A stretch of DNA of 64,000 nt from positions 186,001-250,000 of the forward strand of contig JACQZU010000014.1 in NCBI GenBank assembly GCA_016213735.1, given 5' to 3'. Below are positions 1-64,000 of this stretch, in pieces (the stretch's first letter is position 1; each line of letters opens with the position of its first letter). The notes below the pieces were generated by a model, which was given only the letters and a program-made list of their open reading frames with translations, had not been told where the DNA came from and did not search any database. This DNA comes from Acidobacteriota bacterium. Lineage in GTDB: Bacteria > Acidobacteriota > Holophagae > Holophagales > Holophagaceae. The translations under genes were made by a program, and so were the position numbers.

Positions 1-932
1 CGGAATCCGCCGTTCTGGACGACGCGCTCGAAATCGGCGTGGGCCGCGGCCAGCAGGCGCATGTCCGAAACGCGCTCCTGGGTCGAGCCGAGGCGCCGAA
101 AACGTCGGTCCTCCACGACCTTCAGCAGGGCGGACTGGATCCGGGGGTCCATGCTGCTGATCTCGTCGAGAAACACCGTGCCTCCGTGGGCCAGCTCCAG
201 GAGCCCCGGCTTGGACTGGACCGCCCCCGTGAAGGCGCCCTTCTCGTAGCCGAACAGCTCCGCCTCCATGAATTCACGGGTGAGGGCCGCGCAGTTCAGG
301 TCCACGAAGGCCTCTTCACGCCGAGGTCCGTTCTCGTGCAGCCAGCGGGCCAGGACGCCCTTCCCGGTGCCGGTCTCCCCCAGGAGCAGGACGGGCGAGG
401 CGGCGAGGGCGGCCCGCTCTGCCTGTTTCCTCAGGTCCAGGATGGGCCGGCTGGATCCCACGAAGGGATCATGCACCGTCCGGGTCCAGGCCTGGCAGCG
501 CAGCACCTTCCGCTGCCGGGCCCCGGCGAGGGTCCGATCGATCAGCAGCCGGAGGCTTTTCAGGTCGAGGGGCTTGGTCAGGAACTGGTCCGCCCCCTCC
601 TGGAGGGATTGCACCGCCAGTTCGACGGTGCCAAAGGCCGTGAGGACGATGACCGGAAGCTCTGCCTGCCACCTCCTCAGCTGGGTCATGAGGTCCAAGG
701 CGTTTCCGTCGGGAAGGTCGAAATCCAGCAGCGCCAGGTCCGGGTTCGAGACCCTTGCGAGGGCCAGGGCCTCGGCGAGGGTGCCCGCAGAGTCCACCTG
801 GAACCCGGCACCTGCGAGGAAACGCCCGAGGGCGAAGCGCAATCCAGGTTCATCTTCTGCCAGAAGAATCCGGATGGGTCGGGCGGGGTCCACGCCCGGA
901 GGTCGGTCCTGGTTGCGAAGTTCAACGCTCAT
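1..932 (-). CDS. Sigma-54-dependent NtrC-family response regulator (C-terminus cut by window edge)
   Basis: The protein starts with ATG at 932 and runs off the window, leaving 310 residues. Residues about 20-135 form a receiver domain with acidic pocket E26/D27 and likely phosphorylated D70 in LLDFDLPDG. From about residue 160 there is an AAA+ sigma-54 activator domain with a Walker A-like GETGTGKG near 184 and an intact GAFTGA loop near 231, which contacts sigma-54. The Walker A has GKG where most family members have GKE/GKS. The DNA-binding Fis-type helix-turn-helix lies outside the window. It is divergent from a cluster ending in a histidine kinase (2197-3432), its most likely partner by position. 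Confidence 0.95.
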
Positions 933-939
933 CCCATGC

Positions 940-945
940 AGTCTA
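940..945 (-). promoter_or_regulatory. Putative -10 element of the NtrC-family gene
   Basis: Read on the minus strand, TAGACT lies 7 nt before the ATG at 932 and no Shine-Dalgarno sequence precedes the ATG. Transcription would start at or next to the start codon, suggesting a leaderless mRNA. No convincing -35 box is visible. Confidence 0.4.
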
Positions 946-1056
946 ATCCGTCTTAACCCCACCCCGATGTCCGCCGGGACCCCCTGAGGGCCCGCCTTCT
1001 TCCCCGAGGCTGAAGCCCGGATCGGAGTTCGGACATCCCTTTTCCGGAGAACCACC

Positions 1057-1536
1057 ATGCACCGAATCCTCCTTTCAGCCCTCGTGCTCGGAAGCCCCTT
1101 GATCGCCCGGGAGCCCGGTCCCCTCCGGCAGCCCGCCGTCCATTCGTCCCCCATCTCCGTGGCCGCTGCCCCGGTGGCGGGCGCCCGGGTGAGCCGCGCC
1201 GATGCGGAACGGATGATCCAGAACCGGGAGAACCGGCTCACTCCCAGCGCACAGCAGCGCAATTTCGTGAAGGACCCCGCCGGCGTCCACGGCTGGGCCT
1301 TCAGCCGCAGGGCTCTGCTGGAGATGCTCGGGGCCATGAAGGACCAGTCCGACGACGCACTCGTCTACGTGGTTCTCGGGGATGCGGAGAACACCGACGC
1401 CGCGGGCATCCCCATCCCGGGGACCTGGCACGAGACCCTTATTCTGTGTGAGGTTCGCCCCTTCACCATGCCGATGGGGATCTTCCTGGCAGAAGGGGAT
1501 CCCTACTTCCTTCAGCATCCCGTACTCTGGCCCTGA
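1057..1536 (+). CDS. Small secreted protein of unknown function
   Basis: 159 residues. The N-terminus (MHRILLSALVLGSPLIA) looks like a Sec signal peptide, so the product is probably periplasmic or secreted. The mature part is soluble, with no cysteine pair or recognisable motif; the C-terminal half (about 75-159) looks like a compact domain. A Shine-Dalgarno-like GGAG sits about 7 nt before the ATG. Its stop overlaps the next start (TGATG at 1534-1538), so it is translationally coupled to the membrane protein and, through that, to the histidine kinase. I do not recognise the family; a role as an accessory sensor protein is only a guess from context. Confidence 0.75.
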   Translation: MHRILLSALVLGSPLIAREPGPLRQPAVHSSPISVAAAPVAGARVSRADAERMIQNRENRLTPSAQQRNFVKDPAGVHGWAFSRRALLEMLGAMKDQSDDALVYVVLGDAENTDAAGIPIPGTWHETLILCEVRPFTMPMGIFLAEGDPYFLQHPVLWP

Positions 1537-2192
1537 TGCCCCTGAGCCACCTGCTGATGCTGATCCCGCCGCTCGCTGCGAATGCCCTGGGCCTGGCCGT
1601 AGGGTTCCACCGCCGCGGGCGGCTGGATCCGCCTCTCCGCTGGCTGGTCGCCTATCTGTTTCTATGTCTGCTGACCACCCTGGGGATGGTGGCCCTGGCC
1701 GCGGTCCGGGGCAACAACTGGGCCCTGGTCCACCTGTTCGCCCCCGTGCAGCTCCTGGGATTCGCCTGGATGTTTTCAGGGTGGGTGCCAGGCTGGATGG
1801 GCAGGACCTTCCGATGGACGGCGGTGAGCTTCGCCCTGGCCTGGCTGTGGTTCCTTCCCCAGGAGGACCTCACCCGGTTCAGCGGGATCAGCTTCCACGT
1901 TCAGACCCTCCTGATGCTCGGGGGGAGCCTCGGGGCGCTGTTCCATTTTTCGCTCCAGGCGGACCGCCCGCTGTTGGACCACCCCGGCGCCTGGGTCGCC
2001 AGCGGCCTGCTGGGAGACATGTCCATCACGCTGGTGTCCTACGCGAGCCGGGCTTGGCTCCTGGCCCACGCCCCAGACTGGGCCTTCAATCTGAATCTGT
2101 TCCGGGCCATGGTGGTGACCCTGGCCTACCTGTGCTTCCTGCGCGCCCTCTTGTTGGAGCCTTTGCTACCCTTGCCCTCTGACGGGAGGTGA
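1536..2192 (+). CDS. Multi-pass inner-membrane protein of unknown function
   Basis: 218 residues with about six to seven hydrophobic segments spread along the whole length and short polar loops; it has no catalytic motif that I recognise. It starts inside the stop codon of the upstream secreted protein, and the following kinase starts 5 nt after its stop. The kinase has only one transmembrane helix and little periplasmic sequence, so this protein could supply its membrane sensing part. That is inference from gene order only. Confidence 0.7.
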   Translation: MPLSHLLMLIPPLAANALGLAVGFHRRGRLDPPLRWLVAYLFLCLLTTLGMVALAAVRGNNWALVHLFAPVQLLGFAWMFSGWVPGWMGRTFRWTAVSFALAWLWFLPQEDLTRFSGISFHVQTLLMLGGSLGALFHFSLQADRPLLDHPGAWVASGLLGDMSITLVSYASRAWLLAHAPDWAFNLNLFRAMVVTLAYLCFLRALLLEPLLPLPSDGR

Positions 2193-2196
2193 GGGG

Positions 2197-3432
2197 GTGG
2201 CCATCCTGTGGGCCCAGGCGGCGTCCTCGGCGGATGCGGGTCTCCTCCCGATCCTCGTGGCCGTGGCTGGCCTCTTCCTCCTGGCCCTGGGGTTCATCTC
2301 CCTCCTTCTGGTGAGCCAGCGTCGGATCATGCGGGCGGCCCGGGCCCGGGAGCAGGCCCAGAGGAACCTTCTGGAGGCCGCCGCCGTGGGGCGCCTGCTG
2401 CTCTGGACGGCGGACCCGGTCAGCGGGACCTTCACCACGGGCGGGTCGGCGGAAACGCTCTTCGGATGCAGCCCCGGCACCTTGGAGGACTTGCTGGGCC
2501 TGGTCCTCCCAGAGGACGTCCCCCGGGCCCGGGCTCTGCTGCAAAAGGCCCGGCCAGAGGATTCAGCGATCCTGGGGGTCCGCATGCGCCACCGGGACGG
2601 ACCGGTGCTGGAAACCCGGTGGCAAGTGCGGCGCCGGGAAGGCCGCCTGGAGGGCGTTCTGCGGGACAACACCCGTGAGTCCCAGCTGCAGGCTCAGCTG
2701 ATCCAGAGCCAGAAGCTGGAGGCGGTGGGCACCCTGGTGAGCGGGGTCTCCCACGAATTCGGCAACCTGCTCGCCAGCATCGAAGCCTGCGTCGATCTTC
2801 TGGCCACCAGCCCCGCCCTGAGGGGAGGGGAGGCCGAGGCCGCCCATCACATCCAGGACGCGGCCCTGCGGGGGAGGGAACTCATTCGCCGCCTGATGGT
2901 CTTCACGCGGCGGGGACTCGGCGAGATCCGCCTGGAACCCCCGGGCCCCATGCTTCTCGAACTGCAACGCCTCCTCGCGCCCCTGCTGGGCCGGCGCGTC
3001 CACCTGGAGGTCGAGGCGGAGGAGGGGCTGCCCCCCCATCCCATGAATCGCACTCAAATCCTTCAGGGCCTGTTGAACCTGTGCCTCAACGCCAAGGACG
3101 CCATGCCCCAGGGAGGTTCAGTCTGGCTGCGGGCCCGGCGGGGGCATGAACCCCCTGGCAGCCTGGTCCTGGAAGTGGCCGACCAGGGCCCCGGGGTGCC
3201 TCCGGAGCTGCGGCAGAGGATATTTGAACCTTTCTTCACCACCAAGGAGCCCGGCAAGGGCACCGGCCTGGGCCTCGCCATGACCCAGCGCATCGTCATT
3301 GCGCACGGGGGAAGCCTGACCTGCGAATCGGGTCCGGAAGGCGGGGCTCTGTTCCGCCTCGTCCTTCCCGCCGAGGTGATCCCTCCCGAGGACCCCGGCC
3401 AGGACCTGCTCCCCTCCACCCCCTCGCCCTGA
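2197..3432 (+). CDS. Membrane-anchored sensor histidine kinase with PAS-like domain
   Basis: 411 residues, GTG start with GGGAGG just upstream overlapping the previous stop. One transmembrane helix (about 15-40) is followed by a cytoplasmic PAS-like region (about 60-160), a HisKA domain with phospho-acceptor H186 in SHEFGN, and a HATPase_c domain with N box (NLCLNAKDAMP), G1 (DQGPGVP) and G2 (GKGTGLGLA). This architecture resembles NtrB-like kinases that phosphorylate NtrC-type regulators, and such a regulator is encoded divergently at 1-932. The H-box residue after H-E is F-G-N, the form often found in this kinase subgroup. Confidence 0.93.
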   Translation: MAILWAQAASSADAGLLPILVAVAGLFLLALGFISLLLVSQRRIMRAARAREQAQRNLLEAAAVGRLLLWTADPVSGTFTTGGSAETLFGCSPGTLEDLLGLVLPEDVPRARALLQKARPEDSAILGVRMRHRDGPVLETRWQVRRREGRLEGVLRDNTRESQLQAQLIQSQKLEAVGTLVSGVSHEFGNLLASIEACVDLLATSPALRGGEAEAAHHIQDAALRGRELIRRLMVFTRRGLGEIRLEPPGPMLLELQRLLAPLLGRRVHLEVEAEEGLPPHPMNRTQILQGLLNLCLNAKDAMPQGGSVWLRARRGHEPPGSLVLEVADQGPGVPPELRQRIFEPFFTTKEPGKGTGLGLAMTQRIVIAHGGSLTCESGPEGGALFRLVLPAEVIPPEDPGQDLLPSTPSP

Positions 3433-3503
3433 CCCCTTGGCGGTTCCTCCGCCCCTCGGAGGCCACTCGGCGAGGCTATCCCCAGGAGGTCAGGGGACGC
3501 CCT

Positions 3504-4136
3504 TCACATTCGCGCCCGGATGGGGCAGGCCTCCCAGACCGCCTGGGGGAGCACGACCCGACGGCTGTTGGCCAGGCCGGGTATCCCGCCGTTTCGATTG
3601 AGGTCCACCCCCCAGGGCCGGTAGGCCTTGTACGCGAGCTGACTGCAGTAGAAGGCGTTCTCGGTCTCGGGGTCGAAGAAATTCAGGTTGTACGGTTTGC
3701 CCAATTGACGGAGGCAGTAGGCGGCCACCTGGCGGCGCACTTCGAGTTCCCGCTCGGGGGGGATTCCGCGGCCTTCGATGGGATCCGCGATTCCGAACAA
3801 CCGATCCGCGAATCCCCTCTGGGAGGCCATTCGGGGACCATCCCAACGCCCGCCCGGAAAGTCGAAGCAGATCACCGCCCCTCGGGCCCCGGCCTCAATG
3901 CAGCGGCCGCCCGGGCCCAGGTAGAGCGCGAGGTGATCCACCTCTCCGGGGAACATCCGGCCCACCATCAGCCAGAACTCCCCGCCGAAGGAGCGGCGAT
4001 CCCCCTCGCACGTGAAGATGAGGTCTCCGGTGCGCAGGGGCATCCCCTGGAGCAGGGTCGTGTGGACCCCGATTCCAGGGCCGTCGTCCCTCTGCCTGAA
4101 GGGCTCAGCCGACGCCTGATTGGCCGGGACTCCCAT
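3504..4136 (-). CDS. YiiX/permuted papain-like amidase family protein
   Basis: 210 residues from the ATG at 4136; a longer upstream reading frame overlaps the preceding gene and is rejected. The fold is a circularly permuted NlpC/P60 type: the histidine comes first (H68 in VDHLALYLG) and the cysteine later (C164 in FYCSQLAY), as in YiiX-type proteins. These enzymes act on amide bonds, in cell-wall peptides or lipoproteins; the substrate here is unknown. No signal peptide is seen, so it may be cytoplasmic. Its start overlaps the stop of the upstream 125-residue gene by one base (TGATG), so the two are translationally coupled and likely act together. Confidence 0.85.
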   Translation of the reverse strand: MGVPANQASAEPFRQRDDGPGIGVHTTLLQGMPLRTGDLIFTCEGDRRSFGGEFWLMVGRMFPGEVDHLALYLGPGGRCIEAGARGAVICFDFPGGRWDGPRMASQRGFADRLFGIADPIEGRGIPPERELEVRRQVAAYCLRQLGKPYNLNFFDPETENAFYCSQLAYKAYRPWGVDLNRNGGIPGLANSRRVVLPQAVWEACPIRARM

Positions 4137-4513
4137 CAATGGAGCCCCCGCTGCCACGCGACGCTGGACTGGAGGCGGGAACTGAGACCCACCTTGACCT
4201 TCCGCGCATCCTGGGGCCAGCGGGAGGCCAGGCAGGTGTAGAAGACCTGTTCGAAGGCCTCCAGGGTGCTGGAGGGGGTGGTGCGTAGACCGGGAAGGCC
4301 GGCGATGGCTCCCGCCACCCGGACGCAGGCGGCGATGTCGTTCCAGGCGGAATCCAGGAACTCCTCGGGTCCGGAGATTTCGGCCTGGACCGCATAGAGG
4401 GTCGGGCGTGTGTAGACGACTGGGTTGAGGCGGCCCGGGCCCTCCCATTCAATGCGCGTTTCGAATCCGGCCTCGGCCTGGCCGAGGTCTTCGTGTCGCA
4501 GGTGAACCGGCAT
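4136..4513 (-). CDS. Conserved-looking small protein coupled to the YiiX-like amidase
   Basis: 125 residues from the ATG at 4513, which has GGAG 8 nt upstream; an in-frame GTG at 4522 is less likely. The protein is soluble, moderately acidic, with no signal peptide or transmembrane helix. I do not recognise a domain. The codon pattern and the strict coupling to the amidase gene downstream (one-base overlap) support it as a real gene. A partner, substrate or immunity-like role is possible but unsupported. Confidence 0.65.
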   Translation of the reverse strand: MPVHLRHEDLGQAEAGFETRIEWEGPGRLNPVVYTRPTLYAVQAEISGPEEFLDSAWNDIAACVRVAGAIAGLPGLRTTPSSTLEAFEQVFYTCLASRWPQDARKVKVGLSSRLQSSVAWQRGLH

Positions 4514-4752
4514 GGAATACACTCCTTCGCAGCTGGGAGGGCTGGGATCCGCGGAAGCGGAAGAATCCCGCTCCGGAGTTCAACTCCCGTGCCGCCTCCT
4601 GGCTCAGGGCCAAAGTCTTGGAAACAGGAGGCCAGGGCCGCCCCCCGGGATTCCTGGAGAAGCCCGCCTGTTCGGATATGGGATCGACCGTCCGGAATCG
4701 GAACACGGACCCCGTCCCTGGACAGGGCCCGCCACGCCCTCCCAGCCTGGGG

Positions 4753-4758
4753 TACACT
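4753..4758 (+). promoter_or_regulatory. Putative -10 element, leaderless start of the phosphodiester glycosidase gene
   Basis: TACACT lies exactly 6 nt before the ATG at 4765 and no Shine-Dalgarno sequence is present. The same hexamer-6 nt-ATG arrangement recurs at 7550, 28265, 31715 and 61616. The 4514-4764 stretch otherwise shows no gene and serves as the divergent promoter region. Confidence 0.45.
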
Positions 4759-4764
4759 CCTGCG

Positions 4765-5730
4765 ATGCCGCGAGGATCCCGGGCGCCCCAGGCCAGGTCA
4801 GGAAATCGAGGACGGGGGCCTGAAACCCAGGGAAGGCCCTCCCCAGGTGCTCAGGTACGGCGGGGGGTCGCCACCTTCGTGTTCCTATTCGGCGGGGGGA
4901 TCTCCACGGCCCAGGCGCCTGTGCTCCTCGAGCGCTTCGCCCGTCCCGGACCTATGGCGGGTGTGGTGGCGAAGGTGGACCTGCGGGACCCCCGGGTGGG
5001 GGTGAAGGTGGTGCTCGCGGATCCTCCCCCCGCAGGCGGGAAGGGGGCGGCGACGGACTGCGCTGGCCGGCTCGAGGTTCCAAGCGCCGTGGCCCGGCGC
5101 CAGGATTTCGCCGTGGCCGTCAACGCCAGCTTCTTCCGGGCGGCACCCAGGCAGGTCGGAGGTCAGCCGGTCCCCTACTTCGTCGGGAACTGCGGCATGC
5201 CGGTGGGCTGGCACTTTTCCGAAGGCCAGTTGCGGGCCAGGCCCGCCTCGGACCGCCTGCGGGCGACCGTGGTGGTCCACGCCTCGGGCCGCGTCACACT
5301 CCACCCCGGACTGGCGGCGCTCCCGCCAGACACCCGTTCCGCGGTGAGCGGAAATGCCATGGTCCTGGAAGCCGGAAAGATCCCCCCGGCGGAAGGGCAG
5401 GAGCTGCGCCACCCCAGGACCGCCGTGGGCCTCAGCGCGGACGGGAACACGTTGTTCCTGGTGGCGGTGGACGGGCGGCAGGAAGGCCACAGCCAGGGTG
5501 CGACCCTGGCGGAGCTGGGGACCCTGCTGAAGGCACTCGGAGCCCATGACGCGGTGAACCTGGATGGGGGGGGGAGCACGGCCATGGTGGTGAAGGACTC
5601 ATCTACCGGGGTCTTCTCCGTGGTCAACCGCCCCTCGGAGCTGGCCTCCGGCCTGCCCGGGGTGCGGTTGGAACGTCCTGTGGTGGATGTCCTGGGGGTG
5701 AGCCTCGCCCCTGAGGCCCCCGTGAAATGA
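4765..5730 (+). CDS. Phosphodiester glycosidase family protein (NAGPA domain)
   Basis: 321 residues. A basic N-terminal stretch (about 1-34) leads into a hydrophobic segment ending in STAQA (about 35-52), consistent with a signal peptide with a long n-region. The rest matches the phosphodiester glycosidase (NAGPA, DUF2233) family: VNASFF near residue 115, PRTAVGLS near 220, and VNLDGGGSTAMV near 270, the typical family signature. Related proteins cleave phosphodiester-linked sugars or act in exopolysaccharide metabolism; the substrate here is unknown. The stop overlaps the next ATG by 4 nt (ATGA), so it is coupled to the YdcF-like protein. Confidence 0.85.
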   Translation: MPRGSRAPQARSGNRGRGPETQGRPSPGAQVRRGVATFVFLFGGGISTAQAPVLLERFARPGPMAGVVAKVDLRDPRVGVKVVLADPPPAGGKGAATDCAGRLEVPSAVARRQDFAVAVNASFFRAAPRQVGGQPVPYFVGNCGMPVGWHFSEGQLRARPASDRLRATVVVHASGRVTLHPGLAALPPDTRSAVSGNAMVLEAGKIPPAEGQELRHPRTAVGLSADGNTLFLVAVDGRQEGHSQGATLAELGTLLKALGAHDAVNLDGGGSTAMVVKDSSTGVFSVVNRPSELASGLPGVRLERPVVDVLGVSLAPEAPVK

Positions 5731-6431
5731 GTCCCGCAGCACCCGGCCCGGCCTACAGCGCCCCGCCCCGCGCCAGCTGGTGGTCCAAGCTGGGCCCCGG
5801 AGGCCTCGCCTCCTTCCTGCTGGCCCTGGCGGGGGGCCTGCTGCTGCTGCCGGTCCTGTGGCGCCTTCGGGAGGTTCTGCGCTCCACGGAAGGCCAGCTG
5901 CCCCAGCCCGTGGATCTCATCCTGGTGCTGGGCCGCAGGCTGGAGGGCGACGCCCCCACGCCGGTCTTCCAGGCGCGCCTCCACTGGGGCGCCGAGCTGT
6001 GGCGCGGGGGTCTGGCGCCGCTGGTATGCGTCGCCGGGGGCCTCACGGGGAAGGCCAGCCTCAGCGAGGCCCAGGCGGGCCGGGCATGGCTGGAGTCGGA
6101 AGGCCTGCCGACGGAGGCGATCCTCGTGGAGGACCGCAGCCAGCACACCTTGGAGAACCTCTTCAATGTGCGCGAGCTGATGCGGGCCCGGGGACTCTCC
6201 CGCCTGATTCTGGTGAGCGACCCCCTGCACCTGGCCCGGGCCAGCGCCCTCGCCCGAGGCCTGGGCCTGGCCCCGCGCCTGGTTCCCGCCGTGGCCTGCC
6301 CCCCCCGGCGAAACGGGCTCGGCTGGTGGGCCCGGGCCCTGCACGAGGCCTTCCTCCTGCACTGGTACCACACGGGCGTGGCCTACAGCCGCCTGATCCG
6401 TTCCGAGCGGCAGCTCTCTCGGATCACCTGA
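5727..6431 (+). CDS. YdcF/ElyC family (DUF218) membrane-anchored protein
   Basis: 234 residues. A transmembrane helix at about 26-48 is followed by a DUF218 domain: VDLILVLGRRLEGD near 61-74, the SLSEAQAGRAWL region, and RSQHTLENLFNVRELM near 138-153, which correspond to the conserved acidic and S/N-containing motifs of the SanA/ElyC/YdcF family. Members are implicated in envelope (peptidoglycan or lipid carrier) homeostasis but have no agreed reaction. Overlaps the upstream glycosidase by 4 nt, giving a two-gene envelope operon. Confidence 0.85.
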   Translation: MSPAAPGPAYSAPPRASWWSKLGPGGLASFLLALAGGLLLLPVLWRLREVLRSTEGQLPQPVDLILVLGRRLEGDAPTPVFQARLHWGAELWRGGLAPLVCVAGGLTGKASLSEAQAGRAWLESEGLPTEAILVEDRSQHTLENLFNVRELMRARGLSRLILVSDPLHLARASALARGLGLAPRLVPAVACPPRRNGLGWWARALHEAFLLHWYHTGVAYSRLIRSERQLSRIT

Positions 6432-6453
6432 GGGCTGCCAGACTGGACGGACC

Positions 6454-7302
6454 ATGCGCGGCCGCCTGATCTTCGTCCCCACGCCCATCGGCAACCTCGG
6501 CGACCTCACGGACCGCGCGAAAGAAGCCCTGGCGGGGGCCGACCTGGTGGCCTGCGAGGACACCCGGCGCACCGGCAAGCTCCTGGCCCACCTGGAGCTG
6601 GACAGGCCCCTCCTGCGCTTCGACGACCATACGGGGGAGGATGCGGTGCGACGCATCGCCGAAGCCCTGGCGGCGGGCCGCACGGTGGCTTACTGTTCCG
6701 ACGCGGGCATGCCCGGCATCAACGACCCCGGCTTCGAACTGGCCCGCCACGCCCGGGGCCTGGGCCTGGAACCCGAGTGGCTGCCGGGCCCCAGCGCCGT
6801 GCTGCTGGCGGTGGTGGCCTCCGGCCTGCCCACCCACGCATTCAGTTTTCATGGCTACCTGCCCGTGAAGGGCGAGGCCCGCCGCGCTTTCCTGCGCCGC
6901 CTCCTGGGCAGGGAAGAGACCTGCGTGGCCTTCGAGACCCCCCACCGCATCCACGAGGCCCTGGAGGATCTGGAATCCCTGGCCCCCGACCGGGAGATCG
7001 CCCTGGGCCGGGAACTGACCAAGTTGCACGAAAGCTGGTACCGGGGCACCCCCGCCGAGGTCCTCAAGCAGTTGGGAAGCGAGGACCGCGGGGAGATGGT
7101 GCTGGTTCTGGCGGGGGCCGACGCCAAGCGCACCCTTGAGGAGTCCGGCGCCCCCTTCACCGGCGAACTGCCCGAGTGGGCCCATCGCTTCCTGGACGCG
7201 GCCCGCGACGGCGGCCTCACCCTGAGGGAGGCGGTGAAGCCCCTGGCGAAGCACCTGGGGGTGAGCGCCTCGGAGGTGTACCGCCTCGCTGCGGAGCGGT
7301 GA
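6454..7302 (+). CDS. rsmI: 16S rRNA (cytidine(1402)-2'-O)-methyltransferase
   Basis: 282 residues, the normal length for RsmI. It opens with the family signature TPIGNLGDLT and has CEDTRRTGKLL, YCSDAGMPGINDPG (SAM-binding loop) and LPGPSAVLLAVVASGLPT; VAFETPHRI and the C-terminal helical region are also present. It transfers methyl from SAM to the ribose 2'-OH of C1402 in the 16S rRNA decoding centre, working with RsmH. It begins 22 nt after the YdcF-like gene, and its stop overlaps the next small gene (TGATG). Confidence 0.96.
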   Translation: MRGRLIFVPTPIGNLGDLTDRAKEALAGADLVACEDTRRTGKLLAHLELDRPLLRFDDHTGEDAVRRIAEALAAGRTVAYCSDAGMPGINDPGFELARHARGLGLEPEWLPGPSAVLLAVVASGLPTHAFSFHGYLPVKGEARRAFLRRLLGREETCVAFETPHRIHEALEDLESLAPDREIALGRELTKLHESWYRGTPAEVLKQLGSEDRGEMVLVLAGADAKRTLEESGAPFTGELPEWAHRFLDAARDGGLTLREAVKPLAKHLGVSASEVYRLAAER

Positions 7303-7553
7303 TGGCCTGGCTGTGGCTCCTCCCGGCGGGGGCGGCCCTCTACGCCCTCCACCGCCTCGCCCTGTGGGCCGAGGGCCGCGGGTGGATCTACTACCGCCGG
7401 GCCCGGGGCGGCGGTGCGATGGCCGGGATCCTCCAGGACATCGAGACCCACGTGCAGCCCCGCGTGGAGCACGTGCGCCAGGCCCGAGAACGGCTCACAG
7501 AAGGGCGGGAGGACCGGGAGCCCGGCGGGGGACCGGATAAGCTGGTCCCATGA
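7302..7553 (+). CDS. Small membrane-anchored protein of unknown function
   Basis: 83 residues. Residues 1-22 form one hydrophobic helix, followed by a basic patch and a charged, probably helical C-terminus. It overlaps the stop of rsmI (TGATG) and the start of the class II aldolase gene (ATGA), which argues that it is really translated in this operon. No family recognised. Confidence 0.6.
   Translation: MAWLWLLPAGAALYALHRLALWAEGRGWIYYRRARGGGAMAGILQDIETHVQPRVEHVRQARERLTEGREDREPGGGPDKLVP
7538..7543 (+). promoter_or_regulatory. Putative internal -10 element, leaderless start of the aldolase gene
   Basis: TAAGCT sits 6 nt before the ATG at 7550, inside the end of the upstream small gene. It may provide a separate promoter for the aldolase-mtnA pair in addition to readthrough from rsmI. 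Confidence 0.35.
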
Positions 7554-8200
7554 ACGAACGGGAGGTCCTGGAGGCCATCTGCGAGAGCTGCCGGCGCCTC
7601 CACGCCCGGAATCTCCTGGCGGCGGGCGACGGCAACATCGCCTTCCGCTTCGGGGACCACCGCATCGTCATGACCCCCGCGGGGGTGAACAAGGCCAAGC
7701 TGCGCGCCTCGGACCTGGCCTGGATGCGCCTGGACGGCACCATTCTCTCTGGACGGCCCAGCTCCGAGCGGGCCATGCACCTGGCCCTTTTGAAGGCCGT
7801 GCCCGAGGCCCGGGCCGTGGTGCACGCCCACCCCCCCATCGCCATCGCCTGGAGCCTGGCCCACCCCGAGATGACCCACCTGCCCGACGACGCCATTCCC
7901 GAGGCCATCCTGGCGGCGGGGCGCATCCCCATCGTCCCCTACGCCCGCCCCGGCACCGACGCCATGGGGCGAAACCTGCTGCCCTTCCTGCCCCAGCACC
8001 GGCTGATGATCCTGGCCCGCCACGGCGCCCTCTGCTGGGGCGAAACCGTGGAGGACGCCTACAACGGCATCGAGCGCCTGGAGCACCTCTGCCTGATCCT
8101 CAAGCAGGCCCTGGAGATGGGGGGCACCCGGCCCCTGCCCCCGGAGGAGCTGGAGGCCCTGCGCAAGCAGCGGGACTGGATCGGGCCCAGGGTGCTGTGA
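7550..8200 (+). CDS. Class II aldolase, probable 5-(methylthio)ribulose-1-phosphate aldolase
   Basis: 216 residues, the size of L-fuculose-1-phosphate aldolase. The metal-site and catalytic residues fall at the FucA positions: E73 in SSER, H92 and H94 in VVHAHPP, and H158 in ARHGAL. Seven nucleotides downstream lies mtnA, which makes 5-methylthioribulose 1-phosphate. No mtnC, mtnD or other late Met-salvage gene is nearby. This pairing fits the DHAP shunt, in which a class II aldolase cleaves methylthioribulose-1-P to dihydroxyacetone phosphate and 2-(methylthio)acetaldehyde. MtnB dehydratase has the same fold and remains the alternative. Confidence 0.85.
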   Translation: MNEREVLEAICESCRRLHARNLLAAGDGNIAFRFGDHRIVMTPAGVNKAKLRASDLAWMRLDGTILSGRPSSERAMHLALLKAVPEARAVVHAHPPIAIAWSLAHPEMTHLPDDAIPEAILAAGRIPIVPYARPGTDAMGRNLLPFLPQHRLMILARHGALCWGETVEDAYNGIERLEHLCLILKQALEMGGTRPLPPEELEALRKQRDWIGPRVL

Positions 8201-8207
8201 GGACGCC

Positions 8208-9224
8208 GTGAAGGACCTGCGCTCCCTCGCCCTGGAGGTCCGGGACGGCCGCCTGCGGATCCTGGACCAGACCCGCCTGCCCTTCGATGAGGCCTGGGTG
8301 GCGGTGGAGGGGCCGGACCACATGGTGGCCCTCATCCGCGCCCTGTCGGTGCGGGGCGCGCCCCTCATCGGCGTGGCGGCGGCGGCGGCCCTGGCGGCCT
8401 TCGCGGAATCCGGCGTGGGCGGGGAGGCGCTGCGGGCGGCCCTTGCGGAGCTGCGGCAGGCCCGGCCCACCGCCGTGAACCTGATGTGGGCCATGGACCG
8501 CATGGGCGCGGTGCTGGCGGCGGGGGGCGGGGCGGCGGCCCTGGCGGCCGAGGCCGAGGCCGTCTTCGACGAGGACGTGGCCCTCTGCGAGGGCATGGCC
8601 GCCCAGGCCCTGGGCCTGCTGGGTTCGGGCGAGGCCGTGCTCACCCACTGCAACAGCGGGGGCCTGGCCACCGCGGGCATCGGCACCGCCCTGGGGGCCA
8701 TCCGGCGGGGCTGGGAGGCGGGGCGCATCGTCCACGTCTATGCCGACGAGACCCGGCCCCTGCTCCAGGGCGGCCGGCTCACCGCCTGGGAGCTGGGCAA
8801 GCTGGGCATCCCCCACACCCTCCTCACCGACAGCATGGCGGCCCTCCTGCTGCGGGAGGGCCGCGTCACCCGCGTGCTGGTGGGCGCGGACCGGGTGGCC
8901 GCCAACGGCGACTTCGCCAACAAGGTGGGCACCTACGGTCTCGCGGTGCAGGCCCGCCACCACGGCGTGCCCTTCCATCCCGTGGCGCCCTGGAGCACCG
9001 TGGACCTCGCCTGCCCCGACGGCGCGGCCATCCCCATCGAGGCCCGGGACGGCGACGAGGTGCGCGGCTACGGCCCCTGGCGCTGGGCCCCCGCCGCCAG
9101 CCCCGCCTACAACCCCGCCTTCGACGTCACCCCGTCCGCCCTGGTCACCAGCCTCATCCTGGACCGGGCCGTGGTGCCTGGAGAGGAACTGGGACGGGGG
9201 GCCCTGGCGAAACTGGGGGGCTGA
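8208..9224 (+). CDS. mtnA: S-methyl-5-thioribose-1-phosphate isomerase
   Basis: 338 residues, GTG start. The family hallmarks are present: RGAPLIGVAAA near residue 48, catalytic C148 in LTHCNSGG, and catalytic D228 in VGADRVAANGD followed by NKVGTY. It converts 5-methylthioribose 1-phosphate to 5-methylthioribulose 1-phosphate in salvage of methylthioadenosine. The preceding aldolase gene very likely uses its product. Confidence 0.96.
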   Translation: MKDLRSLALEVRDGRLRILDQTRLPFDEAWVAVEGPDHMVALIRALSVRGAPLIGVAAAAALAAFAESGVGGEALRAALAELRQARPTAVNLMWAMDRMGAVLAAGGGAAALAAEAEAVFDEDVALCEGMAAQALGLLGSGEAVLTHCNSGGLATAGIGTALGAIRRGWEAGRIVHVYADETRPLLQGGRLTAWELGKLGIPHTLLTDSMAALLLREGRVTRVLVGADRVAANGDFANKVGTYGLAVQARHHGVPFHPVAPWSTVDLACPDGAAIPIEARDGDEVRGYGPWRWAPAASPAYNPAFDVTPSALVTSLILDRAVVPGEELGRGALAKLGG

Positions 9225-9261
9225 AGGCGCCGGCCATCGCTTTTTGATTCCCCGTCGGCCC

Positions 9262-9687
9262 TCAGGCCCCCCGGACCACTTCCCCGGCCAGGCGGTCCAG
9301 GTTCTGTTCGTTGGCGCTTTCCAGGAAGGCGCGCATCTTCTCGGCGAAGTCGGGGTTCTCGAAGGTGCCCACCCAGCTGAGGCGGGTGCCGGCGCCCTGG
9401 GGCTCCAGCTCGATGCACAGCTCGAAGTGAGGCTGGTTCACATGCTGGATCCGCACCCGGGCGCCGGGGACGATCTCCAGGAACTTCGACTCGTTGGGGT
9501 AGTCGGTGCCGTCCGGGCCGTGCATGGTAAAGAGCCAGGTGCCGCCGGGCCGGAACTCGAAGGTGTGGAAGGTGTTGGTGAAGCCCGCGGGGCCCCACCA
9601 GCGGGCCAGGCGCGCGGGATCTTCGAAGGCGGCAAAGACGGCGGCGGGGCTGGCGGGCAGCTCCCGGAGGTGACGGAAGGTGGACAT
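9262..9687 (-). CDS. SRPBCC/AHSA1-type protein
   Basis: 141 residues from the ATG at 9687, which has GGAGG 5 nt upstream. The pattern ASPAAVFAAFEDPARLARWWGPAGF at the N-terminus and the later GGTW and GTRLSW segments are typical of AHSA1/START-like ligand-binding proteins. The function of bacterial members is mostly unknown; they form a helix-grip fold with a hydrophobic cavity. It is convergent with mtnA and not in an operon. The 9688-9949 stretch upstream holds no gene that I can support. Confidence 0.88.
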   Translation of the reverse strand: MSTFRHLRELPASPAAVFAAFEDPARLARWWGPAGFTNTFHTFEFRPGGTWLFTMHGPDGTDYPNESKFLEIVPGARVRIQHVNQPHFELCIELEPQGAGTRLSWVGTFENPDFAEKMRAFLESANEQNLDRLAGEVVRGA

Positions 9688-9949
9688 GGGGTCCTCCGGG
9701 CCTGGTTCCAGGGGGGGCGGGGTACGCCCCGCAGGGGCCAGGGTAGCGGAAAGGGGCCCAGGGATTGTTGGACACCCACCTGGCCGCGCCCCGCGGCACC
9801 GAACCCGAGGACGAATGGTGATATTCGGGACGGCAGCCCCCACGTGGTCGCATTCCGTTCCCGTCCCTCGCGCTCCTCGCCCAGGCCGTTTTCCTAACCG
9901 TGACCGGGGCCGCCACCATGGCCGAGACAGTTCCCGTGGGCGTGCCCCG

Positions 9950-11194
9950 CTACCCCACCCCTCCCGCCTCCCGCGCCAGCCTGGGGAGCCGGATGGTGAA
10001 GGTGGACCCGTGCCCTCGCCCGCGGCTGTGGGCGGTGATGTCGCCGCCGTGGCGCTCGACGATCTCCTTGGCGAGGTGGAGGCCCAGGCCCGTGCCGGGG
10101 ACCTGGCGGGTCATCTCGTCGCCGGCGCGGAAGAAACGCTGGAAGAGGCGGTGGGCGTCCTTGCCGGAAAAGCCCCGGCCCTGGTCGCTCACCACGAGGA
10201 TCGCCTCGTCGCGGTCCCCGTCCAGGGTCACCAAAGTGGTGCGGGGCTCGACGGCGTACTTGTAGGCGTTGGAGAGCAGGTTCTCCAGGGCCATGTTCAG
10301 GTTGGCCACGTCGGCCATCACCCAGATGCCCTGGGCCAGTTCCAGGCGCAGGCCCAGGCTTCCGGGTCCCAGGCGCTGGTCCATGGCTTCGCAGGTGTCC
10401 CGCACCCAGGGGGCCAATTCCAGGGGTTGGAGGTTCAGGTCCATGGTCTGGGCCTCGGCCCGTGCCACGGTGAGGAGGTTTCCGACCATGTCCGCCAGGC
10501 GGGTCAGATCCTGATCCATGAGGATCTGGATCCGGTCCCTCTGGTCCTGGTCCAGCTTCCGGGCGAACAGGGTCTCGGTCCACACCCGGAGGGAGGCGAT
10601 GGGGGTCTTGAGCTCGTGGGTGACGGCGGCGATGAAGTTCCGCTGAAGGAGCATGAGTTCCATTTCTGTGCTCAGGCGCCGGTAGATGTAGGTCAGGCCC
10701 AGGAGCACGCCCAGGGCCATGAAGGCGCCCTGGGTGCCGGTCCAGAGCAGGGCCCGGGTCCGCTCCCGCTCCAACTCCAGCAGGGGTTCCTGCCGCAGGG
10801 CCAGGTACCCCGTGGAGTCCACCAGGGGAGGGTCGTCGGGGTCCACGGGTTCCGTGACCACCACCACGTGGGGGAAGCGTTCCTCGATGAGCGCCCGGCG
10901 GCGGGCCAGGGGGGGGAGGTCCACCAGCCGGCCCTCGATGATCCCGGGTTGGGGCGGAAGATCCCGCTGGGGAGAGCTCAGGCGGAGAATCAGGGAGTAG
11001 TCGTACTGCCAGGCCTCGGCCCGTCCCGCCCGGAGGGTGGCGATGCGGGCGTCCTGGAGGCGCCTGGACTCCCGGATGGAGCGGCCGATCCACCATCCCA
11101 CCTGAGAACAGAGCAGAACCGCCACGCTCCAGAAGATGATCCTCTGGAGAGTCAAGGGGTTGAGGTGGGCCCGGCGGTGTCGGAGGGATGGCAT
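9950..11194 (-). CDS. Sensor histidine kinase with periplasmic domain
   Basis: 414 residues. Two transmembrane helices (about 17-38 and 152-172) enclose a periplasmic region of about 110 residues. The cytoplasmic part has HisKA with phospho-acceptor H193 in THELKTP and a HATPase_c with the N box ALENLLSNAYKYA, DQGRGFSG, F box FQRFFRAGD and GTGLGLHLA. No HAMP domain is obvious between TM2 and the H box. It diverges from another kinase gene across a 66-bp spacer, and no response regulator is adjacent, so it is an orphan here. Confidence 0.93.
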   Translation of the reverse strand: MPSLRHRRAHLNPLTLQRIIFWSVAVLLCSQVGWWIGRSIRESRRLQDARIATLRAGRAEAWQYDYSLILRLSSPQRDLPPQPGIIEGRLVDLPPLARRRALIEERFPHVVVVTEPVDPDDPPLVDSTGYLALRQEPLLELERERTRALLWTGTQGAFMALGVLLGLTYIYRRLSTEMELMLLQRNFIAAVTHELKTPIASLRVWTETLFARKLDQDQRDRIQILMDQDLTRLADMVGNLLTVARAEAQTMDLNLQPLELAPWVRDTCEAMDQRLGPGSLGLRLELAQGIWVMADVANLNMALENLLSNAYKYAVEPRTTLVTLDGDRDEAILVVSDQGRGFSGKDAHRLFQRFFRAGDEMTRQVPGTGLGLHLAKEIVERHGGDITAHSRGRGHGSTFTIRLPRLAREAGGVG

Positions 11195-11260
11195 GAAAGG
11201 ACCGGAAACTCCACAACTCTACTTGCAATAGGGCGCACCCAGGGCAAGCATGGAGGACCG

Positions 11261-12712
11261 ATGGATACCAAGCCGCCGGCACCTCCCGTTCCCCCCAGGC
11301 AGGGCGGCCCCTCGGGGCCGGGGAGCCGTCTGCCCCAGGCGACCCAGCTCCAGGCTCCCAGTGTGCGGGGCAGCACGGAGATGTTGGCAGAACTGGTGAC
11401 GGCCCAGCGCCAGGTCTCCCAGATGGCGCAGGAGTCTGCGGACCTCCGAGGAAAGCTCGGCCGGCGCACCCACCAGATGTCGGTGCTCCAGCACCTGGCG
11501 GAGATTCTCGCGGCCACGCCGAAGATGGCCCAGCTCGCCCAGGCGCTCCAGGAGGTCTTCGTCCAGGAGTTCGGCGCGCGGCGCTGCGTGGTGTGGGTGA
11601 TGGAGGATGCGGGCGCCAAGTTCGTCCCCCGAACCGCCCACGGAGTCCCCCGCAGCGGCCTGGAGCACATGCACCTGCCCATGCCCAACCCCTTCCCGGG
11701 GCAGCCCATCATGCTCTTCCAGAACCAGTGGCTGGACGCCGCGGCGCTGCCCGCCGGGATGGAGGCCCTCAAGGGCGGGGACGGCTCCGCCTTCTACTTC
11801 GTCCCCTTCGAGTACCAGCTCCTTCTCATGGGATTTGCCATCCTGGCGGTGGACAAGGGGCGCAAGTTCGACGATTCCGACCTGGACTCCCTGTCCCTGC
11901 TCCAGAAGCAGGCGGCCTCGAGCCTCTACAACGCCTGGCTTTTCAGGGACATCCAGGAGCAGCGGGACAAGCTCCAGCGGCAGGCGGTGGAACTCGAAGC
12001 GGCCAACACGGCGCTTCGGGAAGCCGACCGCTTCAAGAGCGAATTCCTCGCGCTGACCAGCCACGAGCTTCGAACGCCCTTGACCGGAATCCTCGGGTTC
12101 ACCCGGCTGGTCCTGGAAGGGCTCTTCGACGACGAGGCGGAGATGCGGCAGCTGCTCCAGGACAGCTACGTGTCGGGCCAGCACCTGCTGGACCTCCTGA
12201 ACGACATCCTGGACCTGGCCAAGATCGAGAGCGGCCGGCTGGAGATCCATCCGGAACCCTTCAGCCTCGGCGTGCTGCTGGAGGAAGTGCACCAGATCGC
12301 GGAAGGCTACCCCAAGCGCCCCGGCGTGGTGACCATCTGGCCCATGGACCTCCAGGACCTTCCGGAGGTCATGGTGGATCCGTACCGGCTCAAACAGGTC
12401 TTCCTCAATGTGCTCTCCAACGCCTTCAAGTTCACCCGGGAGGGCAGCGTGCGGGTGGGGGTGGAGCGATTCCCAGGCCGGCTCCAGGTGCAGGTCGTGG
12501 ACACGGGAATCGGGGTCGCCCCCGAAGCCCAGAAGAACCTGTTCCAGAAATTCGTCCAGGCGGAGGGCGGCCACTCCCGGGAGTACGGTGGCACGGGCCT
12601 GGGCCTCGTGATCTGCCGGCACCTGATGGAGATGATGGGGGGCAGCATCGAGTTGTACAGCGAGGGATCGGGAAAGGGCACCACCATGACCCTTTCGGTC
12701 CAGATCGCCTAA
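11261..12712 (+). CDS. Cytoplasmic GAF-domain sensor histidine kinase
   Basis: 483 residues from the ATG at 11261 (GGAGG 4 nt upstream); the open frame continues far upstream but overlaps the divergent kinase. Order: short proline-rich N-terminus, coiled-coil (about 42-75), GAF domain (about 80-235), a second coiled-coil (about 237-260), HisKA with H268 in SHELRTP, and HATPase_c with NVLSNAFKF, DTGIGV and GGTGLGLVI. No transmembrane segment, so it senses an intracellular signal. No adjacent response regulator. Confidence 0.93.
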   Translation: MDTKPPAPPVPPRQGGPSGPGSRLPQATQLQAPSVRGSTEMLAELVTAQRQVSQMAQESADLRGKLGRRTHQMSVLQHLAEILAATPKMAQLAQALQEVFVQEFGARRCVVWVMEDAGAKFVPRTAHGVPRSGLEHMHLPMPNPFPGQPIMLFQNQWLDAAALPAGMEALKGGDGSAFYFVPFEYQLLLMGFAILAVDKGRKFDDSDLDSLSLLQKQAASSLYNAWLFRDIQEQRDKLQRQAVELEAANTALREADRFKSEFLALTSHELRTPLTGILGFTRLVLEGLFDDEAEMRQLLQDSYVSGQHLLDLLNDILDLAKIESGRLEIHPEPFSLGVLLEEVHQIAEGYPKRPGVVTIWPMDLQDLPEVMVDPYRLKQVFLNVLSNAFKFTREGSVRVGVERFPGRLQVQVVDTGIGVAPEAQKNLFQKFVQAEGGHSREYGGTGLGLVICRHLMEMMGGSIELYSEGSGKGTTMTLSVQIA

Positions 12713-12878
12713 CATCCTCCGGGGGGCACCGCTGCGCTCGGCCCCCCGGACCCCCGCGCCCTTCGCAGGGGGACCCTGCTCAGGGCTTCATCCTCCGGGG
12801 GGCACCGCTGCGCTCGGCCCCCCGGACCCCCGCGCCCTTCGCAGGGGGACCCTGCTCAGGGCTTCATCCTCCGGGGGG
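12713..12878. repeat. Tandem 76-bp intergenic repeat (2.2 copies) with strong hairpins
   Basis: Two identical 76-bp units (12713-12788 and 12789-12864) and the first 14 bases of a third follow directly after the kinase stop codon. Each unit holds a perfect 9-bp stem (CCGGGGGGC with GCCCCCCGG), a second stem around CGCGCCCTTCGC, and the small stem CCCTG-CT-CAGGG. It has no coding potential that stands out. Likely a REP-like dispersed element or a terminator array. Confidence 0.9.
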
Positions 12879-12925
12879 GAGGCCCCGGGTTGCTCGGCCA
12901 CCGGCAGCTACCCTCGGCGGTCTGT

Positions 12926-12962
12926 CCAAATCGAAAATCGAAATTCGAAAATCGGAAATGGA
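12926..12962. repeat. A-rich direct-repeat island upstream of the DegT gene
   Basis: Successive AAATCG, AAAATCG, AAATTCG, AAAATCGG units make a short low-GC island in otherwise about 70% GC sequence. It also contains the palindrome TTCGAA-like core CGAAATTCG. It lies about 30 bp before the DegT start. A TAGTCT hexamer at 12966-12971 could be the -10 box of that gene. Confidence 0.6.
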
Positions 12963-12989
12963 CCTTAGTCTGGAGTGTCGAGGCTTCCG

Positions 12990-14204
12990 ATGAGCTACAC
13001 CCGCCGCGAGTCCTTCCTGCCCTTCACCCGGCCCGTCATCGGCCAGGAGGAGATTGCCGAGATCATCGATTCCATCGAGAGCGGCTGGATCACCACCGGA
13101 CCCAAGGCCGCCCGGTTCGAAGGAGAACTCCAGCGGTACAACGAGGTCCGGCACTGCCTGGCCATGAACAGCGCCACCACCGCCCAGGAAATCAGCCTCC
13201 AATGCCTCGGACTCCGGCAGGGCGACGAAGTCCTCACCACCTCCCTCACCTGGGTGAGCACGCTCTCCACCGTGGTCCTCCAGGGGGGGGTGCCGGTCCT
13301 GGTGGACATCGACCCCAAGACCCTGAACATGGACCCGGCTCGCCTGGAGGCGGCGATCACGCCGCGAACCGTGGGCATCATCCCGGTCCACCTCACGGGC
13401 CTCCCGTGTCCCATGGAGGCCATCTGGAAGGTGGCCGAAAGGCACGGCCTCTGGGTGGTGGAGGACGCGGCCCAGGCCATGGGGGCACGCTACGCCGGTC
13501 GGAAAATCGGGTCGGACAGGCGGTCCGTCATGACGGTCTACAGTTTCCACCCCAACAAGAACCTCACCACGGGGGAGGGGGGCGCCATCGCCTTCCACGA
13601 CCAGGCCCTCGCCTCCCGGATCCAGCGCCTTCGCTTCCACGGCATCGAACGGGACGCGTGGAAGCGCCAGAGCAAGGAGGGCAGCCTCCACATCGACGTG
13701 GAGGAGCCCGCCCGGAAGGCCAATTTCATGGACCTCCAGGCGGCCATCGGCCTCCACCAGCTGAAGAAGCTGGACGGATTCAACGCCCGGCGGGGCGAGC
13801 TCTTCCGGCGCTACTTCAAGCTCTTCCGGGACATGGACGAATTCCTGCTCCCCTGGGAGGGGGACGCGGTGCATGAGCACTGCTTCCACCTCTTCATCGC
13901 CAGGGTCCTCCCCGAGAAGGCCGGCCTCTCCCGAGACGCCTTCGTGCAGGCCCTGAAGGAGGAGAACATCGGGAGCGGAATCCATTACCGGCCCGCCCAC
14001 TGGCACAGTTTCTACAAGGACTTCTACGAGCGGCACGCCCACGCCCTTCCCAAGAAGGGGCTACCCCACACCGACTGGAGCGGGGAACGGCTGCTCAGCC
14101 TGCCCCTCTGGCCCGGTCTCACGGAGGAGGACCAGGACCAGGTGGTGGAGGCGATCCGTCACGTGCTCTCCCAGGCCCGGGCCCGGCGACAAGTCAAGGT
14201 GTAG
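12990..14204 (+). CDS. DegT/DnrJ/EryC1/StrS family PLP aminotransferase
   Basis: 404 residues from ATG 12990 (GAGG 6 nt upstream); GTG at 12975 is an alternative start. The N-terminus has the family signature PVIGQEE and the SGWITTGPKAARFE motif. The PLP-binding lysine is K190 in SFHPNKNLTTGEGG, with D of VVEDAAQAMG upstream. Members transfer an amino group to nucleotide-linked keto-sugars for surface polysaccharides or glycoconjugates. No other sugar biosynthesis gene is adjacent, so the substrate is open. Confidence 0.95.
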   Translation: MSYTRRESFLPFTRPVIGQEEIAEIIDSIESGWITTGPKAARFEGELQRYNEVRHCLAMNSATTAQEISLQCLGLRQGDEVLTTSLTWVSTLSTVVLQGGVPVLVDIDPKTLNMDPARLEAAITPRTVGIIPVHLTGLPCPMEAIWKVAERHGLWVVEDAAQAMGARYAGRKIGSDRRSVMTVYSFHPNKNLTTGEGGAIAFHDQALASRIQRLRFHGIERDAWKRQSKEGSLHIDVEEPARKANFMDLQAAIGLHQLKKLDGFNARRGELFRRYFKLFRDMDEFLLPWEGDAVHEHCFHLFIARVLPEKAGLSRDAFVQALKEENIGSGIHYRPAHWHSFYKDFYERHAHALPKKGLPHTDWSGERLLSLPLWPGLTEEDQDQVVEAIRHVLSQARARRQVKV

Positions 14205-14292
14205 ACCGGTCCGGATTTTTTCCCCGGGCCAGCAGCTATTTGGGGTGGCTCCGGGGGGCCGGCCGCAGCATCCTGGGCCATCGGAGTCCGCC

Positions 14293-14982
14293 ATGGTCCT
14301 GCCCCTGTTGCTCTCCCTCCTCGTGACCCAGGAACTGCCCCGGGAGGCGGAACTCCGCCGCCAGCGTGATACCTGGAAGGGCATCGCCGAGCACAGCAAG
14401 CACGACAGCGAGGCCTGGCACAAGGTGGCCGGGTTCGAACTGGAACTGGGCAACCCCGACGCGGCCCTCGAAGCGGCCTCGAAGGCCATCGCCATGTTCC
14501 CCAAGTACGCCGCGGCCTATGCGACGCGGGCCCGGGCCCACTTCAACAAGAAGTCCTGGGGAGCCTGCCGGAAGGACTGCGACACCGTGATCGAGCTCCT
14601 GGAAGCGAAGGGTGGCATGAAACGCTTCATCGAGCTTGAACGGCCCCCCGCCCATTACATCGCCAGCTACCGGCTCCGGGGGTTGGCCTGGTCCTGGGAA
14701 TCCGCGTGGGAGCCTGCCCTGGCGGACTTCGCCTCCGCCCTCAAGCTGGACCGGAACAATGCCCAGCTCCACGGGGAGCGCGCCTACCTTGCGGAGAAGG
14801 CAGGCCGGAAGGCGGACGCCGTGGAGGGCTGGCTTCGGGCCGGCCTGCTCCATGCGGACGCCCGGGCGGCCGCCAAGGCCCAGGAGGCTGCCGGCAACCT
14901 GGAACGGCTGGGTGCGAAAAAGGAGGCCGCCCAGGTCCGGGCCAAGGTGGAGGAGGGCCGTCCCAAGTCCGACCTGCCTTAG
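14293..14982 (+). CDS. TPR-repeat protein
   Basis: 229 residues. A short hydrophobic N-terminus (MVLPLLLSLLV) resembles a signal peptide. About four tetratricopeptide-like helical pairs follow, for example around residues 38-70 (AWHKVAGFELELGNPDAALEAA) and 125-155 (ALADFASALKLDRNN). Such repeats bind proteins; the partner is unknown. The ORF stands alone between the DegT gene and the convergent LytTR regulator. Confidence 0.85.
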   Translation: MVLPLLLSLLVTQELPREAELRRQRDTWKGIAEHSKHDSEAWHKVAGFELELGNPDAALEAASKAIAMFPKYAAAYATRARAHFNKKSWGACRKDCDTVIELLEAKGGMKRFIELERPPAHYIASYRLRGLAWSWESAWEPALADFASALKLDRNNAQLHGERAYLAEKAGRKADAVEGWLRAGLLHADARAAAKAQEAAGNLERLGAKKEAAQVRAKVEEGRPKSDLP

Positions 14983-15050
14983 GGGGTCCGCCTGCCATCC
15001 ATGGATGCAGGCGGTGAGCCGGGGGGCACGTCGCCGGGGGGAGAAAGGAC

Positions 15051-15779
15051 TCAGAGTCCCAAGCGTTCCTTCAGGTGGTGGGTGGCGGAGCGGCTCGCCT
15101 CCAGTTCCACTCCCTCGTTGAGCAGGACCATGCGCCGACCCGTGGAGAGGGTGCGGAGGCCGATGACGTTTTCGGGCCGGATCATGAGGTGCCGCTGGAG
15201 CCGGAGGAACTCCACCTGGGGGAAGGCCGCCTCCACCTCGCTGAGGCTGGTCCAGGCGCTGCGGCAGCGCTTGCCCCCGGCCACGGCCCACACCACCTGG
15301 TCCACCACTTCGAAGTAGGCGACTTTCCGCAGGTCCAGGAGGAGCTTGCCCTCCCCGGCCTTCACGGGGAACCGGAGCCCCGAGGAGCCCCCAGTGGGTG
15401 GAGGCTGGGGCCCCGGGTCCGCCGTGCGGTGACCCGGCCGGATCCGTTCCAGGGTCCGCAGGAGGCGCTCGGGGGTCACGGGTTTCACCAGGTAGTCCAC
15501 CGCGGCGTGCTCAAAAGCGGCCACGGCGTGTTCGGCGTTGCTGGTGACGAACACGACGGGGAGCCCTTGGGGAAGTTCCGCCAGGACCTCGATCCCCGAG
15601 GGGCCGGGCATGCGGATGTCCAGGAAGAGGGCGTCCACCTGGGGCTTGCCCGCCAGCCAGGCGATGAGGGCGGTCCCGTCCTCCAGTTCCGCGAGGACCT
15701 CGCAGCCGGCCCCGCGCAGCAGCCGGGCCAGCCGCGCGCGCGCCAGGGGCTCGTCCTCCGCCAGGGCAATCTTCAACAT
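15051..15779 (-). CDS. LytTR-family response regulator
   Basis: 242 residues from the ATG at 15779, which has GGAG 6 nt upstream. Residues 1-120 are a receiver domain (E9/D9 region AEDEP, phospho-site D54 in LFLDIRMPG, K in VKPVTPE). A linker of about 25 residues leads to a LytTR DNA-binding domain (about 145-242) with WTSLSEVEAAFPQVEFLRLQRHLMI and VIGLRTL. It is divergent from the giant hybrid kinase at 15899, and the two probably form a signalling unit. Confidence 0.94.
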   Translation of the reverse strand: MLKIALAEDEPLARARLARLLRGAGCEVLAELEDGTALIAWLAGKPQVDALFLDIRMPGPSGIEVLAELPQGLPVVFVTSNAEHAVAAFEHAAVDYLVKPVTPERLLRTLERIRPGHRTADPGPQPPPTGGSSGLRFPVKAGEGKLLLDLRKVAYFEVVDQVVWAVAGGKRCRSAWTSLSEVEAAFPQVEFLRLQRHLMIRPENVIGLRTLSTGRRMVLLNEGVELEASRSATHHLKERLGL

Positions 15780-15864
15780 CGTCGCTCCGTTCATCAATGT
15801 AGCCGATCCAGTCCTTCCGTCGGCTGGGAGGCTCTTCCCGGGCAGGTCGGCGGTTTCTGGAGCC

Positions 15865-15888
15865 ATCGGATCTATGATGGGATCCGAA
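15865..15888. promoter_or_regulatory. Inverted repeat around a TATGAT -10 box between the LytTR gene and the hybrid kinase
   Basis: ATCGGATC (15865-15872) and GATCCGAA (15881-15888) match as an inverted repeat in 7 of 8 positions, with TATGAT (15873-15878) between them. This fits a promoter for the kinase gene starting at 15899, overlapped by an operator-like site. Confidence 0.4.
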
Positions 15889-15898
15889 TAGCCGCCCC

Positions 15899-18800
15899 AT
15901 GACGCCGCCCCACGCCCACCACCCCAGCCCCGCGGGACCCTTCCGCGGACTCCGGTGGCTTCCCATGCTGCTGCTCGTGTGGGCCCTGCGTGCCCAGGGC
16001 CCCGGCGCCCTGGCCCTCCAGACCTACGGGTCCGAGCAGGGGATGGGTCCGCTGGTGGTGGAGGCCATGGAGCAGGACGACGCGGGCTACCTCTGGGTGG
16101 GGGGCCGGGGGGGACTGTACCGACTGGAGGACGCCCGGTTCCGGAATTTCGGCGCAGCCTTCGGGCTCGAGAGCGAGCAGATCACGGCCCTCGCCAGGGA
16201 TTCGGGGGGGCTCTGGGCTGGAACCGAGGCGGGGCTGTGGCGCTTCGATGGCCGGCGCTTCGAACGCAAGGCCGGAGGCCTTCCCGAACTCCCCGTGCTG
16301 GCCCTGGCCCGGGACGTGGGGGGCCGGGTGTGGGTGCACCAGGAGGGGGGCATCTTCTGGGGGGGAACGGGAGGGTTCCGGCAGGCACCCCTGGAGCAGC
16401 CCCGCCTCCTTTGGGTCGACCCGGGAAAGCCAAGGGTGCTGGTGCTCTGCGGCGACGGAATGCTCTACCAGCGGGAGGGGGAGGAAGAAGCCTGGACCCG
16501 GCTGGGACGCGGTCCCGAGTTCGGGGGGGAACGGCCGCTGGCGATGCTCCAGGACCCCGCTGGACAAATCTGGCTGCGGTCCCGGACCCGGCTCTACCGG
16601 GGTGATCCCGGTCGGCCCTTCGAGAATCTGGGCCCCCGGCTGCCCCTGAGCCAGCTCGGAGAGGGCCGCCTCTACCTCGACAGGCTGGGGCGGGTCTGGG
16701 TCCCCACGCTCCAGGGCCTCGCCCTCTGGGAACGGGGGAATTTCTCCAGGCCCCGCTTCGACCTCCCCCGGGGCAGCGGCATCATCCGCCGCGTCCTGAT
16801 GGACCGCGAGGGCGTCCTCTGGTTTGCCGGGGAGGAGGTCCACCGCCTTCTGGGCCAGGGGGCCTGGAACATGCACCGCACCGCCGAGGGTCTTCCAGCC
16901 AACGTGGTCTGGGACATCCTTCGGGACGGGCGGGGGGTCCTCTGGGTGGCCACGGGGCAGGGCCTGGCCCGCAGCGCCGCCAGCGGCTGGGAGAGGGTCC
17001 CGGGCACCGAGGGCAGCTCCTTCACCACCCTGGCCCTGGGCCGCGAGGGCCAGATGTGGGCCGCAGGTCCCCGAGGGCTCCTGGCCAGGGTCGGTGCGGG
17101 CGGGTCTCCCGAGCTCTTCAAGGTTCCCGAACTCGGGAATCCCGAAAGCACGCCCACCGCCCTGCGGTTCGACGAGGAGGGGCGCCTCTGGGCGGGGACG
17201 AGCAACGCCGGCCTGTTCCGGATCCGCCTGGACCTTCCCGGGCTTCCGGGGGAACGGGTGGGTCTGCCCGACGGGCAGCCGAGGGAGCGAATCCACTCCC
17301 TGGCCCTGGACCGCAAAGGCCGCCTCTGGGTGGCCGGGGAGCGAGGCCTGGCGCTTCTCGAAGAGGGGACCTGGCGGCGCTTCGGTCACGCCCAGGGCTT
17401 CGAATCCTTTGTCGCCCTGGCCACGGACCCCGCAGGGGACCTGTGGGCCTCCCTCGCGGCCGAGGGCGCGCTCCTCCACCTGGTCTACGAAGGCGGTGCG
17501 CTGCGGACCACGGAACGGCTGGACCAGGCAAAAGGCCTCCCGAGACTTCCCCTTCACGCCCTCTCGGTGGACGCCCGCGGGGTTCTCTGGGCTGGAGGCG
17601 CCCAGGCCATCCTCCGCTACGGGGAGGGGATCCTGGACCTCTTCGGGAAGGGCGAAGGTCTGCCCAGCTCGGGCTGCAACCCGGGAGCCCTCTTCAACGA
17701 CCCCGACGGGGACCTCTGGGCCGGGACGGCCGGGGGCGTGGCCCATTTCCGTTCTGCCTTTTACCGGGGCGTCCCGCCGGCCCCCCGTACCGAGATGGTG
17801 GAGGCGCGCTTCGGGCCCCGGTGGCTGTGGGCTCCCGGGCTGGGTGTCCACCGCTTCGGCCTGGAGGAGGCCTCGGCGGAATTCACCTTCGCGACCCTCA
17901 GCCACGTGGATCCCGCGGGCCTGCATCGCCAAGCGCGGCTGGTGGGCCTGGAGGAGGACTGGCACGACCTAGACGGCTCCGTGGCCCGCTACCCCAAGTT
18001 GCCCCCTGGGCTCTACCAGTTCGAGGTGCGCTCCCGCCTCACCACCACGGCCTGGGGCCCACCAGCCATCCTCCGCTTCCGCATCGCGGCCCCCTGGTAC
18101 CAGAGCGGATGGATCTACGGCCTGGGGGGCCTGGGAATCCTGGCGAGCCTCTGGTCCCTGTACCTGCGGATCGTGGGGGCGCTGCGCCGGCGCAACCTCG
18201 CCCTCGAGAGCACCGTGGCCGAGCGCACGGCGGACCTTCAGGAGGCCCTGGACCGGGCCGAGGAGGCCAGCCGCGCCAAGGACGATTTTCTCGCCACGAT
18301 GAGCCACGAGATCCGCACCCCCATGCACGCCATCCTGGGAATGACCAACCTGCTGCTGGATTCGAGGCTCACCCGGGACCAGAAGGAGAGTGCCCAGACC
18401 ATCAAGCACGCGGCCACGGCGCTGATGAGCATCATCGGGGACATCCTGGACTACGCCCAGATCGAAGCCAGCAAGATCTCCCTTCGCAACGCCCCCTTCG
18501 ACCTGCGTGACCTGGCCGAGGAACTGGTGGACCTGATGGCCGTCACCGCCCACCAGAAGGGCCTGGAACTGGTGCTGCGCTACCCCGATCCAGGCCCGGC
18601 CCTGGTGATGGGGGATCCCGACCGCCTTCGTCAGATCCTGGTGAACCTCCTGGGGAACGCCATCAAGTTCACCGGGGAGGGCTTCGTCATGCTGGACGTG
18701 GAGGTCCTGGAGCACCTGCACCAGCGCATGAAAGTCCGGATCTCGGTGGTGGATTCCGGGGTGGGCATCGCTCAGGAGAAGCAGCGCAATCTCTTCCGGA

Positions 18801-20260
18801 AATTCACCCAGGCCGATACCAGCATCGCGCGGCGTTTCGGGGGAACGGGCCTCGGCCTCGCCATCACCCAGCAGCTGGTGGAGCGCATGGGGGGGACCGT
18901 GGGCCTGCAGAGCCAGCCCGGAAAGGGCTCCACTTTCTGGCTGGAACTGGAGCTGCCCGCGGCGGAGGGCACCAGGGAACTGGGATCCCATCCCTGGTCG
19001 GGCCTCCGCGTGATGATCGTGGACGATCTGGAGCCCTTCCGCCGCTCCGTGGCGGACCGGCTCTCCCGATGGGGGCTGGCCATCGGATCCGCCGCGAGCC
19101 TGGAGGAGGCCATGCAACAGCTCGAGCGGGCCGCGTCCTTCAAGGATCCCTTCAACCTCCTCCTGCTGGACGAGGGGCTGGGCGGGGAACTGCCCCGAAC
19201 CATTGTCGAGCTCAGGGCGGCGGCGGGGGAGCATCCCCTCGTGTGCGTCCTCCTCTGCCCCATGCACATGCCGGTGGATACGGCCTTTTTCCAGGACGCT
19301 GGACTTCAGGGCCTGCTGCGGAAGCCCATCCACGACTGGGAGCTGCGGGAGACGCTCGCCGGGGCCTACGGCCAGCTGACGGGCCGGCGGCCCAGCTCCT
19401 GGCTCGGGGACGAGGAGGCCCCCTCCGACCTCGAGGCCACCTTTGCGGAGGCCCCCCGCCCGGCCTGGGGCTCCCATCCCCCGCGCCTTCTCCTGGTCGA
19501 GGACAATCCCCTGAATCAGCAGGTGGCCATCCGAATCCTCGCCGGCCTGGGCCTCCAGGCCACCCTGGCCTCCAGCGGGGCCGAGGCTGTGGAACTGGCG
19601 GCGGCGGGGGGCCACGATCTGATCCTGATGGATGTCCACATGCCCGGGATGGACGGCGTGCAGGCCACCCAGGCCATCCGCAGGAAGGAACGAGGGCGCC
19701 GGATCCCCATCATCGCCATGACCGCCCATGCCCTGGAACGGGACCACGAGCGCTTCATCGAGGCGGGCATGGACGCCCTGCTCACCAAACCCTTCGGGCG
19801 GGAGGAGCTTCGGGCCGCCATGGAACGGGTCCTGGGTGGCCTGCCGGGCCTGGAGGAGGCCGGGGACACGGTGGTGTCGTCGAAGGCCAAGGTTCTGGAC
19901 CGGAAGGCCCTCCTGGCTTCCGTCTCCGAGGGCGGACGACTGGACCGGGAAGGGCTGAAGGAACTCCTCGAACTCTTCGAACGCCACGCGCCCCGGCACC
20001 TCTCGCGGCTCGCGGAGGCGCTGGCCCAGGAGGACCTCCTGGGGGTCCGGGAGGCCGCCCACAGCCTCTGCGGGTCGAGCGCCTACGTCTTTGCCCAGGT
20101 CCTGGTGGAAGCCTGCAAGGCTGCGGAGGAGGCGGCCGCCCGGGAGGACCTGGCCAGCCTGCGGGAGGGCATTCCGGCCCTGGAAGGCCACCTCACCGCC
20201 GCCTGGGCCCAGCTGGAAGCCCTGAGAGCCGAGTTCGGCCTGGCGGGGGCCGGGGCGTAG
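15899..20260 (+). CDS. Hybrid sensor histidine kinase with beta-propeller sensor, two receivers and HPt
   Basis: 1453 residues. After a signal peptide (about 1-40) there is a periplasmic sensor of repeated two-component-regulator propeller blades (many LWVGG/LWAGT-type motifs, about 40-620) and a Y_Y_Y domain (about 650-725). A transmembrane helix (about 735-757) leads to HisKA (H about 802 in SHEIRTP), HATPase_c (about 850-1015), receiver 1 (about 1038-1150, site in LLLLDEGLG), receiver 2 (about 1197-1310, site about D1243 in LILMDVHMPGMDG) and an HPt domain (His about 1386 in AAHSLCGSS). Phosphate could flow His-Asp-His-Asp to an external regulator, plausibly the divergent LytTR protein. 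The sensor type is known in HTCS-like proteins, often for glycan cues. Confidence 0.96.
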   Translation: MTPPHAHHPSPAGPFRGLRWLPMLLLVWALRAQGPGALALQTYGSEQGMGPLVVEAMEQDDAGYLWVGGRGGLYRLEDARFRNFGAAFGLESEQITALARDSGGLWAGTEAGLWRFDGRRFERKAGGLPELPVLALARDVGGRVWVHQEGGIFWGGTGGFRQAPLEQPRLLWVDPGKPRVLVLCGDGMLYQREGEEEAWTRLGRGPEFGGERPLAMLQDPAGQIWLRSRTRLYRGDPGRPFENLGPRLPLSQLGEGRLYLDRLGRVWVPTLQGLALWERGNFSRPRFDLPRGSGIIRRVLMDREGVLWFAGEEVHRLLGQGAWNMHRTAEGLPANVVWDILRDGRGVLWVATGQGLARSAASGWERVPGTEGSSFTTLALGREGQMWAAGPRGLLARVGAGGSPELFKVPELGNPESTPTALRFDEEGRLWAGTSNAGLFRIRLDLPGLPGERVGLPDGQPRERIHSLALDRKGRLWVAGERGLALLEEGTWRRFGHAQGFESFVALATDPAGDLWASLAAEGALLHLVYEGGALRTTERLDQAKGLPRLPLHALSVDARGVLWAGGAQAILRYGEGILDLFGKGEGLPSSGCNPGALFNDPDGDLWAGTAGGVAHFRSAFYRGVPPAPRTEMVEARFGPRWLWAPGLGVHRFGLEEASAEFTFATLSHVDPAGLHRQARLVGLEEDWHDLDGSVARYPKLPPGLYQFEVRSRLTTTAWGPPAILRFRIAAPWYQSGWIYGLGGLGILASLWSLYLRIVGALRRRNLALESTVAERTADLQEALDRAEEASRAKDDFLATMSHEIRTPMHAILGMTNLLLDSRLTRDQKESAQTIKHAATALMSIIGDILDYAQIEASKISLRNAPFDLRDLAEELVDLMAVTAHQKGLELVLRYPDPGPALVMGDPDRLRQILVNLLGNAIKFTGEGFVMLDVEVLEHLHQRMKVRISVVDSGVGIAQEKQRNLFRKFTQADTSIARRFGGTGLGLAITQQLVERMGGTVGLQSQPGKGSTFWLELELPAAEGTRELGSHPWSGLRVMIVDDLEPFRRSVADRLSRWGLAIGSAASLEEAMQQLERAASFKDPFNLLLLDEGLGGELPRTIVELRAAAGEHPLVCVLLCPMHMPVDTAFFQDAGLQGLLRKPIHDWELRETLAGAYGQLTGRRPSSWLGDEEAPSDLEATFAEAPRPAWGSHPPRLLLVEDNPLNQQVAIRILAGLGLQATLASSGAEAVELAAAGGHDLILMDVHMPGMDGVQATQAIRRKERGRRIPIIAMTAHALERDHERFIEAGMDALLTKPFGREELRAAMERVLGGLPGLEEAGDTVVSSKAKVLDRKALLASVSEGGRLDREGLKELLELFERHAPRHLSRLAEALAQEDLLGVREAAHSLCGSSAYVFAQVLVEACKAAEEAAAREDLASLREGIPALEGHLTAAWAQLEALRAEFGLAGAGA

Positions 20261-20308
20261 AGGCGCGCCAGGTCTTCCCTGGGGAAGCCAGAGCTCGGGC
20301 CTGGAATC

Positions 20309-21208
20309 CTACAGAGAGCTCAGAAAGCTCACCAGGGGCCCCCGCCAGTGTTCGGGCAGGTAGGCCTCCCGCAGGAGGGCCTGGCCGGACCGCGCGAGTC
20401 GCTGCCGGGCCTGGAGATCCCCGAGCAATCCGGCGCAGCGGGCCGGCAGTTCCTCCAGGGGGCCTGCCACCAGGTGAAGTCCTTCCACCACCCCGCTCGC
20501 GGGGAGGTCCGGGGAGTCTTCGGCCACCACGGGACACCCCGCCGCCCACGCCTCGAAACTGCGCACCCGGTCGAAGTGTGCGGGCAGCTCCCGGTGGACA
20601 TTGAGGTTGATCCGGCTTCGGGCCCAGAGGTCATACCGGGCTTCTCCGTAGAATCCACCCCACACGAAGCGCGCATCCAGACCCGCGGCCCGGAAGTGTG
20701 CCTCCGACTCCAGCCTTCGAGGAGAGCTGCGCCCAAGCATCAAGACGTCGATCTCGCGGGCCCCATCCGCCAAGGGCTCCCGCAGGTGCCGCCCTGCAAT
20801 GACGTAGGGCTGTTCGGCCACGGGGATGGACGGGAAGTGCCGGCGGAGGTGGACTGCCACGGCGAGGTCCATGGCGAGGAATCCGTGGAAACGGGGCGCC
20901 ACCGTGTGGAGGAGCCGGGTCTTGTCTCCGTGGAGGCCGGGTTCCTCCGGATGGGTGAGGGGTTCGAACAGCCAAAGAACCTGCCGTCCCGGAGGCAGCG
21001 AAGGGGCAGCGGCCAGGGCCTGGAGCATAGAGAGGCCCCCGAGGTAGAGGTGGAGCTGGGCCCCGGGCGGGGCCCATACATTGCCGGAGGGGTCCACGCA
21101 GAGATCCTGCCACGCCGCCTCGTGCCCCGCCTTCTCGAACTGTTCGACCCAAGCCTCCGCCAGCCGCTGGTAAAGCGCGCGGAAGGTGCTGTGGAGGAGG
21201 ATGCGCAT
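20309..21208 (-). CDS. CgeB-like family 1 glycosyltransferase
   Basis: 299 residues from the ATG at 21208. The C-terminal half has the glycosyltransferase pattern of CgeB-like proteins: IDVLMLGRSSPRRL, ARSRINLNVHREL, and RSFEAWAAGCPVVAEDSPDLP, corresponding to the nucleotide-sugar-binding E-x7-E region. The N-terminal half is a variable acceptor-side domain. Substrate and acceptor unknown. No signal peptide or membrane segment. Confidence 0.85.
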   Translation of the reverse strand: MRILLHSTFRALYQRLAEAWVEQFEKAGHEAAWQDLCVDPSGNVWAPPGAQLHLYLGGLSMLQALAAAPSLPPGRQVLWLFEPLTHPEEPGLHGDKTRLLHTVAPRFHGFLAMDLAVAVHLRRHFPSIPVAEQPYVIAGRHLREPLADGAREIDVLMLGRSSPRRLESEAHFRAAGLDARFVWGGFYGEARYDLWARSRINLNVHRELPAHFDRVRSFEAWAAGCPVVAEDSPDLPASGVVEGLHLVAGPLEELPARCAGLLGDLQARQRLARSGQALLREAYLPEHWRGPLVSFLSSL

Positions 21209-21249
21209 CCGAGGACCTTTCCAGCACCGTGCCAGAGTCCAGTCATCCT

Positions 21250-21370
21250 GCCCAGGCGGGGAAGCCGCCGTGTGCCCCCACGGAAAAGAAGCCCGAGCAC
21301 GGCTTTGCCGGGTGAGGGCGCGGGGTGTGGGGGCCCAGGCGGGGAAGCCGCCGTGTGCCCCCACGGAAAA
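21250..21370. repeat. Two copies of a 38-bp double-hairpin repeat
   Basis: Identical units at 21250-21287 and 21333-21370, an 83-bp period. Each contains GGCGG-GGAAG-CCGCC followed by CCGTG-TGCCCC-CACGG and AAAA. The second unit ends exactly at the stop codon of the HAD nucleotidase gene (minus strand), so the pair forms its 3' region. Confidence 0.9.
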
Positions 21371-22849
21371 TCAAACCCGTTCGTGGGGGAGCATGGGCAC
21401 CGGGGCATAGAGGGTGCTCTCGGGGTCCACCATGTAGAGGTTGGAGATCCGGCCGGTGTAGGCACAGGCGTACTGCTGGATCTGGTCCGCGAAGCGGGTC
21501 TGTTCGTAGCCATCCCGGAAAATGCTTCCCCAGTTGTGGTTGAAGGCCCGCTCCAGCCGTTCCGTGAGCCCCGCGATGAGCTCCTCCTGCACCCTCACCC
21601 GCAGGGTCTGGCCCTGCGCGTCGGCCTCCAGGCTCCGGGCCTCCAGGTCCAGCGCCCGGAGTGCCTCGGGGGAGAGGCGCTGGGCCAAAAGGTGGCGGTG
21701 CTCCCGGTTGCGCTTCAGGAGGTCCCGCAGCATGGCCCCCTGGCGGAGGGCCCGCCGGCGAACCGTTTCCGCCTTCATGAGTTCCAGAAGCTCCTCGGCG
21801 CACTCCTCCAGTCGCTGGAGGGCCTCCCCCAGTTCGGGAATGAGCAGCATGGTGCGCCAGGAAAGGCTCTTCTTGGAACGGAGAATGTCACCGTAAATGT
21901 GGTCGCCCACGTAGAGGAGCTCCTCCCCCTGGGCGCCGAGCTGAGCCTCGAGCCAATGTGCGTTCCCGCCGGAAAACGCTCGCGGGTGGCCTTCCAGGGC
22001 CTCCGGGAGGGGCTCCTCCGTGAAGAAGGCCGGCTTCCGGGAGCTCACCACCACCAGATCGAAGTAGTCCTCCCAGGAAGGCCGGGCTGGATCCTGGCCG
22101 TCCAGCAAATGGGACAGGACGCCCTCGGTGAAGGCCCACTCGCTGTTGCTCACCACGAAGAGCTTCTTCCCCGCCCGCTTCCAACGGTCCAGGGCCCTGG
22201 CCAGGTCAGGGTCCTTGAGGATGAAGAGGGACCGGTTGGCCAGCACTTCCGCCTTCATCTTCCCTTCGCGGTGGGCTGCGTCGATGGCCCAGCGGACATC
22301 GGAGAAGATCTGCTGGTAGCCCCGGCCCGGCAGGCGACCCAGGTCGTGGAGATCCACGAGGTGAGCGTAGAGGTGACTCTCCGAGATCTCGAACAGGGTG
22401 TCGATGCTCCGGAATCCCGGCTCGCCGGCGGACACGCGTCGCCGGCTGTACATTTCCAGGATCTCCTCCCGCTCCAGGACGGCGGTGCCGTGGGTGGCGC
22501 GCACCACCTGCCGCTCCCGGTTGAGCTTGAGGAGGTTGCCCCGGACCCCGTCCAGGACCAGGCCCCGGACCGCGAAGCTCGGGTCGAAGCCGTGCGTGAG
22601 GAGCTCGGCCGGATAGCCACGCCCCTGAACCAGGTAGGCCGTGGCGTGACGGAAGGCCAATTCGTCGATCTCCGGGCTCCGGTAGTGCGACAGCGTGTAG
22701 TCCATGTCGAAACCGAGGGCCTTGATCTCCCCGAAGGGCACGTCGCGCAGGGCAAAGATCTTCCGGGCATGGGGGAGGCGGTCCTCCTCCGCCTGGTCCA
22801 GGATTCGGGGCACCGGCAGGAGGCTGGGTGGCGCGGTCTTTTTGTGCAT
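21371..22849 (-). CDS. HAD-IG family 5'-nucleotidase
   Basis: 492 residues from the ATG at 22849. The HAD motif I is FDMDYTLSHYR near residue 47, identical in style to the cN-II/HAD-IG nucleotidases, with motif II in FVVSNSEWAF and motif III/IV in YVGDHIYGDILRSKKSLSWRT. Family members dephosphorylate nucleoside monophosphates such as IMP/GMP. The C-terminal 130 residues are mostly helical with heptad character. The 22850-23273 stretch upstream contains no gene that I can support. Confidence 0.92.
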   Translation of the reverse strand: MHKKTAPPSLLPVPRILDQAEEDRLPHARKIFALRDVPFGEIKALGFDMDYTLSHYRSPEIDELAFRHATAYLVQGRGYPAELLTHGFDPSFAVRGLVLDGVRGNLLKLNRERQVVRATHGTAVLEREEILEMYSRRRVSAGEPGFRSIDTLFEISESHLYAHLVDLHDLGRLPGRGYQQIFSDVRWAIDAAHREGKMKAEVLANRSLFILKDPDLARALDRWKRAGKKLFVVSNSEWAFTEGVLSHLLDGQDPARPSWEDYFDLVVVSSRKPAFFTEEPLPEALEGHPRAFSGGNAHWLEAQLGAQGEELLYVGDHIYGDILRSKKSLSWRTMLLIPELGEALQRLEECAEELLELMKAETVRRRALRQGAMLRDLLKRNREHRHLLAQRLSPEALRALDLEARSLEADAQGQTLRVRVQEELIAGLTERLERAFNHNWGSIFRDGYEQTRFADQIQQYACAYTGRISNLYMVDPESTLYAPVPMLPHERV

Positions 22850-23226
22850 GAGCCTCGGATGGGGAGACAGGATGAGGATAGCCGAGGGGAACGAGGAAGC
22901 CTGGACCCCCTGTCGGGAGGATACTTTGTGCAGGTCGTTCAGGCCCGGTACGCGATCGCTCCTGGGCGTCATGGACCTGCCCGCTGGTACCGCAGGCCCT
23001 GTCTGAATCCTCGTGCAGGAGTGGACCCGCGGCGGATCCCCTCCTGCCGACCCCCGGAACACCTGCGCCGGGCCGGCCGAACCCATTCGACGCTCCTGGA
23101 CGAGGTCTCTCCCCACCTCCTTCTGGCGGGAGTCCGACCAGGGCCATCCATCGGCGTTACCGTCCTGTTTACCGTTCTTGGCATGGGTCCGCCCCGACAA
23201 GGACCCTGGGGCTCCAACTCGAAAGA

Positions 23227-23232
23227 TATACT
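23227..23232 (+). promoter_or_regulatory. Putative -10 box of the molybdenum hydroxylase operon
   Basis: TATACT lies 41 nt before the ATG at 23274 in the 424-bp non-coding stretch 22850-23273. No convincing -35 box is seen. Nothing else can be supported in this stretch. Confidence 0.4.
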
Positions 23233-23273
23233 GGGACATTCCCACGGCCTGCCCTCGCCCCGGAGGATCCCCG

Positions 23274-23750
23274 ATGGACGCCCCCGTTTCGTTCGTTCTC
23301 AATGGCAAGTCCGTCACCGTCCAGAGTCCCCGGGACCGGATGCTGGTGTGGGTTCTGCGCGACGAACTGGGTCTCACGGGCACCAAGGTGGGCTGCGAGG
23401 CCGGGCTCTGCGGGGCCTGCACCGTGCTCGTGAATTTTGAGGCCTTGCCCTCCTGCTCCACCACCCTGGGGGACGTGGCGGGCAAGTCGGTGCTCACCAT
23501 CGAGGGCCTGGCCCGGGGCGGAAAACTGGACCCTGTCCAGAAGGCCTTCCAGGACCACCACGCCTTTCAGTGCGGCTACTGCACCTCCGGGATGATCCTG
23601 ACCGCCTGGGCTTTCCTGAAAAAGAAGCCGAAGGCCTCCAGAGCCGAGATCGTCGAGGCCATGGAGGGGAACCTCTGCCGCTGCGGGGCCCACGTGCGGA
23701 TCCTCGAGGCGGTCGAATCCGTCGGCAAGGCCATGGGAGGTGCGCGATGA
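23274..23750 (+). CDS. (2Fe-2S)-binding small subunit of a molybdenum hydroxylase
   Basis: 158 residues, the usual length, with GGAGG 7 nt before the ATG. The plant-type 2Fe-2S cluster ligands are in GCEAGLCGACTV plus a following C in ALPSCSTT, and the second cluster ligands in FQCGYCTSGM and GNLCRCGAH. It carries electrons from the molybdenum site to an outside acceptor. It overlaps the large subunit gene by 4 nt (ATGA). No FAD subunit is encoded, as in isoquinoline 1-oxidoreductase-type two-subunit enzymes. Confidence 0.95.
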   Translation: MDAPVSFVLNGKSVTVQSPRDRMLVWVLRDELGLTGTKVGCEAGLCGACTVLVNFEALPSCSTTLGDVAGKSVLTIEGLARGGKLDPVQKAFQDHHAFQCGYCTSGMILTAWAFLKKKPKASRAEIVEAMEGNLCRCGAHVRILEAVESVGKAMGGAR

Positions 23751-25843
23751 AAAGGCGGTCCTTCCTCCAGGGCGTCGGCGCAGGGGCCCTCACCCTCTTC
23801 TTCACGGGCCCCGCCGGAGCCGCGCCGATCGTCCCGACCCGGCCCGGCGCCTACCCTGAGGATTTCAATGCTTTCCTGAAGATCTCCGCCGATGGCCGCG
23901 TGGGCTGTTTTGTCGGGAAAACCGAGATCGGGCAGGGCGCCATGACCGTGCTGGCCATGCTGGTCGCCGAGGAACTGGAACTGGATCCGGCCCAGGTCGA
24001 CATGCTCATGGGCGACACCGACCTCTGCCCCTGGGACCTGCCCACGGGCGGCTCGCTCACCATGTGGCAAACGGCTCCGGTCCTCCGGGGCGCTGCGGCG
24101 GAGGCACGGGCCGTCCTGCTGGGCATGGCGTCCAAGGCGCTCGGCGCACCCGTCGCGAGCTTGGCACTGAAGGACGGGGCCATCTGGGTCAAGTCGGCCC
24201 CCAAGCGCCGTACCACTTTTGGTGAGCTGGTGAAGGGCCAGAAGATGGAGCGGCACCTGGGCAAGGTCAAGCCCAAGCCTCTCGCCGAATGCACCGTGAT
24301 CGGGCGTCGGGTTCCCCGCAAGGACGCCCTCCCCAAGGTCACCGGCGCCGCCAAGTACGCCGGAGACCTGCGTTTTCCTGGGACCCTGCACGCCTGCGTG
24401 CTGCGTCCTCCGGCCCACGGACTGGTGCTGGCCACCGCGGACACCGCGGCCGCCGAACGGGTTCCGGGGGTTCGCATCGTGCGGGACGGTGCATTCCTGG
24501 CCGTGCTCCACCCCCAGCCCGACACGGCCCGCAAGGCCCTGGCCCTCGTGAAGGGCACCTTCGAGGGGACTGAACCCGACGTGGACGACGGGCGCATCTA
24601 CCAGTACCTCCTGGACAAGGCGGCCCCCGGCCAGCGCGTGGTGAGCTCCCGGGGCGACCTGGCCGCCGGTGAGAAGCGGGCCGCCACCGTGGTGGAGGGG
24701 GAATACCGCAACGCCTACGAGAGCCACGCCACCCTTGAGCCCCACACCTCCGTGGCCAAGTGGGAAGAGGGCCGGATGACGGTCTGGTCCTGCACCCAGT
24801 CCCCCTTTGTGCTGCGAGATGAAGTGGCCACGGCCCTCAAACTGGGGCAGGACAAGGTCCGCATCATCGCCCAGTTCGTCGGGGGCGGTTTCGGCGGCAA
24901 GCTCGTGGGTCCCGGCGCCGTCGAGGCCGCCCGGATCGCCCAGAAAATCCCCGGTGTGCCGATCCAGGTGGCCTGGAATCGCGAGGAGGATCTCTTCCTC
25001 GACGGCTACCGTCCGGCCGCGGTGGTGAAGATCCGTTCCGGCCTGGACGCCGCCCGCGGCGGCATCACCTTCTGGGACAGCATCGTGGCCGGCGTCTCCC
25101 AGGGCGAGGCCGAGTTCCCCTACGAGATGCAGGCGACCCGCTACCAGGCTCCGGCCGTGCCCGGCCTCCATCCCCTCAAGATTGGCGCCTGGCGTGCGCC
25201 CAACGCCCATACCAATGCGTTCGCCCGGGAAAGCCAGCTGGACGCCCTGGCGGCCAAGGCCGGCGTGGACCCGGTCACCCTGCGCCGGAGGCTCATCAAC
25301 GATGCCCGCGTGCTCCGCCTCCTGGACCTTGCCGTGGAGACCTTCGGCTGGGACCCCGCACCCGGGCCCACGGGCCGGGGCATCGGCCTGGCCTGCGGGG
25401 CCTGGCGCCAGGGCTTCGTGGTGGCCCTGGCCGAGGTGAGGGTGGACAAGTCCACCGGGAAGGTCAGGGCCCAGCGTTTTCTCGAGGCCGTGGATGTGGG
25501 CCTGGTGGTGAATCCCGACGGAGCCCGCCAACAGGTGGAGGGTGCCATCACCATGTGCATCGGCCAGGCCCTCAGCGAGGAGATCCGCTTCAAGGGCGGC
25601 CGCATCCTCGACAAGAACTTCGACACCTACCTGCTGCCCCGCTTCTCCGCCATCCCTCGCATCCAGGTCGTCTTCCCGGACAATCCGGGCATGCCCACCC
25701 AGGGCATCGGCGAGCCCCCCGTGGTGCCCGTGGCTGCGGCCCTGGCCAACGCCGTCTTCGACGCCACCGGGGCACGGGTGACCCAGGTGCCCTTCACCCC
25801 CGAACGGGTCCTCGAAGCCCTGAAGCGCGTGCCTGCGAAGTAG
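23747..25843 (+). CDS. Molybdopterin-binding large subunit of a xanthine dehydrogenase/isoquinoline oxidoreductase-type enzyme
   Basis: 698 residues. The start MKRRSFLQGVGAGALTLFF is a Tat-like signal (RRSFL), consistent with export of the folded cofactor-loaded enzyme. Molybdopterin dinucleotide contacts include KTEIGQGAMT near 58, FVGGGFGGK near 380 and the C-terminal QGIGEPPVVP, whose Glu is the expected catalytic base. The length is close to IorB-type subunits and much shorter than xanthine dehydrogenase large subunits. The likely reaction is hydroxylation or oxidation of an aldehyde or N-heterocycle with electrons passed to a periplasmic acceptor. The substrate is unknown. Confidence 0.93.
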   Translation: MKRRSFLQGVGAGALTLFFTGPAGAAPIVPTRPGAYPEDFNAFLKISADGRVGCFVGKTEIGQGAMTVLAMLVAEELELDPAQVDMLMGDTDLCPWDLPTGGSLTMWQTAPVLRGAAAEARAVLLGMASKALGAPVASLALKDGAIWVKSAPKRRTTFGELVKGQKMERHLGKVKPKPLAECTVIGRRVPRKDALPKVTGAAKYAGDLRFPGTLHACVLRPPAHGLVLATADTAAAERVPGVRIVRDGAFLAVLHPQPDTARKALALVKGTFEGTEPDVDDGRIYQYLLDKAAPGQRVVSSRGDLAAGEKRAATVVEGEYRNAYESHATLEPHTSVAKWEEGRMTVWSCTQSPFVLRDEVATALKLGQDKVRIIAQFVGGGFGGKLVGPGAVEAARIAQKIPGVPIQVAWNREEDLFLDGYRPAAVVKIRSGLDAARGGITFWDSIVAGVSQGEAEFPYEMQATRYQAPAVPGLHPLKIGAWRAPNAHTNAFARESQLDALAAKAGVDPVTLRRRLINDARVLRLLDLAVETFGWDPAPGPTGRGIGLACGAWRQGFVVALAEVRVDKSTGKVRAQRFLEAVDVGLVVNPDGARQQVEGAITMCIGQALSEEIRFKGGRILDKNFDTYLLPRFSAIPRIQVVFPDNPGMPTQGIGEPPVVPVAAALANAVFDATGARVTQVPFTPERVLEALKRVPAK

Positions 25844-26004
25844 CTAGGAGGGGTTCAGCCTTCGTGCCTGTCCGGCCCGCTCCTGAATGGCCGGGTGGGT
25901 CGACTGGGACCCCGGCGCCGCCCAGGTCGGAAGTCCGTGGCCGCTTCCGGGGGGGTTCGTCGCGAAGGCGAATCCTCCTGGCCCCTCCGATCCTGGCATT
26001 GGGC

Positions 26005-26080
26005 TGGAGCCGCCTGCCGGAATCGAACCGGCGACCTGCAGATTACAAGGCTGCTGCTCTGCCAACTGAGCTAAGGCGGC
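26005..26080 (-). tRNA. tRNA-Thr (anticodon TGT)
   Basis: 76 nt including encoded CCA. Acceptor GCCGCCT/AGGCGGC, D-arm GCTC/GAGC, anticodon loop CTTGTAA, T-arm CCGG-TTCGATT-CCGG all fold. The last anticodon-stem pair (31-39) is a C-U mismatch, which is unusual. A TAGACT hexamer lies about 8 nt upstream (minus strand) and may be its -10 box. The rest of 25844-26292 shows no gene. Confidence 0.95.
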
Positions 26081-26292
26081 GGGGGTCCAGTCTACCGTCA
26101 ACCCCTAGGGCTCTGAACCTCGCCACCCATCCGGTCCGCGCTCGGGGGTGAAGGGCTTCTCGACGAGGCGAAGGGTCCCCGGGGCCGTACCGCCCTTTTG
26201 GTCACCTGGCGAATGGCGTGGTCCTCCGCTTGGGGCCCTTGCCCAAACCTATGGCTCCGCGCGATCCTTGAACCATCTCCAACGGTACCCCC

Positions 26293-26625
26293 ATGCGATT
26301 CTCCGCAGCCGCCTTGTTCGGCCTGAGCCTCCTCCTCTTCCACCCCAGCGCTGAGGCCGCCGGCAAGAGGAATTCCCGGCCGCGGGCGGCCTCCGCCCGG
26401 ACCGAAGCCGGTGCGAAACGGATCGCCGAGTCCGAGACGGGCGGCACCGCGGTCAGCGCCCGGCGGATCCACCTGAACGGGGCCACCTGTGGCTGGGAGG
26501 TGCTGGTCCACATGCCCCGGGAGGACCGGGGGTGGCGCTGCATTGTGGACTGCGACGCCCCCAACCTCCATTCCCGGGAGCGGATTCCCAACCCGCCCCT
26601 GAAGGGGAGATCCTCCCGGCGCTGA
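26293..26625 (+). CDS. Small secreted basic protein of unknown function
   Basis: 110 residues. MRFSAAALFGLSLLLFHPSAEAA is a clear Sec signal peptide cut near residue 23. The mature part is basic and has two cysteines (in ATCGWEV and WRCIVDCD, three in total) that could form a disulphide. No known domain. It stands alone between tRNA-Thr and the SPFH gene. Confidence 0.6.
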   Translation: MRFSAAALFGLSLLLFHPSAEAAGKRNSRPRAASARTEAGAKRIAESETGGTAVSARRIHLNGATCGWEVLVHMPREDRGWRCIVDCDAPNLHSRERIPNPPLKGRSSRR

Positions 26626-26702
26626 GGGGGCCCCGTCCGGCCCTCCTTTCCACCCGCCGGGCGCCTCCCGGGACCAGGTCCAAACCCTTCGCGGATCGGG
26701 CG

Positions 26703-26708
26703 TACACT
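26703..26708 (+). promoter_or_regulatory. Putative -10 box of the SPFH gene
   Basis: TACACT lies 33 nt before the ATG at 26742, which has its own GGAGG about 6 nt upstream, so this transcript would have a normal leader. Confidence 0.4.
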
Positions 26709-26741
26709 TTGGAGCACGGCGCGGGCCGAGGGAGGTCGAAA

Positions 26742-27815
26742 ATGAGCCTGTTGGACTGGGGGAAAGCCCAATTCCTGGATGTCGTCCAGTGGCTGGACGA
26801 CAGCAACGACATCATGGCCTGGCGCTTCCCCTTCCGGGGCCAGGAGATCCAGAACGGGGGCAAGCTCGTGCTCCGCGAGAGCCAGGCCGCAGCCTTCATG
26901 GACGAGGGCAAGTTCGGCGACATCTTCGTGGACGCCAACACCTACACCCTGAACACCCAGAACCTGCCCATCCTGGCCACGCTCAAGGGCTGGAAGTACG
27001 GCTTCGAGAGCCCCTTCAAGTCGGACGTGGTCTTCATCAACACCAAACTTTTCAACGATATCGGCTGGGGGACCCCGAACCCCGTCATGATGCGGGATCC
27101 CGACTTCGGCATGGTCCGCATCCGGGCCCACGGCATCTTCTCGGTCCAGGTTCCGCGGGACAAGGAGGCCATCAAGACCTTCATCCGGGAACTGGTGGGC
27201 ACCAACGGCCAGTACACCATCGACGACTGCTCCAACCAGCTCCGCAAGACCATCAGCAGCAAGCTCGCCGACACCCTGGCGGAACTGAAGATGGGGGCCC
27301 TCGACCTGAACATGAAGATCGACGAGGTCGCGGATGCCGTGAAGCAGAAGCTCCAGGCCGAGTTCCTGACCATGGGCGTGAGCCTGGCCAAGCTGGTGGT
27401 GGAACCTTTCACGCTTCCCGAGGAAGTGGAAGCCATGATGGACAAGCGCACCAGCGTGGGGATGATGGCCCCCGTGATGGGTGCCTACACCCAGATGCAG
27501 GTGGCCGACAGCATGCCCTTGGCCGCACAGAACCCCAGCGGGGTCGCGGGCCTGGGCATGGGTGTGGGGATGGGCTTCGGCATGGGCAACATGATGGGCG
27601 CCCAGATGGGCATGGCCGCCCAGCAGATGGGGCAGCAGCCCTATCCCCAGGGGATGGCCCAGCCTGGCGCCGCACCCGCGGCCCCCGCCGGTCCCGCGAA
27701 GACGCTGAAGGACGAACTCACCGAACTGAAGGACCTGTTCGACAGCCAACTCATCAACCAGGCCGAATTCGACGCCCAGCGCGCGGCCATCATGAAGAAA
27801 CACGGCATGGGCTGA
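26742..27815 (+). CDS. SPFH domain-containing protein with C-terminal SHOCT-like segment
   Basis: 357 residues. Residues about 10-245 match the SPFH/YdjI 'virion core-like' group, beginning LLDWGKAQFLDVVQW and containing VIQW-type and IRAHGIFSVQV segments. Residues about 262-320 are a flexible Met/Gly/Gln-rich linker (GMGVGMGFGMGNMMGAQMGM). The last 40 residues (LKDELTELKDLFDSQLINQAEFDAQRAAIMKKH) form a SHOCT-type short helical oligomerisation motif. Members assemble as membrane-associated scaffolds, in B. subtilis linked to envelope stress. No transmembrane segment here. Confidence 0.9.
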   Translation: MSLLDWGKAQFLDVVQWLDDSNDIMAWRFPFRGQEIQNGGKLVLRESQAAAFMDEGKFGDIFVDANTYTLNTQNLPILATLKGWKYGFESPFKSDVVFINTKLFNDIGWGTPNPVMMRDPDFGMVRIRAHGIFSVQVPRDKEAIKTFIRELVGTNGQYTIDDCSNQLRKTISSKLADTLAELKMGALDLNMKIDEVADAVKQKLQAEFLTMGVSLAKLVVEPFTLPEEVEAMMDKRTSVGMMAPVMGAYTQMQVADSMPLAAQNPSGVAGLGMGVGMGFGMGNMMGAQMGMAAQQMGQQPYPQGMAQPGAAPAAPAGPAKTLKDELTELKDLFDSQLINQAEFDAQRAAIMKKHGMG

Positions 27816-27836
27816 ACGCCTCCGGAACCCTCCCCA

Positions 27837-27870
27837 TCCAAGGCCCGGCACCGCCGGGCCTTGGATTTTT
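27837..27870 (+). terminator. Rho-independent terminator after the SPFH gene
   Basis: A perfect 13-bp stem (27837-27849 with 27853-27865) with an ACC loop is followed by TTTTT. It lies 21 nt after the SPFH stop, between it and the convergent membrane protein gene, and is symmetric enough to act from both sides. Confidence 0.93.
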
Positions 27871-27885
27871 CCCAGGGGAGGATTC

Positions 27886-28182
27886 TCAGCTTCTCCGGAG
27901 GCCGAACCAGGCTGCGTAGAAGCCGGCCACGAAGGCGCCGGCCAGGCTCAGGCGGGCGGTGTTGCGATCCCCGAAGAGCGGAATGAAGGGAGGCAGACCC
28001 GCCTCCAGGAGGATGAAGAAGGGGGCCATGAGGAAACCCGTGTAAGCGAAATCCACGGTCGGGAAGCGGGTGGCCAGGATCCAGCCGAGGGCCGCTCCCG
28101 AAGCCCCCGCAATGACCGTGGCGATCCCCCGCTTCGCGAGCAGGATCGTCTTGGAGGGGGCGCCGTCGGGCTGGTCGTCCAC
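27886..28182 (-). CDS. Small multi-pass membrane protein of unknown function
   Basis: 98 residues from a GTG at 28182 that has GGAG 4 nt upstream. Three hydrophobic stretches (about 18-38, 45-66, 78-94) suggest three membrane helices. No known domain recognised. It converges on the SPFH gene and is divergent from pheA. Confidence 0.65.
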   Translation of the reverse strand: MDDQPDGAPSKTILLAKRGIATVIAGASGAALGWILATRFPTVDFAYTGFLMAPFFILLEAGLPPFIPLFGDRNTARLSLAGAFVAGFYAAWFGLRRS

Positions 28183-28252
28183 GGGTCTCCTGGTCCTGGG
28201 GGTCCATCCAGTGTACCGGCGGTCGTGGTGCCCGGGCTCCTCCGACCCTTGA

Positions 28253-28258
28253 TAGGCT
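28253..28258 (+). promoter_or_regulatory. Putative -10 element, leaderless start of pheA
   Basis: TAGGCT lies exactly 6 nt before the pheA ATG (28265), and no Shine-Dalgarno sequence is present in the short gap. Confidence 0.45.
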
Positions 28259-28264
28259 TGCGGC

Positions 28265-29335
28265 ATGGACCTCGGGGAACTCCGTGCCCGCATCGACGCC
28301 CTGGACGATGCCATCCTGCGCCTGCTCAACGAGCGGGCGGGCCTGGCGGCCCAGGTGGGAGAACTCAAGCGCGGGCAGCCGGGATCCTTCTACGTCCCCA
28401 GCCGGGAGCGGGCCATCGTGGCCCGCCTCCAGGCCGCCAACCCTGGGCCCTTCCCCAGCGAGGCGCTGCGTCCGGTCTTCCAGGAGATCTTCAGCGCCTG
28501 CCTGGCCCTTGAGAAGGGTCTCCGCATCGCCTTCCTGGGTCCGGAGGGGACCTTCACCCACCAGGCCATGAAACACCAGTTCGGCCTGTCGGCCCACGGG
28601 GTTCCCGCGCCCACCATCGCGGCGGTCTTCGACGAGGTGGAAAAGGGGCGGGCGGAGTTCGGAGTGGTGCCCATCGAGAACAGCACCGAAGGGGTGGTGA
28701 CCCACACCCTGGACACCATCCTGGACAGCGACCTCCGGATCTCCGCCGAGATCGTCCTCGACGTGGACCATTGCCTGCTCGGCCGGCCCGCGCTCGCGCT
28801 GGCGGACATCCAGCGGGTGTACAGCCACGCGCAGGGCCTGGGGCAGTGCCGGCGGTGGCTGGAGGCCCACCTTCCGGAAGCCGCGCGAATCGAGGCGCCC
28901 AGCACTGGCGAGGCCGCCCGTCTGGCCCGGGAGGATGCCGCGGGAGCCGCCGTGGCCCCCGAACTGGCCGCGGACCTTCACGACCTGGTGGTGCTCCAGG
29001 CCTCCATCCAGGACCTCAAGGCCAACGCCACGCGCTTCCTGGTCATTGGAAAGGAGCAGGCCGCGCCCACCGGGCGGGATCGAACCTCCCTGATGGTGAT
29101 CACCAAGGAGGGTCCGGGGGTCCTCCACGAGATGCTGGGGCCCTTCGCCGACGCCGGCCTGAACCTCACGAAGATCGAGAGCCGCCCCAGCCGGCGGAAG
29201 GCCTGGGAGAACGTGTTCTTCCTGGACGTGGACGGCCACCAGGCGTTGGAACCGTTGGCCTCGGCCCTCCAGGCCATGGGTCCCCACTGCGAGATGCTGA
29301 AGGTCCTGGGCAGCTACCCCCGGGCGGGAGCCTAG
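28265..29335 (+). CDS. pheA: Bifunctional chorismate mutase/prephenate dehydratase (P-protein)
   Basis: 356 residues. Residues 1-85 are an AroQ chorismate mutase domain (LRARIDALDDAILRLLNER, VPSRERAI). Residues about 90-275 are the prephenate dehydratase domain, starting RIAFLGPEGTFTHQA and containing FGVVPIENSTEG and the TRF motif (ATRFLVIG). Residues about 280-356 are an ACT domain with the Phe-binding ESRP motif (KIESRPSRR), so feedback inhibition by phenylalanine is expected. It makes phenylpyruvate from chorismate. Confidence 0.96.
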   Translation: MDLGELRARIDALDDAILRLLNERAGLAAQVGELKRGQPGSFYVPSRERAIVARLQAANPGPFPSEALRPVFQEIFSACLALEKGLRIAFLGPEGTFTHQAMKHQFGLSAHGVPAPTIAAVFDEVEKGRAEFGVVPIENSTEGVVTHTLDTILDSDLRISAEIVLDVDHCLLGRPALALADIQRVYSHAQGLGQCRRWLEAHLPEAARIEAPSTGEAARLAREDAAGAAVAPELAADLHDLVVLQASIQDLKANATRFLVIGKEQAAPTGRDRTSLMVITKEGPGVLHEMLGPFADAGLNLTKIESRPSRRKAWENVFFLDVDGHQALEPLASALQAMGPHCEMLKVLGSYPRAGA

Positions 29336-29364
29336 GCGCCTGGAAGGGTTCCCCGGCGGGGAGC

Positions 29365-30291
29365 TCAGTGCCCGTGGCCGTCCTCGTGTCTGTGGACGAA
29401 GCGGTGGTGGTGCCCACCGGACATGGCGGCGGTTTCGAAGTGCACGGTCATGTGACGGACGCCGAATTCACGGGTCATGAGATCTTCGATTCTCTCCAGG
29501 AAGGGCCGGGTCTCCTCCAGGCGCTCCGCGGCCACCACCACGTGGGCCGTGCAGACGGTGAGGTGGCTGCAGGCCCTCCAGGAGCGCAGATCCTCCACCC
29601 CGACGATCCCGGGGATGGCCAGGAGGCGGGCCTTCGCCGCGCCATGGTCGAAGGCCGCGCGGTGCATGAGGATTCCGAAGGCGTCCCGTGCCAGCAGGTA
29701 GGCGCCCCGGAGGATGAAGACCGCGATGGCCATGGCCACCACAGGATCCAGCCACCGCCATCCGGTGATCCGGATGAGCACCATGGACAGGAGGACGCCC
29801 AGGTTGGCCACGCTGTCCCCCAGGGCATGGAGGTAGGCGCCCCGGAGGTTCAGGTCGGATTCCAGGTGCGATCCTCGGCGGGGGAGGAGGACGAAGGTGG
29901 CTCCCAGGTTCAGCAGGAGCCCCAGGCCGGAGAACCCGATGGCCCAACCCACGAGAATCTCCTTGGGGGCCGCCAGGCGTCGGAAGCCCTCCCAGAGGAT
30001 GGCTCCGGCGAGTCCCAGGAGGAGAAGGACCCCGAGGAGGGTCTGGAGGATCTCCAGGCGGTGCCACCCGTAGGCGTACCGGTCGCAGGGCTCGCGTCGG
30101 TTGGCGAGGTGGATGGTGCCCATGGCGAGCAGGTTCACTACGGCGTCGTTGAGATTCTCGACGCTGTCGGAGACCAGGCCGAGGGAGCCCGTCCAGAGCC
30201 CCCCGAGGGCCTGGAAGAGGAAGTTCACCCCGAAGAGGACCGAACTGAGGGCCAGGCGGCCGGGGGTGCCGGGGCCGTGGAGATGGGCCAT
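29365..30291 (-). CDS. Cation diffusion facilitator (CDF) metal transporter
   Basis: 308 residues with six membrane helices and a C-terminal cytoplasmic domain (about 210-290), ending in a His-rich tail (SGGHHHRFVHRHEDGHGH). The site in TM5 is canonical, H155-x3-D159 (HALGDS). The paired TM2 site reads D42-S-V-E45-N-L-N-D49, with Glu where zinc exporters usually have His and iron/manganese ones Asp. CDFs export Zn, Co, Fe, Mn or Ni by proton antiport. It begins one base after the stop of the enoyl-CoA hydratase gene, so it belongs to the biotinyl-protein operon. Confidence 0.92.
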   Translation of the reverse strand: MAHLHGPGTPGRLALSSVLFGVNFLFQALGGLWTGSLGLVSDSVENLNDAVVNLLAMGTIHLANRREPCDRYAYGWHRLEILQTLLGVLLLLGLAGAILWEGFRRLAAPKEILVGWAIGFSGLGLLLNLGATFVLLPRRGSHLESDLNLRGAYLHALGDSVANLGVLLSMVLIRITGWRWLDPVVAMAIAVFILRGAYLLARDAFGILMHRAAFDHGAAKARLLAIPGIVGVEDLRSWRACSHLTVCTAHVVVAAERLEETRPFLERIEDLMTREFGVRHMTVHFETAAMSGGHHHRFVHRHEDGHGH

Positions 30292-30292
30292 C

Positions 30293-31081
30293 TCAGTCCC
30301 CGGTATACACGGGGCGGCGCTTCTCCCTGAAGGCCGCGAGGCCCTCCAGGCGGTCCCGGGTGGGGAGCACCTCCCCGTAGCATTCCTGCTCCAGGGCCAG
30401 CCCCGCGTCCAGGGCGAGGTCCAGGCCCCGGTCCACGGCGCGTTTCGCGGCCCTGAGGGCCACGGGTCCCTGGGGGAGGATCTCGCGGGCCAGGCCTAGG
30501 GCGGTCCATAGGGCCTCCCCGCGGGAGGCCACCCGGTTGACCAGCCCCCGGGCGTGGGCTTCCGCCGCGCCCAGGCGGCGGGCGGTGAAGATCCACTCCT
30601 TGGCCACGGCCCGGCCGACCAGGCGGGGCAGGCGCTGCGTGCCACCGGCCCCGGGGATGATGGCCAGCCCCGTCTCCGGCAGGCCCAGAACCGCGGATTC
30701 CCCCGCCACGCGCAGGTCGCAGGCAAGCGCCAGTTCATGGCCGCCCCCCAGGGCGGCGTCCTCGACGGCGGCGATGGTGGGCATGGGCAGGCGCTCCAGG
30801 GCCGTGAAGGCGCTGCGCAGGCGACCCACGAAGGCCTCGGCCTCCCCGGGATCCATGCCCGCCCGTTCTTTGAGGTCCGCCCCGGCGCAGAACACCCCGG
30901 GCACGAGGCTGTGGAGAACCACGACGCGCATCTTGGAACCTGAGCCCAGGTCGGACAGGGCCGCCTCGAATTCCTGGAGCAGTTGCCGCCCGAAGGCATT
31001 CCGGGCGGAGGGGCGCTCCAGGCCCAGGAGCAGGATCCCTTCGTCCTCCCCCCGAAGGGGATCGACCCGCAACTCGGCCAT
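30293..31081 (-). CDS. Enoyl-CoA hydratase/isomerase family protein
   Basis: 262 residues from the ATG at 31081; the upstream frame belongs to shadow reading. The crotonase signatures are there: FCAGADLKER oxyanion segment, GGGHELALACDLRVA, and LPETGLAIIPGAGGTQRL, whose Glu is the catalytic acid. The closest pattern is the methylglutaconyl-CoA/short-chain enoyl-CoA hydratase group. It follows the biotinyl domain gene after 2 nt. With a biotin carrier nearby this suggests an acyl-CoA (leucine or odd-chain) catabolic unit, but no carboxylase subunit is present in the window. Confidence 0.9.
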   Translation of the reverse strand: MAELRVDPLRGEDEGILLLGLERPSARNAFGRQLLQEFEAALSDLGSGSKMRVVVLHSLVPGVFCAGADLKERAGMDPGEAEAFVGRLRSAFTALERLPMPTIAAVEDAALGGGHELALACDLRVAGESAVLGLPETGLAIIPGAGGTQRLPRLVGRAVAKEWIFTARRLGAAEAHARGLVNRVASRGEALWTALGLAREILPQGPVALRAAKRAVDRGLDLALDAGLALEQECYGEVLPTRDRLEGLAAFREKRRPVYTGD

Positions 31082-31083
31082 GC

Positions 31084-31296
31084 TCAGGCCAGGTCCACGA
31101 TGGGGTCCCCCTCGTTGAGGAACTGGTCCGGGGCCACATGGACCTTGGAGACCGTGCCCTCCTCGGGGCTTCCCACGGGGATCTGCATTTTCATCGATTC
31201 GAGGATGATGAGGTCCTGGTCCTCGGAGACGCTGTCCCCCTCCTGGACGCATACCTGGATGACCTTGCCGGCCATCTCCGCCCGGATCTGCCCCAT
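31084..31296 (-). CDS. Stand-alone biotinyl (BCCP-like) carrier protein
   Basis: 70 residues, strong GGGAGGGAGG Shine-Dalgarno. The whole protein is one biotinyl/lipoyl domain with the biotinylation motif ESMKM at 33-37 (K36), and the paired hairpin GSPEEGTVSKVHV. Stand-alone carriers of this size belong to multi-subunit acyl-CoA carboxylases. It lies in an operon with a second, lysine-less copy of the domain upstream and enoyl-CoA hydratase downstream. Confidence 0.92.
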   Translation of the reverse strand: MGQIRAEMAGKVIQVCVQEGDSVSEDQDLIILESMKMQIPVGSPEEGTVSKVHVAPDQFLNEGDPIVDLA

Positions 31297-31344
31297 CCCT
31301 CCCTCCCTGTGAAAAGGGAAGTATAGCCCCAGGGCTGCCGGGCC

Positions 31345-31578
31345 TCAGTCCCCCTCGTACTCCCCGATGGCCATGAGGTCGTCGTCCTCCTCGGCGAAGT
31401 CCCCCTCCTCCACCAGGATTTCCTTGACCTTCCCCGCTTCCGGCGAATTGACATAGAAGGGGGTGTGGCTGGAGTCGGTCCCCTCGAGCAGCATCAGGGC
31501 CTGGTCCTCCTCGACCTCCTCGCCCACGCGCACCAGCACGTCCATCACATAGCCGGGCCATTCCGCGCGAACGATCAT
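31345..31578 (-). CDS. Biotinyl/lipoyl-like domain protein lacking the attachment lysine
   Basis: 77 residues from ATG 31578 with GGAGAGG just upstream. The fold pattern matches the next gene: a first half with VRVGEEVEEDQALMLLEG, the tip, and VNSPEAGKVKEILVEEGDFAEEDD. At the tip where ESMKM is expected it reads EGTDSSHTP (32-40), with no lysine. It is very acidic at the C-terminus. A modification is therefore not possible in the normal way; it may be a structural or regulatory partner, or a decayed carrier. Confidence 0.85.
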   Translation of the reverse strand: MIVRAEWPGYVMDVLVRVGEEVEEDQALMLLEGTDSSHTPFYVNSPEAGKVKEILVEEGDFAEEDDDLMAIGEYEGD

Positions 31579-31702
31579 GTCCTCTCCGTGTTGGCGACTC
31601 GCCGGGGAGATTAGGCCGAGAAGGCCCCCTACGCAAGGGCCGGATAAAAAAAGGGCGAATTTGGCCTTTCGGCCCCCCCGGACGCCCAGGTTCAACCGGG
31701 CG

Positions 31703-31708
31703 CATATT
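31703..31708 (+). promoter_or_regulatory. Putative -10 element, leaderless start of the PilZ gene
   Basis: CATATT lies 6 nt before the ATG at 31715. The region 31579-31714 is the divergent control region for the biotinyl operon and the PilZ gene and contains an A-run (TAAAAAAAG) near 31645. Confidence 0.35.
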
Positions 31709-31714
31709 CCGCCG

Positions 31715-33001
31715 ATGGAGGGGACGGGGGGGAACGGGGTGGCCACCTGGAGCGGGGGGATGAACGGCGATGGGGATGCACCCCTGTCCGATCGCCGGCA
31801 GATCCTGCAGATCTTCGAGGGTCTGGCCGCCGGCCAGGGCGAATTCCCCATCAAGGTCGAGGGGACCCACACCCTCCCCTATGCCGCAACGGTCGTGAAA
31901 CTGTCCCCGGAGGCCCCGGAACTGATTCTGAAACTCATCAGGCCCCTTCCCCACGAGCTCGCCCTGGGGGCCCTCTTCGAGGTCGTGTTCCCTTGCGGGG
32001 AGCAGCGTTTCACGGGGCTCCTGACCTACCAGGGGCGCCATGCCTACCTGCACTACCGGTTCACCCTTCCCGCGATGCTCCGCCTTTCGGACCGGAGAAG
32101 GCACAAGCGCCACCCCTTCCGGCCTCGGGAGAAGGTCGACGTCCTGATCCAGGACGGCAGCGTTCCGGGCCATGGCGTCGCCGGGCCGCTCGTGAATCTC
32201 TCGGAGGGAGGCCTGCTGCTTCGGGTGGACCGGATTCTCCGCCTGGGGGACGGGCTCCGCATCCCTCCCAGCACCTCCTTCTTCGAGCGGGGGAAGGCCC
32301 TGCCGCTGGTCCGCGTCCGGAACCTGCCCCGATGCCCCATCCTCCAGGTTCGCGGGGTGGTGGCCCATTGCGACGAACGGAACGGGGAAGTGGTGGTCGG
32401 GGTCCAATTCCTTGAACTGGAGGGAGGGGAGGCGCAGATCCTTCAACAGGTCCTGGAAGTTCGGGAGCGCAGTTTCCGGTCCTTGCCCCCCTCGGGAGGC
32501 GCCACGGAGCGCGCCACCGCCGCGCCCTCGCCGGTGGAGGCCCCCCGCGCCGCCTCCCCAGAGACCCCCGCCGACGGATCGCCCGACCCGTCGGAGACCT
32601 TCCGTCTCCTGCTGGCGCGACGATGCCGTGACCTCCTCCTGGTGATGTCCCCGGGGCCCGGGCGGGAGGACCTCCTGGAAAGGCTCAGGAGCTTGGGCTT
32701 CCTCCGGATCCAGACCCTGGACGGTCCCGAGGCCCTCGCCACCCTCAACCCGCCCCTCCCGGGGCTTCCCTCCCCGTTGGTGCTCAGGGGCCTCGATGGG
32801 GATTCGGAAGTCCTCGCCCAGGTGCGGGATTTCCAGAAAAGGGCCGGCCCCTGGAGCGACTGCCCGACCCTATTCCTCGCCGGAGAGGCCGACCCGGTGG
32901 CCTCCCTTGCGGAGGAAGCGGGCTGGCGGGTGGCGGGTCTGCCCTCGGAGGGAGACCAGGCCTGGATTCACACCCTGGATTCCCTGGGGGGAATGAACTG
33001 A
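31715..33001 (+). CDS. PilZ-domain protein with C-terminal degenerate receiver-like domain
   Basis: 428 residues from ATG 31715; ATG 31760 is a possible alternative. A YcgR-N-like beta domain (about 20-120) precedes a PilZ domain (about 122-245) with the c-di-GMP motif RRRHKR and, later, LVNLSEGG. After a Pro/Ala linker (about 250-300) the C-terminal 125 residues follow the alternating pattern of a receiver domain (LLLVMSPGPGREDLLERLRSLGF...) but lack the phospho-acceptor Asp. It is probably an effector of c-di-GMP signalling. Its stop abuts the convergent kinase stop with no spacer. Confidence 0.88.
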   Translation: MEGTGGNGVATWSGGMNGDGDAPLSDRRQILQIFEGLAAGQGEFPIKVEGTHTLPYAATVVKLSPEAPELILKLIRPLPHELALGALFEVVFPCGEQRFTGLLTYQGRHAYLHYRFTLPAMLRLSDRRRHKRHPFRPREKVDVLIQDGSVPGHGVAGPLVNLSEGGLLLRVDRILRLGDGLRIPPSTSFFERGKALPLVRVRNLPRCPILQVRGVVAHCDERNGEVVVGVQFLELEGGEAQILQQVLEVRERSFRSLPPSGGATERATAAPSPVEAPRAASPETPADGSPDPSETFRLLLARRCRDLLLVMSPGPGREDLLERLRSLGFLRIQTLDGPEALATLNPPLPGLPSPLVLRGLDGDSEVLAQVRDFQKRAGPWSDCPTLFLAGEADPVASLAEEAGWRVAGLPSEGDQAWIHTLDSLGGMN

Positions 33002-35179
33002 TCAGTGTTTCCGGAGCGGGGCGACCTTGACCCGGGTCCCGTCCTCCCTCATGCGGAACAGGTCATCCTCGATGCTGTTCTTCCCGCGGAACTCAGGATC
33101 GGAAGCATCCTTGGCGAGCAGGATGCCTCCCCGGGCGTTCCGGTGGAGCACGCACTCCTCCAAGGTGGCCCGGGAGTCCTCCAGCAGGAGCAGACCCGAA
33201 TCCCTCCCGTCCCTGAGAACACACCTGGACAGGAGCAGATTGCCTCCGGGCTCCACCCGGGCCCCCACGCCGGAATTGCCATGGATTTCGCAACCCTCCA
33301 GGGCCGCCTGACCGCCTGGGCCACAGGCCACACCATGGGATTGACCCTCCGAGAACCGGCTGTTCCTGACCTGGGCCGTGGCCCCGCCGGGGACGGACAG
33401 CCCCGCCGCCCCGTTTCCCTGGATCTCGCTTCCGTCCACGGTGGCCAGGGCGCCTCCTGCAAGCGAAATCCCGAATCCCTCGTTTCCGGCGATCCGGCAG
33501 CGGAGGACAACGAGGCTGGCGTCGGACTGGGCATGCAGGCCCGCGCAGCCGTGACCGCCCAACTCGCACTCCTCCAGCGAGGCCCGGGAACGCGGCAGGG
33601 CCAGAAGTCCCGCGAAGCGGCTGCCCACCAGGCGGCTTCGCCGCAACTCCGCACTCCCCCCGGCCTCCACTTCCACGCCGCCCCCCTCGCAGCCGGAGAT
33701 TTCAACGTCTTCCGCGAAGAGCTGGGCCCGGGCCTCCACCCAGATCCCCGCCCCCACCGCCGGCCCCACCCTGAGCTGGGAGGCGTGGGCGCGGCATTCC
33801 GGACCCACCCGCCAACCGGAACGAAGAAATCCAATCAAGGAAGAGTTTTCGAGAAACAGGTGACTCCCTTCGGCCTGGACCAGGCCCAACTCCCCGCTGC
33901 TGGCGATCCGGCAGTCCCGGAGCCGGGCCTGGGTCCCGGTTCCCTCGATCCAGGCGGCAGGACCCCCGCCCCCGTTGATCCCGCAATTTTCCAAAACGGG
34001 CGAGCCCCCGGAGACCCGCAGAGCTGGGTGGGGTGAGCCAGGATCCATCCTCAATTCAACCCCTTCCACCCGCGCGGAGCCCGCGCGGACGGTCAGGCAC
34101 GGGCCCTGCCCGGATTCGAGGACCGTCTCCCCGGGCCCTCCCTCCGCCACGATCTGGACGTCCTGGTCCAGCACCAGGGATTCCCGGTACAAACCAGGGA
34201 GGACCCGGATCCGCGCCCCGGGGGCCGCATGGCGGAGGGCTACCCGGAGGCTGAGGAATTGACCGGTGCCGCCCCGACCCACACTGAGGTCGGTCGCCTG
34301 GGCCCCGGGGCTGGCGGGACGGGAAGCGGGGCCCGGTGCCGGGCCAGGCAAATCCGGGGGCCCCTGGAGGGCGGCAAGGATCGCGTCTCCCAGGGCATCG
34401 GCCGTGGGAAACCGATGCAGGGGGTCCTTGGCCAGGGCCCGCTCGGCCACCTGGAGCATCGCGGGGGGGAGGCCGGCCAGGTCCAGGAGTTGGAGGGGGG
34501 CCGGGGGGTTCCGAAGGATCCGGTTGAGGATCGTGGTGGGCGAATCTCCGACGAAGGGTTTTCGTCCGCCGCTCAGGATCTCGTAAAGAATGACCCCAAG
34601 GGAGAAAAGGTCGGAACTGGGAGAAGCCTTGCCCGTGTCCAGGTATTCCGGGGCCATGTAACTGATGGTCCCCATGAGGATGCCGTCCTGGGTGAGGTTC
34701 ACTCCGGCCATCTGGGCGATGCCGAAATCCATCAATTTCGCGGTGGCCCGATGGCCATGGCGGGTGACCAGGATGTTGGCAGGCTTGACGTCCCTGTGAA
34801 CCAGCCCTCGGTCGTGGGCGCAGCCCAGGCCCCTGCAGACCTGGGCGAGCAGGTCCAGAAGCTCAGCCCGGGGACAATCCCCCTTCTGGATCAGCGTGTC
34901 CAGATCGTCTCCCTCCAGGTATTCCATGACCAGGAACAGGAGCCCGTCGTCCTCGCCGAACTCGTACACCGTGATCACGTTCGGGTGGCTCAGGCGGGCG
35001 GCCGCCATGGCCTCCCGGGCGAAACGGGTGCGACTGTCCTCCCCAAAGGCCGAATCGGCCTGGATCACCTTGACGGCCACCTCCCGGCCCAAGAGGGGGT
35101 CCCTGCCCAGAAAGACCTCCCCCATGGCGCCCTTTCCAAGGGGCCGGAGGAGTTCGAATTTTCCGATTTTTTCGCGCAC
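33002..35179 (-). CDS. Ser/Thr protein kinase fused to a right-handed parallel beta-helix domain
   Basis: 725 residues, GTG start. Residues 1-275 are a PknB-type kinase with the glycine loop GKGAMGEVF (15-23), K37, catalytic D130 in HRDVKPAN, DFG at 151-153 and APE at 176-178, so it looks active. A short Pro-rich linker (about 275-300) leads to about 420 residues of NosD/pectate-lyase-like repeats (for example LENCGINGGG, LEECELGGHG, VDGSEIQGNGAAG). No transmembrane helix or signal peptide, so the helix is cytoplasmic. It may be a protein-binding or scaffold platform. It follows htpX by about 60 nt in the same direction. Confidence 0.93.
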   Translation of the reverse strand: MREKIGKFELLRPLGKGAMGEVFLGRDPLLGREVAVKVIQADSAFGEDSRTRFAREAMAAARLSHPNVITVYEFGEDDGLLFLVMEYLEGDDLDTLIQKGDCPRAELLDLLAQVCRGLGCAHDRGLVHRDVKPANILVTRHGHRATAKLMDFGIAQMAGVNLTQDGILMGTISYMAPEYLDTGKASPSSDLFSLGVILYEILSGGRKPFVGDSPTTILNRILRNPPAPLQLLDLAGLPPAMLQVAERALAKDPLHRFPTADALGDAILAALQGPPDLPGPAPGPASRPASPGAQATDLSVGRGGTGQFLSLRVALRHAAPGARIRVLPGLYRESLVLDQDVQIVAEGGPGETVLESGQGPCLTVRAGSARVEGVELRMDPGSPHPALRVSGGSPVLENCGINGGGGPAAWIEGTGTQARLRDCRIASSGELGLVQAEGSHLFLENSSLIGFLRSGWRVGPECRAHASQLRVGPAVGAGIWVEARAQLFAEDVEISGCEGGGVEVEAGGSAELRRSRLVGSRFAGLLALPRSRASLEECELGGHGCAGLHAQSDASLVVLRCRIAGNEGFGISLAGGALATVDGSEIQGNGAAGLSVPGGATAQVRNSRFSEGQSHGVACGPGGQAALEGCEIHGNSGVGARVEPGGNLLLSRCVLRDGRDSGLLLLEDSRATLEECVLHRNARGGILLAKDASDPEFRGKNSIEDDLFRMREDGTRVKVAPLRKH

Positions 35180-35242
35180 GATCGCCTGGTCCTGCGGACG
35201 CGAATCTATCGGCAGGTCCCCGAAACCCTTGAATGCGCGGAG

Positions 35243-36082
35243 CTACCGGGCCTCGATGGGCATGGCGTTCAACCGCTCGATGCGCCGGAGGAGGGGGGGG
35301 TGGGTGCTGAAGAGGCTCATCAGGCCTCCGCCGGAGAGGGGGTTGACGATCATCATGTGGGCGGTGGCGGGCCGGGCGCTGGCCAGGGGGGCCTGGGCAT
35401 TCCAGTTGGCGATGCGCTCCAGGGCGGAGGCCAGCATGTCGGGCCGCCCGGTCAGGTGGGCCGCGTAGGCGTCAGCCATGTATTCCCGGGAGCGGCTGAG
35501 GGCCATCTGCAGGAGGAGGGCGGCCAGGGGGCCGAAGATCATGATCACCAGGCCAAGGAGAGGGTTGGGCCGGTCCTCCTCGTCCCTGGGAGTGATGTAG
35601 TAGGCCATCTGGGAGAGGAACATGATCGCCTGGGCCAGGACCGAGGCCATGCTGCCCAGAAGGATGTCCCGATGCTTCACGTGGCCGAGTTCGTGGGCCA
35701 GCACGCCTTCCAGTTCCTGGCGGGAGAGGGCTCCCAGGATGCCCTCCGTCACGGCCACCACGGCATGCTCGGGGTTCCGTCCGGTGGCGAAGGCGTTGGG
35801 GGTCTCCTCGGGGATGATGGCGATGCGGGGCATGGGCAGGCCCGCCCGCTGGGCCAGCGTGGCCACGATGTCGAAGAGCATCGGTGCCTCCTCCCTCGAA
35901 ACCACCCGGGCGCCGTAGCTGGCCAGGACGATCGAATCCGAGAAGAAGTAGGCCACCCCGTTCATCACCAAACCCACGCCCAGACCCAGCACCAGGCCCA
36001 GTTCCCCGGCCACCGCGAACCCGATCCAGATGAGCAGGCCTGTCAGCGCGGAGATGAGAAGGAAGGATTTCAGGGTGTTCAT
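35243..36082 (-). CDS. htpX: HtpX-type membrane zinc metalloprotease (M48)
   Basis: 279 residues, ATG with GGAGG upstream. Two N-terminal membrane helices (about 5-27 and 32-52), zinc site HELGHVKH near 130-137, the third ligand Glu in SREYMADAYAA near 200, and two further membrane helices between them match HtpX. It degrades misfolded membrane proteins at the cytoplasmic side. It lies between the PP2C phosphatase gene and the Ser/Thr kinase gene on the same strand. Confidence 0.94.
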   Translation of the reverse strand: MNTLKSFLLISALTGLLIWIGFAVAGELGLVLGLGVGLVMNGVAYFFSDSIVLASYGARVVSREEAPMLFDIVATLAQRAGLPMPRIAIIPEETPNAFATGRNPEHAVVAVTEGILGALSRQELEGVLAHELGHVKHRDILLGSMASVLAQAIMFLSQMAYYITPRDEEDRPNPLLGLVIMIFGPLAALLLQMALSRSREYMADAYAAHLTGRPDMLASALERIANWNAQAPLASARPATAHMMIVNPLSGGGLMSLFSTHPPLLRRIERLNAMPIEAR

Positions 36083-36173
36083 GGAGAGGTCCTCCGCCGG
36101 AGATTCTACGGCCTGGAGGGGGAGCGGGGGAGCCGGGGGCCCACGGGCAGGTCCCGGAGGCTCGGCGGGGCCT

Positions 36174-37739
36174 TCAGGCGTCCCGTCGGACCACGAGAAG
36201 GGTCACGTCGTCGCGGAAGGCGCCCTCCCCGAGGTGCTGGAAGCAGGCCACGAAAATCCTCTCCAGGAGTTCGTCGGCGCTGCACTGGGGGTGGGCCTTG
36301 ACCACCTGGTCGATGGAGGAATCCCCGAACTCGCACCCTTCGGCGTCCTCGGCTTCGACCAGGCCATCCGTGAAGACCACGAGGGCGTCCCCGGGCTCCA
36401 TCCGGTCGCTGCCCTCGCACCACTGGGCGCCGGGCAGGAGGCCGACCATGGGCCCCGTGGGCGCCAGGCGCCGGGCTTCCCCCGAGTGGGGAACCAGGAG
36501 GGGCGGGTTGTGGCCGCAGTTCACGTAGCGGAGCTTCCCGTCCTCCGGGTTGAGGCTCCCCGCGAAGAGGGTCGCGTAGCGGTTCCGGTCCCGCACCTCG
36601 TTCATCCGATCGTTGAGGCGGTGGGCGAGACGCCCCCAGTCTCCCACCCGCTGGTCGCCCATGGCGTGGAGGAAGGCGGCCAGCTGGGTCATCATCAGGG
36701 CCGCGGGGATCCCTTTTCCTGAAATGTCCCCCACCGAAAGATGGAGCCGCCTCCCCCGCTGAGGGTCCCCCGCCTCCCAGAGGTCGTAGAGGTCGCCGCC
36801 CACCGCCTGGTACGGGAGGTTGGCCGCGGCACAGGACCAGCCCGGTGGCTCCGGCAGCCGCTTGGGGAGGATGCGCCGTTGGATGTTCCTGGCCAACTCC
36901 AGGTCCTTCTCCATCCGGATCCCGTGGAGCCTGGCTTCGTGAAGCTCCAGGTTGGTGAGCTGGCCGGCGGTGAGGTTCAACAGGGTCTGCAGGAAGAGCT
37001 CGTCGTCCTCGTTCAGGGTCCCCGGGACGGGATCCGCGGCGTAGGCGAAGCCGTGGCTGTGGTCCGTCCCCACGAGCTCCACGGCGTGGGTCAATCCCTT
37101 GTCCAACACCAGCCTGCGGAGTTCATCGCTCTCCAGGGAGGGGGGCAGGACCCCCAGGCCTCGGTTGAACAACACCCCTCCAGAGGCGTCCACGACGAGC
37201 ATCCGGGGGATCCTGAACTCCCCCATGATCGTGTTCGCCATGAGGCGGACCAGGGCCTGGGGGGTATCCACCTCCCCCAGGCTGCGGGTGAGGTCGAAGA
37301 GGGTGTTCAGGCGCGAGATCTGGAGGGCGAGGGCCCGGTTCTGATCGCTGCGCCGGGCCTCCAGTCTCCGCCAGGCCAGGAGGGGTCCCGAAATGGACAA
37401 GAGAAGGGGCAGGGCCGCGGGCTGGCTCTCCGTCCGCAGGGCGAGGTGGCCGAAGAGCTCGTCTCCATGGACCCAGGGGAGGCTGATCCAGCCCTTGCCG
37501 GGGTTGGTGGGGAAGGGGGTGGCCTCGCCTCGCCGGAAGATCCACCGCTGGCCGTCCCAGATTCCCCCTTGGGGAGACTTGGCGATCCCAAGGGCGGAGA
37601 CGCCCACCAGATGGACCAGGGCCTCCTCCGTCACCTGTTCGGGGAAGGCCTCCATGAAGTCGATGAGGGGGAGGAGCTCCTGGGCCCCCTCCGGGATCCT
37701 CAGGGCCAGTTCCCGCAGGCGGTCGAAAGGGGAGCCCAT
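36174..37739 (-). CDS. RsbU/SpoIIE-type PP2C serine phosphatase with GAF-like domain
   Basis: 521 residues. An N-terminal region of about 150 residues is followed by a GAF-like domain (about 150-280) and a coiled-coil. The C-terminal PP2C-SpoIIE domain (about 300-520) contains GGDLYDLW, VGDISGKGIPAALMM, VVFTDGLVEAED and FRDDVTLLVV, which include the metal-binding aspartates. It would dephosphorylate the STAS antagonist encoded just upstream. It follows the anti-sigma-type kinase gene after 9 nt. Confidence 0.94.
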   Translation of the reverse strand: MGSPFDRLRELALRIPEGAQELLPLIDFMEAFPEQVTEEALVHLVGVSALGIAKSPQGGIWDGQRWIFRRGEATPFPTNPGKGWISLPWVHGDELFGHLALRTESQPAALPLLLSISGPLLAWRRLEARRSDQNRALALQISRLNTLFDLTRSLGEVDTPQALVRLMANTIMGEFRIPRMLVVDASGGVLFNRGLGVLPPSLESDELRRLVLDKGLTHAVELVGTDHSHGFAYAADPVPGTLNEDDELFLQTLLNLTAGQLTNLELHEARLHGIRMEKDLELARNIQRRILPKRLPEPPGWSCAAANLPYQAVGGDLYDLWEAGDPQRGRRLHLSVGDISGKGIPAALMMTQLAAFLHAMGDQRVGDWGRLAHRLNDRMNEVRDRNRYATLFAGSLNPEDGKLRYVNCGHNPPLLVPHSGEARRLAPTGPMVGLLPGAQWCEGSDRMEPGDALVVFTDGLVEAEDAEGCEFGDSSIDQVVKAHPQCSADELLERIFVACFQHLGEGAFRDDVTLLVVRRDA

Positions 37740-37748
37740 CCCTGGGCC

Positions 37749-38180
37749 TCAGGGAATGCGCTTGATCATGCAGCATTCGCTGCGGCCCACACCCTGGTGG
37801 AAGCGCACCTCGTCCATGAAGCGGCTCATCAGAAGAAGGCCCAGGCCACCTTTGCGTGGATGCTTGACGTATTCAGAGGGGTCGGGAAGCAGGATCTGGT
37901 CGTCCCGCATGCCTTCCCCGCTGTGCCAGATGTGGATTTCCATCCGGCTGGGGGTGAAGTTGAGACCGATTTCGACCTGATGGTCCCCCTCCCCGTGGTA
38001 GGCGTGCAGGATGACGTTGGTCACAGCTTCGTCCATGGCGATGGAGACCTTGGCGGCCGTGGAATCGTCCAGTCCTGCCGCCACGGCCCCTCGTTTGGCC
38101 ACGGCGGTCACCAGGTTCAGGTACCGCGTCTGGCTCGGGATGGTGAGCCGGAATTCTGAGGTGTCCCCCCCGACCCGCAC
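37749..38180 (-). CDS. RsbW-like serine kinase/anti-sigma factor (HATPase_c)
   Basis: 143 residues from a GTG at 38180, one nucleotide after the STAS gene stop. The GHKL motifs are the N box DEAVTNVILHAY, D/G box IWHSGEGM and KGGLGLLLM. It has the compact length of RsbW/SpoIIAB proteins, which bind a sigma factor and phosphorylate their antagonist. It is flanked by its presumed antagonist (STAS) and phosphatase (PP2C). No sigma factor gene is in the window. Confidence 0.92.
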   Translation of the reverse strand: MRVGGDTSEFRLTIPSQTRYLNLVTAVAKRGAVAAGLDDSTAAKVSIAMDEAVTNVILHAYHGEGDHQVEIGLNFTPSRMEIHIWHSGEGMRDDQILLPDPSEYVKHPRKGGLGLLLMSRFMDEVRFHQGVGRSECCMIKRIP

Positions 38181-38181
38181 G

Positions 38182-38535
38182 TCAGGCTTCCCCGGAAAGC
38201 ACGGCCAGAGCCTCCGCCTCGCTCGGGAAAACCCGATAGAGCTGCGTGAAACCCAGGGTGTCGAAGATGGCGAAGACGTTTTCCTGGAGGTCGCAGAGGA
38301 GGATGTCCCCGCCGTTCCCCCGGACGGTCTCCACCAGGCCCATGATGGCCCCCAGCCCCGCGGAGCTGATGTAGGCGAGGTCACTGCAGTTCAGCAGGAT
38401 GGCGTAGCGCTTGGCCTCGACGAGTCTCTCCAGGGCCTCCTCGAACTGGCGGACGGTGTGGGCGTTGACGAAGCCCGAGGGCTTCAGGATCGAGACCCCA
38501 TCCGCTTCACGGACCTGGATGGAAAGATCTGCCAT
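38182..38535 (-). CDS. STAS-domain anti-sigma factor antagonist (RsbV-like)
   Basis: 117 residues from ATG 38535 with GGAG 5 nt upstream; an in-frame ATG at 38562 has no such site. The conserved serine that is phosphorylated by the RsbW-type kinase lies in DLAYISSAGLGAI. First gene of the STAS-kinase-phosphatase operon. Confidence 0.94.
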   Translation of the reverse strand: MADLSIQVREADGVSILKPSGFVNAHTVRQFEEALERLVEAKRYAILLNCSDLAYISSAGLGAIMGLVETVRGNGGDILLCDLQENVFAIFDTLGFTQLYRVFPSEAEALAVLSGEA

Positions 38536-38627
38536 GAGGGCTCCGGCTTCAGGGACCGTCATGCTAACAGAAATGGCCGTCGGCCCGGCCTGATTGGGAG
38601 TACCCTCGGGGGAGCCCAGAGAGTCCC

Positions 38628-39656
38628 ATGGAAGCCTCCGACGCCGCGAAAACGCTGCTCAGCCAGTGGATCAACACCAGGCACCAGGCCTTGCTCGAGC
38701 AGGTGATGATGACCTGGCAGGCCGGCATGCGCGGCCTGGAGCCGGACGACATTCTGCTCCAAGACCTGCGGAAGGAACTCGGCCATCCCCCCGAGGAGGG
38801 AGTGGAAGACCTTTTCGGGGCCGGGACGGACCTGGGAGAGGATCTCGGCCGCGCCGTGGACGCCCTCGAATCGGCCCCGAGCCAGGGCGAGGTGCTCAAG
38901 GCCCTCCTGGACGGGCTGCAGCCCTTCGTGGAGCGCAGCGCCATTTTCGTGGTCAAGCAGGGGATTGCGAACCTCTACGCCTCCAGGGGCTTCGAGACCG
39001 AGAGCCCCCGCCCCGGTTCCCCCGTGGTGCCGCCGCCTCCCCTGGAGGGGCTCATCTCGGGGAGGATCCATGTCCTTCGGGAGATTCAAGAGACCTACGC
39101 CGCGCTGCTGGCCCCCCTGAGCCGCTTCGAGGCCGGCCAGGCCATGATCCTTCCCCTTCGCCTGCGGAGGAAGGCTGTGGCCGTCCTGCTCGTGGACAGC
39201 GGCCTGCGCCAGGACGTCCAGCGCCCGGCCGAGATCCGCGCCCTGGCCCATGTGGCGGAGGCGTGCCTCTCTTTCCTGGCTGGCCAGAAGGAAGAGGAGC
39301 GCCCCGCGGCCGCCGACGCCGGGCCCAGCGCCCGGACGGCCCAGATCGTGCCGTCCATTCAAGAGGCGGCCCCCCCCCTGGACCCCAAGGTTCGGGCCAC
39401 CGCCGAGCGGTTGGCCCGGGTGTTGGTGGGAGACATCGAACTGTATTTCCCCCAGAAAGTGACCCAGGGCCAGCAGCAGGGGAACCTCTACGGCACCCTT
39501 CGGGAGGAGCTGGACCGCAGCCGATCCACCTTCGTCGAACGTTTCGGCGAGGACCTGGAGGTCCAGCACAAAGTGTTCCTGGGCACCATCGTCCAGCTTC
39601 TTTGCGGGGGGGATCCCGCAAAGCTCGGCCCCGCACCCTGGGCCCCCCGGGGGTGA
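38628..39656 (+). CDS. GAF-like domain protein of unknown function
   Basis: 342 residues. An N-terminal helical part (1-85) is followed by a GAF-like region (about 85-220) and, after a Pro/Ala-rich linker, a helical C-terminus (about 250-335) with the segment ARVLVGDIELYFPQKV and a GTLREELDRSRSTFVERF stretch. No catalytic motif or transmembrane helix. It is divergent from the partner-switching operon and may feed a signal to it, but this is a guess. TACCCT at 38601 might be its -10 box. Confidence 0.75.
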   Translation: MEASDAAKTLLSQWINTRHQALLEQVMMTWQAGMRGLEPDDILLQDLRKELGHPPEEGVEDLFGAGTDLGEDLGRAVDALESAPSQGEVLKALLDGLQPFVERSAIFVVKQGIANLYASRGFETESPRPGSPVVPPPPLEGLISGRIHVLREIQETYAALLAPLSRFEAGQAMILPLRLRRKAVAVLLVDSGLRQDVQRPAEIRALAHVAEACLSFLAGQKEEERPAAADAGPSARTAQIVPSIQEAAPPLDPKVRATAERLARVLVGDIELYFPQKVTQGQQQGNLYGTLREELDRSRSTFVERFGEDLEVQHKVFLGTIVQLLCGGDPAKLGPAPWAPRG

Positions 39657-39750
39657 ACCCCCCCCGCGGGGTCACCGGGAAAGTTGGTGACAGAAAACCC
39701 CGAATCTGGTACATCCTGTGACCTTTGAGCCTTTGCGGGCTGAGGGGACG

Positions 39751-40044
39751 ATGGCCAACCTTGGGAAGAAGTTCACCTGCTTCAAGTGCGAGACGAAGTT
39801 CTACGACTTCGGCAAGCCGGAAGCCCACTGCCCGAAGTGCGGCGCCAACCAGAAGAACGCCCCCTCCCGCCCGAAGGCCGTCAAGAAGGACAAGACCGTC
39901 CACCTGATCGAGGACGACTTCACGCAGGAAGCCGAAGGCGAGCCCATCACCGAGGACACCTTCGAGGAGGGGCTCGGGTTCCAGTCTCCGCGCGCGGAGG
40001 GCGTGGATCCCGGCGACCTGCGCATGGACGACTACGACGAATAG
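39751..40044 (+). CDS. FYDLN-type zinc-ribbon protein (TIGR02300 family)
   Basis: 97 residues. The N-terminus has CFKCETKFYDFGKPEAHCPKCG, a four-cysteine zinc ribbon with the FYDL/F family signature, followed by an acidic low-complexity tail. Function unknown. A TACATC hexamer 17 nt after a GTGACA at about 39689 may be its promoter (39689-39717). Confidence 0.9.
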   Translation: MANLGKKFTCFKCETKFYDFGKPEAHCPKCGANQKNAPSRPKAVKKDKTVHLIEDDFTQEAEGEPITEDTFEEGLGFQSPRAEGVDPGDLRMDDYDE

Positions 40045-40063
40045 TCCGGAGGCCTGAACCCCC

Positions 40064-41020
40064 TTGTCGGACCTGTCCCCCCCCGGCGTGGATCGCCACA
40101 CCCACCTGGAGGGGAGCCTCGATCCGGGCTGGGTGCGCCAGTCCGCCGCGGCCAGGGGGTTGGCCGTGCCTCCCGCCCTGGAGCTTCTTTGGCGGGGGGA
40201 GGCATGTCCCTTCGAGGGTTTCATCGAAGCCTTCCTCTTCGGGGCCGAGCTCCTGGACCATCCGGATGCCATCCAGGGGGCCGTCCGCGCCGCGGTCTCG
40301 AGGCTCCCCGAAGGACACGGCGAACCCAGGGGGCTCGACCTCTGGGTCTCGCCCCACTTCCTGGTGGAGCACCGCAAGCTCCTCCCCCTGGACCAGTTGT
40401 GGAAGGGCCTGGAGGCGGGGATCGCGGAAGCCGCGCGCCAGGGTGTGCGCATCGCGGTCGTGGTGGATGCGGTGAACCACTTCGGCCCCAGGCACGGGCA
40501 CGCCACCCTGAACCTCGTCCTGCCCGAACGACCTCCGTGGGTGAGGGGCTTCTCCACCGGAGGACTCGAGGGCGTGCCCTTCCGGGAATGGGCTCCCGTC
40601 TTTGATCGCGCCCGGGCCGCCGGCCTGCGCATCGCGGCCCACGCGGGTGAGAACGGTCCCGGGAGCAATGTCCGGGAAGCCGTGCTGGAGGGCGGGGTGG
40701 CCCGGATCGTCCACGGGGTCCGGGCTGCGGGGGACCCCGGCATTCTGGACCTGCTGGCGGCCCGCATGGTCCCTGTGGACGTCTGCCTCAGCTCCAACCG
40801 CTGCCTCGTCCCCGACCTGGATCCCCATCCCCTGCCGGTCCTTCTGGCCGCCGGGGTGCGCTGTGCACTCGGGACGGACGATCCGGGCGTGGTCCCTTGC
40901 GACCTGCCCTCGGAATGGGAACGGGCCCGAAGGCTCGGGGTGCCGGCGGAGGGCCTGGAGCAGCTCCGGCGGAATGCGGTGGAGGACGCGTGGTGCCTGA
41001 ATCCCGGAGAGGGTTCCTGA
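40064..41020 (+). CDS. Adenosine deaminase family protein
   Basis: 318 residues with a TTG start (GGAGG 11 nt upstream); a GTG eight codons in is an alternative. Zinc ligands and catalytic groups are present: HTHLEG near 12, HAGE near 194 (catalytic Glu), IVHGVRA, SSNRCL and GTDDPGV (catalytic Asp). It deaminates adenosine or a related 6-aminopurine such as adenine. It starts 19 nt after the zinc-ribbon gene. Slightly shorter than typical enzymes (about 330). Confidence 0.92.
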   Translation: MSDLSPPGVDRHTHLEGSLDPGWVRQSAAARGLAVPPALELLWRGEACPFEGFIEAFLFGAELLDHPDAIQGAVRAAVSRLPEGHGEPRGLDLWVSPHFLVEHRKLLPLDQLWKGLEAGIAEAARQGVRIAVVVDAVNHFGPRHGHATLNLVLPERPPWVRGFSTGGLEGVPFREWAPVFDRARAAGLRIAAHAGENGPGSNVREAVLEGGVARIVHGVRAAGDPGILDLLAARMVPVDVCLSSNRCLVPDLDPHPLPVLLAAGVRCALGTDDPGVVPCDLPSEWERARRLGVPAEGLEQLRRNAVEDAWCLNPGEGS

Positions 41021-41171
41021 ATTCCCCCTCCAGGGGCGCTGGAACCCGGATCAGGGCGATCGGAAGCAGGCTGGCTCTGCAACTGGCGACGGGCGGGAGG
41101 GAGCCGGGGTCGGGACATCCGATGCTCTATCCAGCCCACAATCAAGGCTCGCCCGTCCAGGACCGGCGGGA

Positions 41172-41177
41172 TACAAT
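41172..41177 (+). promoter_or_regulatory. Putative -10 box of the tRNA-Arg/tRNA-Leu unit
   Basis: TACAAT lies 14 nt upstream of tRNA-Arg. The -35 region is not obvious. Confidence 0.5.
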
Positions 41178-41191
41178 GACCGATTCGGTGT

Positions 41192-41268
41192 GCGCCCGTA
41201 GCTCAGCTGGATAGAGCATCAGGCTTCGAACCTGAGGGTCGGGCGTTCGAGTCGCTCCGGGCGCACCA
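41192..41268 (+). tRNA. tRNA-Arg (anticodon TCG)
   Basis: 77 nt with encoded CCA. Acceptor GCGCCCG/CGGGCGC, D-arm GCTC/GAGC, anticodon stem TCAGG/CCTGA around loop CTTCGAA, and T-arm with TTCGAGT loop. Followed by tRNA-Leu after 25 nt and likely cotranscribed. Confidence 0.97.
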
Positions 41269-41293
41269 CCTCAAGGCCTTGACAATTTGATGC

Positions 41294-41378
41294 GCGAACG
41301 TGGCGGAACTGGTAGACGCACTGGATTTAGGTTCCAGCGGCTCACGCCGTGGGGGTTCGAGTCCCCCCGTTCGCACCA
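41294..41378 (+). tRNA. tRNA-Leu (anticodon TAG)
   Basis: 85 nt class II tRNA with encoded CCA. Acceptor GCGAACG/CGTTCGC, anticodon stem CTGGA/TCCAG around TTTAGGT, a long variable arm CGGCTCACGCCGT, and the T-arm GGGGG-TTCGAGT-CCCCC. Confidence 0.97.
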
Positions 41379-41397
41379 TTCGCCAGGATTGGCGAAT
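41378..41397 (+). terminator. Hairpin directly at the 3' end of tRNA-Leu
   Basis: A perfect 8-bp stem (ATTCGCCA with TGGCGAAT) with a GGAT loop starts at the last base of the tRNA CCA. No T-run follows. It may be a processing or termination signal and it overlaps the first repeat unit. Confidence 0.5.
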
Positions 41398-41612
41398 AGG
41401 ACGGCACGCGCAGCGTGGCCGCCCGGAGGGCGAGGGCCCAGGACGGGCCCGAGTCACGAGGGGAGGCACACGCACCCTGCGCGCGAAGCCCTTTCGCCCG
41501 ATCAGACGAATAGGACGGCACGCGCAGCGTGGCCGCCCGGAGGGCGAGGGCCCAGGACGGGCCCGAGTCACGAGGGGAGGCACACGCACCCTGCGCGCGA
41601 AGCCCTTTCGCC
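41393..41612. repeat. Two 106-bp direct repeats between tRNA-Leu and tig
   Basis: Identical 106-bp units at 41393-41498 and 41507-41612, period 114, separated by a different 8-nt stretch. Each begins CGAATAGG and ends TTTCGCC, and contains the stems CACGC-GCA-GCGTG and GGGCCC-AGGAC-GGGCCC. A third partial start (CGAATCGG) follows at 41621. CATAAT at 41637-41642 could be the tig -10 box. No gene lies in this stretch. Confidence 0.95.
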
Positions 41613-41700
41613 TGACCCGTCGAATCGGATGGAAGGCATAATCCGCACGCGGGGCAAGACCTTCCGCGCCTCACCCGCACCCCATGCACCAGGAGCACCC

Positions 41701-43236
41701 ATGCAGGTCACCCTCACCCACCACACCCCCACCCGGAAGTCCGTCGAGGTCCGGGTTCCCGCGCCCGAGGTTGCCGCGACCTTCCAGGAGGTCATCACCC
41801 GGATGGCGCCGAAGGTGAAGATTCCGGGTTTCCGGCCTGGGAAGGCTCCCAAGACCGTGCTGCTCAAGCGCTTCGGCCGGGAAATCGAGTCGGAGGTGGC
41901 CCAGAGCCTGGTCCAGCGTCTCTTCTGGGACGCGGCGGCGGCGGCGGGGACCCAGCCCATCAGCCAGCCTGCCCTCGAGAACGCCACGGTGAAGGAAGGG
42001 GAGGAGGGGCAGTTCAAGGTCCACTACGACGTCGCCCCGGAGGTCACCCTTCCCCCCTATTCCAGCATCAAGCTCGTCAAGCAGAAACGACGGATCGACG
42101 CGGAGGCGGTGGAAGAACACCTCGAGGGCCTCCGCCAGCGCTCCGCCAAGTTCATTCCTGTTGAAGGGGTCGCGGAGGTGGGCCACTACGCCACCCTGGA
42201 TCTCAAGGTCAAGCCCCAGGGCATGAAGTCTCGCACCTACAAGGACCAGGTGGTCCAGTTGGATCCCAGCCGGCCCTTTGACGCCCAGATCCTCGGGATG
42301 GGTCCCGAGGAGGAGAAGGCCTTCGACATCCCGGTGCCCCTGGAGGATCCCAACAAGGCCGTGGCCGGGAAGAAGATCCACCACGAGGTGCGGTTGAAGG
42401 ATCTCAGGCGCCGCGAGGTCCCCGAATTGAACGACGACTTCGCCAGGGACCTGGGGGCTTTCGACGACCTGAAGGCCCTCCGGGCGGCCGTGGCCAGGGA
42501 CCTGGAGGAGGCCGCGGAACGAGACGCCCAGGCCCGCCTCCAGTCCAGGCTGCTGGACGGCCTGCTCGATGCCGCGCCCTTCGAGGTGCCCACGTCCATG
42601 GTGGCCCTGCAGCTGGACGACTACTGCCAGGAATTCGCCCAGGAGGTCTCCCAGCAGGGCGTGGACCCCAAGCGGATCAACTGGGCCGCGTACCGCCAGC
42701 ACCGTCTCCGGGACGCCGAGCGGGCGGTGCGTAGCGGTTATCTCCTCCAGGCCATCGGAAACGCCGAGGACATCCAGGTCTCCGAGGATGAAATCGACGC
42801 CGACATCCGGGGGTACATGGAGGAGAACAAGATCCAGACTCCCTTCCCGGCCTTCAAGGCCGACCTGGAGCGCCGCGGCAGCACCACGGAGATCAAGGGC
42901 CGCATCCGCACCGACAAGATCTTCGAGAAACTCCTGGCCTCGGCCCAGGTGAGCGAGGAGATCCTCGACAAGGAAGCCTTCGTGAAGCTGGTGGAATTGG
43001 AGCGGAAGCGCCAGGCCGGGGAACCCGTCTCGCGGTTCGACGCCGGCGGCCTTGAGGGGGGCGAACTCGAGACCCAGGAGGGCGGGGACCCGGTGGAGGC
43101 CGAGCACGTCCACGGTCCCGACTGCGATCACGACCACGAGGCCGAGAAGCCAAGGAAGAAGGCCTCGAAGGCCAAGGAATCCTCCCCGGAGGGAGAGGAG
43201 AAACCCAAGGCCAGGAAGGCGAAAAAGGCGGAATGA
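41701..43236 (+). CDS. tig: Trigger factor (ribosome-associated chaperone/peptidyl-prolyl isomerase)
   Basis: 511 residues, AGGAG 6 nt before the ATG. The N-terminal ribosome-binding domain has the signature GFRPGKAP at 43-50. An FKBP-like isomerase domain (about 150-250, [12 protein letters not shown]) and the long helical C-terminal chaperone domain follow. After about residue 440 there is an extension unlike most trigger factors (usually 430-450 residues): a His/Asp/Cys cluster ([11 protein letters not shown], about 470-480) and a Lys/Glu-rich tail. It binds nascent chains at the ribosome exit. A stem-loop terminator follows the gene, before clpP. Confidence 0.95.
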
Positions 43237-43259
43237 TTCAGGGCCCTCATGGCCCACGG

Positions 43260-43284
43260 GGGGCGCCGGCGGCGCCCCTTTGTT
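43260..43284 (+). terminator. Stem-loop terminator between tig and clpP
   Basis: GGGGCGCC, loop GGC, GGCGCCCC, then TTTGTT. The 8-bp GC-only stem lies 24 nt after the tig stop and 26 nt before clpP. The following TTATCCTT could serve as a clpP -10 region. Confidence 0.8.
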
Positions 43285-43309
43285 ATCCTTGAGCCCGCCA
43301 GGAGCCCGC

Positions 43310-43906
<597 letters not shown>

Positions 43907-43926
43907 GGAACCCCCGAGGGGGTCCC

Positions 43927-45048
43927 ATGCCCGCCGTGAAGCCCTTCGCCACCGACCACCTGCGCCGGATCCCGCTCTACATTCCGGGGAAACCCATCCA
44001 GGAAGTCCGGAGGGAGCTGGGCCTGGACCGTGTGGTGAAACTGGCCAGCAACGAGAATCCCTGGGGTCCCACGGAGGCCGTGAAGGCGAGGCTGGCCCGC
44101 GCGATCGCCGGCACGGAGGACGAGGGTTTGGGCCTGTATCCCGTCTCCGACGGGTACTACCTGCGGCAGGCCATCGCCCGGCGCCGCGGCCTGAGCATCG
44201 AGAACGTCCTCCTGGGCAATGGATCCTCCGAGATCATCGAAATGATGGCCAAGGCCGCCCTCCTGGACGGCGGCAGCGCGGTGATCCCGCAACACAGCTT
44301 CGCGATCTACGGAATCGCCACCCAGACCGTGGGGGGAAGGGTTCTCGAGACCCGCGCCGACCTCCACGAAACCAGCGTGGACGCGATCCTGGCGGCGGTC
44401 CAGAGCGACACCCGCCTGGTCTTTCTCGGCAACCCCAACAACCCCACGGGCGTGCTCCCGGGGCGCAGGGCCCTGGAGCGTCTCGTGAAAGGGCTGCGGG
44501 ACGACATCGTCCTGGTGGTCGACCAGGCCTACGCGGAATATGAGGACCCTGAGGGTTACGCGGATGCCACCGCCTTCCTTCGGGAGCGGGAAGGCCTGCT
44601 GGTCCTCCACACTTTCTCCAAGATCCACGCCCTGGCGGGGCTTCGGGTGGGCTATGGCCTGGGAAGTCCCGACCTCCTGCAGCTGCTGGAGCGGGTCCGG
44701 AGCCCTTTCAACACCAACCACCTCGCGCAGGTGGCGGCGGAAATCGCCGTGCAGGATCAGGCCTTCGAGGCCTTCAGCCGGGGGAAAAACCGGGAGGGCC
44801 GCCAGGCCTTCATCGCCGAGGCCCGGAAGCACCGCTGCCAGGTGAGCGGACAGGGGGGGAATTTCCTCATGCTGGAGAGCGCCCTCCCCGCCCAGGATCT
44901 GTTCCAGGAGCTGCTTCGCCGGGGCGTCATCGTGCGTCCCATGCAGGGCTACGGGCTCCCCAACCACGTGCGCGTGACCCTGGGAAAACCCGAGGACATG
45001 GACGCCTTCTGGAGGGCGGCGGGCCCGCTCCTCGACTGTGGCTGCTGA
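43927..45048 (+). CDS. hisC: Histidinol-phosphate aminotransferase
   Basis: 373 residues. Class I/II aminotransferase with [10 protein letters not shown] near 38, NPNNPTG in the middle, [10 protein letters not shown] and the PLP lysine in [16 protein letters not shown]. It catalyses the L-histidinol phosphate/imidazole-acetol phosphate step of histidine synthesis; HisC enzymes sometimes also act on aromatic amino acids. No other his gene is nearby. It overlaps recQ by 11 nt. Confidence 0.92.
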
Positions 45049-46738
45049 GCGCGCCGAGGGAACGGCCGTCGAGGATCGCCTCGCGGACCTGCGGGACGCC
45101 CTGGCCGGCGGGGATCGGGGCGGCGCGAGGGCCATCCTGGAGGAGCTCCGCCGTCTCTACCGGCGGAATCCTTCGGCCTTCGACCCCCGGAGCCTGCGGG
45201 AGTTGAAGGCGGCCGCCGAGGGTCTGGGGGCTCCGGTGGACCTGGAGGCGGTCCTCAAGGCCTGTTTCGGCTACGACCGATTCCGGCCTGGGCAGCGGCC
45301 CATCCTGGAGGCGGTGCTCCAGGGCAGGGACGTGATCGGCATCCTGCCCACGGGGGCCGGGAAATCCCTCACCTACCAATTGCCCGCCCGGGTCGGAGGC
45401 GGAGTCACCCTGGTGGTGAGCCCCCTCATCGCCCTCATGAAGGACCAGGTGGACGCCCTGGAGGAGCTGGGGCTGCGGGCCACCTTCCTCAACTCGAGCC
45501 TGGACCCGGCGGAGCGCAGGGCCCGCATCCAGGCCCTCCGGCGAGGGGACTTCGAACTGGTCTACGCCGCCCCTGAGGGTCTGGAGCTCTACCTGGCCGC
45601 CCTCCTGGAGGAGGTTCCCCTGCGGTTGGTGGCGGTCGACGAGGCGCACTGCATCAGCCATTGGGGCCACGACTTCCGGCCGGCCTACCGCAACCTCGCC
45701 GGGCTCAAGGCCCGCTTCGGCCATGTTCCTGTGCTGGCCTTGACGGCCACCGCGACCCCCCGGGTGCGCGACGACATCGCGGTGCAACTCGGCATGGTGG
45801 ACCCGGTGCTGGTGCAGGGCTCCTTCTTCCGGCCGAACCTTCGGGTCTGCGCCTACCGGAAGGGCGTCCCTGGGCAGCCTCCGGTGCGGGATGCGATCCT
45901 CCGGCTGGTCCAGGCCCGGCCGAGGGAGAGCGGGATCGTGTACTGCCTGTCCCGGAAATCCGCCGAGGGCACGGCCGAATGGCTTCGCAAGCATGGTGTC
46001 CGGGCCCTGGCCTACCATGCGGGCATGCTCCCGGGCGAGCGAACCCGGGCCCAGGAAGCCTTCCGCCGGGATGACGCGGACGTGGTGGTGGCCACCGTGG
46101 CCTTCGGCATGGGCATCGACAAGAGCAACATCCGCTTCGTGATCCACCGGGACATGCCCAAATCCGTCGAGGGGTGGTCGCAGGAGATCGGCCGGGCCGG
46201 GCGTGATGGGGCCCCGGCGGACTGCGTGGTCTTCTACTCCTGGGCCGACGTGCTGAGCTACGATCGCTTCACCCAGGATCTCGAACCGGCCCAGGCCGCG
46301 GCCCAGCAGCGGCAGACCCGGGACCTTTTCCGCCTGCTGGAGCATGCCGCCTGCCGCCACCAGGCCTTGTTGGCCCACTTGGGCGAATCCATGGCCCCCT
46401 GCGGCACCTCTTGCGATACCTGCGCGGGCCTGGATCCCCTGGCCAAGGCCCCCAAACGCCCACCCCGGAGAAGGGGAGGCGGCATGCCTGGGGTCCCCCA
46501 GGACCCCGCCAGCCCCGACGAGGCCCTGTACCTGGAGCTGAAGGCACTCCGCAAGCGCCTCGCCGACGCCCGGGGCGTCCCGGCTTACGTGGTCTTCACC
46601 GACGCCACCCTCCAGGAGATGGCCCGCCTGCGGCCAACCACGGCCGAATCCCTGCTGCAGGTCAGCGGGGTGGGCCCCAGGAAACTGAGCCTCCACGGAG
46701 ACCCTTTCCTGGCCCTGCTCCGCCGGATGTCAGACTGA
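45038..46738 (+). CDS. recQ: RecQ-family ATP-dependent DNA helicase
   Basis: 566 residues, GTG start overlapping hisC by 11 nt. An unusual N-terminal helical extension of about 80 residues precedes the canonical start [18 protein letters not shown]. Motif I is [14 protein letters not shown], motif [17 protein letters not shown], motif [16 protein letters not shown]. The zinc cluster (CRHQ...CGTSCDTC) and a C-terminal HRDC domain (about 490-560) complete it; the winged-helix (RQC) portion seems short or missing. It unwinds DNA in recombination and repair. Confidence 0.94.
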
Positions 46739-46742
46739 TCCC

Positions 46743-47402
46743 ATGGCCCGCCTCGCCCTCATCGCCATCGACGGTCCTTCGGGGGTGGGCAAGTCCACCA
46801 CCGCCAAGGCCCTGGCGGCGCGCCTCGGCTGGGATTACCTGGACACCGGGGGCATGTACCGCTGTGCGGCCCTTGCGGCCCTCCGCTCGGGCCTGGGACC
46901 GGGAGACCCCGGCATCCGGGACCTCATGGATCGGCTCCGCATCGAACAGATTGGAACAAGCTTCCTGATGGACCACGAGGACGTGAGTGCCGCCATCCGC
47001 ACCCCCGAGGTGACGCGGTTGTCGAGCCCCCTCAGCGCAGATCCCCGGGTCCGGGAGGCCCTGGTGCCCCAGCAGCGGCGCATCGGTGAGCGGGGAGGCT
47101 GGGTGGTGGACGGGCGGGACATCGGGACCGTCGTCTTCCCCGATGCCTGCTGCAAAGTGTTCCTCACCGCCAGCATCGATGCCCGCGCACGACGCCGCTT
47201 CCTCGAACTCCAGGCCAAGGGTCAGCCCGCGGAGTTCCCCGCAGTGCTCGCGGACCTGGCGGAGCGCGACCACCGTGACTCCACTCGCGACGTCGCCCCG
47301 TTGCGCCCGGCGGAGGACGCGATGATCCTCGATTCCAGCGACCTCGACCTTGGTCAAGTGGTCACGGCGATCCTGGCGCGACACCAGCGACACGGCGGTT
47401 GA
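46743..47402 (+). CDS. cmk: Cytidylate kinase
   Basis: 219 residues. P-loop IDGPSGVGKSTTAKALA, DTGGMYRCAAL, and VVDGRDIGTVVFPDA followed by the R-rich lid (DARARRRFLEL) are typical of CMP kinase. It phosphorylates CMP/dCMP. It starts 4 nt after recQ. The 47403-47574 stretch downstream holds no gene that I can support. Confidence 0.96.
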   Translation: MARLALIAIDGPSGVGKSTTAKALAARLGWDYLDTGGMYRCAALAALRSGLGPGDPGIRDLMDRLRIEQIGTSFLMDHEDVSAAIRTPEVTRLSSPLSADPRVREALVPQQRRIGERGGWVVDGRDIGTVVFPDACCKVFLTASIDARARRRFLELQAKGQPAEFPAVLADLAERDHRDSTRDVAPLRPAEDAMILDSSDLDLGQVVTAILARHQRHGG

Positions 47403-47574
47403 TTGCGTGAACGCCGCCGGTCGGATTGGAATGGGCGTTCAAAGAAGAATCACTCACTCCCTAGAATCCAAGAGGCCCGGGAAAGAGAACCCAATACTCA
47501 TCCAGTTCTTGGCGTGCTTGGCGTCCTGAGGGTTGCCTTTCTCGAAGGATGGAATGCCCCCTGGTAGGGCCCTC

Positions 47575-48432
47575 TCAGGGACTCAGCCACTTCAGGGGAT
47601 CCTCGAGCCGGAACGCACCGGATTGCTCGGAAAATTGGCGCAGCAATGGCGCGTGCCCGGCTCCATAGACCACCAGGATCCGCTCCTTCGGGTCCCCGGT
47701 CAGCCGCAGGAGGTGGGTGAAGATCTTCAGGTTGCGGGTGAACCAGTTGCCCACCCAGTTGGCTCCGGGATAGGCCTTGTCATCTCCGAGCAGCAGGTAG
47801 TCGAAGTACTGGCGGTGGGAGGTTTCCATCACCGCCGGGGCATTCGCATGGCGAAGCCAGGCCAGGAGATCCTCCCGCTCGGGGGAGTCGCCGCGGGACG
47901 GGCTGCGCAGGGCCTGGACCCTGCCCAGGTCGCCCCTGGATTCGGCCCAGGCCATCCAGTCGAAATCCTCCTCCTTGCCCGGGGGCATTTCATTCCAGTC
48001 AACGGCCTCCAGACGCGGAAGCCCCAGGCGGGCCGCCAAGCGAAGGCCAATCTGGTCTACTTCACTGCGTCCGAGCGAATAGCGTCCTTCTCGGTAGTCG
48101 CGGTAGCGTGCGTCGAGACGGGCCTGCTCCAGGCGGTCCCATTCCACCGCAATCCGGGTGGGGCGGAAGGCGGCGAGCCGGTTGATGATCTCCGCGAGTT
48201 GGGCCTGGCGCGACGGCGAGCGCACGTCATCGATGCGCGTGTTCACCACGTCCCGGCCCGGATTGTCCAGGTGCACCGTGCCCAGCACGAGCAGCGCGGG
48301 CCGCTCCGCCGGCTTGCGGTCCCGCAGCAGCCGGGGTGCCACCGGGCCAGCCTGGGCCAGCAGCCCCAGGCCGCCCAGGCCGAGCGCTGCCACCCAGGCC
48401 CGGGGCTGGTTCACCAACAAGTTCCAGGCCAT
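47575..48432 (-). CDS. DUF5694 domain-containing (TraB/GumN-like) exported protein
   Basis: 285 residues from ATG 48432, which has GGAGG about 7 nt upstream. The N-terminus (about 10-30) is hydrophobic and likely a signal or anchor. The domain has LLVLGTVHLDNPGRDVVN near 53 and LVVYGAGHAPLL near 260, the GxxH motifs shared by TraB/GumN-like and DUF5694 proteins; these resemble a metal site. Function unknown. Confidence 0.85.
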   Translation of the reverse strand: MAWNLLVNQPRAWVAALGLGGLGLLAQAGPVAPRLLRDRKPAERPALLVLGTVHLDNPGRDVVNTRIDDVRSPSRQAQLAEIINRLAAFRPTRIAVEWDRLEQARLDARYRDYREGRYSLGRSEVDQIGLRLAARLGLPRLEAVDWNEMPPGKEEDFDWMAWAESRGDLGRVQALRSPSRGDSPEREDLLAWLRHANAPAVMETSHRQYFDYLLLGDDKAYPGANWVGNWFTRNLKIFTHLLRLTGDPKERILVVYGAGHAPLLRQFSEQSGAFRLEDPLKWLSP

Positions 48433-48585
48433 AGGACCACCTCCCGACACGGCTGCGGGGTCCTACGCTCCCCGAACGGATGCGCTTAGGCATGGGGTTT
48501 GGACCGTGGACTCCTCGGGGCAGCGGCGAGGGGCCAGGGGGGGCCCTGCGGGCCCCGGCCGATGGCGTCGCCCCCCTCCATGATG

Positions 48586-48607
48586 AAAGGGCGGACCCTG
48601 TCCGCCC
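48586..48607 (-). terminator. Stem-loop after hsp20
   Basis: On the minus strand, GGGCGGAC, loop AGG, GTCCGCCC, then TTTCATC, 28 nt after the hsp20 stop. Perfect 8-bp stem with a weak T-run. Confidence 0.6.
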
Positions 48608-48634
48608 CTGATGGCTCGCCCGAGGGTCGCCGGT

Positions 48635-49090
48635 TCAGCCCTGGATCTTGATCTTCTGGGGTTTGGACTCCGGCCGCTTGGGGATGCTGAGGAACAGCAC
48701 GCCGTCCTTCAGCTCGGCGTGCACCTCGGTGGCCAGAACTTCCTCGGGCAGCGTGAAGGTGCGCGCAAAGGTTCCGTAGGCCCGCTCCGAGAGGTGCAGG
48801 GTCTCTCCTTCGGCCTTCACCTCGGCGGCGCGGCGCCCCTTGATGGAGAGGCGGTTCCCGGTGAGGTCGATGTCCAGGTCCTCCTGACGGATGCCGGGCA
48901 TGTCGGCCTTGAAGACGTAGGCCTCGGAGGTCTCCTTCACGTCGAAGGAGGGCAGGAAGGTGTTGGAGGCCTCCCCGTAGTCCAGGCCGGCCTCCCGGTA
49001 GGGATCCCAGCGGAGGAAGTCCCGCATGAGCCGGAATGGCTCCACCACGGGGGAGAGGGAGTTGGGTCGGACGCTCATGAGTGTGGCCAT
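48635..49090 (-). CDS. Hsp20/alpha-crystallin family small heat-shock protein
   Basis: 151 residues, AGGAGG 7 nt before the ATG. An N-terminal arm (about 1-45) precedes the alpha-crystallin domain (FDVKETSEAYVFKADMPGI to the C-terminal strand, about 48-140) with the typical ADMPGI, and a C-terminal I-K-I-type motif (KIKIQG). It is an ATP-independent holdase preventing aggregation. It has a clear sigma-70-type promoter and an unusually AT-rich upstream region. Confidence 0.95.
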   Translation of the reverse strand: MATLMSVRPNSLSPVVEPFRLMRDFLRWDPYREAGLDYGEASNTFLPSFDVKETSEAYVFKADMPGIRQEDLDIDLTGNRLSIKGRRAAEVKAEGETLHLSERAYGTFARTFTLPEEVLATEVHAELKDGVLFLSIPKRPESKPQKIKIQG

Positions 49091-49103
49091 TTTATCCTCC
49101 TGA

Positions 49104-49139
49104 TGCGGATGGCTTTAGTTGATCTAGCTCTTATCCGCA
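49104..49139 (-). promoter_or_regulatory. Hairpin in the hsp20 5' leader
   Basis: TGCGGAT (minus strand, 49139-49133) pairs with ATCCGCA (49110-49104) over a 22-nt loop, ending 2 nt before AGGAGG. It may stabilise the leader or modulate translation; the Shine-Dalgarno itself is not inside the stem. Confidence 0.4.
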
Positions 49140-49145
49140 CATAAA

Positions 49146-49173
49146 ATTTTAGTCCTTGTAACGAAGATGTCAA
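49146..49173 (-). promoter_or_regulatory. hsp20 promoter
   Basis: Minus-strand TTGACA (49173-49168) and TAAAAT (49151-49146) are separated by 16 nt, close to the sigma-70 consensus, and an AT-rich UP-like tract (A9TTTT) lies just upstream. This is the strongest-looking promoter in the window. Confidence 0.75.
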
Positions 49174-49204
49174 GCGCCCAAAATTTTTTTTTGTCGGGCG
49201 CGGA

Positions 49205-49619
49205 GGCGCCCGGGAGGCCTGCGTTCCGGTGGAAGGCTTCCCCAGGGTCTCCGCCGCCCGCGCGGGGAACCCCTCGTCGGAGGCGAAACGGAGGCCCATC
49301 CACCGCGGTTCGGGCCCTTTTCCGATCCCCTTCCTCCATTCCCCATCGAGCCTCGCCCCGGCCGGAGGCGCTGCTCCAATCGGATCAGGCGGTCCTGCAC
49401 CTTCCAGGCGTGATGACGGATCGTGAAAAGAAGCTGCGCCAAGAGCAGGGCCAGGACCAGGCTCCCCCAGGCTCCCAGCCTCCCAGGGTGCGGGGGTCCT
49501 TCCCCGCCAAGGCCATGAAGAGGCCCAGGGTCGCCTGCAGGAGCAGGGGGGCCACGAGGGGGTGGGAAGGATCCAGGTGGCGGGGGTTGGAGGGCCTCTG
49601 TTCGGCCGAGCGGGATGCC
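49205..49619 (-). pseudogene. Frameshifted DUF6526-like membrane protein gene
   Basis: Three minus-strand frames join into one DUF6526-like protein. Frame A reads NPRHLDPSHPLVAPLLLQATLGLF, frame B reads SLVLALLLAQLLF then AWKVQDRLIRLEQRLR, and frame C reads MGLRFASDEGFPARAAETL. These are in the family order: two membrane helices, the KVQDR-IRLE-RLR motif, and the LRFASD motif. Adding one G in a five-G run (near 49470) and one in a four-G run (near 49367) joins the frames. Either a decayed gene or a homopolymer sequencing error. Family assignment is from memory of its motifs. Confidence 0.5.
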
Positions 49620-50150
49620 TTAGGGAGGGGGACGGAAGGAGTGGATGACCTCCTCCCGGGTTTCCAGGCGGGGACCCCCAAGGAGGTCCAGGCAGTAGGG
49701 AACCGCGGGGAAGACCGCCTCCAGGCACTCCCGGATGCTCTTGGGGTTGCCGGGGAGGTTGATGATCAGGCTGGAGCCGCGGGTCCCCGCGACCTGGCGG
49801 CTGAGAATCGCGGTGGGAACGAACCGAAGGGAGGCGGCGCGCATCTGCTCCCCGAAGCCATCCAGGATCCGGTCGCAGACCGCCGCGGTGGCCTCGGGGG
49901 TGACGTCCCTGGGAGCAGGACCGGTGCCTCCGGTGGTCAGCACCAGGCAGCAGCCCTCTTCATCGCAGAGGGCTCGAAGGGCTCCTTCGATGGGCTCCCG
50001 CTCGTCAGGGACCAGGAGGCCCCGGGCCTCCCAGGGGGTGGCGAGGAAATCCTCGAGCGTCTGGCGGATGGCAGGACCGGAACGATCCTCGTAGGCGCCG
50101 GCGAAGGCGCGATCCGAAATGGTCAGGATGCCGATGCGGGGGACAGGCAA
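49620..50150 (-). CDS. mog: MogA/MoaB family molybdenum cofactor biosynthesis protein
   Basis: 176 residues with a TTG start that has GGAG 5 nt upstream. The family motifs are ILTISDRAFAG, LVLTTGGTGPAPRDVTPEAT and INLPGNPKSIRECL. Mog adenylylates molybdopterin before molybdenum insertion; MoaB is a close relative with similar motifs, and the length does not decide between them. The cofactor would serve enzymes such as the molybdenum hydroxylase at 23274-25843. Confidence 0.9.
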   Translation of the reverse strand: MPVPRIGILTISDRAFAGAYEDRSGPAIRQTLEDFLATPWEARGLLVPDEREPIEGALRALCDEEGCCLVLTTGGTGPAPRDVTPEATAAVCDRILDGFGEQMRAASLRFVPTAILSRQVAGTRGSSLIINLPGNPKSIRECLEAVFPAVPYCLDLLGGPRLETREEVIHSFRPPP

Positions 50151-50371
50151 GGGGACTCCGGGAGCGCGGCCAGTATGACAAGGCCCCGCGAGCCGGGAGC
50201 CCCTCTACGCGGCGCCCTGCCCGGGGCATACCCTGGCCCCCTTGGGGGGGGTGAGGGGCGGGCCCCAAGCCAGGGAGGGATGCCCGCCAGCGACGCCATG
50301 GTATTGATGGGGGATCCTCCAGGCCCGGGCCAGGTGGCTCAGGGCCGGGCGGTCCGCCCGGAAGGTGTCCC

Positions 50372-50902
50372 ATGCTGAGTCCCGAAGCTCGCGCGAAGGT
50401 CATCCGCCTGGTCTGCACCGATGTGGACGGAGTCCTGACCGAGGGGCGCCTGGACTACGGCCACACCCCTGGACACACGAAGGCCTTCCACGTGCGGGAC
50501 GGGGCTGCCATCAAGTGGCTGCAGGCCGAGGGAATCCCCGTGGCCTTCATCTCGGGGCTGGAGTCCCCGGCCACACGCCACCGGGCCGCGGATCTGGGGC
50601 TGGAGGACTGTTTTGCTGGACACCTGGACAAGGCCCCCATCCTGGAGATCCTGTGCAGGAAATACGGGATCGGCCCCGACCAGGTGGCCCACCTGGGGGA
50701 CGACCTCCACGACCTGCCCCTCCTGACCCGCGTGGGCCTGGCCTGCTGTCCGGCGGACGCGGTACCGGAAGTCAAGGCTGCCTGCCACCTGGTGTTGACC
50801 CGTCCAGGCGGGCAAGGTGTGCTCCGTGAACTGGCGGAACAGATCTTGAAAGCCCGGGGCCGCTGGGACCCCCTGGTCTCCCGATACAAGGATGCGACAT
50901 GA
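50372..50902 (+). CDS. kdsC: KdsC-type 3-deoxy-manno-octulosonate-8-phosphatase (HAD-IIIA)
   Basis: 176 residues, the normal length. HAD motif I CTDVDGVLTEG, the AFHVRDGAAIKWLQ segment typical of KdsC, motif II FISGLES, and motif IV HLGDDLHDLPLL. It makes KDO for lipopolysaccharide, so the cell is diderm. It overlaps the next gene by 4 nt (ATGA). No kdsA/kdsB is seen nearby. Confidence 0.92.
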   Translation: MLSPEARAKVIRLVCTDVDGVLTEGRLDYGHTPGHTKAFHVRDGAAIKWLQAEGIPVAFISGLESPATRHRAADLGLEDCFAGHLDKAPILEILCRKYGIGPDQVAHLGDDLHDLPLLTRVGLACCPADAVPEVKAACHLVLTRPGGQGVLRELAEQILKARGRWDPLVSRYKDAT

Positions 50903-51444
50903 GACGGATCGCCCCCCTCCTTCTGACCGTGGCCCTGGGGGCCCAGGAGCCCGCCACAGTGGGCCTCCAACTCCGGGGAAACTTCCCTTCGGACAACCTG
51001 AAGGACGCCGTGGGCGGGAAGGCGGGCTTCGGCGCCAGTCTTGGCGCGGAATCCGAACTGGAAGAGGCCTGGCGGGGGCGTGTGGTTCTCGGCTACGACG
51101 CTTTCGGTCCCGGGACCTACCAGGATCAGAGCGGGCGCCGCGGCAAGGTCTCGTCCAGCCACCTGAGCATTGAGGTCGTGCGGATGATCGGCCAGGAGGG
51201 CCGGCACGGCTTCATGGGGCCCTACGTGGTCCTCGGGGCCGGAGCCTACGGGTGGGGGGTGACCACCTCGGATTCGGCCGCGGGCATTTCGGTGACCCGC
51301 CGGGTGATCCACCTGGGCGGCTCCTTTGGATTCGGTTACCGATTTTCGCCCAGCTGGGACTTGGAAGTCCGCGTCACCGGCGGCAGGGTGGACCCCCAAT
51401 TCCTGGCGTCCTATCTTTCCCTCGGGATGACGTTCCGGTTTTGA
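50899..51444 (+). CDS. Probable outer-membrane beta-barrel protein
   Basis: 181 residues. A short signal-peptide-like N-terminus (MRRIAPLLLTVALGAQ) is followed by alternating hydrophobic beta-strand patterns (VGLQLRGNF, VVLGYDAFG, YVVLGAGAYGWG, SFGFGYRF, SLGMTFRF). It ends in Phe (MTFRF), a typical BamA recognition residue. The size suggests an eight-strand barrel. Coupled to kdsC and next to the Ig-repeat lipoprotein. Confidence 0.8.
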   Translation: MRRIAPLLLTVALGAQEPATVGLQLRGNFPSDNLKDAVGGKAGFGASLGAESELEEAWRGRVVLGYDAFGPGTYQDQSGRRGKVSSSHLSIEVVRMIGQEGRHGFMGPYVVLGAGAYGWGVTTSDSAAGISVTRRVIHLGGSFGFGYRFSPSWDLEVRVTGGRVDPQFLASYLSLGMTFRF

Positions 51445-51527
51445 AGAACTGGGCACGAACTGCCCGAAAGGTGATTGAGGTGAAGGCGCGGAACTTGAGT
51501 CCCCTGGGTCCTGACCTGGGTGCTACG

Positions 51528-53102
51528 GTGCGCAACCTCATCGCTCTCACATTCCTGGCGGTTCTCCTTGGATGCGCCGGCGGTTCCGACCTGGTCCAGG
51601 CCGGGGGCAGCGTCACGGTCACGGTGGATCCCTCCACGGTGATCCTCACACCGGGGGGCACCCAGTTGTTTTCGGCCCGGGTGACCGGAGCCGCCAACGC
51701 GGGCGTGACCTGGTCCGTCACGGGCAGCGGTGGGGGAACCTTCACGGGCAGCACGGGCCTCTACACGGCGCCCTCGACCCCGGGAGAGTTCACCATCGTC
51801 GCCACGAGCCAGGCGGACGCCACCAGGGCCGGGGTGGCCAAGGCCGTGGTGGCCGCCCCCCTCACGGTCACCGTGAGCCCCAAGAGCGTGACCCTCAAGC
51901 CCGGAGCCACCCAGCAGTTCAGTGCCTCCGTGGCCGGGAGCCCGAACAAGGGCGTGACCTGGTCAGTGCTCGGGGCGGGTTCGGGGAGCTTCTCCGGGAC
52001 CACGGGCCTCTATACAGCCCCAAGCGCTTACGGCACCTACACCGTGGTGGCCACCTCCCAGGCGGATCCGAGCCGCAGCGACACCGCCACGGTGGTGGTG
52101 GGAGACGCCATCAGGGTCACCATTTCACCCAGCATCACCTCCGTCCTCCCCGGGGGAAGCGCCACATTCACCGCCTCGGTCACCGGGACGGCCAACACGT
52201 CGGTGGACTGGAGCGTGGAGAGCCCGGCCAACGGCTGCACCATCGACAGCACGGGACGGTTCACCGCCTCCAGCTTTCCAGGCGCCTACACGGTCCGTGC
52301 GGTGTCCCGGGAACTTCCCACGGCCCAAGGCTTTGCCCAGGTCCAGGTCAGTGACATCCACCTTGCCCTGGAGCCTCGATCCGTCACGCTCGACCAGGGC
52401 CAGACCCAGCTCTTCACCCCCACCCTCACCGGCACCAGCAACCTCCAGGTGGATTGGCAGGTCCTGGGAAGCGCGGCCACCGTCCGGCAGACAGGCCCCT
52501 ACCTTTTCACGGCGCCCGCCAAGGCCGGCCGGGTGGTCCTCCAGGCCACCAGCGCGGCGTCCTCCTTGGCCAGCGACCGGGCCACCATCGACGTCAACCC
52601 GGTGGCCGTGGCCGTCACCCCTGGCCCGGGGGTACTGGTGGCCGCCAAGGGCGTGGTGCCGTTCTCCGCCCGGGTGACCGGGACCACGACTCCGGGAGTC
52701 AAGTGGAGCGTGCTGTCGGGCGGGGCCGGGGGAACCATCAACGCCGCCGGTGTCTACACCGCCCCCACGGGCCCGGGCAGCGACACGGTCCAGGCCTCCG
52801 CGGCGGGTGACTCCTCGGCCACCGCCACCGTGGTGGTGACGGTGGGACTGATCACCATCACCCCCGCCGCCCCTCCCGCCATCCACCCGGGCCAGAACAT
52901 GATCTTCAGCGCCCTGGTGGTCGGCACCAGCGACCCCGGGGTGTTCTGGAGCGCCTTCGCCTCCAACCTCCAGCTGGATCCCAGCCCGATTTCAGCGACG
53001 GGGAATTTCATTGCCCCGGCGGAACTCGGGGTGTACCGGATCCGGGCCACGAGCGTGGTCAACCCGGCCCTTTTCGCGGAAGTACAGATCACGGTGAATT
53101 GA
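51528..53102 (+). CDS. Lipoprotein with six bacterial Ig-like repeats
   Basis: 524 residues from GTG 51528, chosen because the first 20 residues form a lipoprotein signal with a lipobox (LAVLLGCAGG); GTG at 51480 is an alternative. Six repeats of about 80-85 residues follow, each with a T-x-P...L.PGGTQQFSA start, a GVTWSV core and a TGLYTAPSxPGxYTV end. The pattern is BIG2/Ig-like, found in surface adhesins and carbohydrate-binding modules. The domain has no catalytic part. Confidence 0.88.
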   Translation: MRNLIALTFLAVLLGCAGGSDLVQAGGSVTVTVDPSTVILTPGGTQLFSARVTGAANAGVTWSVTGSGGGTFTGSTGLYTAPSTPGEFTIVATSQADATRAGVAKAVVAAPLTVTVSPKSVTLKPGATQQFSASVAGSPNKGVTWSVLGAGSGSFSGTTGLYTAPSAYGTYTVVATSQADPSRSDTATVVVGDAIRVTISPSITSVLPGGSATFTASVTGTANTSVDWSVESPANGCTIDSTGRFTASSFPGAYTVRAVSRELPTAQGFAQVQVSDIHLALEPRSVTLDQGQTQLFTPTLTGTSNLQVDWQVLGSAATVRQTGPYLFTAPAKAGRVVLQATSAASSLASDRATIDVNPVAVAVTPGPGVLVAAKGVVPFSARVTGTTTPGVKWSVLSGGAGGTINAAGVYTAPTGPGSDTVQASAAGDSSATATVVVTVGLITITPAAPPAIHPGQNMIFSALVVGTSDPGVFWSAFASNLQLDPSPISATGNFIAPAELGVYRIRATSVVNPALFAEVQITVN

Positions 53103-53111
53103 GCCGTCTTC

Positions 53112-53834
53112 ATGGGATCCTGGGACTGGTGCCGGAGGACTCCCGTGGCCCCCCTCCTCTGTTTCCTCTCGATTTTTCAGATCGCCCCGGCCTTGGGGCC
53201 GGGCAGTGTCCCCCACGAGGGGCCCGCCCTCGTTTCGCAGGTTCCTGCGGCCCCGGATTCCTTCCCTTCGAGCCGCAGCTTTCTGGATGAGGGTCGCCCG
53301 ACCCTGGACCTCGCGGGCACCGAAATCCGAATCCGGAACGGCATTCCCTTCTACACCCTTGCCTTCTACGTGAACCTCAAGGAGTTGCGGGGGGCCGCGG
53401 GGCCGGGGCCGTGGACCCTGGACCGCCTGGCGGGGATCCTGGTCGGGGCCCGGGTCTCCCAGGCCTACGTCACCCGTTTCCACCAACCCGTGGGACGGGA
53501 ACGTCGAATGGAATTCCTTCTGGAGAACCTCCGCCGCTACTGGGACGGCCCGGGATTCAGGGAGGACACTCCGGCCATGCGGCAGTTCCTCGCCTTTTTC
53601 GACTGGCCCCTGGAACGGAACGCCGAGACCGTGGTGTGGCTGCGGGCGGGGGTCATCTACACCCGCCGGCCCGGGCAGAAGGCCACGGGGACCCGGGACC
53701 CGGGAATCTGTCGCGCCTTCTCGGCCTCCTACCTCAGCGCCCTACCCAAGCCTGGGGCGGATGCGCCCATGCGGGACGCCCTTCTGAAGGACCTTCCAGG
53801 ACTCCTCGCCCGGGATGCCCAGCCGCGCCGCTAG
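53112..53834 (+). CDS. Chalcone isomerase-like exported protein
   Basis: 240 residues. A hydrophobic stretch at about 12-30 suggests a signal peptide. The segment GTEIRIRNGIPFYTLAFYVN (about 69-88) and the SFxxD-like start match the chalcone-isomerase-like domain, where members bind fatty acids rather than flavonoids. The length and the VVWLRAGVIYTRR strand support it. It begins 9 nt after the Ig-repeat lipoprotein. Confidence 0.78.
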   Translation: MGSWDWCRRTPVAPLLCFLSIFQIAPALGPGSVPHEGPALVSQVPAAPDSFPSSRSFLDEGRPTLDLAGTEIRIRNGIPFYTLAFYVNLKELRGAAGPGPWTLDRLAGILVGARVSQAYVTRFHQPVGRERRMEFLLENLRRYWDGPGFREDTPAMRQFLAFFDWPLERNAETVVWLRAGVIYTRRPGQKATGTRDPGICRAFSASYLSALPKPGADAPMRDALLKDLPGLLARDAQPRR

Positions 53835-53884
53835 GGTGCCCGCCGTCGCCTCCGTTGAAGCGGGTGCGCCCGGGGCCGATACCT

Positions 53885-54802
53885 CTAGCCCACCTGCGAC
53901 TCGCAGGCCTGCAGGGTGTTCTTCATGAGGCCTGCGATGGTGAGAGGACCCACCCCCCCCGGAACGGGGGTCACCGCCGAGGCCACGGCCATGGCCTCGG
54001 CGAAGCGCACGTCCCCGCACAGCACCCAGCCGCGTTCCTCCACGGCCTTGAGCTTGGCCGGGTCGGCCTGGAAGATCCGCCGGGCCAGGACCGGGTCTTC
54101 CACCCGGTTGATCCCCACGTCCACCACCACCGCCCCGGGCTTGATCCAGGAGCCTTCCACAAGGCCCGGCCGGCCGACGGCCGCCACCAGGAGGTCCGCC
54201 TGGGCGCAGACCGCCGGAAGATCCCGCGTGCGGCTGTGGGCGATGGTCACCGTGGCGTGCTGCTCCAGAAGCATGAGGGCCATGGGTTTGCCCACGATCT
54301 CGCTGCGGCCGAGCATGACGGCGTGGCGGCCCTTCAGCTCCACCCCGTGGGCGGCCAGCATGTGCATGCACGCGCTGGGCGTGCAGGGACGCAGGGCGGG
54401 GAGGCCCTCCAGGAGCAGGCCCTGGTTCACGGGGTGGAAGCCGTCGACGTCCTTGGCCGGGCTGATGCGGTGCAGGGCCGCCTTGGCATCGAGATGGCCG
54501 GGCAGGGGGAGCTGGACGAGGATCCCGTCCACCTCGGGATCCTCGTTGAGCCTGTCGACCAGGGCTTCAAGTTCCGCCTGGGGCAGTTCGGCCGAGGGGC
54601 GGAATTCCAGGGAGCGGATGCCGGTCTGGGCGCAGGCCTTCACCTTCCCTCGAACGTAGACCTGGGAGGCGGGATCTTCTCCGACGAGGATCACAGCCAG
54701 GCAGGGGGGGCGCCTTCCCGCCGCCGTCCGGGCGGCCACCGCCGCCTGGACCTCGGCGACCATGCACTCTGCGTGTGCCTTGCCATCCAGGACCTGTGCC
54801 AT
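53885..54802 (-). CDS. folD: Bifunctional methylenetetrahydrofolate dehydrogenase/cyclohydrolase
   Basis: 305 residues. Signatures: VGEDPASQVYVRGKVKAC (with catalytic Y and K), VDGILVQLPLP, PAKDVDGFHPVN, GRSEIVGKPMALMLL and TPVPGGVGPLTIAGLMKNT. It interconverts methylene- and formyl-THF for purine and one-carbon metabolism. Convergent with the chalcone isomerase-like gene; divergent from rimP. Confidence 0.97.
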   Translation of the reverse strand: MAQVLDGKAHAECMVAEVQAAVAARTAAGRRPPCLAVILVGEDPASQVYVRGKVKACAQTGIRSLEFRPSAELPQAELEALVDRLNEDPEVDGILVQLPLPGHLDAKAALHRISPAKDVDGFHPVNQGLLLEGLPALRPCTPSACMHMLAAHGVELKGRHAVMLGRSEIVGKPMALMLLEQHATVTIAHSRTRDLPAVCAQADLLVAAVGRPGLVEGSWIKPGAVVVDVGINRVEDPVLARRIFQADPAKLKAVEERGWVLCGDVRFAEAMAVASAVTPVPGGVGPLTIAGLMKNTLQACESQVG

Positions 54803-54853
54803 CGATCACCCCCCGGATCCATTTCACCATTCCCTCCGGGCGCCTTGTGTCTC

Positions 54854-54882
54854 TTGAGTTTTTCCACCCTGGGCGGTAGACT
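54854..54882 (+). promoter_or_regulatory. Promoter of the rimP-nusA-infB operon
   Basis: TTGAGT (54854-54859) and TAGACT (54877-54882) with a 17-nt spacer. Transcription would start near 54889, giving a leader of about 83 nt that contains the terminator at 54932-54960. Confidence 0.7.
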
Positions 54883-54931
54883 GCAGGGCTGAATTCTTCC
54901 TCTGCCGACCCCGTGCGCGGGGAGGCTTCTC

Positions 54932-54960
54932 CAGGTGGGTTCGTCCCACCTGTTTTTTTT
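54932..54960 (+). terminator. Intrinsic terminator in the leader of rimP-nusA-infB (possible attenuator)
   Basis: CAGGTGGG, loop TTCGT, CCCACCTG, then eight T. The hairpin ends 11 nt before the rimP ATG and is downstream of the likely operon promoter, so it would interrupt the operon transcript. Small upstream stems (CCCCG-TGCG-CGGGG and GGAG-GCTT-CTCC) may form alternatives. Confidence 0.9.
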
Positions 54961-54971
54961 CCCCGGACCGG

Positions 54972-55532
54972 ATGGACCTGAAGAAACTCCAGAACCCCCT
55001 CGAGACCCAGCTGGCCCGCCTGGGCTACGAACTCGTGCTCGTCGAGGCCGCCGCCCAAGGGCGGGACAAGGTTCTCCGCCTCTTCGTGGATCACCTGGGG
55101 GCCGCCGAGAGTGGCCGGCCTGTGACGTTGGACGACTGCGTGGCGGTGAACGAGGGGCTTCTAGCCTGGCTGGACGTGGAATTCCCGGGGCTCCGGGAGG
55201 AGATGGGGCTGGAAATCTCCAGCCCCGGCCTGGATCGCCCCCTGGTCCGCCCGGCCCATTTCGAGCGATTCCGGGGGCGGCTCTGCCGAATCCAGACCAC
55301 CCGGCCTCTCAACGGCCAGAAGCGCTTCAAGGGCTGGATCCTCGGGGCGGACGCGGAGAGCGTCCAGATCGAGGAGGACGGGGCGCTGAAGACGGTCCCC
55401 CTGGCCGAGATCCACAAGGCCCGCCTGGCTCCCTTCGAGGAAGAGGGCGCGCCCAAACCCAAGTTCGCGCCGGCGGCCGCCGGCCGGGCCATCGAAGGCG
55501 GGGCGGAGAAAAGCCCCGGCAAGGAGGATTGA
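54972..55532 (+). CDS. rimP: Ribosome maturation factor RimP
   Basis: 186 residues. N-terminal RimP domain (LEtQLARLGYELVLVE, RLFVDHLG) with LDDCVAVNEGL and EISSPGLDRPL, the family signature, then an SH3-like C-terminal domain (about 92-150). It binds the 30S precursor. The C-terminus has a basic/Ala-rich extra tail. No Shine-Dalgarno is seen in the short gap after the terminator. Translation of nusA begins 3 nt later. Confidence 0.95.
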   Translation: MDLKKLQNPLETQLARLGYELVLVEAAAQGRDKVLRLFVDHLGAAESGRPVTLDDCVAVNEGLLAWLDVEFPGLREEMGLEISSPGLDRPLVRPAHFERFRGRLCRIQTTRPLNGQKRFKGWILGADAESVQIEEDGALKTVPLAEIHKARLAPFEEEGAPKPKFAPAAAGRAIEGGAEKSPGKED

Positions 55533-55535
55533 ACC

Positions 55536-56861
55536 ATGGCAACCGTGGCGACTTCGTTTTTCGACAGCGTGAAGATGATCGCGGCCGAAAAGGGCATTCC
55601 CGAGGAGGACGTGTTCAAGGCCGTGGAGGAGGCCCTGGTCAAGGCCGCCGAGAAGTATTTCCAGGCCCAGGATTTCTACGGCAACTTCCAGACCCAGATG
55701 GATCGCGAGACGGGCGAGTTCCACGTCTACGCCCTGAAGCAGGTCATCGGGGAGGTAGAGGAACCCGACCTGGAGATCAGCCTGGCGGAGGCCAAGGAAC
55801 TGGACCCCAACGCCGAGGAGGGGGATACGCTCTGGCTGCCCCAGGACACCTCCCAGCTCGGCCGGATCGCCGCCCAGGCGGCCAAGCAGGTGCTGGTCCA
55901 GAAGGTCCGGGAGGCCGAGCGGGAGCGCATCTTCACTGAATTCGCCGACCGGATGGGCGAAGTGGTCGTGGCCGAGGTGAAGCGCTTCGAGAAGAGCGCC
56001 ATCATCCTGGAGATCGACCGGGTGGAGGCCATGCTCCGACGGAGCGAGGCCCTGCGCGGGGACCGCTTCGACAAGGGCCAGCGCATCCGCGTCGTCATCG
56101 TCTCGGTGGACAAGAGCGCCAAGGACCCCCAGGTGCAGGTGAGCCGCACCGACCCCAGGCTGCTGATCAAGCTCTTCGAGAACGAGGTGCCCGAGATTCA
56201 CGACGGCACCGTGGTGATCCGCAGCTGCGTCCGGGAGGCCGGGGACCGGGCCAAGGTGGCCGTCCACAGCCTTGATCCCGACGTGGATCCCGTCGGGGCC
56301 TGCGTGGGCCTCAAGGGAAGCCGGGTCCAGGCCATCATCCGTGAGCTCAAGAACGAGAAGATCGACATCGTCCGCTACGACGAGGAAATCTCCCGCTTCA
56401 TCGCGAACGCCCTCAATCCCGCCAAGGCCATCCGGGTGCAGATCACCGATCTCGAGAACCGCCGGGTCGAGGTGGTGGTGGACGACGAGCAGCTCAGCGT
56501 GGCCATCGGGAAGCGGGGGCAGAACGTGCGGCTCGCCGCCAAGCTGACGGGCTGGAACATCGATGTCCGGAGCGAACTCGAGAAGCGCCGGGAGGCCGAA
56601 GTGGCCATGGGGAACATGCTTCCCGAACCCGCGGAAGCTTCCGCCGAGGCCGAGGTGCCAGCCGGCTCGACCCTTCGGGAGGAACTGGGGGCCATCGACG
56701 GGCTGGATGACAACATGCTGGCGGTCCTCGGGCAGGCCGGCTTCCAGGACGCGAAATCCCTTTACACTGTCACGGTCGAGCAGCTGATGACCCTGGAGGG
56801 CATGACCCAGGATCTGGCCTTCCGGCTTTTCGACGCGGTCCACGAGCGCTTCGGCGGCTGA
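55536..56861 (+). CDS. nusA: Transcription elongation/termination factor NusA
   Basis: 441 residues, with AGGAGG inside the end of rimP. N-terminal RNA-polymerase-binding domain (about 1-130), S1 domain (about 133-200), two KH domains (about 230-345; GACVGLKGSRVQAI, VAIGKRGQNVRLA) and a C-terminal HhH-type module (about 375-440, LREELGAIDGLDDNML). Shorter than E. coli NusA (495) because it has one, not two, C-terminal repeats. It controls pausing, termination and antitermination, so it may act on its own leader terminator. Confidence 0.97.
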   Translation: MATVATSFFDSVKMIAAEKGIPEEDVFKAVEEALVKAAEKYFQAQDFYGNFQTQMDRETGEFHVYALKQVIGEVEEPDLEISLAEAKELDPNAEEGDTLWLPQDTSQLGRIAAQAAKQVLVQKVREAERERIFTEFADRMGEVVVAEVKRFEKSAIILEIDRVEAMLRRSEALRGDRFDKGQRIRVVIVSVDKSAKDPQVQVSRTDPRLLIKLFENEVPEIHDGTVVIRSCVREAGDRAKVAVHSLDPDVDPVGACVGLKGSRVQAIIRELKNEKIDIVRYDEEISRFIANALNPAKAIRVQITDLENRRVEVVVDDEQLSVAIGKRGQNVRLAAKLTGWNIDVRSELEKRREAEVAMGNMLPEPAEASAEAEVPAGSTLREELGAIDGLDDNMLAVLGQAGFQDAKSLYTVTVEQLMTLEGMTQDLAFRLFDAVHERFGG

Positions 56862-56903
56862 CCCGGCCCCGCCCCTTCCCGTCCCATCGAGGTAAACCCC
56901 TTC

Positions 56904-59852
56904 ATGATCCGCATCAACCAGTTCGCCAAAGACATGGGCGTCTCCAACCAGGAGGTCATCGAGCTCCTGGAGAAGCGCCTCGGCGTGCCCGGAAAGAGCC
57001 ACAGCTCGAACATCGGGGACGACCTGGCCCAGCAGCTCCGCCGGATCCTGGAGGGCAAGGGCAAGGCCGAAGAGGACGAGATCCCCCTGGCGCGCCACAA
57101 GCCCACGGCCACCGTGAAGGTGGTCAAGGCGAGCCCCAAGCCCCCGGAACCTGCCCCTGAGGCACCGCCGCCCCCGAAACCCGCGGTGGTCCTGCTCAAG
57201 AAGGCCGAGCCCAAGCCGGCGGTGGAGGAGCCCCGGGAAGAGGAGGCCCAGGCCCCGGCCCCGCAGCCCGAGGCCGCCGCGCCCCCGCCGCCGACCCCGC
57301 CCGTACCTTCCGCCGCGGCCCCTGCACCGCAGGCCCCCGCCTTCTCCCGACTCCGGGTCTCGGAGGAGGCGCCCCCCGCGCCCCCCAAACCTTCGGAGCC
57401 TGCCCGCTACATCCAGCTTCCTCCTGCCGCGCCAGCCGCCCCCAAGGGAAAGGCCGAGCCCGGAGCCAAACCGATGGTGCACCGCCCCGGGCCTTCGGGC
57501 CAGGTGCAGCGCTCAGGAATGCCCCAGCCGGAGAAGACCGTCCTTCCCATGGCTTCCAACACGGGAAAAGGGGAGGTCCTGCGCCACGATCCGACGCCGC
57601 CCGTGGCCTCCTCCAGGCTCTCGGCCCTTCCGGCCATTTCCGAGCTTCGCCCCGACCAGGGTTTCTCCCGGATCAAGATGTCGGACACGCCCGCCCCCGC
57701 GCCTCGTCCATCCCAGCCGGCCCGCTACATCCAGCTGCCTCCCCAGCGCACCGGAGGCGGTCCGAGCCGGGGCCCAGGCGGCCCGGGGCGTCCCGGGGGT
57801 CCGGGCCGTCCCGGCATGGGCCCCCGCCCGGGTGGGCCAGGCCGCCCCGGAATGGGGCCCCGTCCCGGGGGACCCGGCCGTCCCGGCATGGGCCGTCCTG
57901 GCATCGGGGGGGCTCCAGGTCCCGTGGATCCCAACGCGGGGAAGGGTCCCGGCCGGGGGCCGCAGCACGGCAAGAAGAAGGGCAAGAAGGAGCGCAAGGA
58001 GCAGCAGGAGCTCGAACTCAAGCTTCGCGCCCCGCGTTCCCGCGCCCAGGTCATCGCCACCGAATTCATCCAGGACGAGATCGGCATCGTCATGCTCAGC
58101 GAGGGCGTGACCGTGAAGGAACTCGCGGAGAAGTGCAACCGTCCGGCCAAGGACGTCATGGCCAAGCTTCTGCACCGGGGCATTTTCGCCACCATCAACC
58201 AGCCCCTGGACCCGGAACTGGCCAAGGACATCGCACGGGAATTCGGCTACCTCGCGGACATCGTCTCCTTCGAGGAGGACGTCCAGATGAGCGCCGACGA
58301 GTCCAGCGAGTTGCAGGGAGAGAAGCTGCCCCGGCCGCCCGTGGTCACCATCATGGGCCACGTGGACCACGGCAAGACCTCGCTCCTTGACGCCATCCGG
58401 AAGACCAAGGTGGCCGCCGGCGAGGCTGGAGGCATCACCCAGCACATCGGCGCGTACCACGTGGACGTGCGGGATCCCAACACCGGCGAGCCCCGGCAGG
58501 TCGTGTTCCTGGACACCCCCGGTCACGAGGCCTTCACCAAGATGCGCGCCCGGGGCGCCAAGGTCACCGACATCGCCATCCTCGTGGTGGCTGCGGACGA
58601 CGGCGTCATGCCCCAGACCGTGGAATCCATCAACCACGCCAAGGCCGCGGAAGTCCCCATCGTGGTGGCGGTGAACAAGATCGACAAGCCCGGCGCCAAC
58701 CCGGACAAGGTCCAGCAGGGCCTGCTTCAGCACGGCATCCAGACGGAAACCTTCGGCGGCGACGTCCCCAGCGTGAACGTTTCGGCCAAGGCCCGCACGG
58801 GCCTGGACGAGCTGCTGGAGACCCTGCTCCTGGTGGCCGACCTGAAGGAGCTGAAGGCGATCTACGACTGCCCCGCCGCGGGCAGCATCCTCGAGGCCCA
58901 GCTGGACCGGGGCCGGGGTCCCGTGGCCACGGTGCTTGTGCAGCAGGGCACCCTCAAGGTGGGCGAGGTCTTCGTGGCCGGGGCCACGATGGGCCGGGTC
59001 CGCGCCCTGTTCGACGACCGGGGCGAGCGCATCACGGAGGCGCGGCCTTCCACCGCCGTCCAGATCCTCGGCTTCGAGGAAGTCCCCTCCTCGGGCGACA
59101 ACTTCCAGGTGGTGGAGGACGAATCCAAGGGCCGCCAGATCGTCGGCTTCCGCCAGGAAAAGGCCCGTGCCTCCCAGCTGGCCAAGCAGCGGGTCACCCT
59201 GGAGAACATCTTCAGCACCCTCAAGGAAGGCCAGATCAAGGAACTCCCCCTCATCGTCAAGGGCGACACGCAGGGCTCCGTGGAGTCCATCGTGGGCAGC
59301 CTGGAGCGGCTGGGCACCGAACGGGTCCGGGTCCGCATCATCCATTCGGCCCCTGGCACCGTCACGGAAAACGACGTGCTCCTGGCCGAGGCCTCCAAGG
59401 CCATCGTCATCGCCTTCCAGGTGAAGGCGGAGCGGAAGGCCGAGGAGATGGCCGAGGAGGAGGGCGTGGACCTCCGCTTCCACGACATCATCTACAAGGT
59501 CACCGAGGAGGTCTCCGCGGCCATGCTGGGCCTCCTGGAAGCCACCATCAAGGAGACCATCCAGGGCCAGGGCGAGGTCAGGCAGGTCTTCAAGATTGGC
59601 AAGGTGGCCATCGCCGGCTCCTTCATCCACGAGGGCCGCGTCCAGAAGTCCCACCAGGCCCGGGTGAAGCGCGGCGGGGAGGTCCTCTGGGAGGGCGCCA
59701 TCAAGAGCCTCAAGCGCTTCAAGGAGGACGTCTCCGAGGTCAAGTTCGGCCTGGACTGCGGCATCGGCCTGGACGGCTTTGACGAAGTCCGCGAAGGGGA
59801 CACGCTCGAATTCTTCACGCGCGAGAAGGTGGCCGCCACCACCCTCGGATGA
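56904..59852 (+). CDS. infB: Translation initiation factor IF-2
   Basis: 982 residues, long for the family. IF2-N domain (1-52), then a Pro/Ala-rich and Gly/Pro/Arg-rich linker (about 75-350; [18 protein letters not shown]-like tandem units), a second IF2-N domain (about 395-450), the G domain (GHVDHGKTS from about 481, [15 protein letters not shown]) and the C-terminal beta-barrel domains. It places fMet-tRNA on the 30S subunit. The usual rbfA and truB do not follow; hpd does. Confidence 0.97.
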
Positions 59853-59969
59853 CCGCCATCCGGGGCATGACATACCTCGAAATCGCCTTTTGACTTGATT
59901 TAAGAGCGGATTTCTCCTGCCATTCCAGGGCGGAGACCCGCATGATCATCGGTGTCCCGAGGAGCTCCC

Positions 59970-61076
59970 ATGGCCTCCAGCACCTTCGACCTCCGCACCC
60001 CCGCCGAAGCTGGGCCCGCCGCCAATCCCCTGGGCCTCCTCCGGCTGGACCACGTGCGCTACTGCGGGGACCTGGAGGCCCTGGAGGGGCTCCACCGCCG
60101 ACTGGGCTTCGCACGGCAGGGCTCCGAGCAGGGCGCCTGGGGCCGATCCGTCCACCTTCGGCAGAACCGAATGGACGTGGTGGTGACCGATGCGGACGGC
60201 AGCCGTCCGGCTGGGCGGTACTTCCAGGCCCACGGTCCCGGGGTCCATGCCCTGGCCTTCGAGGTGGCGGACGTTCCCTTCGCGCTGAACGAGGCCGCCC
60301 GACGCGGGGCCGAAGTCCTGCAGGCCGAACAAAGGGTCGAAAGCCCTGAAGGGGCCGTCATCCAGGGCGCCATTCAGGGTTTCGGAGACGTCTGGAACAT
60401 CTTCATCCACCGGGAAGGGGAGGCGCCCTTCCTGCCGGATTTCAGGCCCGACCCCCGACCCTCCCTCTGCCGCCCCGGCCTGCTGCGGGTGGACCATTTG
60501 ACCAACAACGTCGGGGTGGGCGAGATGGACCGCTGGGTGGACTTCTACCAGCGCGTCTACGGCTTCGGAGTCGTCCGGGAATTCCACATCCGCGGGGTCC
60601 TGGGCACCGGCCTCAGCTCCAAGGTGGTCCAGAGCGAGAACGGGCGGGTGATCATCCCCATCAACGAGCCCTCGGACGCCAAGAGCCAAGTCCAGGAATT
60701 CGTCGAGCGGCATCGGGGTCCCGGGGTGCAGCACTTGGCGATGTCCACCGCCGGGATCATGGAGACCCTCCCTCAGCTTCGGGCCCAGGGTTTCAGGTTC
60801 CTCGAGAACCCCTCCACCTACTACGAGATGCTGCCGGAGCGGATCCGGACCGGGGGCTACTCGGTCGGGGAGGATCTGGCCCGCCTGCGGGAGATGGGCA
60901 TCCTGGTGGACGGGGACCCCACGGGCTACCTGCTCCAGATCTTCACCGAGGACCAGGTGGGGCCCCTCTTCTACGAGATCATCCAGCGGAAAGGCAACCG
61001 GGGTTTCGGGGAAGGGAATTTCAAGGCGCTCTACGACTCCATCGAGCTGGACCAGCAGCGCCGCGGCGTGCTCTGA
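59970..61076 (+). CDS. hpd: 4-Hydroxyphenylpyruvate dioxygenase
   Basis: 368 residues from ATG 59970 with GAGGAG upstream. Two vicinal-oxygen-chelate halves; the iron ligands are H176 (VDHLTNNV), H255 (VQHLAM) and E327 (LLQIFTE). It makes homogentisate from 4-hydroxyphenylpyruvate in tyrosine breakdown. The 59853-59969 gap has an AT-rich TTGACTTGATTTAAGAG stretch that may hold its promoter. Confidence 0.96.
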   Translation: MASSTFDLRTPAEAGPAANPLGLLRLDHVRYCGDLEALEGLHRRLGFARQGSEQGAWGRSVHLRQNRMDVVVTDADGSRPAGRYFQAHGPGVHALAFEVADVPFALNEAARRGAEVLQAEQRVESPEGAVIQGAIQGFGDVWNIFIHREGEAPFLPDFRPDPRPSLCRPGLLRVDHLTNNVGVGEMDRWVDFYQRVYGFGVVREFHIRGVLGTGLSSKVVQSENGRVIIPINEPSDAKSQVQEFVERHRGPGVQHLAMSTAGIMETLPQLRAQGFRFLENPSTYYEMLPERIRTGGYSVGEDLARLREMGILVDGDPTGYLLQIFTEDQVGPLFYEIIQRKGNRGFGEGNFKALYDSIELDQQRRGVL

Positions 61077-61113
61077 GCCCGGACTGCGGGCTTTCGCGGC
61101 CTCCGGTCCGGGC
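61077..61113 (+). terminator. Stem-loop after hpd
   Basis: GCCCGGAC pairs with GTCCGGGC across about 21 nt, beginning one base after the hpd stop. No T-run follows, so termination strength is uncertain. Confidence 0.5.
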
Positions 61114-61181
61114 CCTCGGGGTGGCGGCCCGGGTGAACCCCGGGCCCGGTCGGGGCACTAGGGTAGTGCTAAGGTGGAGGG

Positions 61182-61592
61182 ATGAGCTTGGAGAGCCCGA
61201 GAAAGAGGCGTGGCCTCGGTTTCACGCTGATGGAGCTGCTGGTGGTCATGACGGTGATCGCCCTGCTGGCCAGCGTGGGCATCGTGGGCTACCGCCACAG
61301 CCTGAAGGTCTCCAAGGAGGCCGTGCTGAAGGAGAACCTGTTCCTGCTGAACCACGCCCTGGAGCAGTTCAAGGCCGACCGGGGCCGCTACCCCACCACC
61401 ATCGTGCAGCTGCGGGAGAAGCATTACCTGCGGGAGATCCCCGTGGACCCCTTCACCAAGTCGCGGGAGACCTGGCGGGCGGAGATGGAGAGCGGGGACG
61501 GGGAGGGCGCGGACGCGGAACCCGGCATCATCCGCATCCGCAGCGGCTCCGACGAGCAGAGCGAGGACGGCATCCCCTACAGCGAATGGTAG
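61182..61592 (+). CDS. Type II secretion/type IV pilin-like pseudopilin (GspG-like)
   Basis: 136 residues. The prepilin peptidase site G-FTLMELLVVM (cleavage after G13, Glu at +5) is followed by one hydrophobic helix, a helical stalk and a YPTTIVQLREKHYLREIPVDPF region typical of GspG/PulG. The C-terminus is short and acidic, DEQSEDGIPYSEW. It stands alone, without other secretion genes. Role: part of a pseudopilus. Confidence 0.9.
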   Translation: MSLESPRKRRGLGFTLMELLVVMTVIALLASVGIVGYRHSLKVSKEAVLKENLFLLNHALEQFKADRGRYPTTIVQLREKHYLREIPVDPFTKSRETWRAEMESGDGEGADAEPGIIRIRSGSDEQSEDGIPYSEW

Positions 61593-61603
61593 GGCGGGCG
61601 GGA

Positions 61604-61609
61604 TAGAAT
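61604..61609 (+). promoter_or_regulatory. Putative -10 element, leaderless start of the DUF4149 gene
   Basis: TAGAAT lies exactly 6 nt before ATG 61616 with no Shine-Dalgarno sequence between them. Confidence 0.45.
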
Positions 61610-61615
61610 CGCCCC

Positions 61616-62161
61616 ATGACCGAGACCCGGTACCGCCGCTTCGACGCCGCCTCCCTGGCCCTCCTCCTCCTCTGGGCCGGCATGGCCCTGGGCTTCGGGA
61701 TCCTGGTGGCCCCCCTGCTCTTCAAGGTCTTGCCGTCCCGGGACCTGGCGGGCCAGATCGCGGGGCGGGCCGTGGCGCGGCTGGACTGGGCGGCCTGGGT
61801 GGCCTTCGGCGGAGCCTTCGCCTGCAGCTTCCTTCCCCGGTGGCTCGACGAGGTCAAGGAGCACAGCCCGGTGGGTCCCTTCCGTCTCTGGACCGCCGCG
61901 GCCCTCCTGGCCCTCCTCACCACCTTCGCCAGCGCCGCCATCTTCACGCCCAAGGTGAATGAGATCCGTGAGCGGATGGGGGCCCCGGTGGAACAGGTCG
62001 CCCCCGACCATCCTGACCGGCTGGCCTACACCAAGGCCCACGGTCTCTCGCGCCAGTTCTTCTTCCTGCGCGTGATCCTGGCCCTGGGGCTGGCTTCCGG
62101 CCTCGCCTGGCTGCCCACCCGGAAGGTGGACGCTCCGGCCGGGGAGCCCGAGGAAGCCTGA
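61616..62161 (+). CDS. DUF4149 family membrane protein
   Basis: 181 residues with four predicted membrane helices (about 12-35, 55-75, 85-108, 140-165). The pattern GFGILVAPLLFKVL and FTPKVNEIRERM matches DUF4149 proteins of unknown function. It may be in one transcript with the pseudopilin gene upstream, although a TAGAAT hexamer argues for its own start. Confidence 0.85.
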   Translation: MTETRYRRFDAASLALLLLWAGMALGFGILVAPLLFKVLPSRDLAGQIAGRAVARLDWAAWVAFGGAFACSFLPRWLDEVKEHSPVGPFRLWTAAALLALLTTFASAAIFTPKVNEIRERMGAPVEQVAPDHPDRLAYTKAHGLSRQFFFLRVILALGLASGLAWLPTRKVDAPAGEPEEA

Positions 62162-62227
62162 GTCACCTGATTTCCTCGGACGGGACCCCCGGCTGGGCTT
62201 AAACTGCGCATCCAGCCAGGAGGATCC

Positions 62228-62722
62228 ATGATCAGCCGCACCATGCAGGACGCTCTCAACGCCCAGATCAACCTGGAGCAGGCCTCGGCCCAGCTCTACC
62301 TCGCCATGAGCGCCCACTGCGAGGGTCGCAGCTTCCGTGGATTCGCCCACTGGCTGCGGGTGCAGGCCTCCGAAGAGACCGCCCACGCCCTCAAGCTGGT
62401 GGACTTCCTCCTGGATCGAGGAGGAAAGCTGGAACTCCAGGCCATCATGGCTCCGCCCACGGAATTCGGGGGGGTCATCCAGGTCTTCGAGCAGACCCTG
62501 GAGCACGAGAAGAAGATCACGGCCCGGATCAGCGCCCTCTTCGAATTGGCCCGCAGCGAGAAGGATCACGCCAGCGAGATCGCCCTGCAGTGGTACGTCA
62601 CGGAACAGGTGGAGGAGGAGTCCAACGTGGGCCAGATCGTGGACCAGATGCACGCCGTGGGCGACCAGGGCGGGGCGATCTGGTACCTGGACTCCCGCAT
62701 GGGCAAGCGTGGGAAAGGCTGA
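62228..62722 (+). CDS. Ferritin (FtnA-like)
   Basis: 164 residues, AGGAGG 5 nt before the ATG. Four-helix bundle with the ferroxidase ligands expected at E17 (INLEQASAQLYL), E50 and H53 (SEETAHAL), E94 (EHEKKI) and a Gln/Glu in WYVTEQVEEE. It stores iron as ferric oxide. A TTAAACT at about 62198 may be its -10 region. Confidence 0.95.
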   Translation: MISRTMQDALNAQINLEQASAQLYLAMSAHCEGRSFRGFAHWLRVQASEETAHALKLVDFLLDRGGKLELQAIMAPPTEFGGVIQVFEQTLEHEKKITARISALFELARSEKDHASEIALQWYVTEQVEEESNVGQIVDQMHAVGDQGGAIWYLDSRMGKRGKG

Positions 62723-62823
62723 ACCTCCGCCACTCCTCCGAACCTCGCCTCGGGGCCGCCCTTGTCGCGCGCACCCGATCCGAGGCGGGGGCCCTTTCCG
62801 GATGACCCGGAGGCCTCCGGGCC

Positions 62824-63999
62824 TCAAGCCTTCATGAGTTCCGCAGCGTAGGCGTCCAGGGCCTTGTAATAGGGTTCGATGCTGGGGATGAAGTGACGCT
62901 CGCCCTTGGCGTGAGGGCCGATGCCGGTCTGGCCCCAGACCAGCCCCTGGCCCCGAGGGGCGAATCGGGCCGAGGTGCCGGCGGCCTTGCGGCCCAGGGG
63001 CGCGTCCTGGCCGTTGGCCTGGCGGATGGCACGGCGCAGGGCCAGCAGGTAGGGGTTGTCCGGGTCACAGGCGACGCCGGGCTCCCACGCGCTGGGAAGG
63101 AAATCCAGGCCCCGGGCGGCGGCGATGGCCTCCACCTCGTCCCGCAGCCCGCTCACGTCATCCTGGGGAATGGGGCGGACCTCCACGCCCAGGCACCCCC
63201 GGTCCGGGGTGATGTTGAAGACCCCGGGCGTTCCCACGTGCAGGTAGGCAAAACGGGCCAGGGAGGCCCATCCGTCCTCGCTTTTCAGCGTGAGGTGCCG
63301 GGGGAAGAGCGCCCGCAGATCCTCCCGGGCGCCCGCCAGGCGCTCCAGAATGTCCCCGCTGCCGCCCCCCAGGCCGGTGTGGCCCCGGGTGCCGTGGGCC
63401 ACCAGCTCGAAGCGGAGCACTCCGCGGTTCTGCACGCAGATTTCCCCCAGCAGCTCGGTGCCCTTTTCACCCGTGCGTTCGCCGGCGATGAAGATTCCGG
63501 GGGCGTAGCCGTCCCACTCCTCGGCCAGACGGGCGAGCACGTGGCCGGTGCCCATGGGCTCAAGCTCGCCGTTCTCCTCGTTGCCCACCAGCAGAAGGTT
63601 CACTGGAGGGAAGGGCGGGCCTTTGCGCAGCGTATCCTTCATCCACACCAGATAGGTGGAGACCACCGTCTTCATGTCTGCCGCGCCCCGGCCCCAGAGG
63701 TAGTCGCCTTCGAGCTTCGGCTCGAATTGGCTGTCGTCGGGCTCGGGTTCCACCACGTCGAAGTGGCCCGCCAGCATGACGGGGGCCCGCTCCTGGCCCG
63801 GGAAGTGGGCCAGCACGGCGGGGTAGGTGGCCCGGTCGAAGTAGCGCACCGGGATGCCGTGGTTGAGCAGGTAATCGAAGATGAAGGTGCCCGCGCGGTG
63901 GACCTCGGGGATCCGCTCGTCCGGGCAGGCCGTGACCGAGGGGATCCGGACCAGGGCCTGGCTGAGGGCCAGGACCTCGGAGGCCTTGTCGGGGTAGGC
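62824..63999 (-). CDS. M20 family metallopeptidase (succinyl-DAP desuccinylase/acetylornithine deacetylase-like), 5' end missing
   Basis: 391 residues visible; the frame continues past the window edge. Zinc site GHFDVVEP, WGRGAADMKT, and catalytic NEENGE are intact; a dimerisation domain (about 200-310) and the C-terminal GPHAKGE motif follow. Such enzymes deacylate N-acyl amino acids or peptides. The substrate is open between desuccinylase, deacetylase and peptidase activity. Confidence 0.9.
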   Translation of the reverse strand, partial: AYPDKASEVLALSQALVRIPSVTACPDERIPEVHRAGTFIFDYLLNHGIPVRYFDRATYPAVLAHFPGQERAPVMLAGHFDVVEPEPDDSQFEPKLEGDYLWGRGAADMKTVVSTYLVWMKDTLRKGPPFPPVNLLLVGNEENGELEPMGTGHVLARLAEEWDGYAPGIFIAGERTGEKGTELLGEICVQNRGVLRFELVAHGTRGHTGLGGGSGDILERLAGAREDLRALFPRHLTLKSEDGWASLARFAYLHVGTPGVFNITPDRGCLGVEVRPIPQDDVSGLRDEVEAIAAARGLDFLPSAWEPGVACDPDNPYLLALRRAIRQANGQDAPLGRKAAGTSARFAPRGQGLVWGQTGIGPHAKGERHFIPSIEPYYKALDAYAAELMKA

Positions 64000-64000
64000 C

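Follow-up and report, generated by a model that had tools for sequence, protein, structure and literature searches.

The leader of the rimP-nusA-infB operon in a bacterium of the family Holophagaceae (Acidobacteriota) very probably carries a rimP-leader: a transcript of about 70 nt that would end in an intrinsic terminator and be read through in part, most likely under negative feedback by NusA. The anatomy of this element, its conservation, its uniqueness, its constant position and the identity of its core across phyla are directly established. The window, that is the whole stretch of DNA analysed, comprises 64,000 nt (positions 186,001–250,000 of contig JACQZU010000014.1, assembly GCA_016213735.1) of a genome of 3.6 Mb in 28 contigs.

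Promoter and terminator upstream of rimP

The operon and the gene folD diverge, and a promoter and a hairpin are found in the gap between them (Table 1). As folD is divergent and there is no upstream plus-strand gene, the hairpin cannot serve as the terminator of an upstream gene. It is a perfect stem of 8 bp, in DNA letters CAGGTGGG (54932–54939)-TTCGT-CCCACCTG (54945–54952), and the run of eight T behind it ends 11 nt before the start codon of rimP; direct reading confirmed what an earlier note on this DNA had claimed. The promoter proposed in that note, TTGAGT-17-TAGACT, is likewise right in sequence and coordinates. It scores 8/12 against the sigma-70 consensus, which is under the cut-off of the scanner, and the motif TTGAGn-N16/17-TAnACT is kept in 42 of the 44 leaders of g3, the Geothrix genus, with a spacer of 17 nt in 40 leaders and of 16 nt in two.

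The hairpin folds with -14.9 kcal/mol (z -5.9), and none of 200 shuffles was equally stable. Outside the window, a scan of 400 kb of this contig gave six T-tailed stems that were perfect over 7 bp or longer, and three Markov-1 shuffles yielded 0, 0 and 0. A looser consensus scan for terminators found three against 6.6 expected and is uninformative by itself; the hairpin at 54932–54960 was by far the strongest. With 8 bp and an uninterrupted T8 the terminator is strong.

Table 1. Features of the rimP-nusA-infB locus, in coordinates of the window.
Feature	Position	Strand	Basis and remarks
folD	53885..54802	-	Divergent neighbour; Pfam FolD
-35 element TTGAGT	54854..54859	+	Read from sequence; TTGAGn in 42/44 g3 relatives
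-10 element TAGACT, 17-nt spacer	54877..54882	+	TAGACT in 39/42 g3 relatives having the promoter motif
AATTC, remnant of the family-wide 5'-end box	54892..54896	+	Alignment; degenerate in the window genome
Upstream stem-loop GCC-ga-CCCCG-tgcg-CGGGG-a-GGC	54904..54926	+	Fold and alignment; no U-run after it
Terminator hairpin CAGGUGGG-UUCGU-CCCACCUG, rimP-leader core GUGGG/CCCAC	54932..54952	+	Sequence, fold, relatives
U-tract, eight T	54953..54960	+	Read from sequence
rimP	54972..55532	+	RimP_N, RimP C-terminal SH3 (Pfam); ATG at 54972
nusA	55536..56861	+	NusA_N, S1, KH domains (Pfam); proposed regulator
infB	56904..59852	+	IF-2 (Pfam)

Elsewhere in the window, a large plus-strand open reading frame (51252–53102) has a translation with repeated Ig-like/Big-type motifs (VTVSPKSVTLKPGATQQFSASV...) and probably encodes a secreted repeat protein.

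Conservation within the family and the class

A search of 77 genomes of the family for the exact pattern GGTGGGTTCGNCCCACC of the hairpin gave a single match in each of 49, and every match is located on the contig of nusA, about 600 nt upstream of this gene; the reversed control gave 0 matches. Most of the 72 family leaders that were read have the hairpin in the corresponding position, with the end of the stem usually 16–41 nt before the start codon, and two further families of the class, f2 and f3, share it there. The earlier note had named lack of conservation in relatives as a finding that would speak against its reading, and the hairpin is conserved. For L003, L023, L054 and L061, four leaders of the family, the hairpin finder settled on a different stem. 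In the sequences of L023 and L054 the usual hairpin can be seen, in L061 it is damaged, and in the g4 leaders (L003 and L007) it is rearranged (GGGUGGGAAGUCCCUCCC).

Covariation in the stem, which the note had recommended as a check, is found at one level and is missing at another. Paired changes on both sides of the stem distinguish genera and families, namely GGAUGGG/CCCAUCC in g2, AAACGGG/CCCGUUU in g11, AGUGGG/CCCACU in f2 and GUGAGG/CCUCAC in f3-g17. They occur solely at this level; RNAalifold applied to the g3/g1 leaders returned an invariant stem and no covariation. In the NusA tree g2, g3 and g5 form one clade, and g4 and g6–g11 the other, weakly supported one (80/75); the genome of the window is placed on a branch of zero length, a probable artefact of the cutting of the pieces. 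The leaders of g11 (L057, L060–L062) and of g4 and g7–g10 are longer, with about 90–100 nt from the box described below to the end of the hairpin, and those of g11 contain further possible stems, for example TTGTA...TACAA.

The leader upstream of the hairpin

Near the inferred transcription start most family leaders begin with TCAATTCGGCC, TTGAATTCGGCC or TTGAATCTGGCC, and the box at the 5' end which is common to the family reads AATTCGGCC or AATCTGGCC (leaders L003–L071). As most relatives carry the box close to this start, it could be taken as the seed of a small RNA that acts in trans and consists of the roughly 70 nt of leader left after termination. We regard this as extremely improbable, as the box is degenerate in the genome of the window itself. 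A search for the box as a repeated regulon element gave few other genomic matches, without obvious pattern.

Upstream of the terminator the earlier note had seen two small stems and had assigned to them a possible role as antiterminator or pause structures. Both stems exist, as alternatives to each other: GGAG/CTCC (54921–54932) overlaps the stem at 54904–54926, and the latter matches in position a variable CCCG...CGGG hairpin of the relatives. The role as antiterminator found no support. The fold of the leader 5' of the hairpin is no more stable than that of its shuffles (z 0.02), and a pairing of the 5' box with the linker or the 5' arm, for which G-U pairing looks plausible by eye, has a mean of -7.3 kcal/mol when the partners are matched by genome and -7.2 kcal/mol when they are swapped between genera (permutation P 0.44). 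With this one tested pairing no better than between genera, a classical termination/antitermination switch is highly unlikely, even though in the minimum-energy fold of one leader of the Geothrix genus the 5' arm of the terminator prefers a different partner. The same low probability applies to a leader peptide starting at the ATG within the box of the g3 leaders, since the distance from this ATG to rimP falls into all three frames (22/17/5) and other genera have no such ATG.

The hairpin core beyond the class

The core RGUGGG...CCC(A/G)C precedes rimP also in Clostridium, Selenomonadales and Gastranaerophilales, where the leaders contain AGAGTGGGT...ACCC(A/G)CTCT and a T-rich tail. When a GGG/CCC core and three further pairs are demanded, 66 of 72 family leaders, 10 of 15 other-class leaders and 19 of 34 distant leaders qualify, compared with 2.3%, 0.3% and 0.06% of the respective shuffles, whereby many sequences are closely related and the counts are not independent. 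The pair adjoining GGG/CCC is U-A in 72, U.G in 21 and C-G in two of these 95 leaders (kinship uncorrected), so that U occupies its 5' side in 93 of them, in Holophagaceae and Clostridium alike. As a lead, the retention of U opposite both A and G suggests that selection acts on the sequence of the arm and not on stability alone; the arm may be read as sequence, perhaps by NusA.

These observations also bear on an alternative, namely a fixed partial terminator which is not regulated and either reduces expression or shields the operon against upstream transcription. Such a device would agree with the strength of the hairpin, with its T8 and with the fact that no antiterminator was found. Nevertheless, we consider it improbable: there is nothing to insulate, given the divergent folD and the promoter in between, and the identity of the arm sequence across phyla exceeds the needs of a plain terminator.

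In several clostridial rimP leaders a second T-tailed hairpin (ACGCAAC...GTTGCGT-T5) is found just 3' of the GAGTGGG...CTCT hairpin (L226, L228–L230, L239–L241 and L249, from Clostridium and Bacillota).

Loss of the U-tract in sister genera

Genera g4, g8, g9 and g10, and g7 in two of its three genomes, keep the hairpin without a U-tract, and in g6 the U-tract is displaced. The leaders without U-tract are L003, L005, L007, L010, L023, L028, L034–L036, L040, L042, L069 and L089. A general loss of T-tailed terminators in these genomes is an incomplete explanation, as elsewhere the g9 genome still holds three and the g4 genome six T-tailed stems per 400 kb (small numbers). In leaders of the Geothrix genus, with TTTTTTGTTGTT, the distal part of the U-tract is interrupted in a manner reported for NusA-dependent terminators. 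We tentatively put forward, as a possible though rather doubtful extension, that a factor, probably NusA, recognises the 5' arm RGUGGG specifically by its sequence, and that the hairpins without U-tract in Holophagaceae (g4, g8–g10 and most of g7) would be factor-dependent pauses or terminators.

Comparison with known leaders

The earlier note knew of no such arrangement for this lineage. The control element itself was already described in 2010 as the rimP-leader, which was the most frequent predicted attenuator and is distributed across many bacteria (Naville & Gautheret 2010, PMC2965389). According to the same study, hardly any predicted attenuator of the Acidobacteriota has an assigned function. 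The published form consists of a GGGc(...)gCCC stem and a U-stretch, has no visible antiterminator and is situated 4–130 nt before rimP. The leader in the window shares with the general form (Figure 2b of that study) the terminator in the 5' UTR of rimP, with rimP as the first gene of rimP-nusA-infB, the lack of a visible antiterminator, and the GGG/CCC stem with G-rich 5' arm, C-rich 3' arm and U-stretch (GGUGGG/CCCACC and U8), the latter being class- and phylum-wide; its distance of 11 nt lies inside the published range. The inner c...g pair is different, as the window has U/U at this place and its relatives U-A or U.G. In f3-g18 of the same class it is C-G, and these relatives show exactly the published motif, GGGC...GCCC. 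The inner pair is printed in lower case in PMC2965389, and we take it as less conserved and not strictly defining. Holophagaceae further differ from the general form by the extra conserved 5' box and the linker.

Rfam family RF01770 (rimP) represents the gammaproteobacterial tandem form (PMC2965389, Figure 2a). With this form the window has in common a CCCg...cGGG stem before the GGG...CCC terminator; in contrast to it, the upstream stem in the window has no U-run. At the gathering cut-off of 47 bits the RF01770 covariance model had 0 matches in the window's own genome and, among the control genomes, matched in E. coli alone, and it found nothing at E<=1 in the own locus and eight relative loci. 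In E. coli K-12, rimP is preceded by CCCCGA-TTTA-TCGGGG-T6 and then GGGCTTTAGGCCC-T7, in agreement with the tandem form as published.

Attenuation by NusA as the favoured mechanism

Because the leader of the operon that encodes NusA has a promoter-proximal intrinsic terminator, conserved at the same spot, attenuation is the best reading of the element, as the earlier note had proposed. Its second proposal, feedback by NusA, stays the leading mechanism and has precedents: NusA was named the best candidate regulator of the rimP-leader (PMC2965389), and in B. subtilis a NusA-stimulated attenuation in the leader controls nusA expression (PMC12288461). Both systems share a nusA leader with a promoter-proximal intrinsic terminator, whereas the feedback was demonstrated in B. 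subtilis and is deduced here. The literature searched contained no RNA 5' or 3' ends and no read-through data for this lineage; what we infer is that RNA polymerase terminates here, what share of it does so, and that NusA regulates this step.

We suggest the following course of events. RNA polymerase would start near position 54889, synthesize about 70 nt and meet the hairpin, at which some complexes would terminate while the rest read through into rimP-nusA-infB. NusA bound to the polymerase would favour formation of the hairpin, pausing and termination. High NusA would thus lower and low NusA raise transcription of the operon, amounting to negative feedback.

Counted against this reading are the loss of the U-tract in several sister genera and the invariance of the stem inside g3. 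In addition, NusA may add little here, because NusA-dependent terminators of B. subtilis are typically suboptimal (PMC8060035) and the terminator in the window is stronger than these; judged from its sequence, the T8 terminator speaks for high basal termination and perhaps for a smaller effect of NusA. An attenuator with another regulator, be it RimP, IF-2, NusG or general conditions of growth rate and pausing, is an alternative of limited but real probability. RimP was also named as possible by Naville & Gautheret (PMC2965389), and NusG works together with NusA at many terminators (PMC8060035). In favour of NusA, it is encoded in the operon and is a known factor of intrinsic termination, and it reportedly controls its own gene by attenuation in B. 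subtilis.

The leader described here adds a group within the Acidobacteriota to the bacteria with this very widespread and poorly tested kind of attenuator. As natural leaders come with a U-tract or lack it, and have either U-A or U.G at one position of the stem, the old question of what reads the rimP-leader becomes directly testable.
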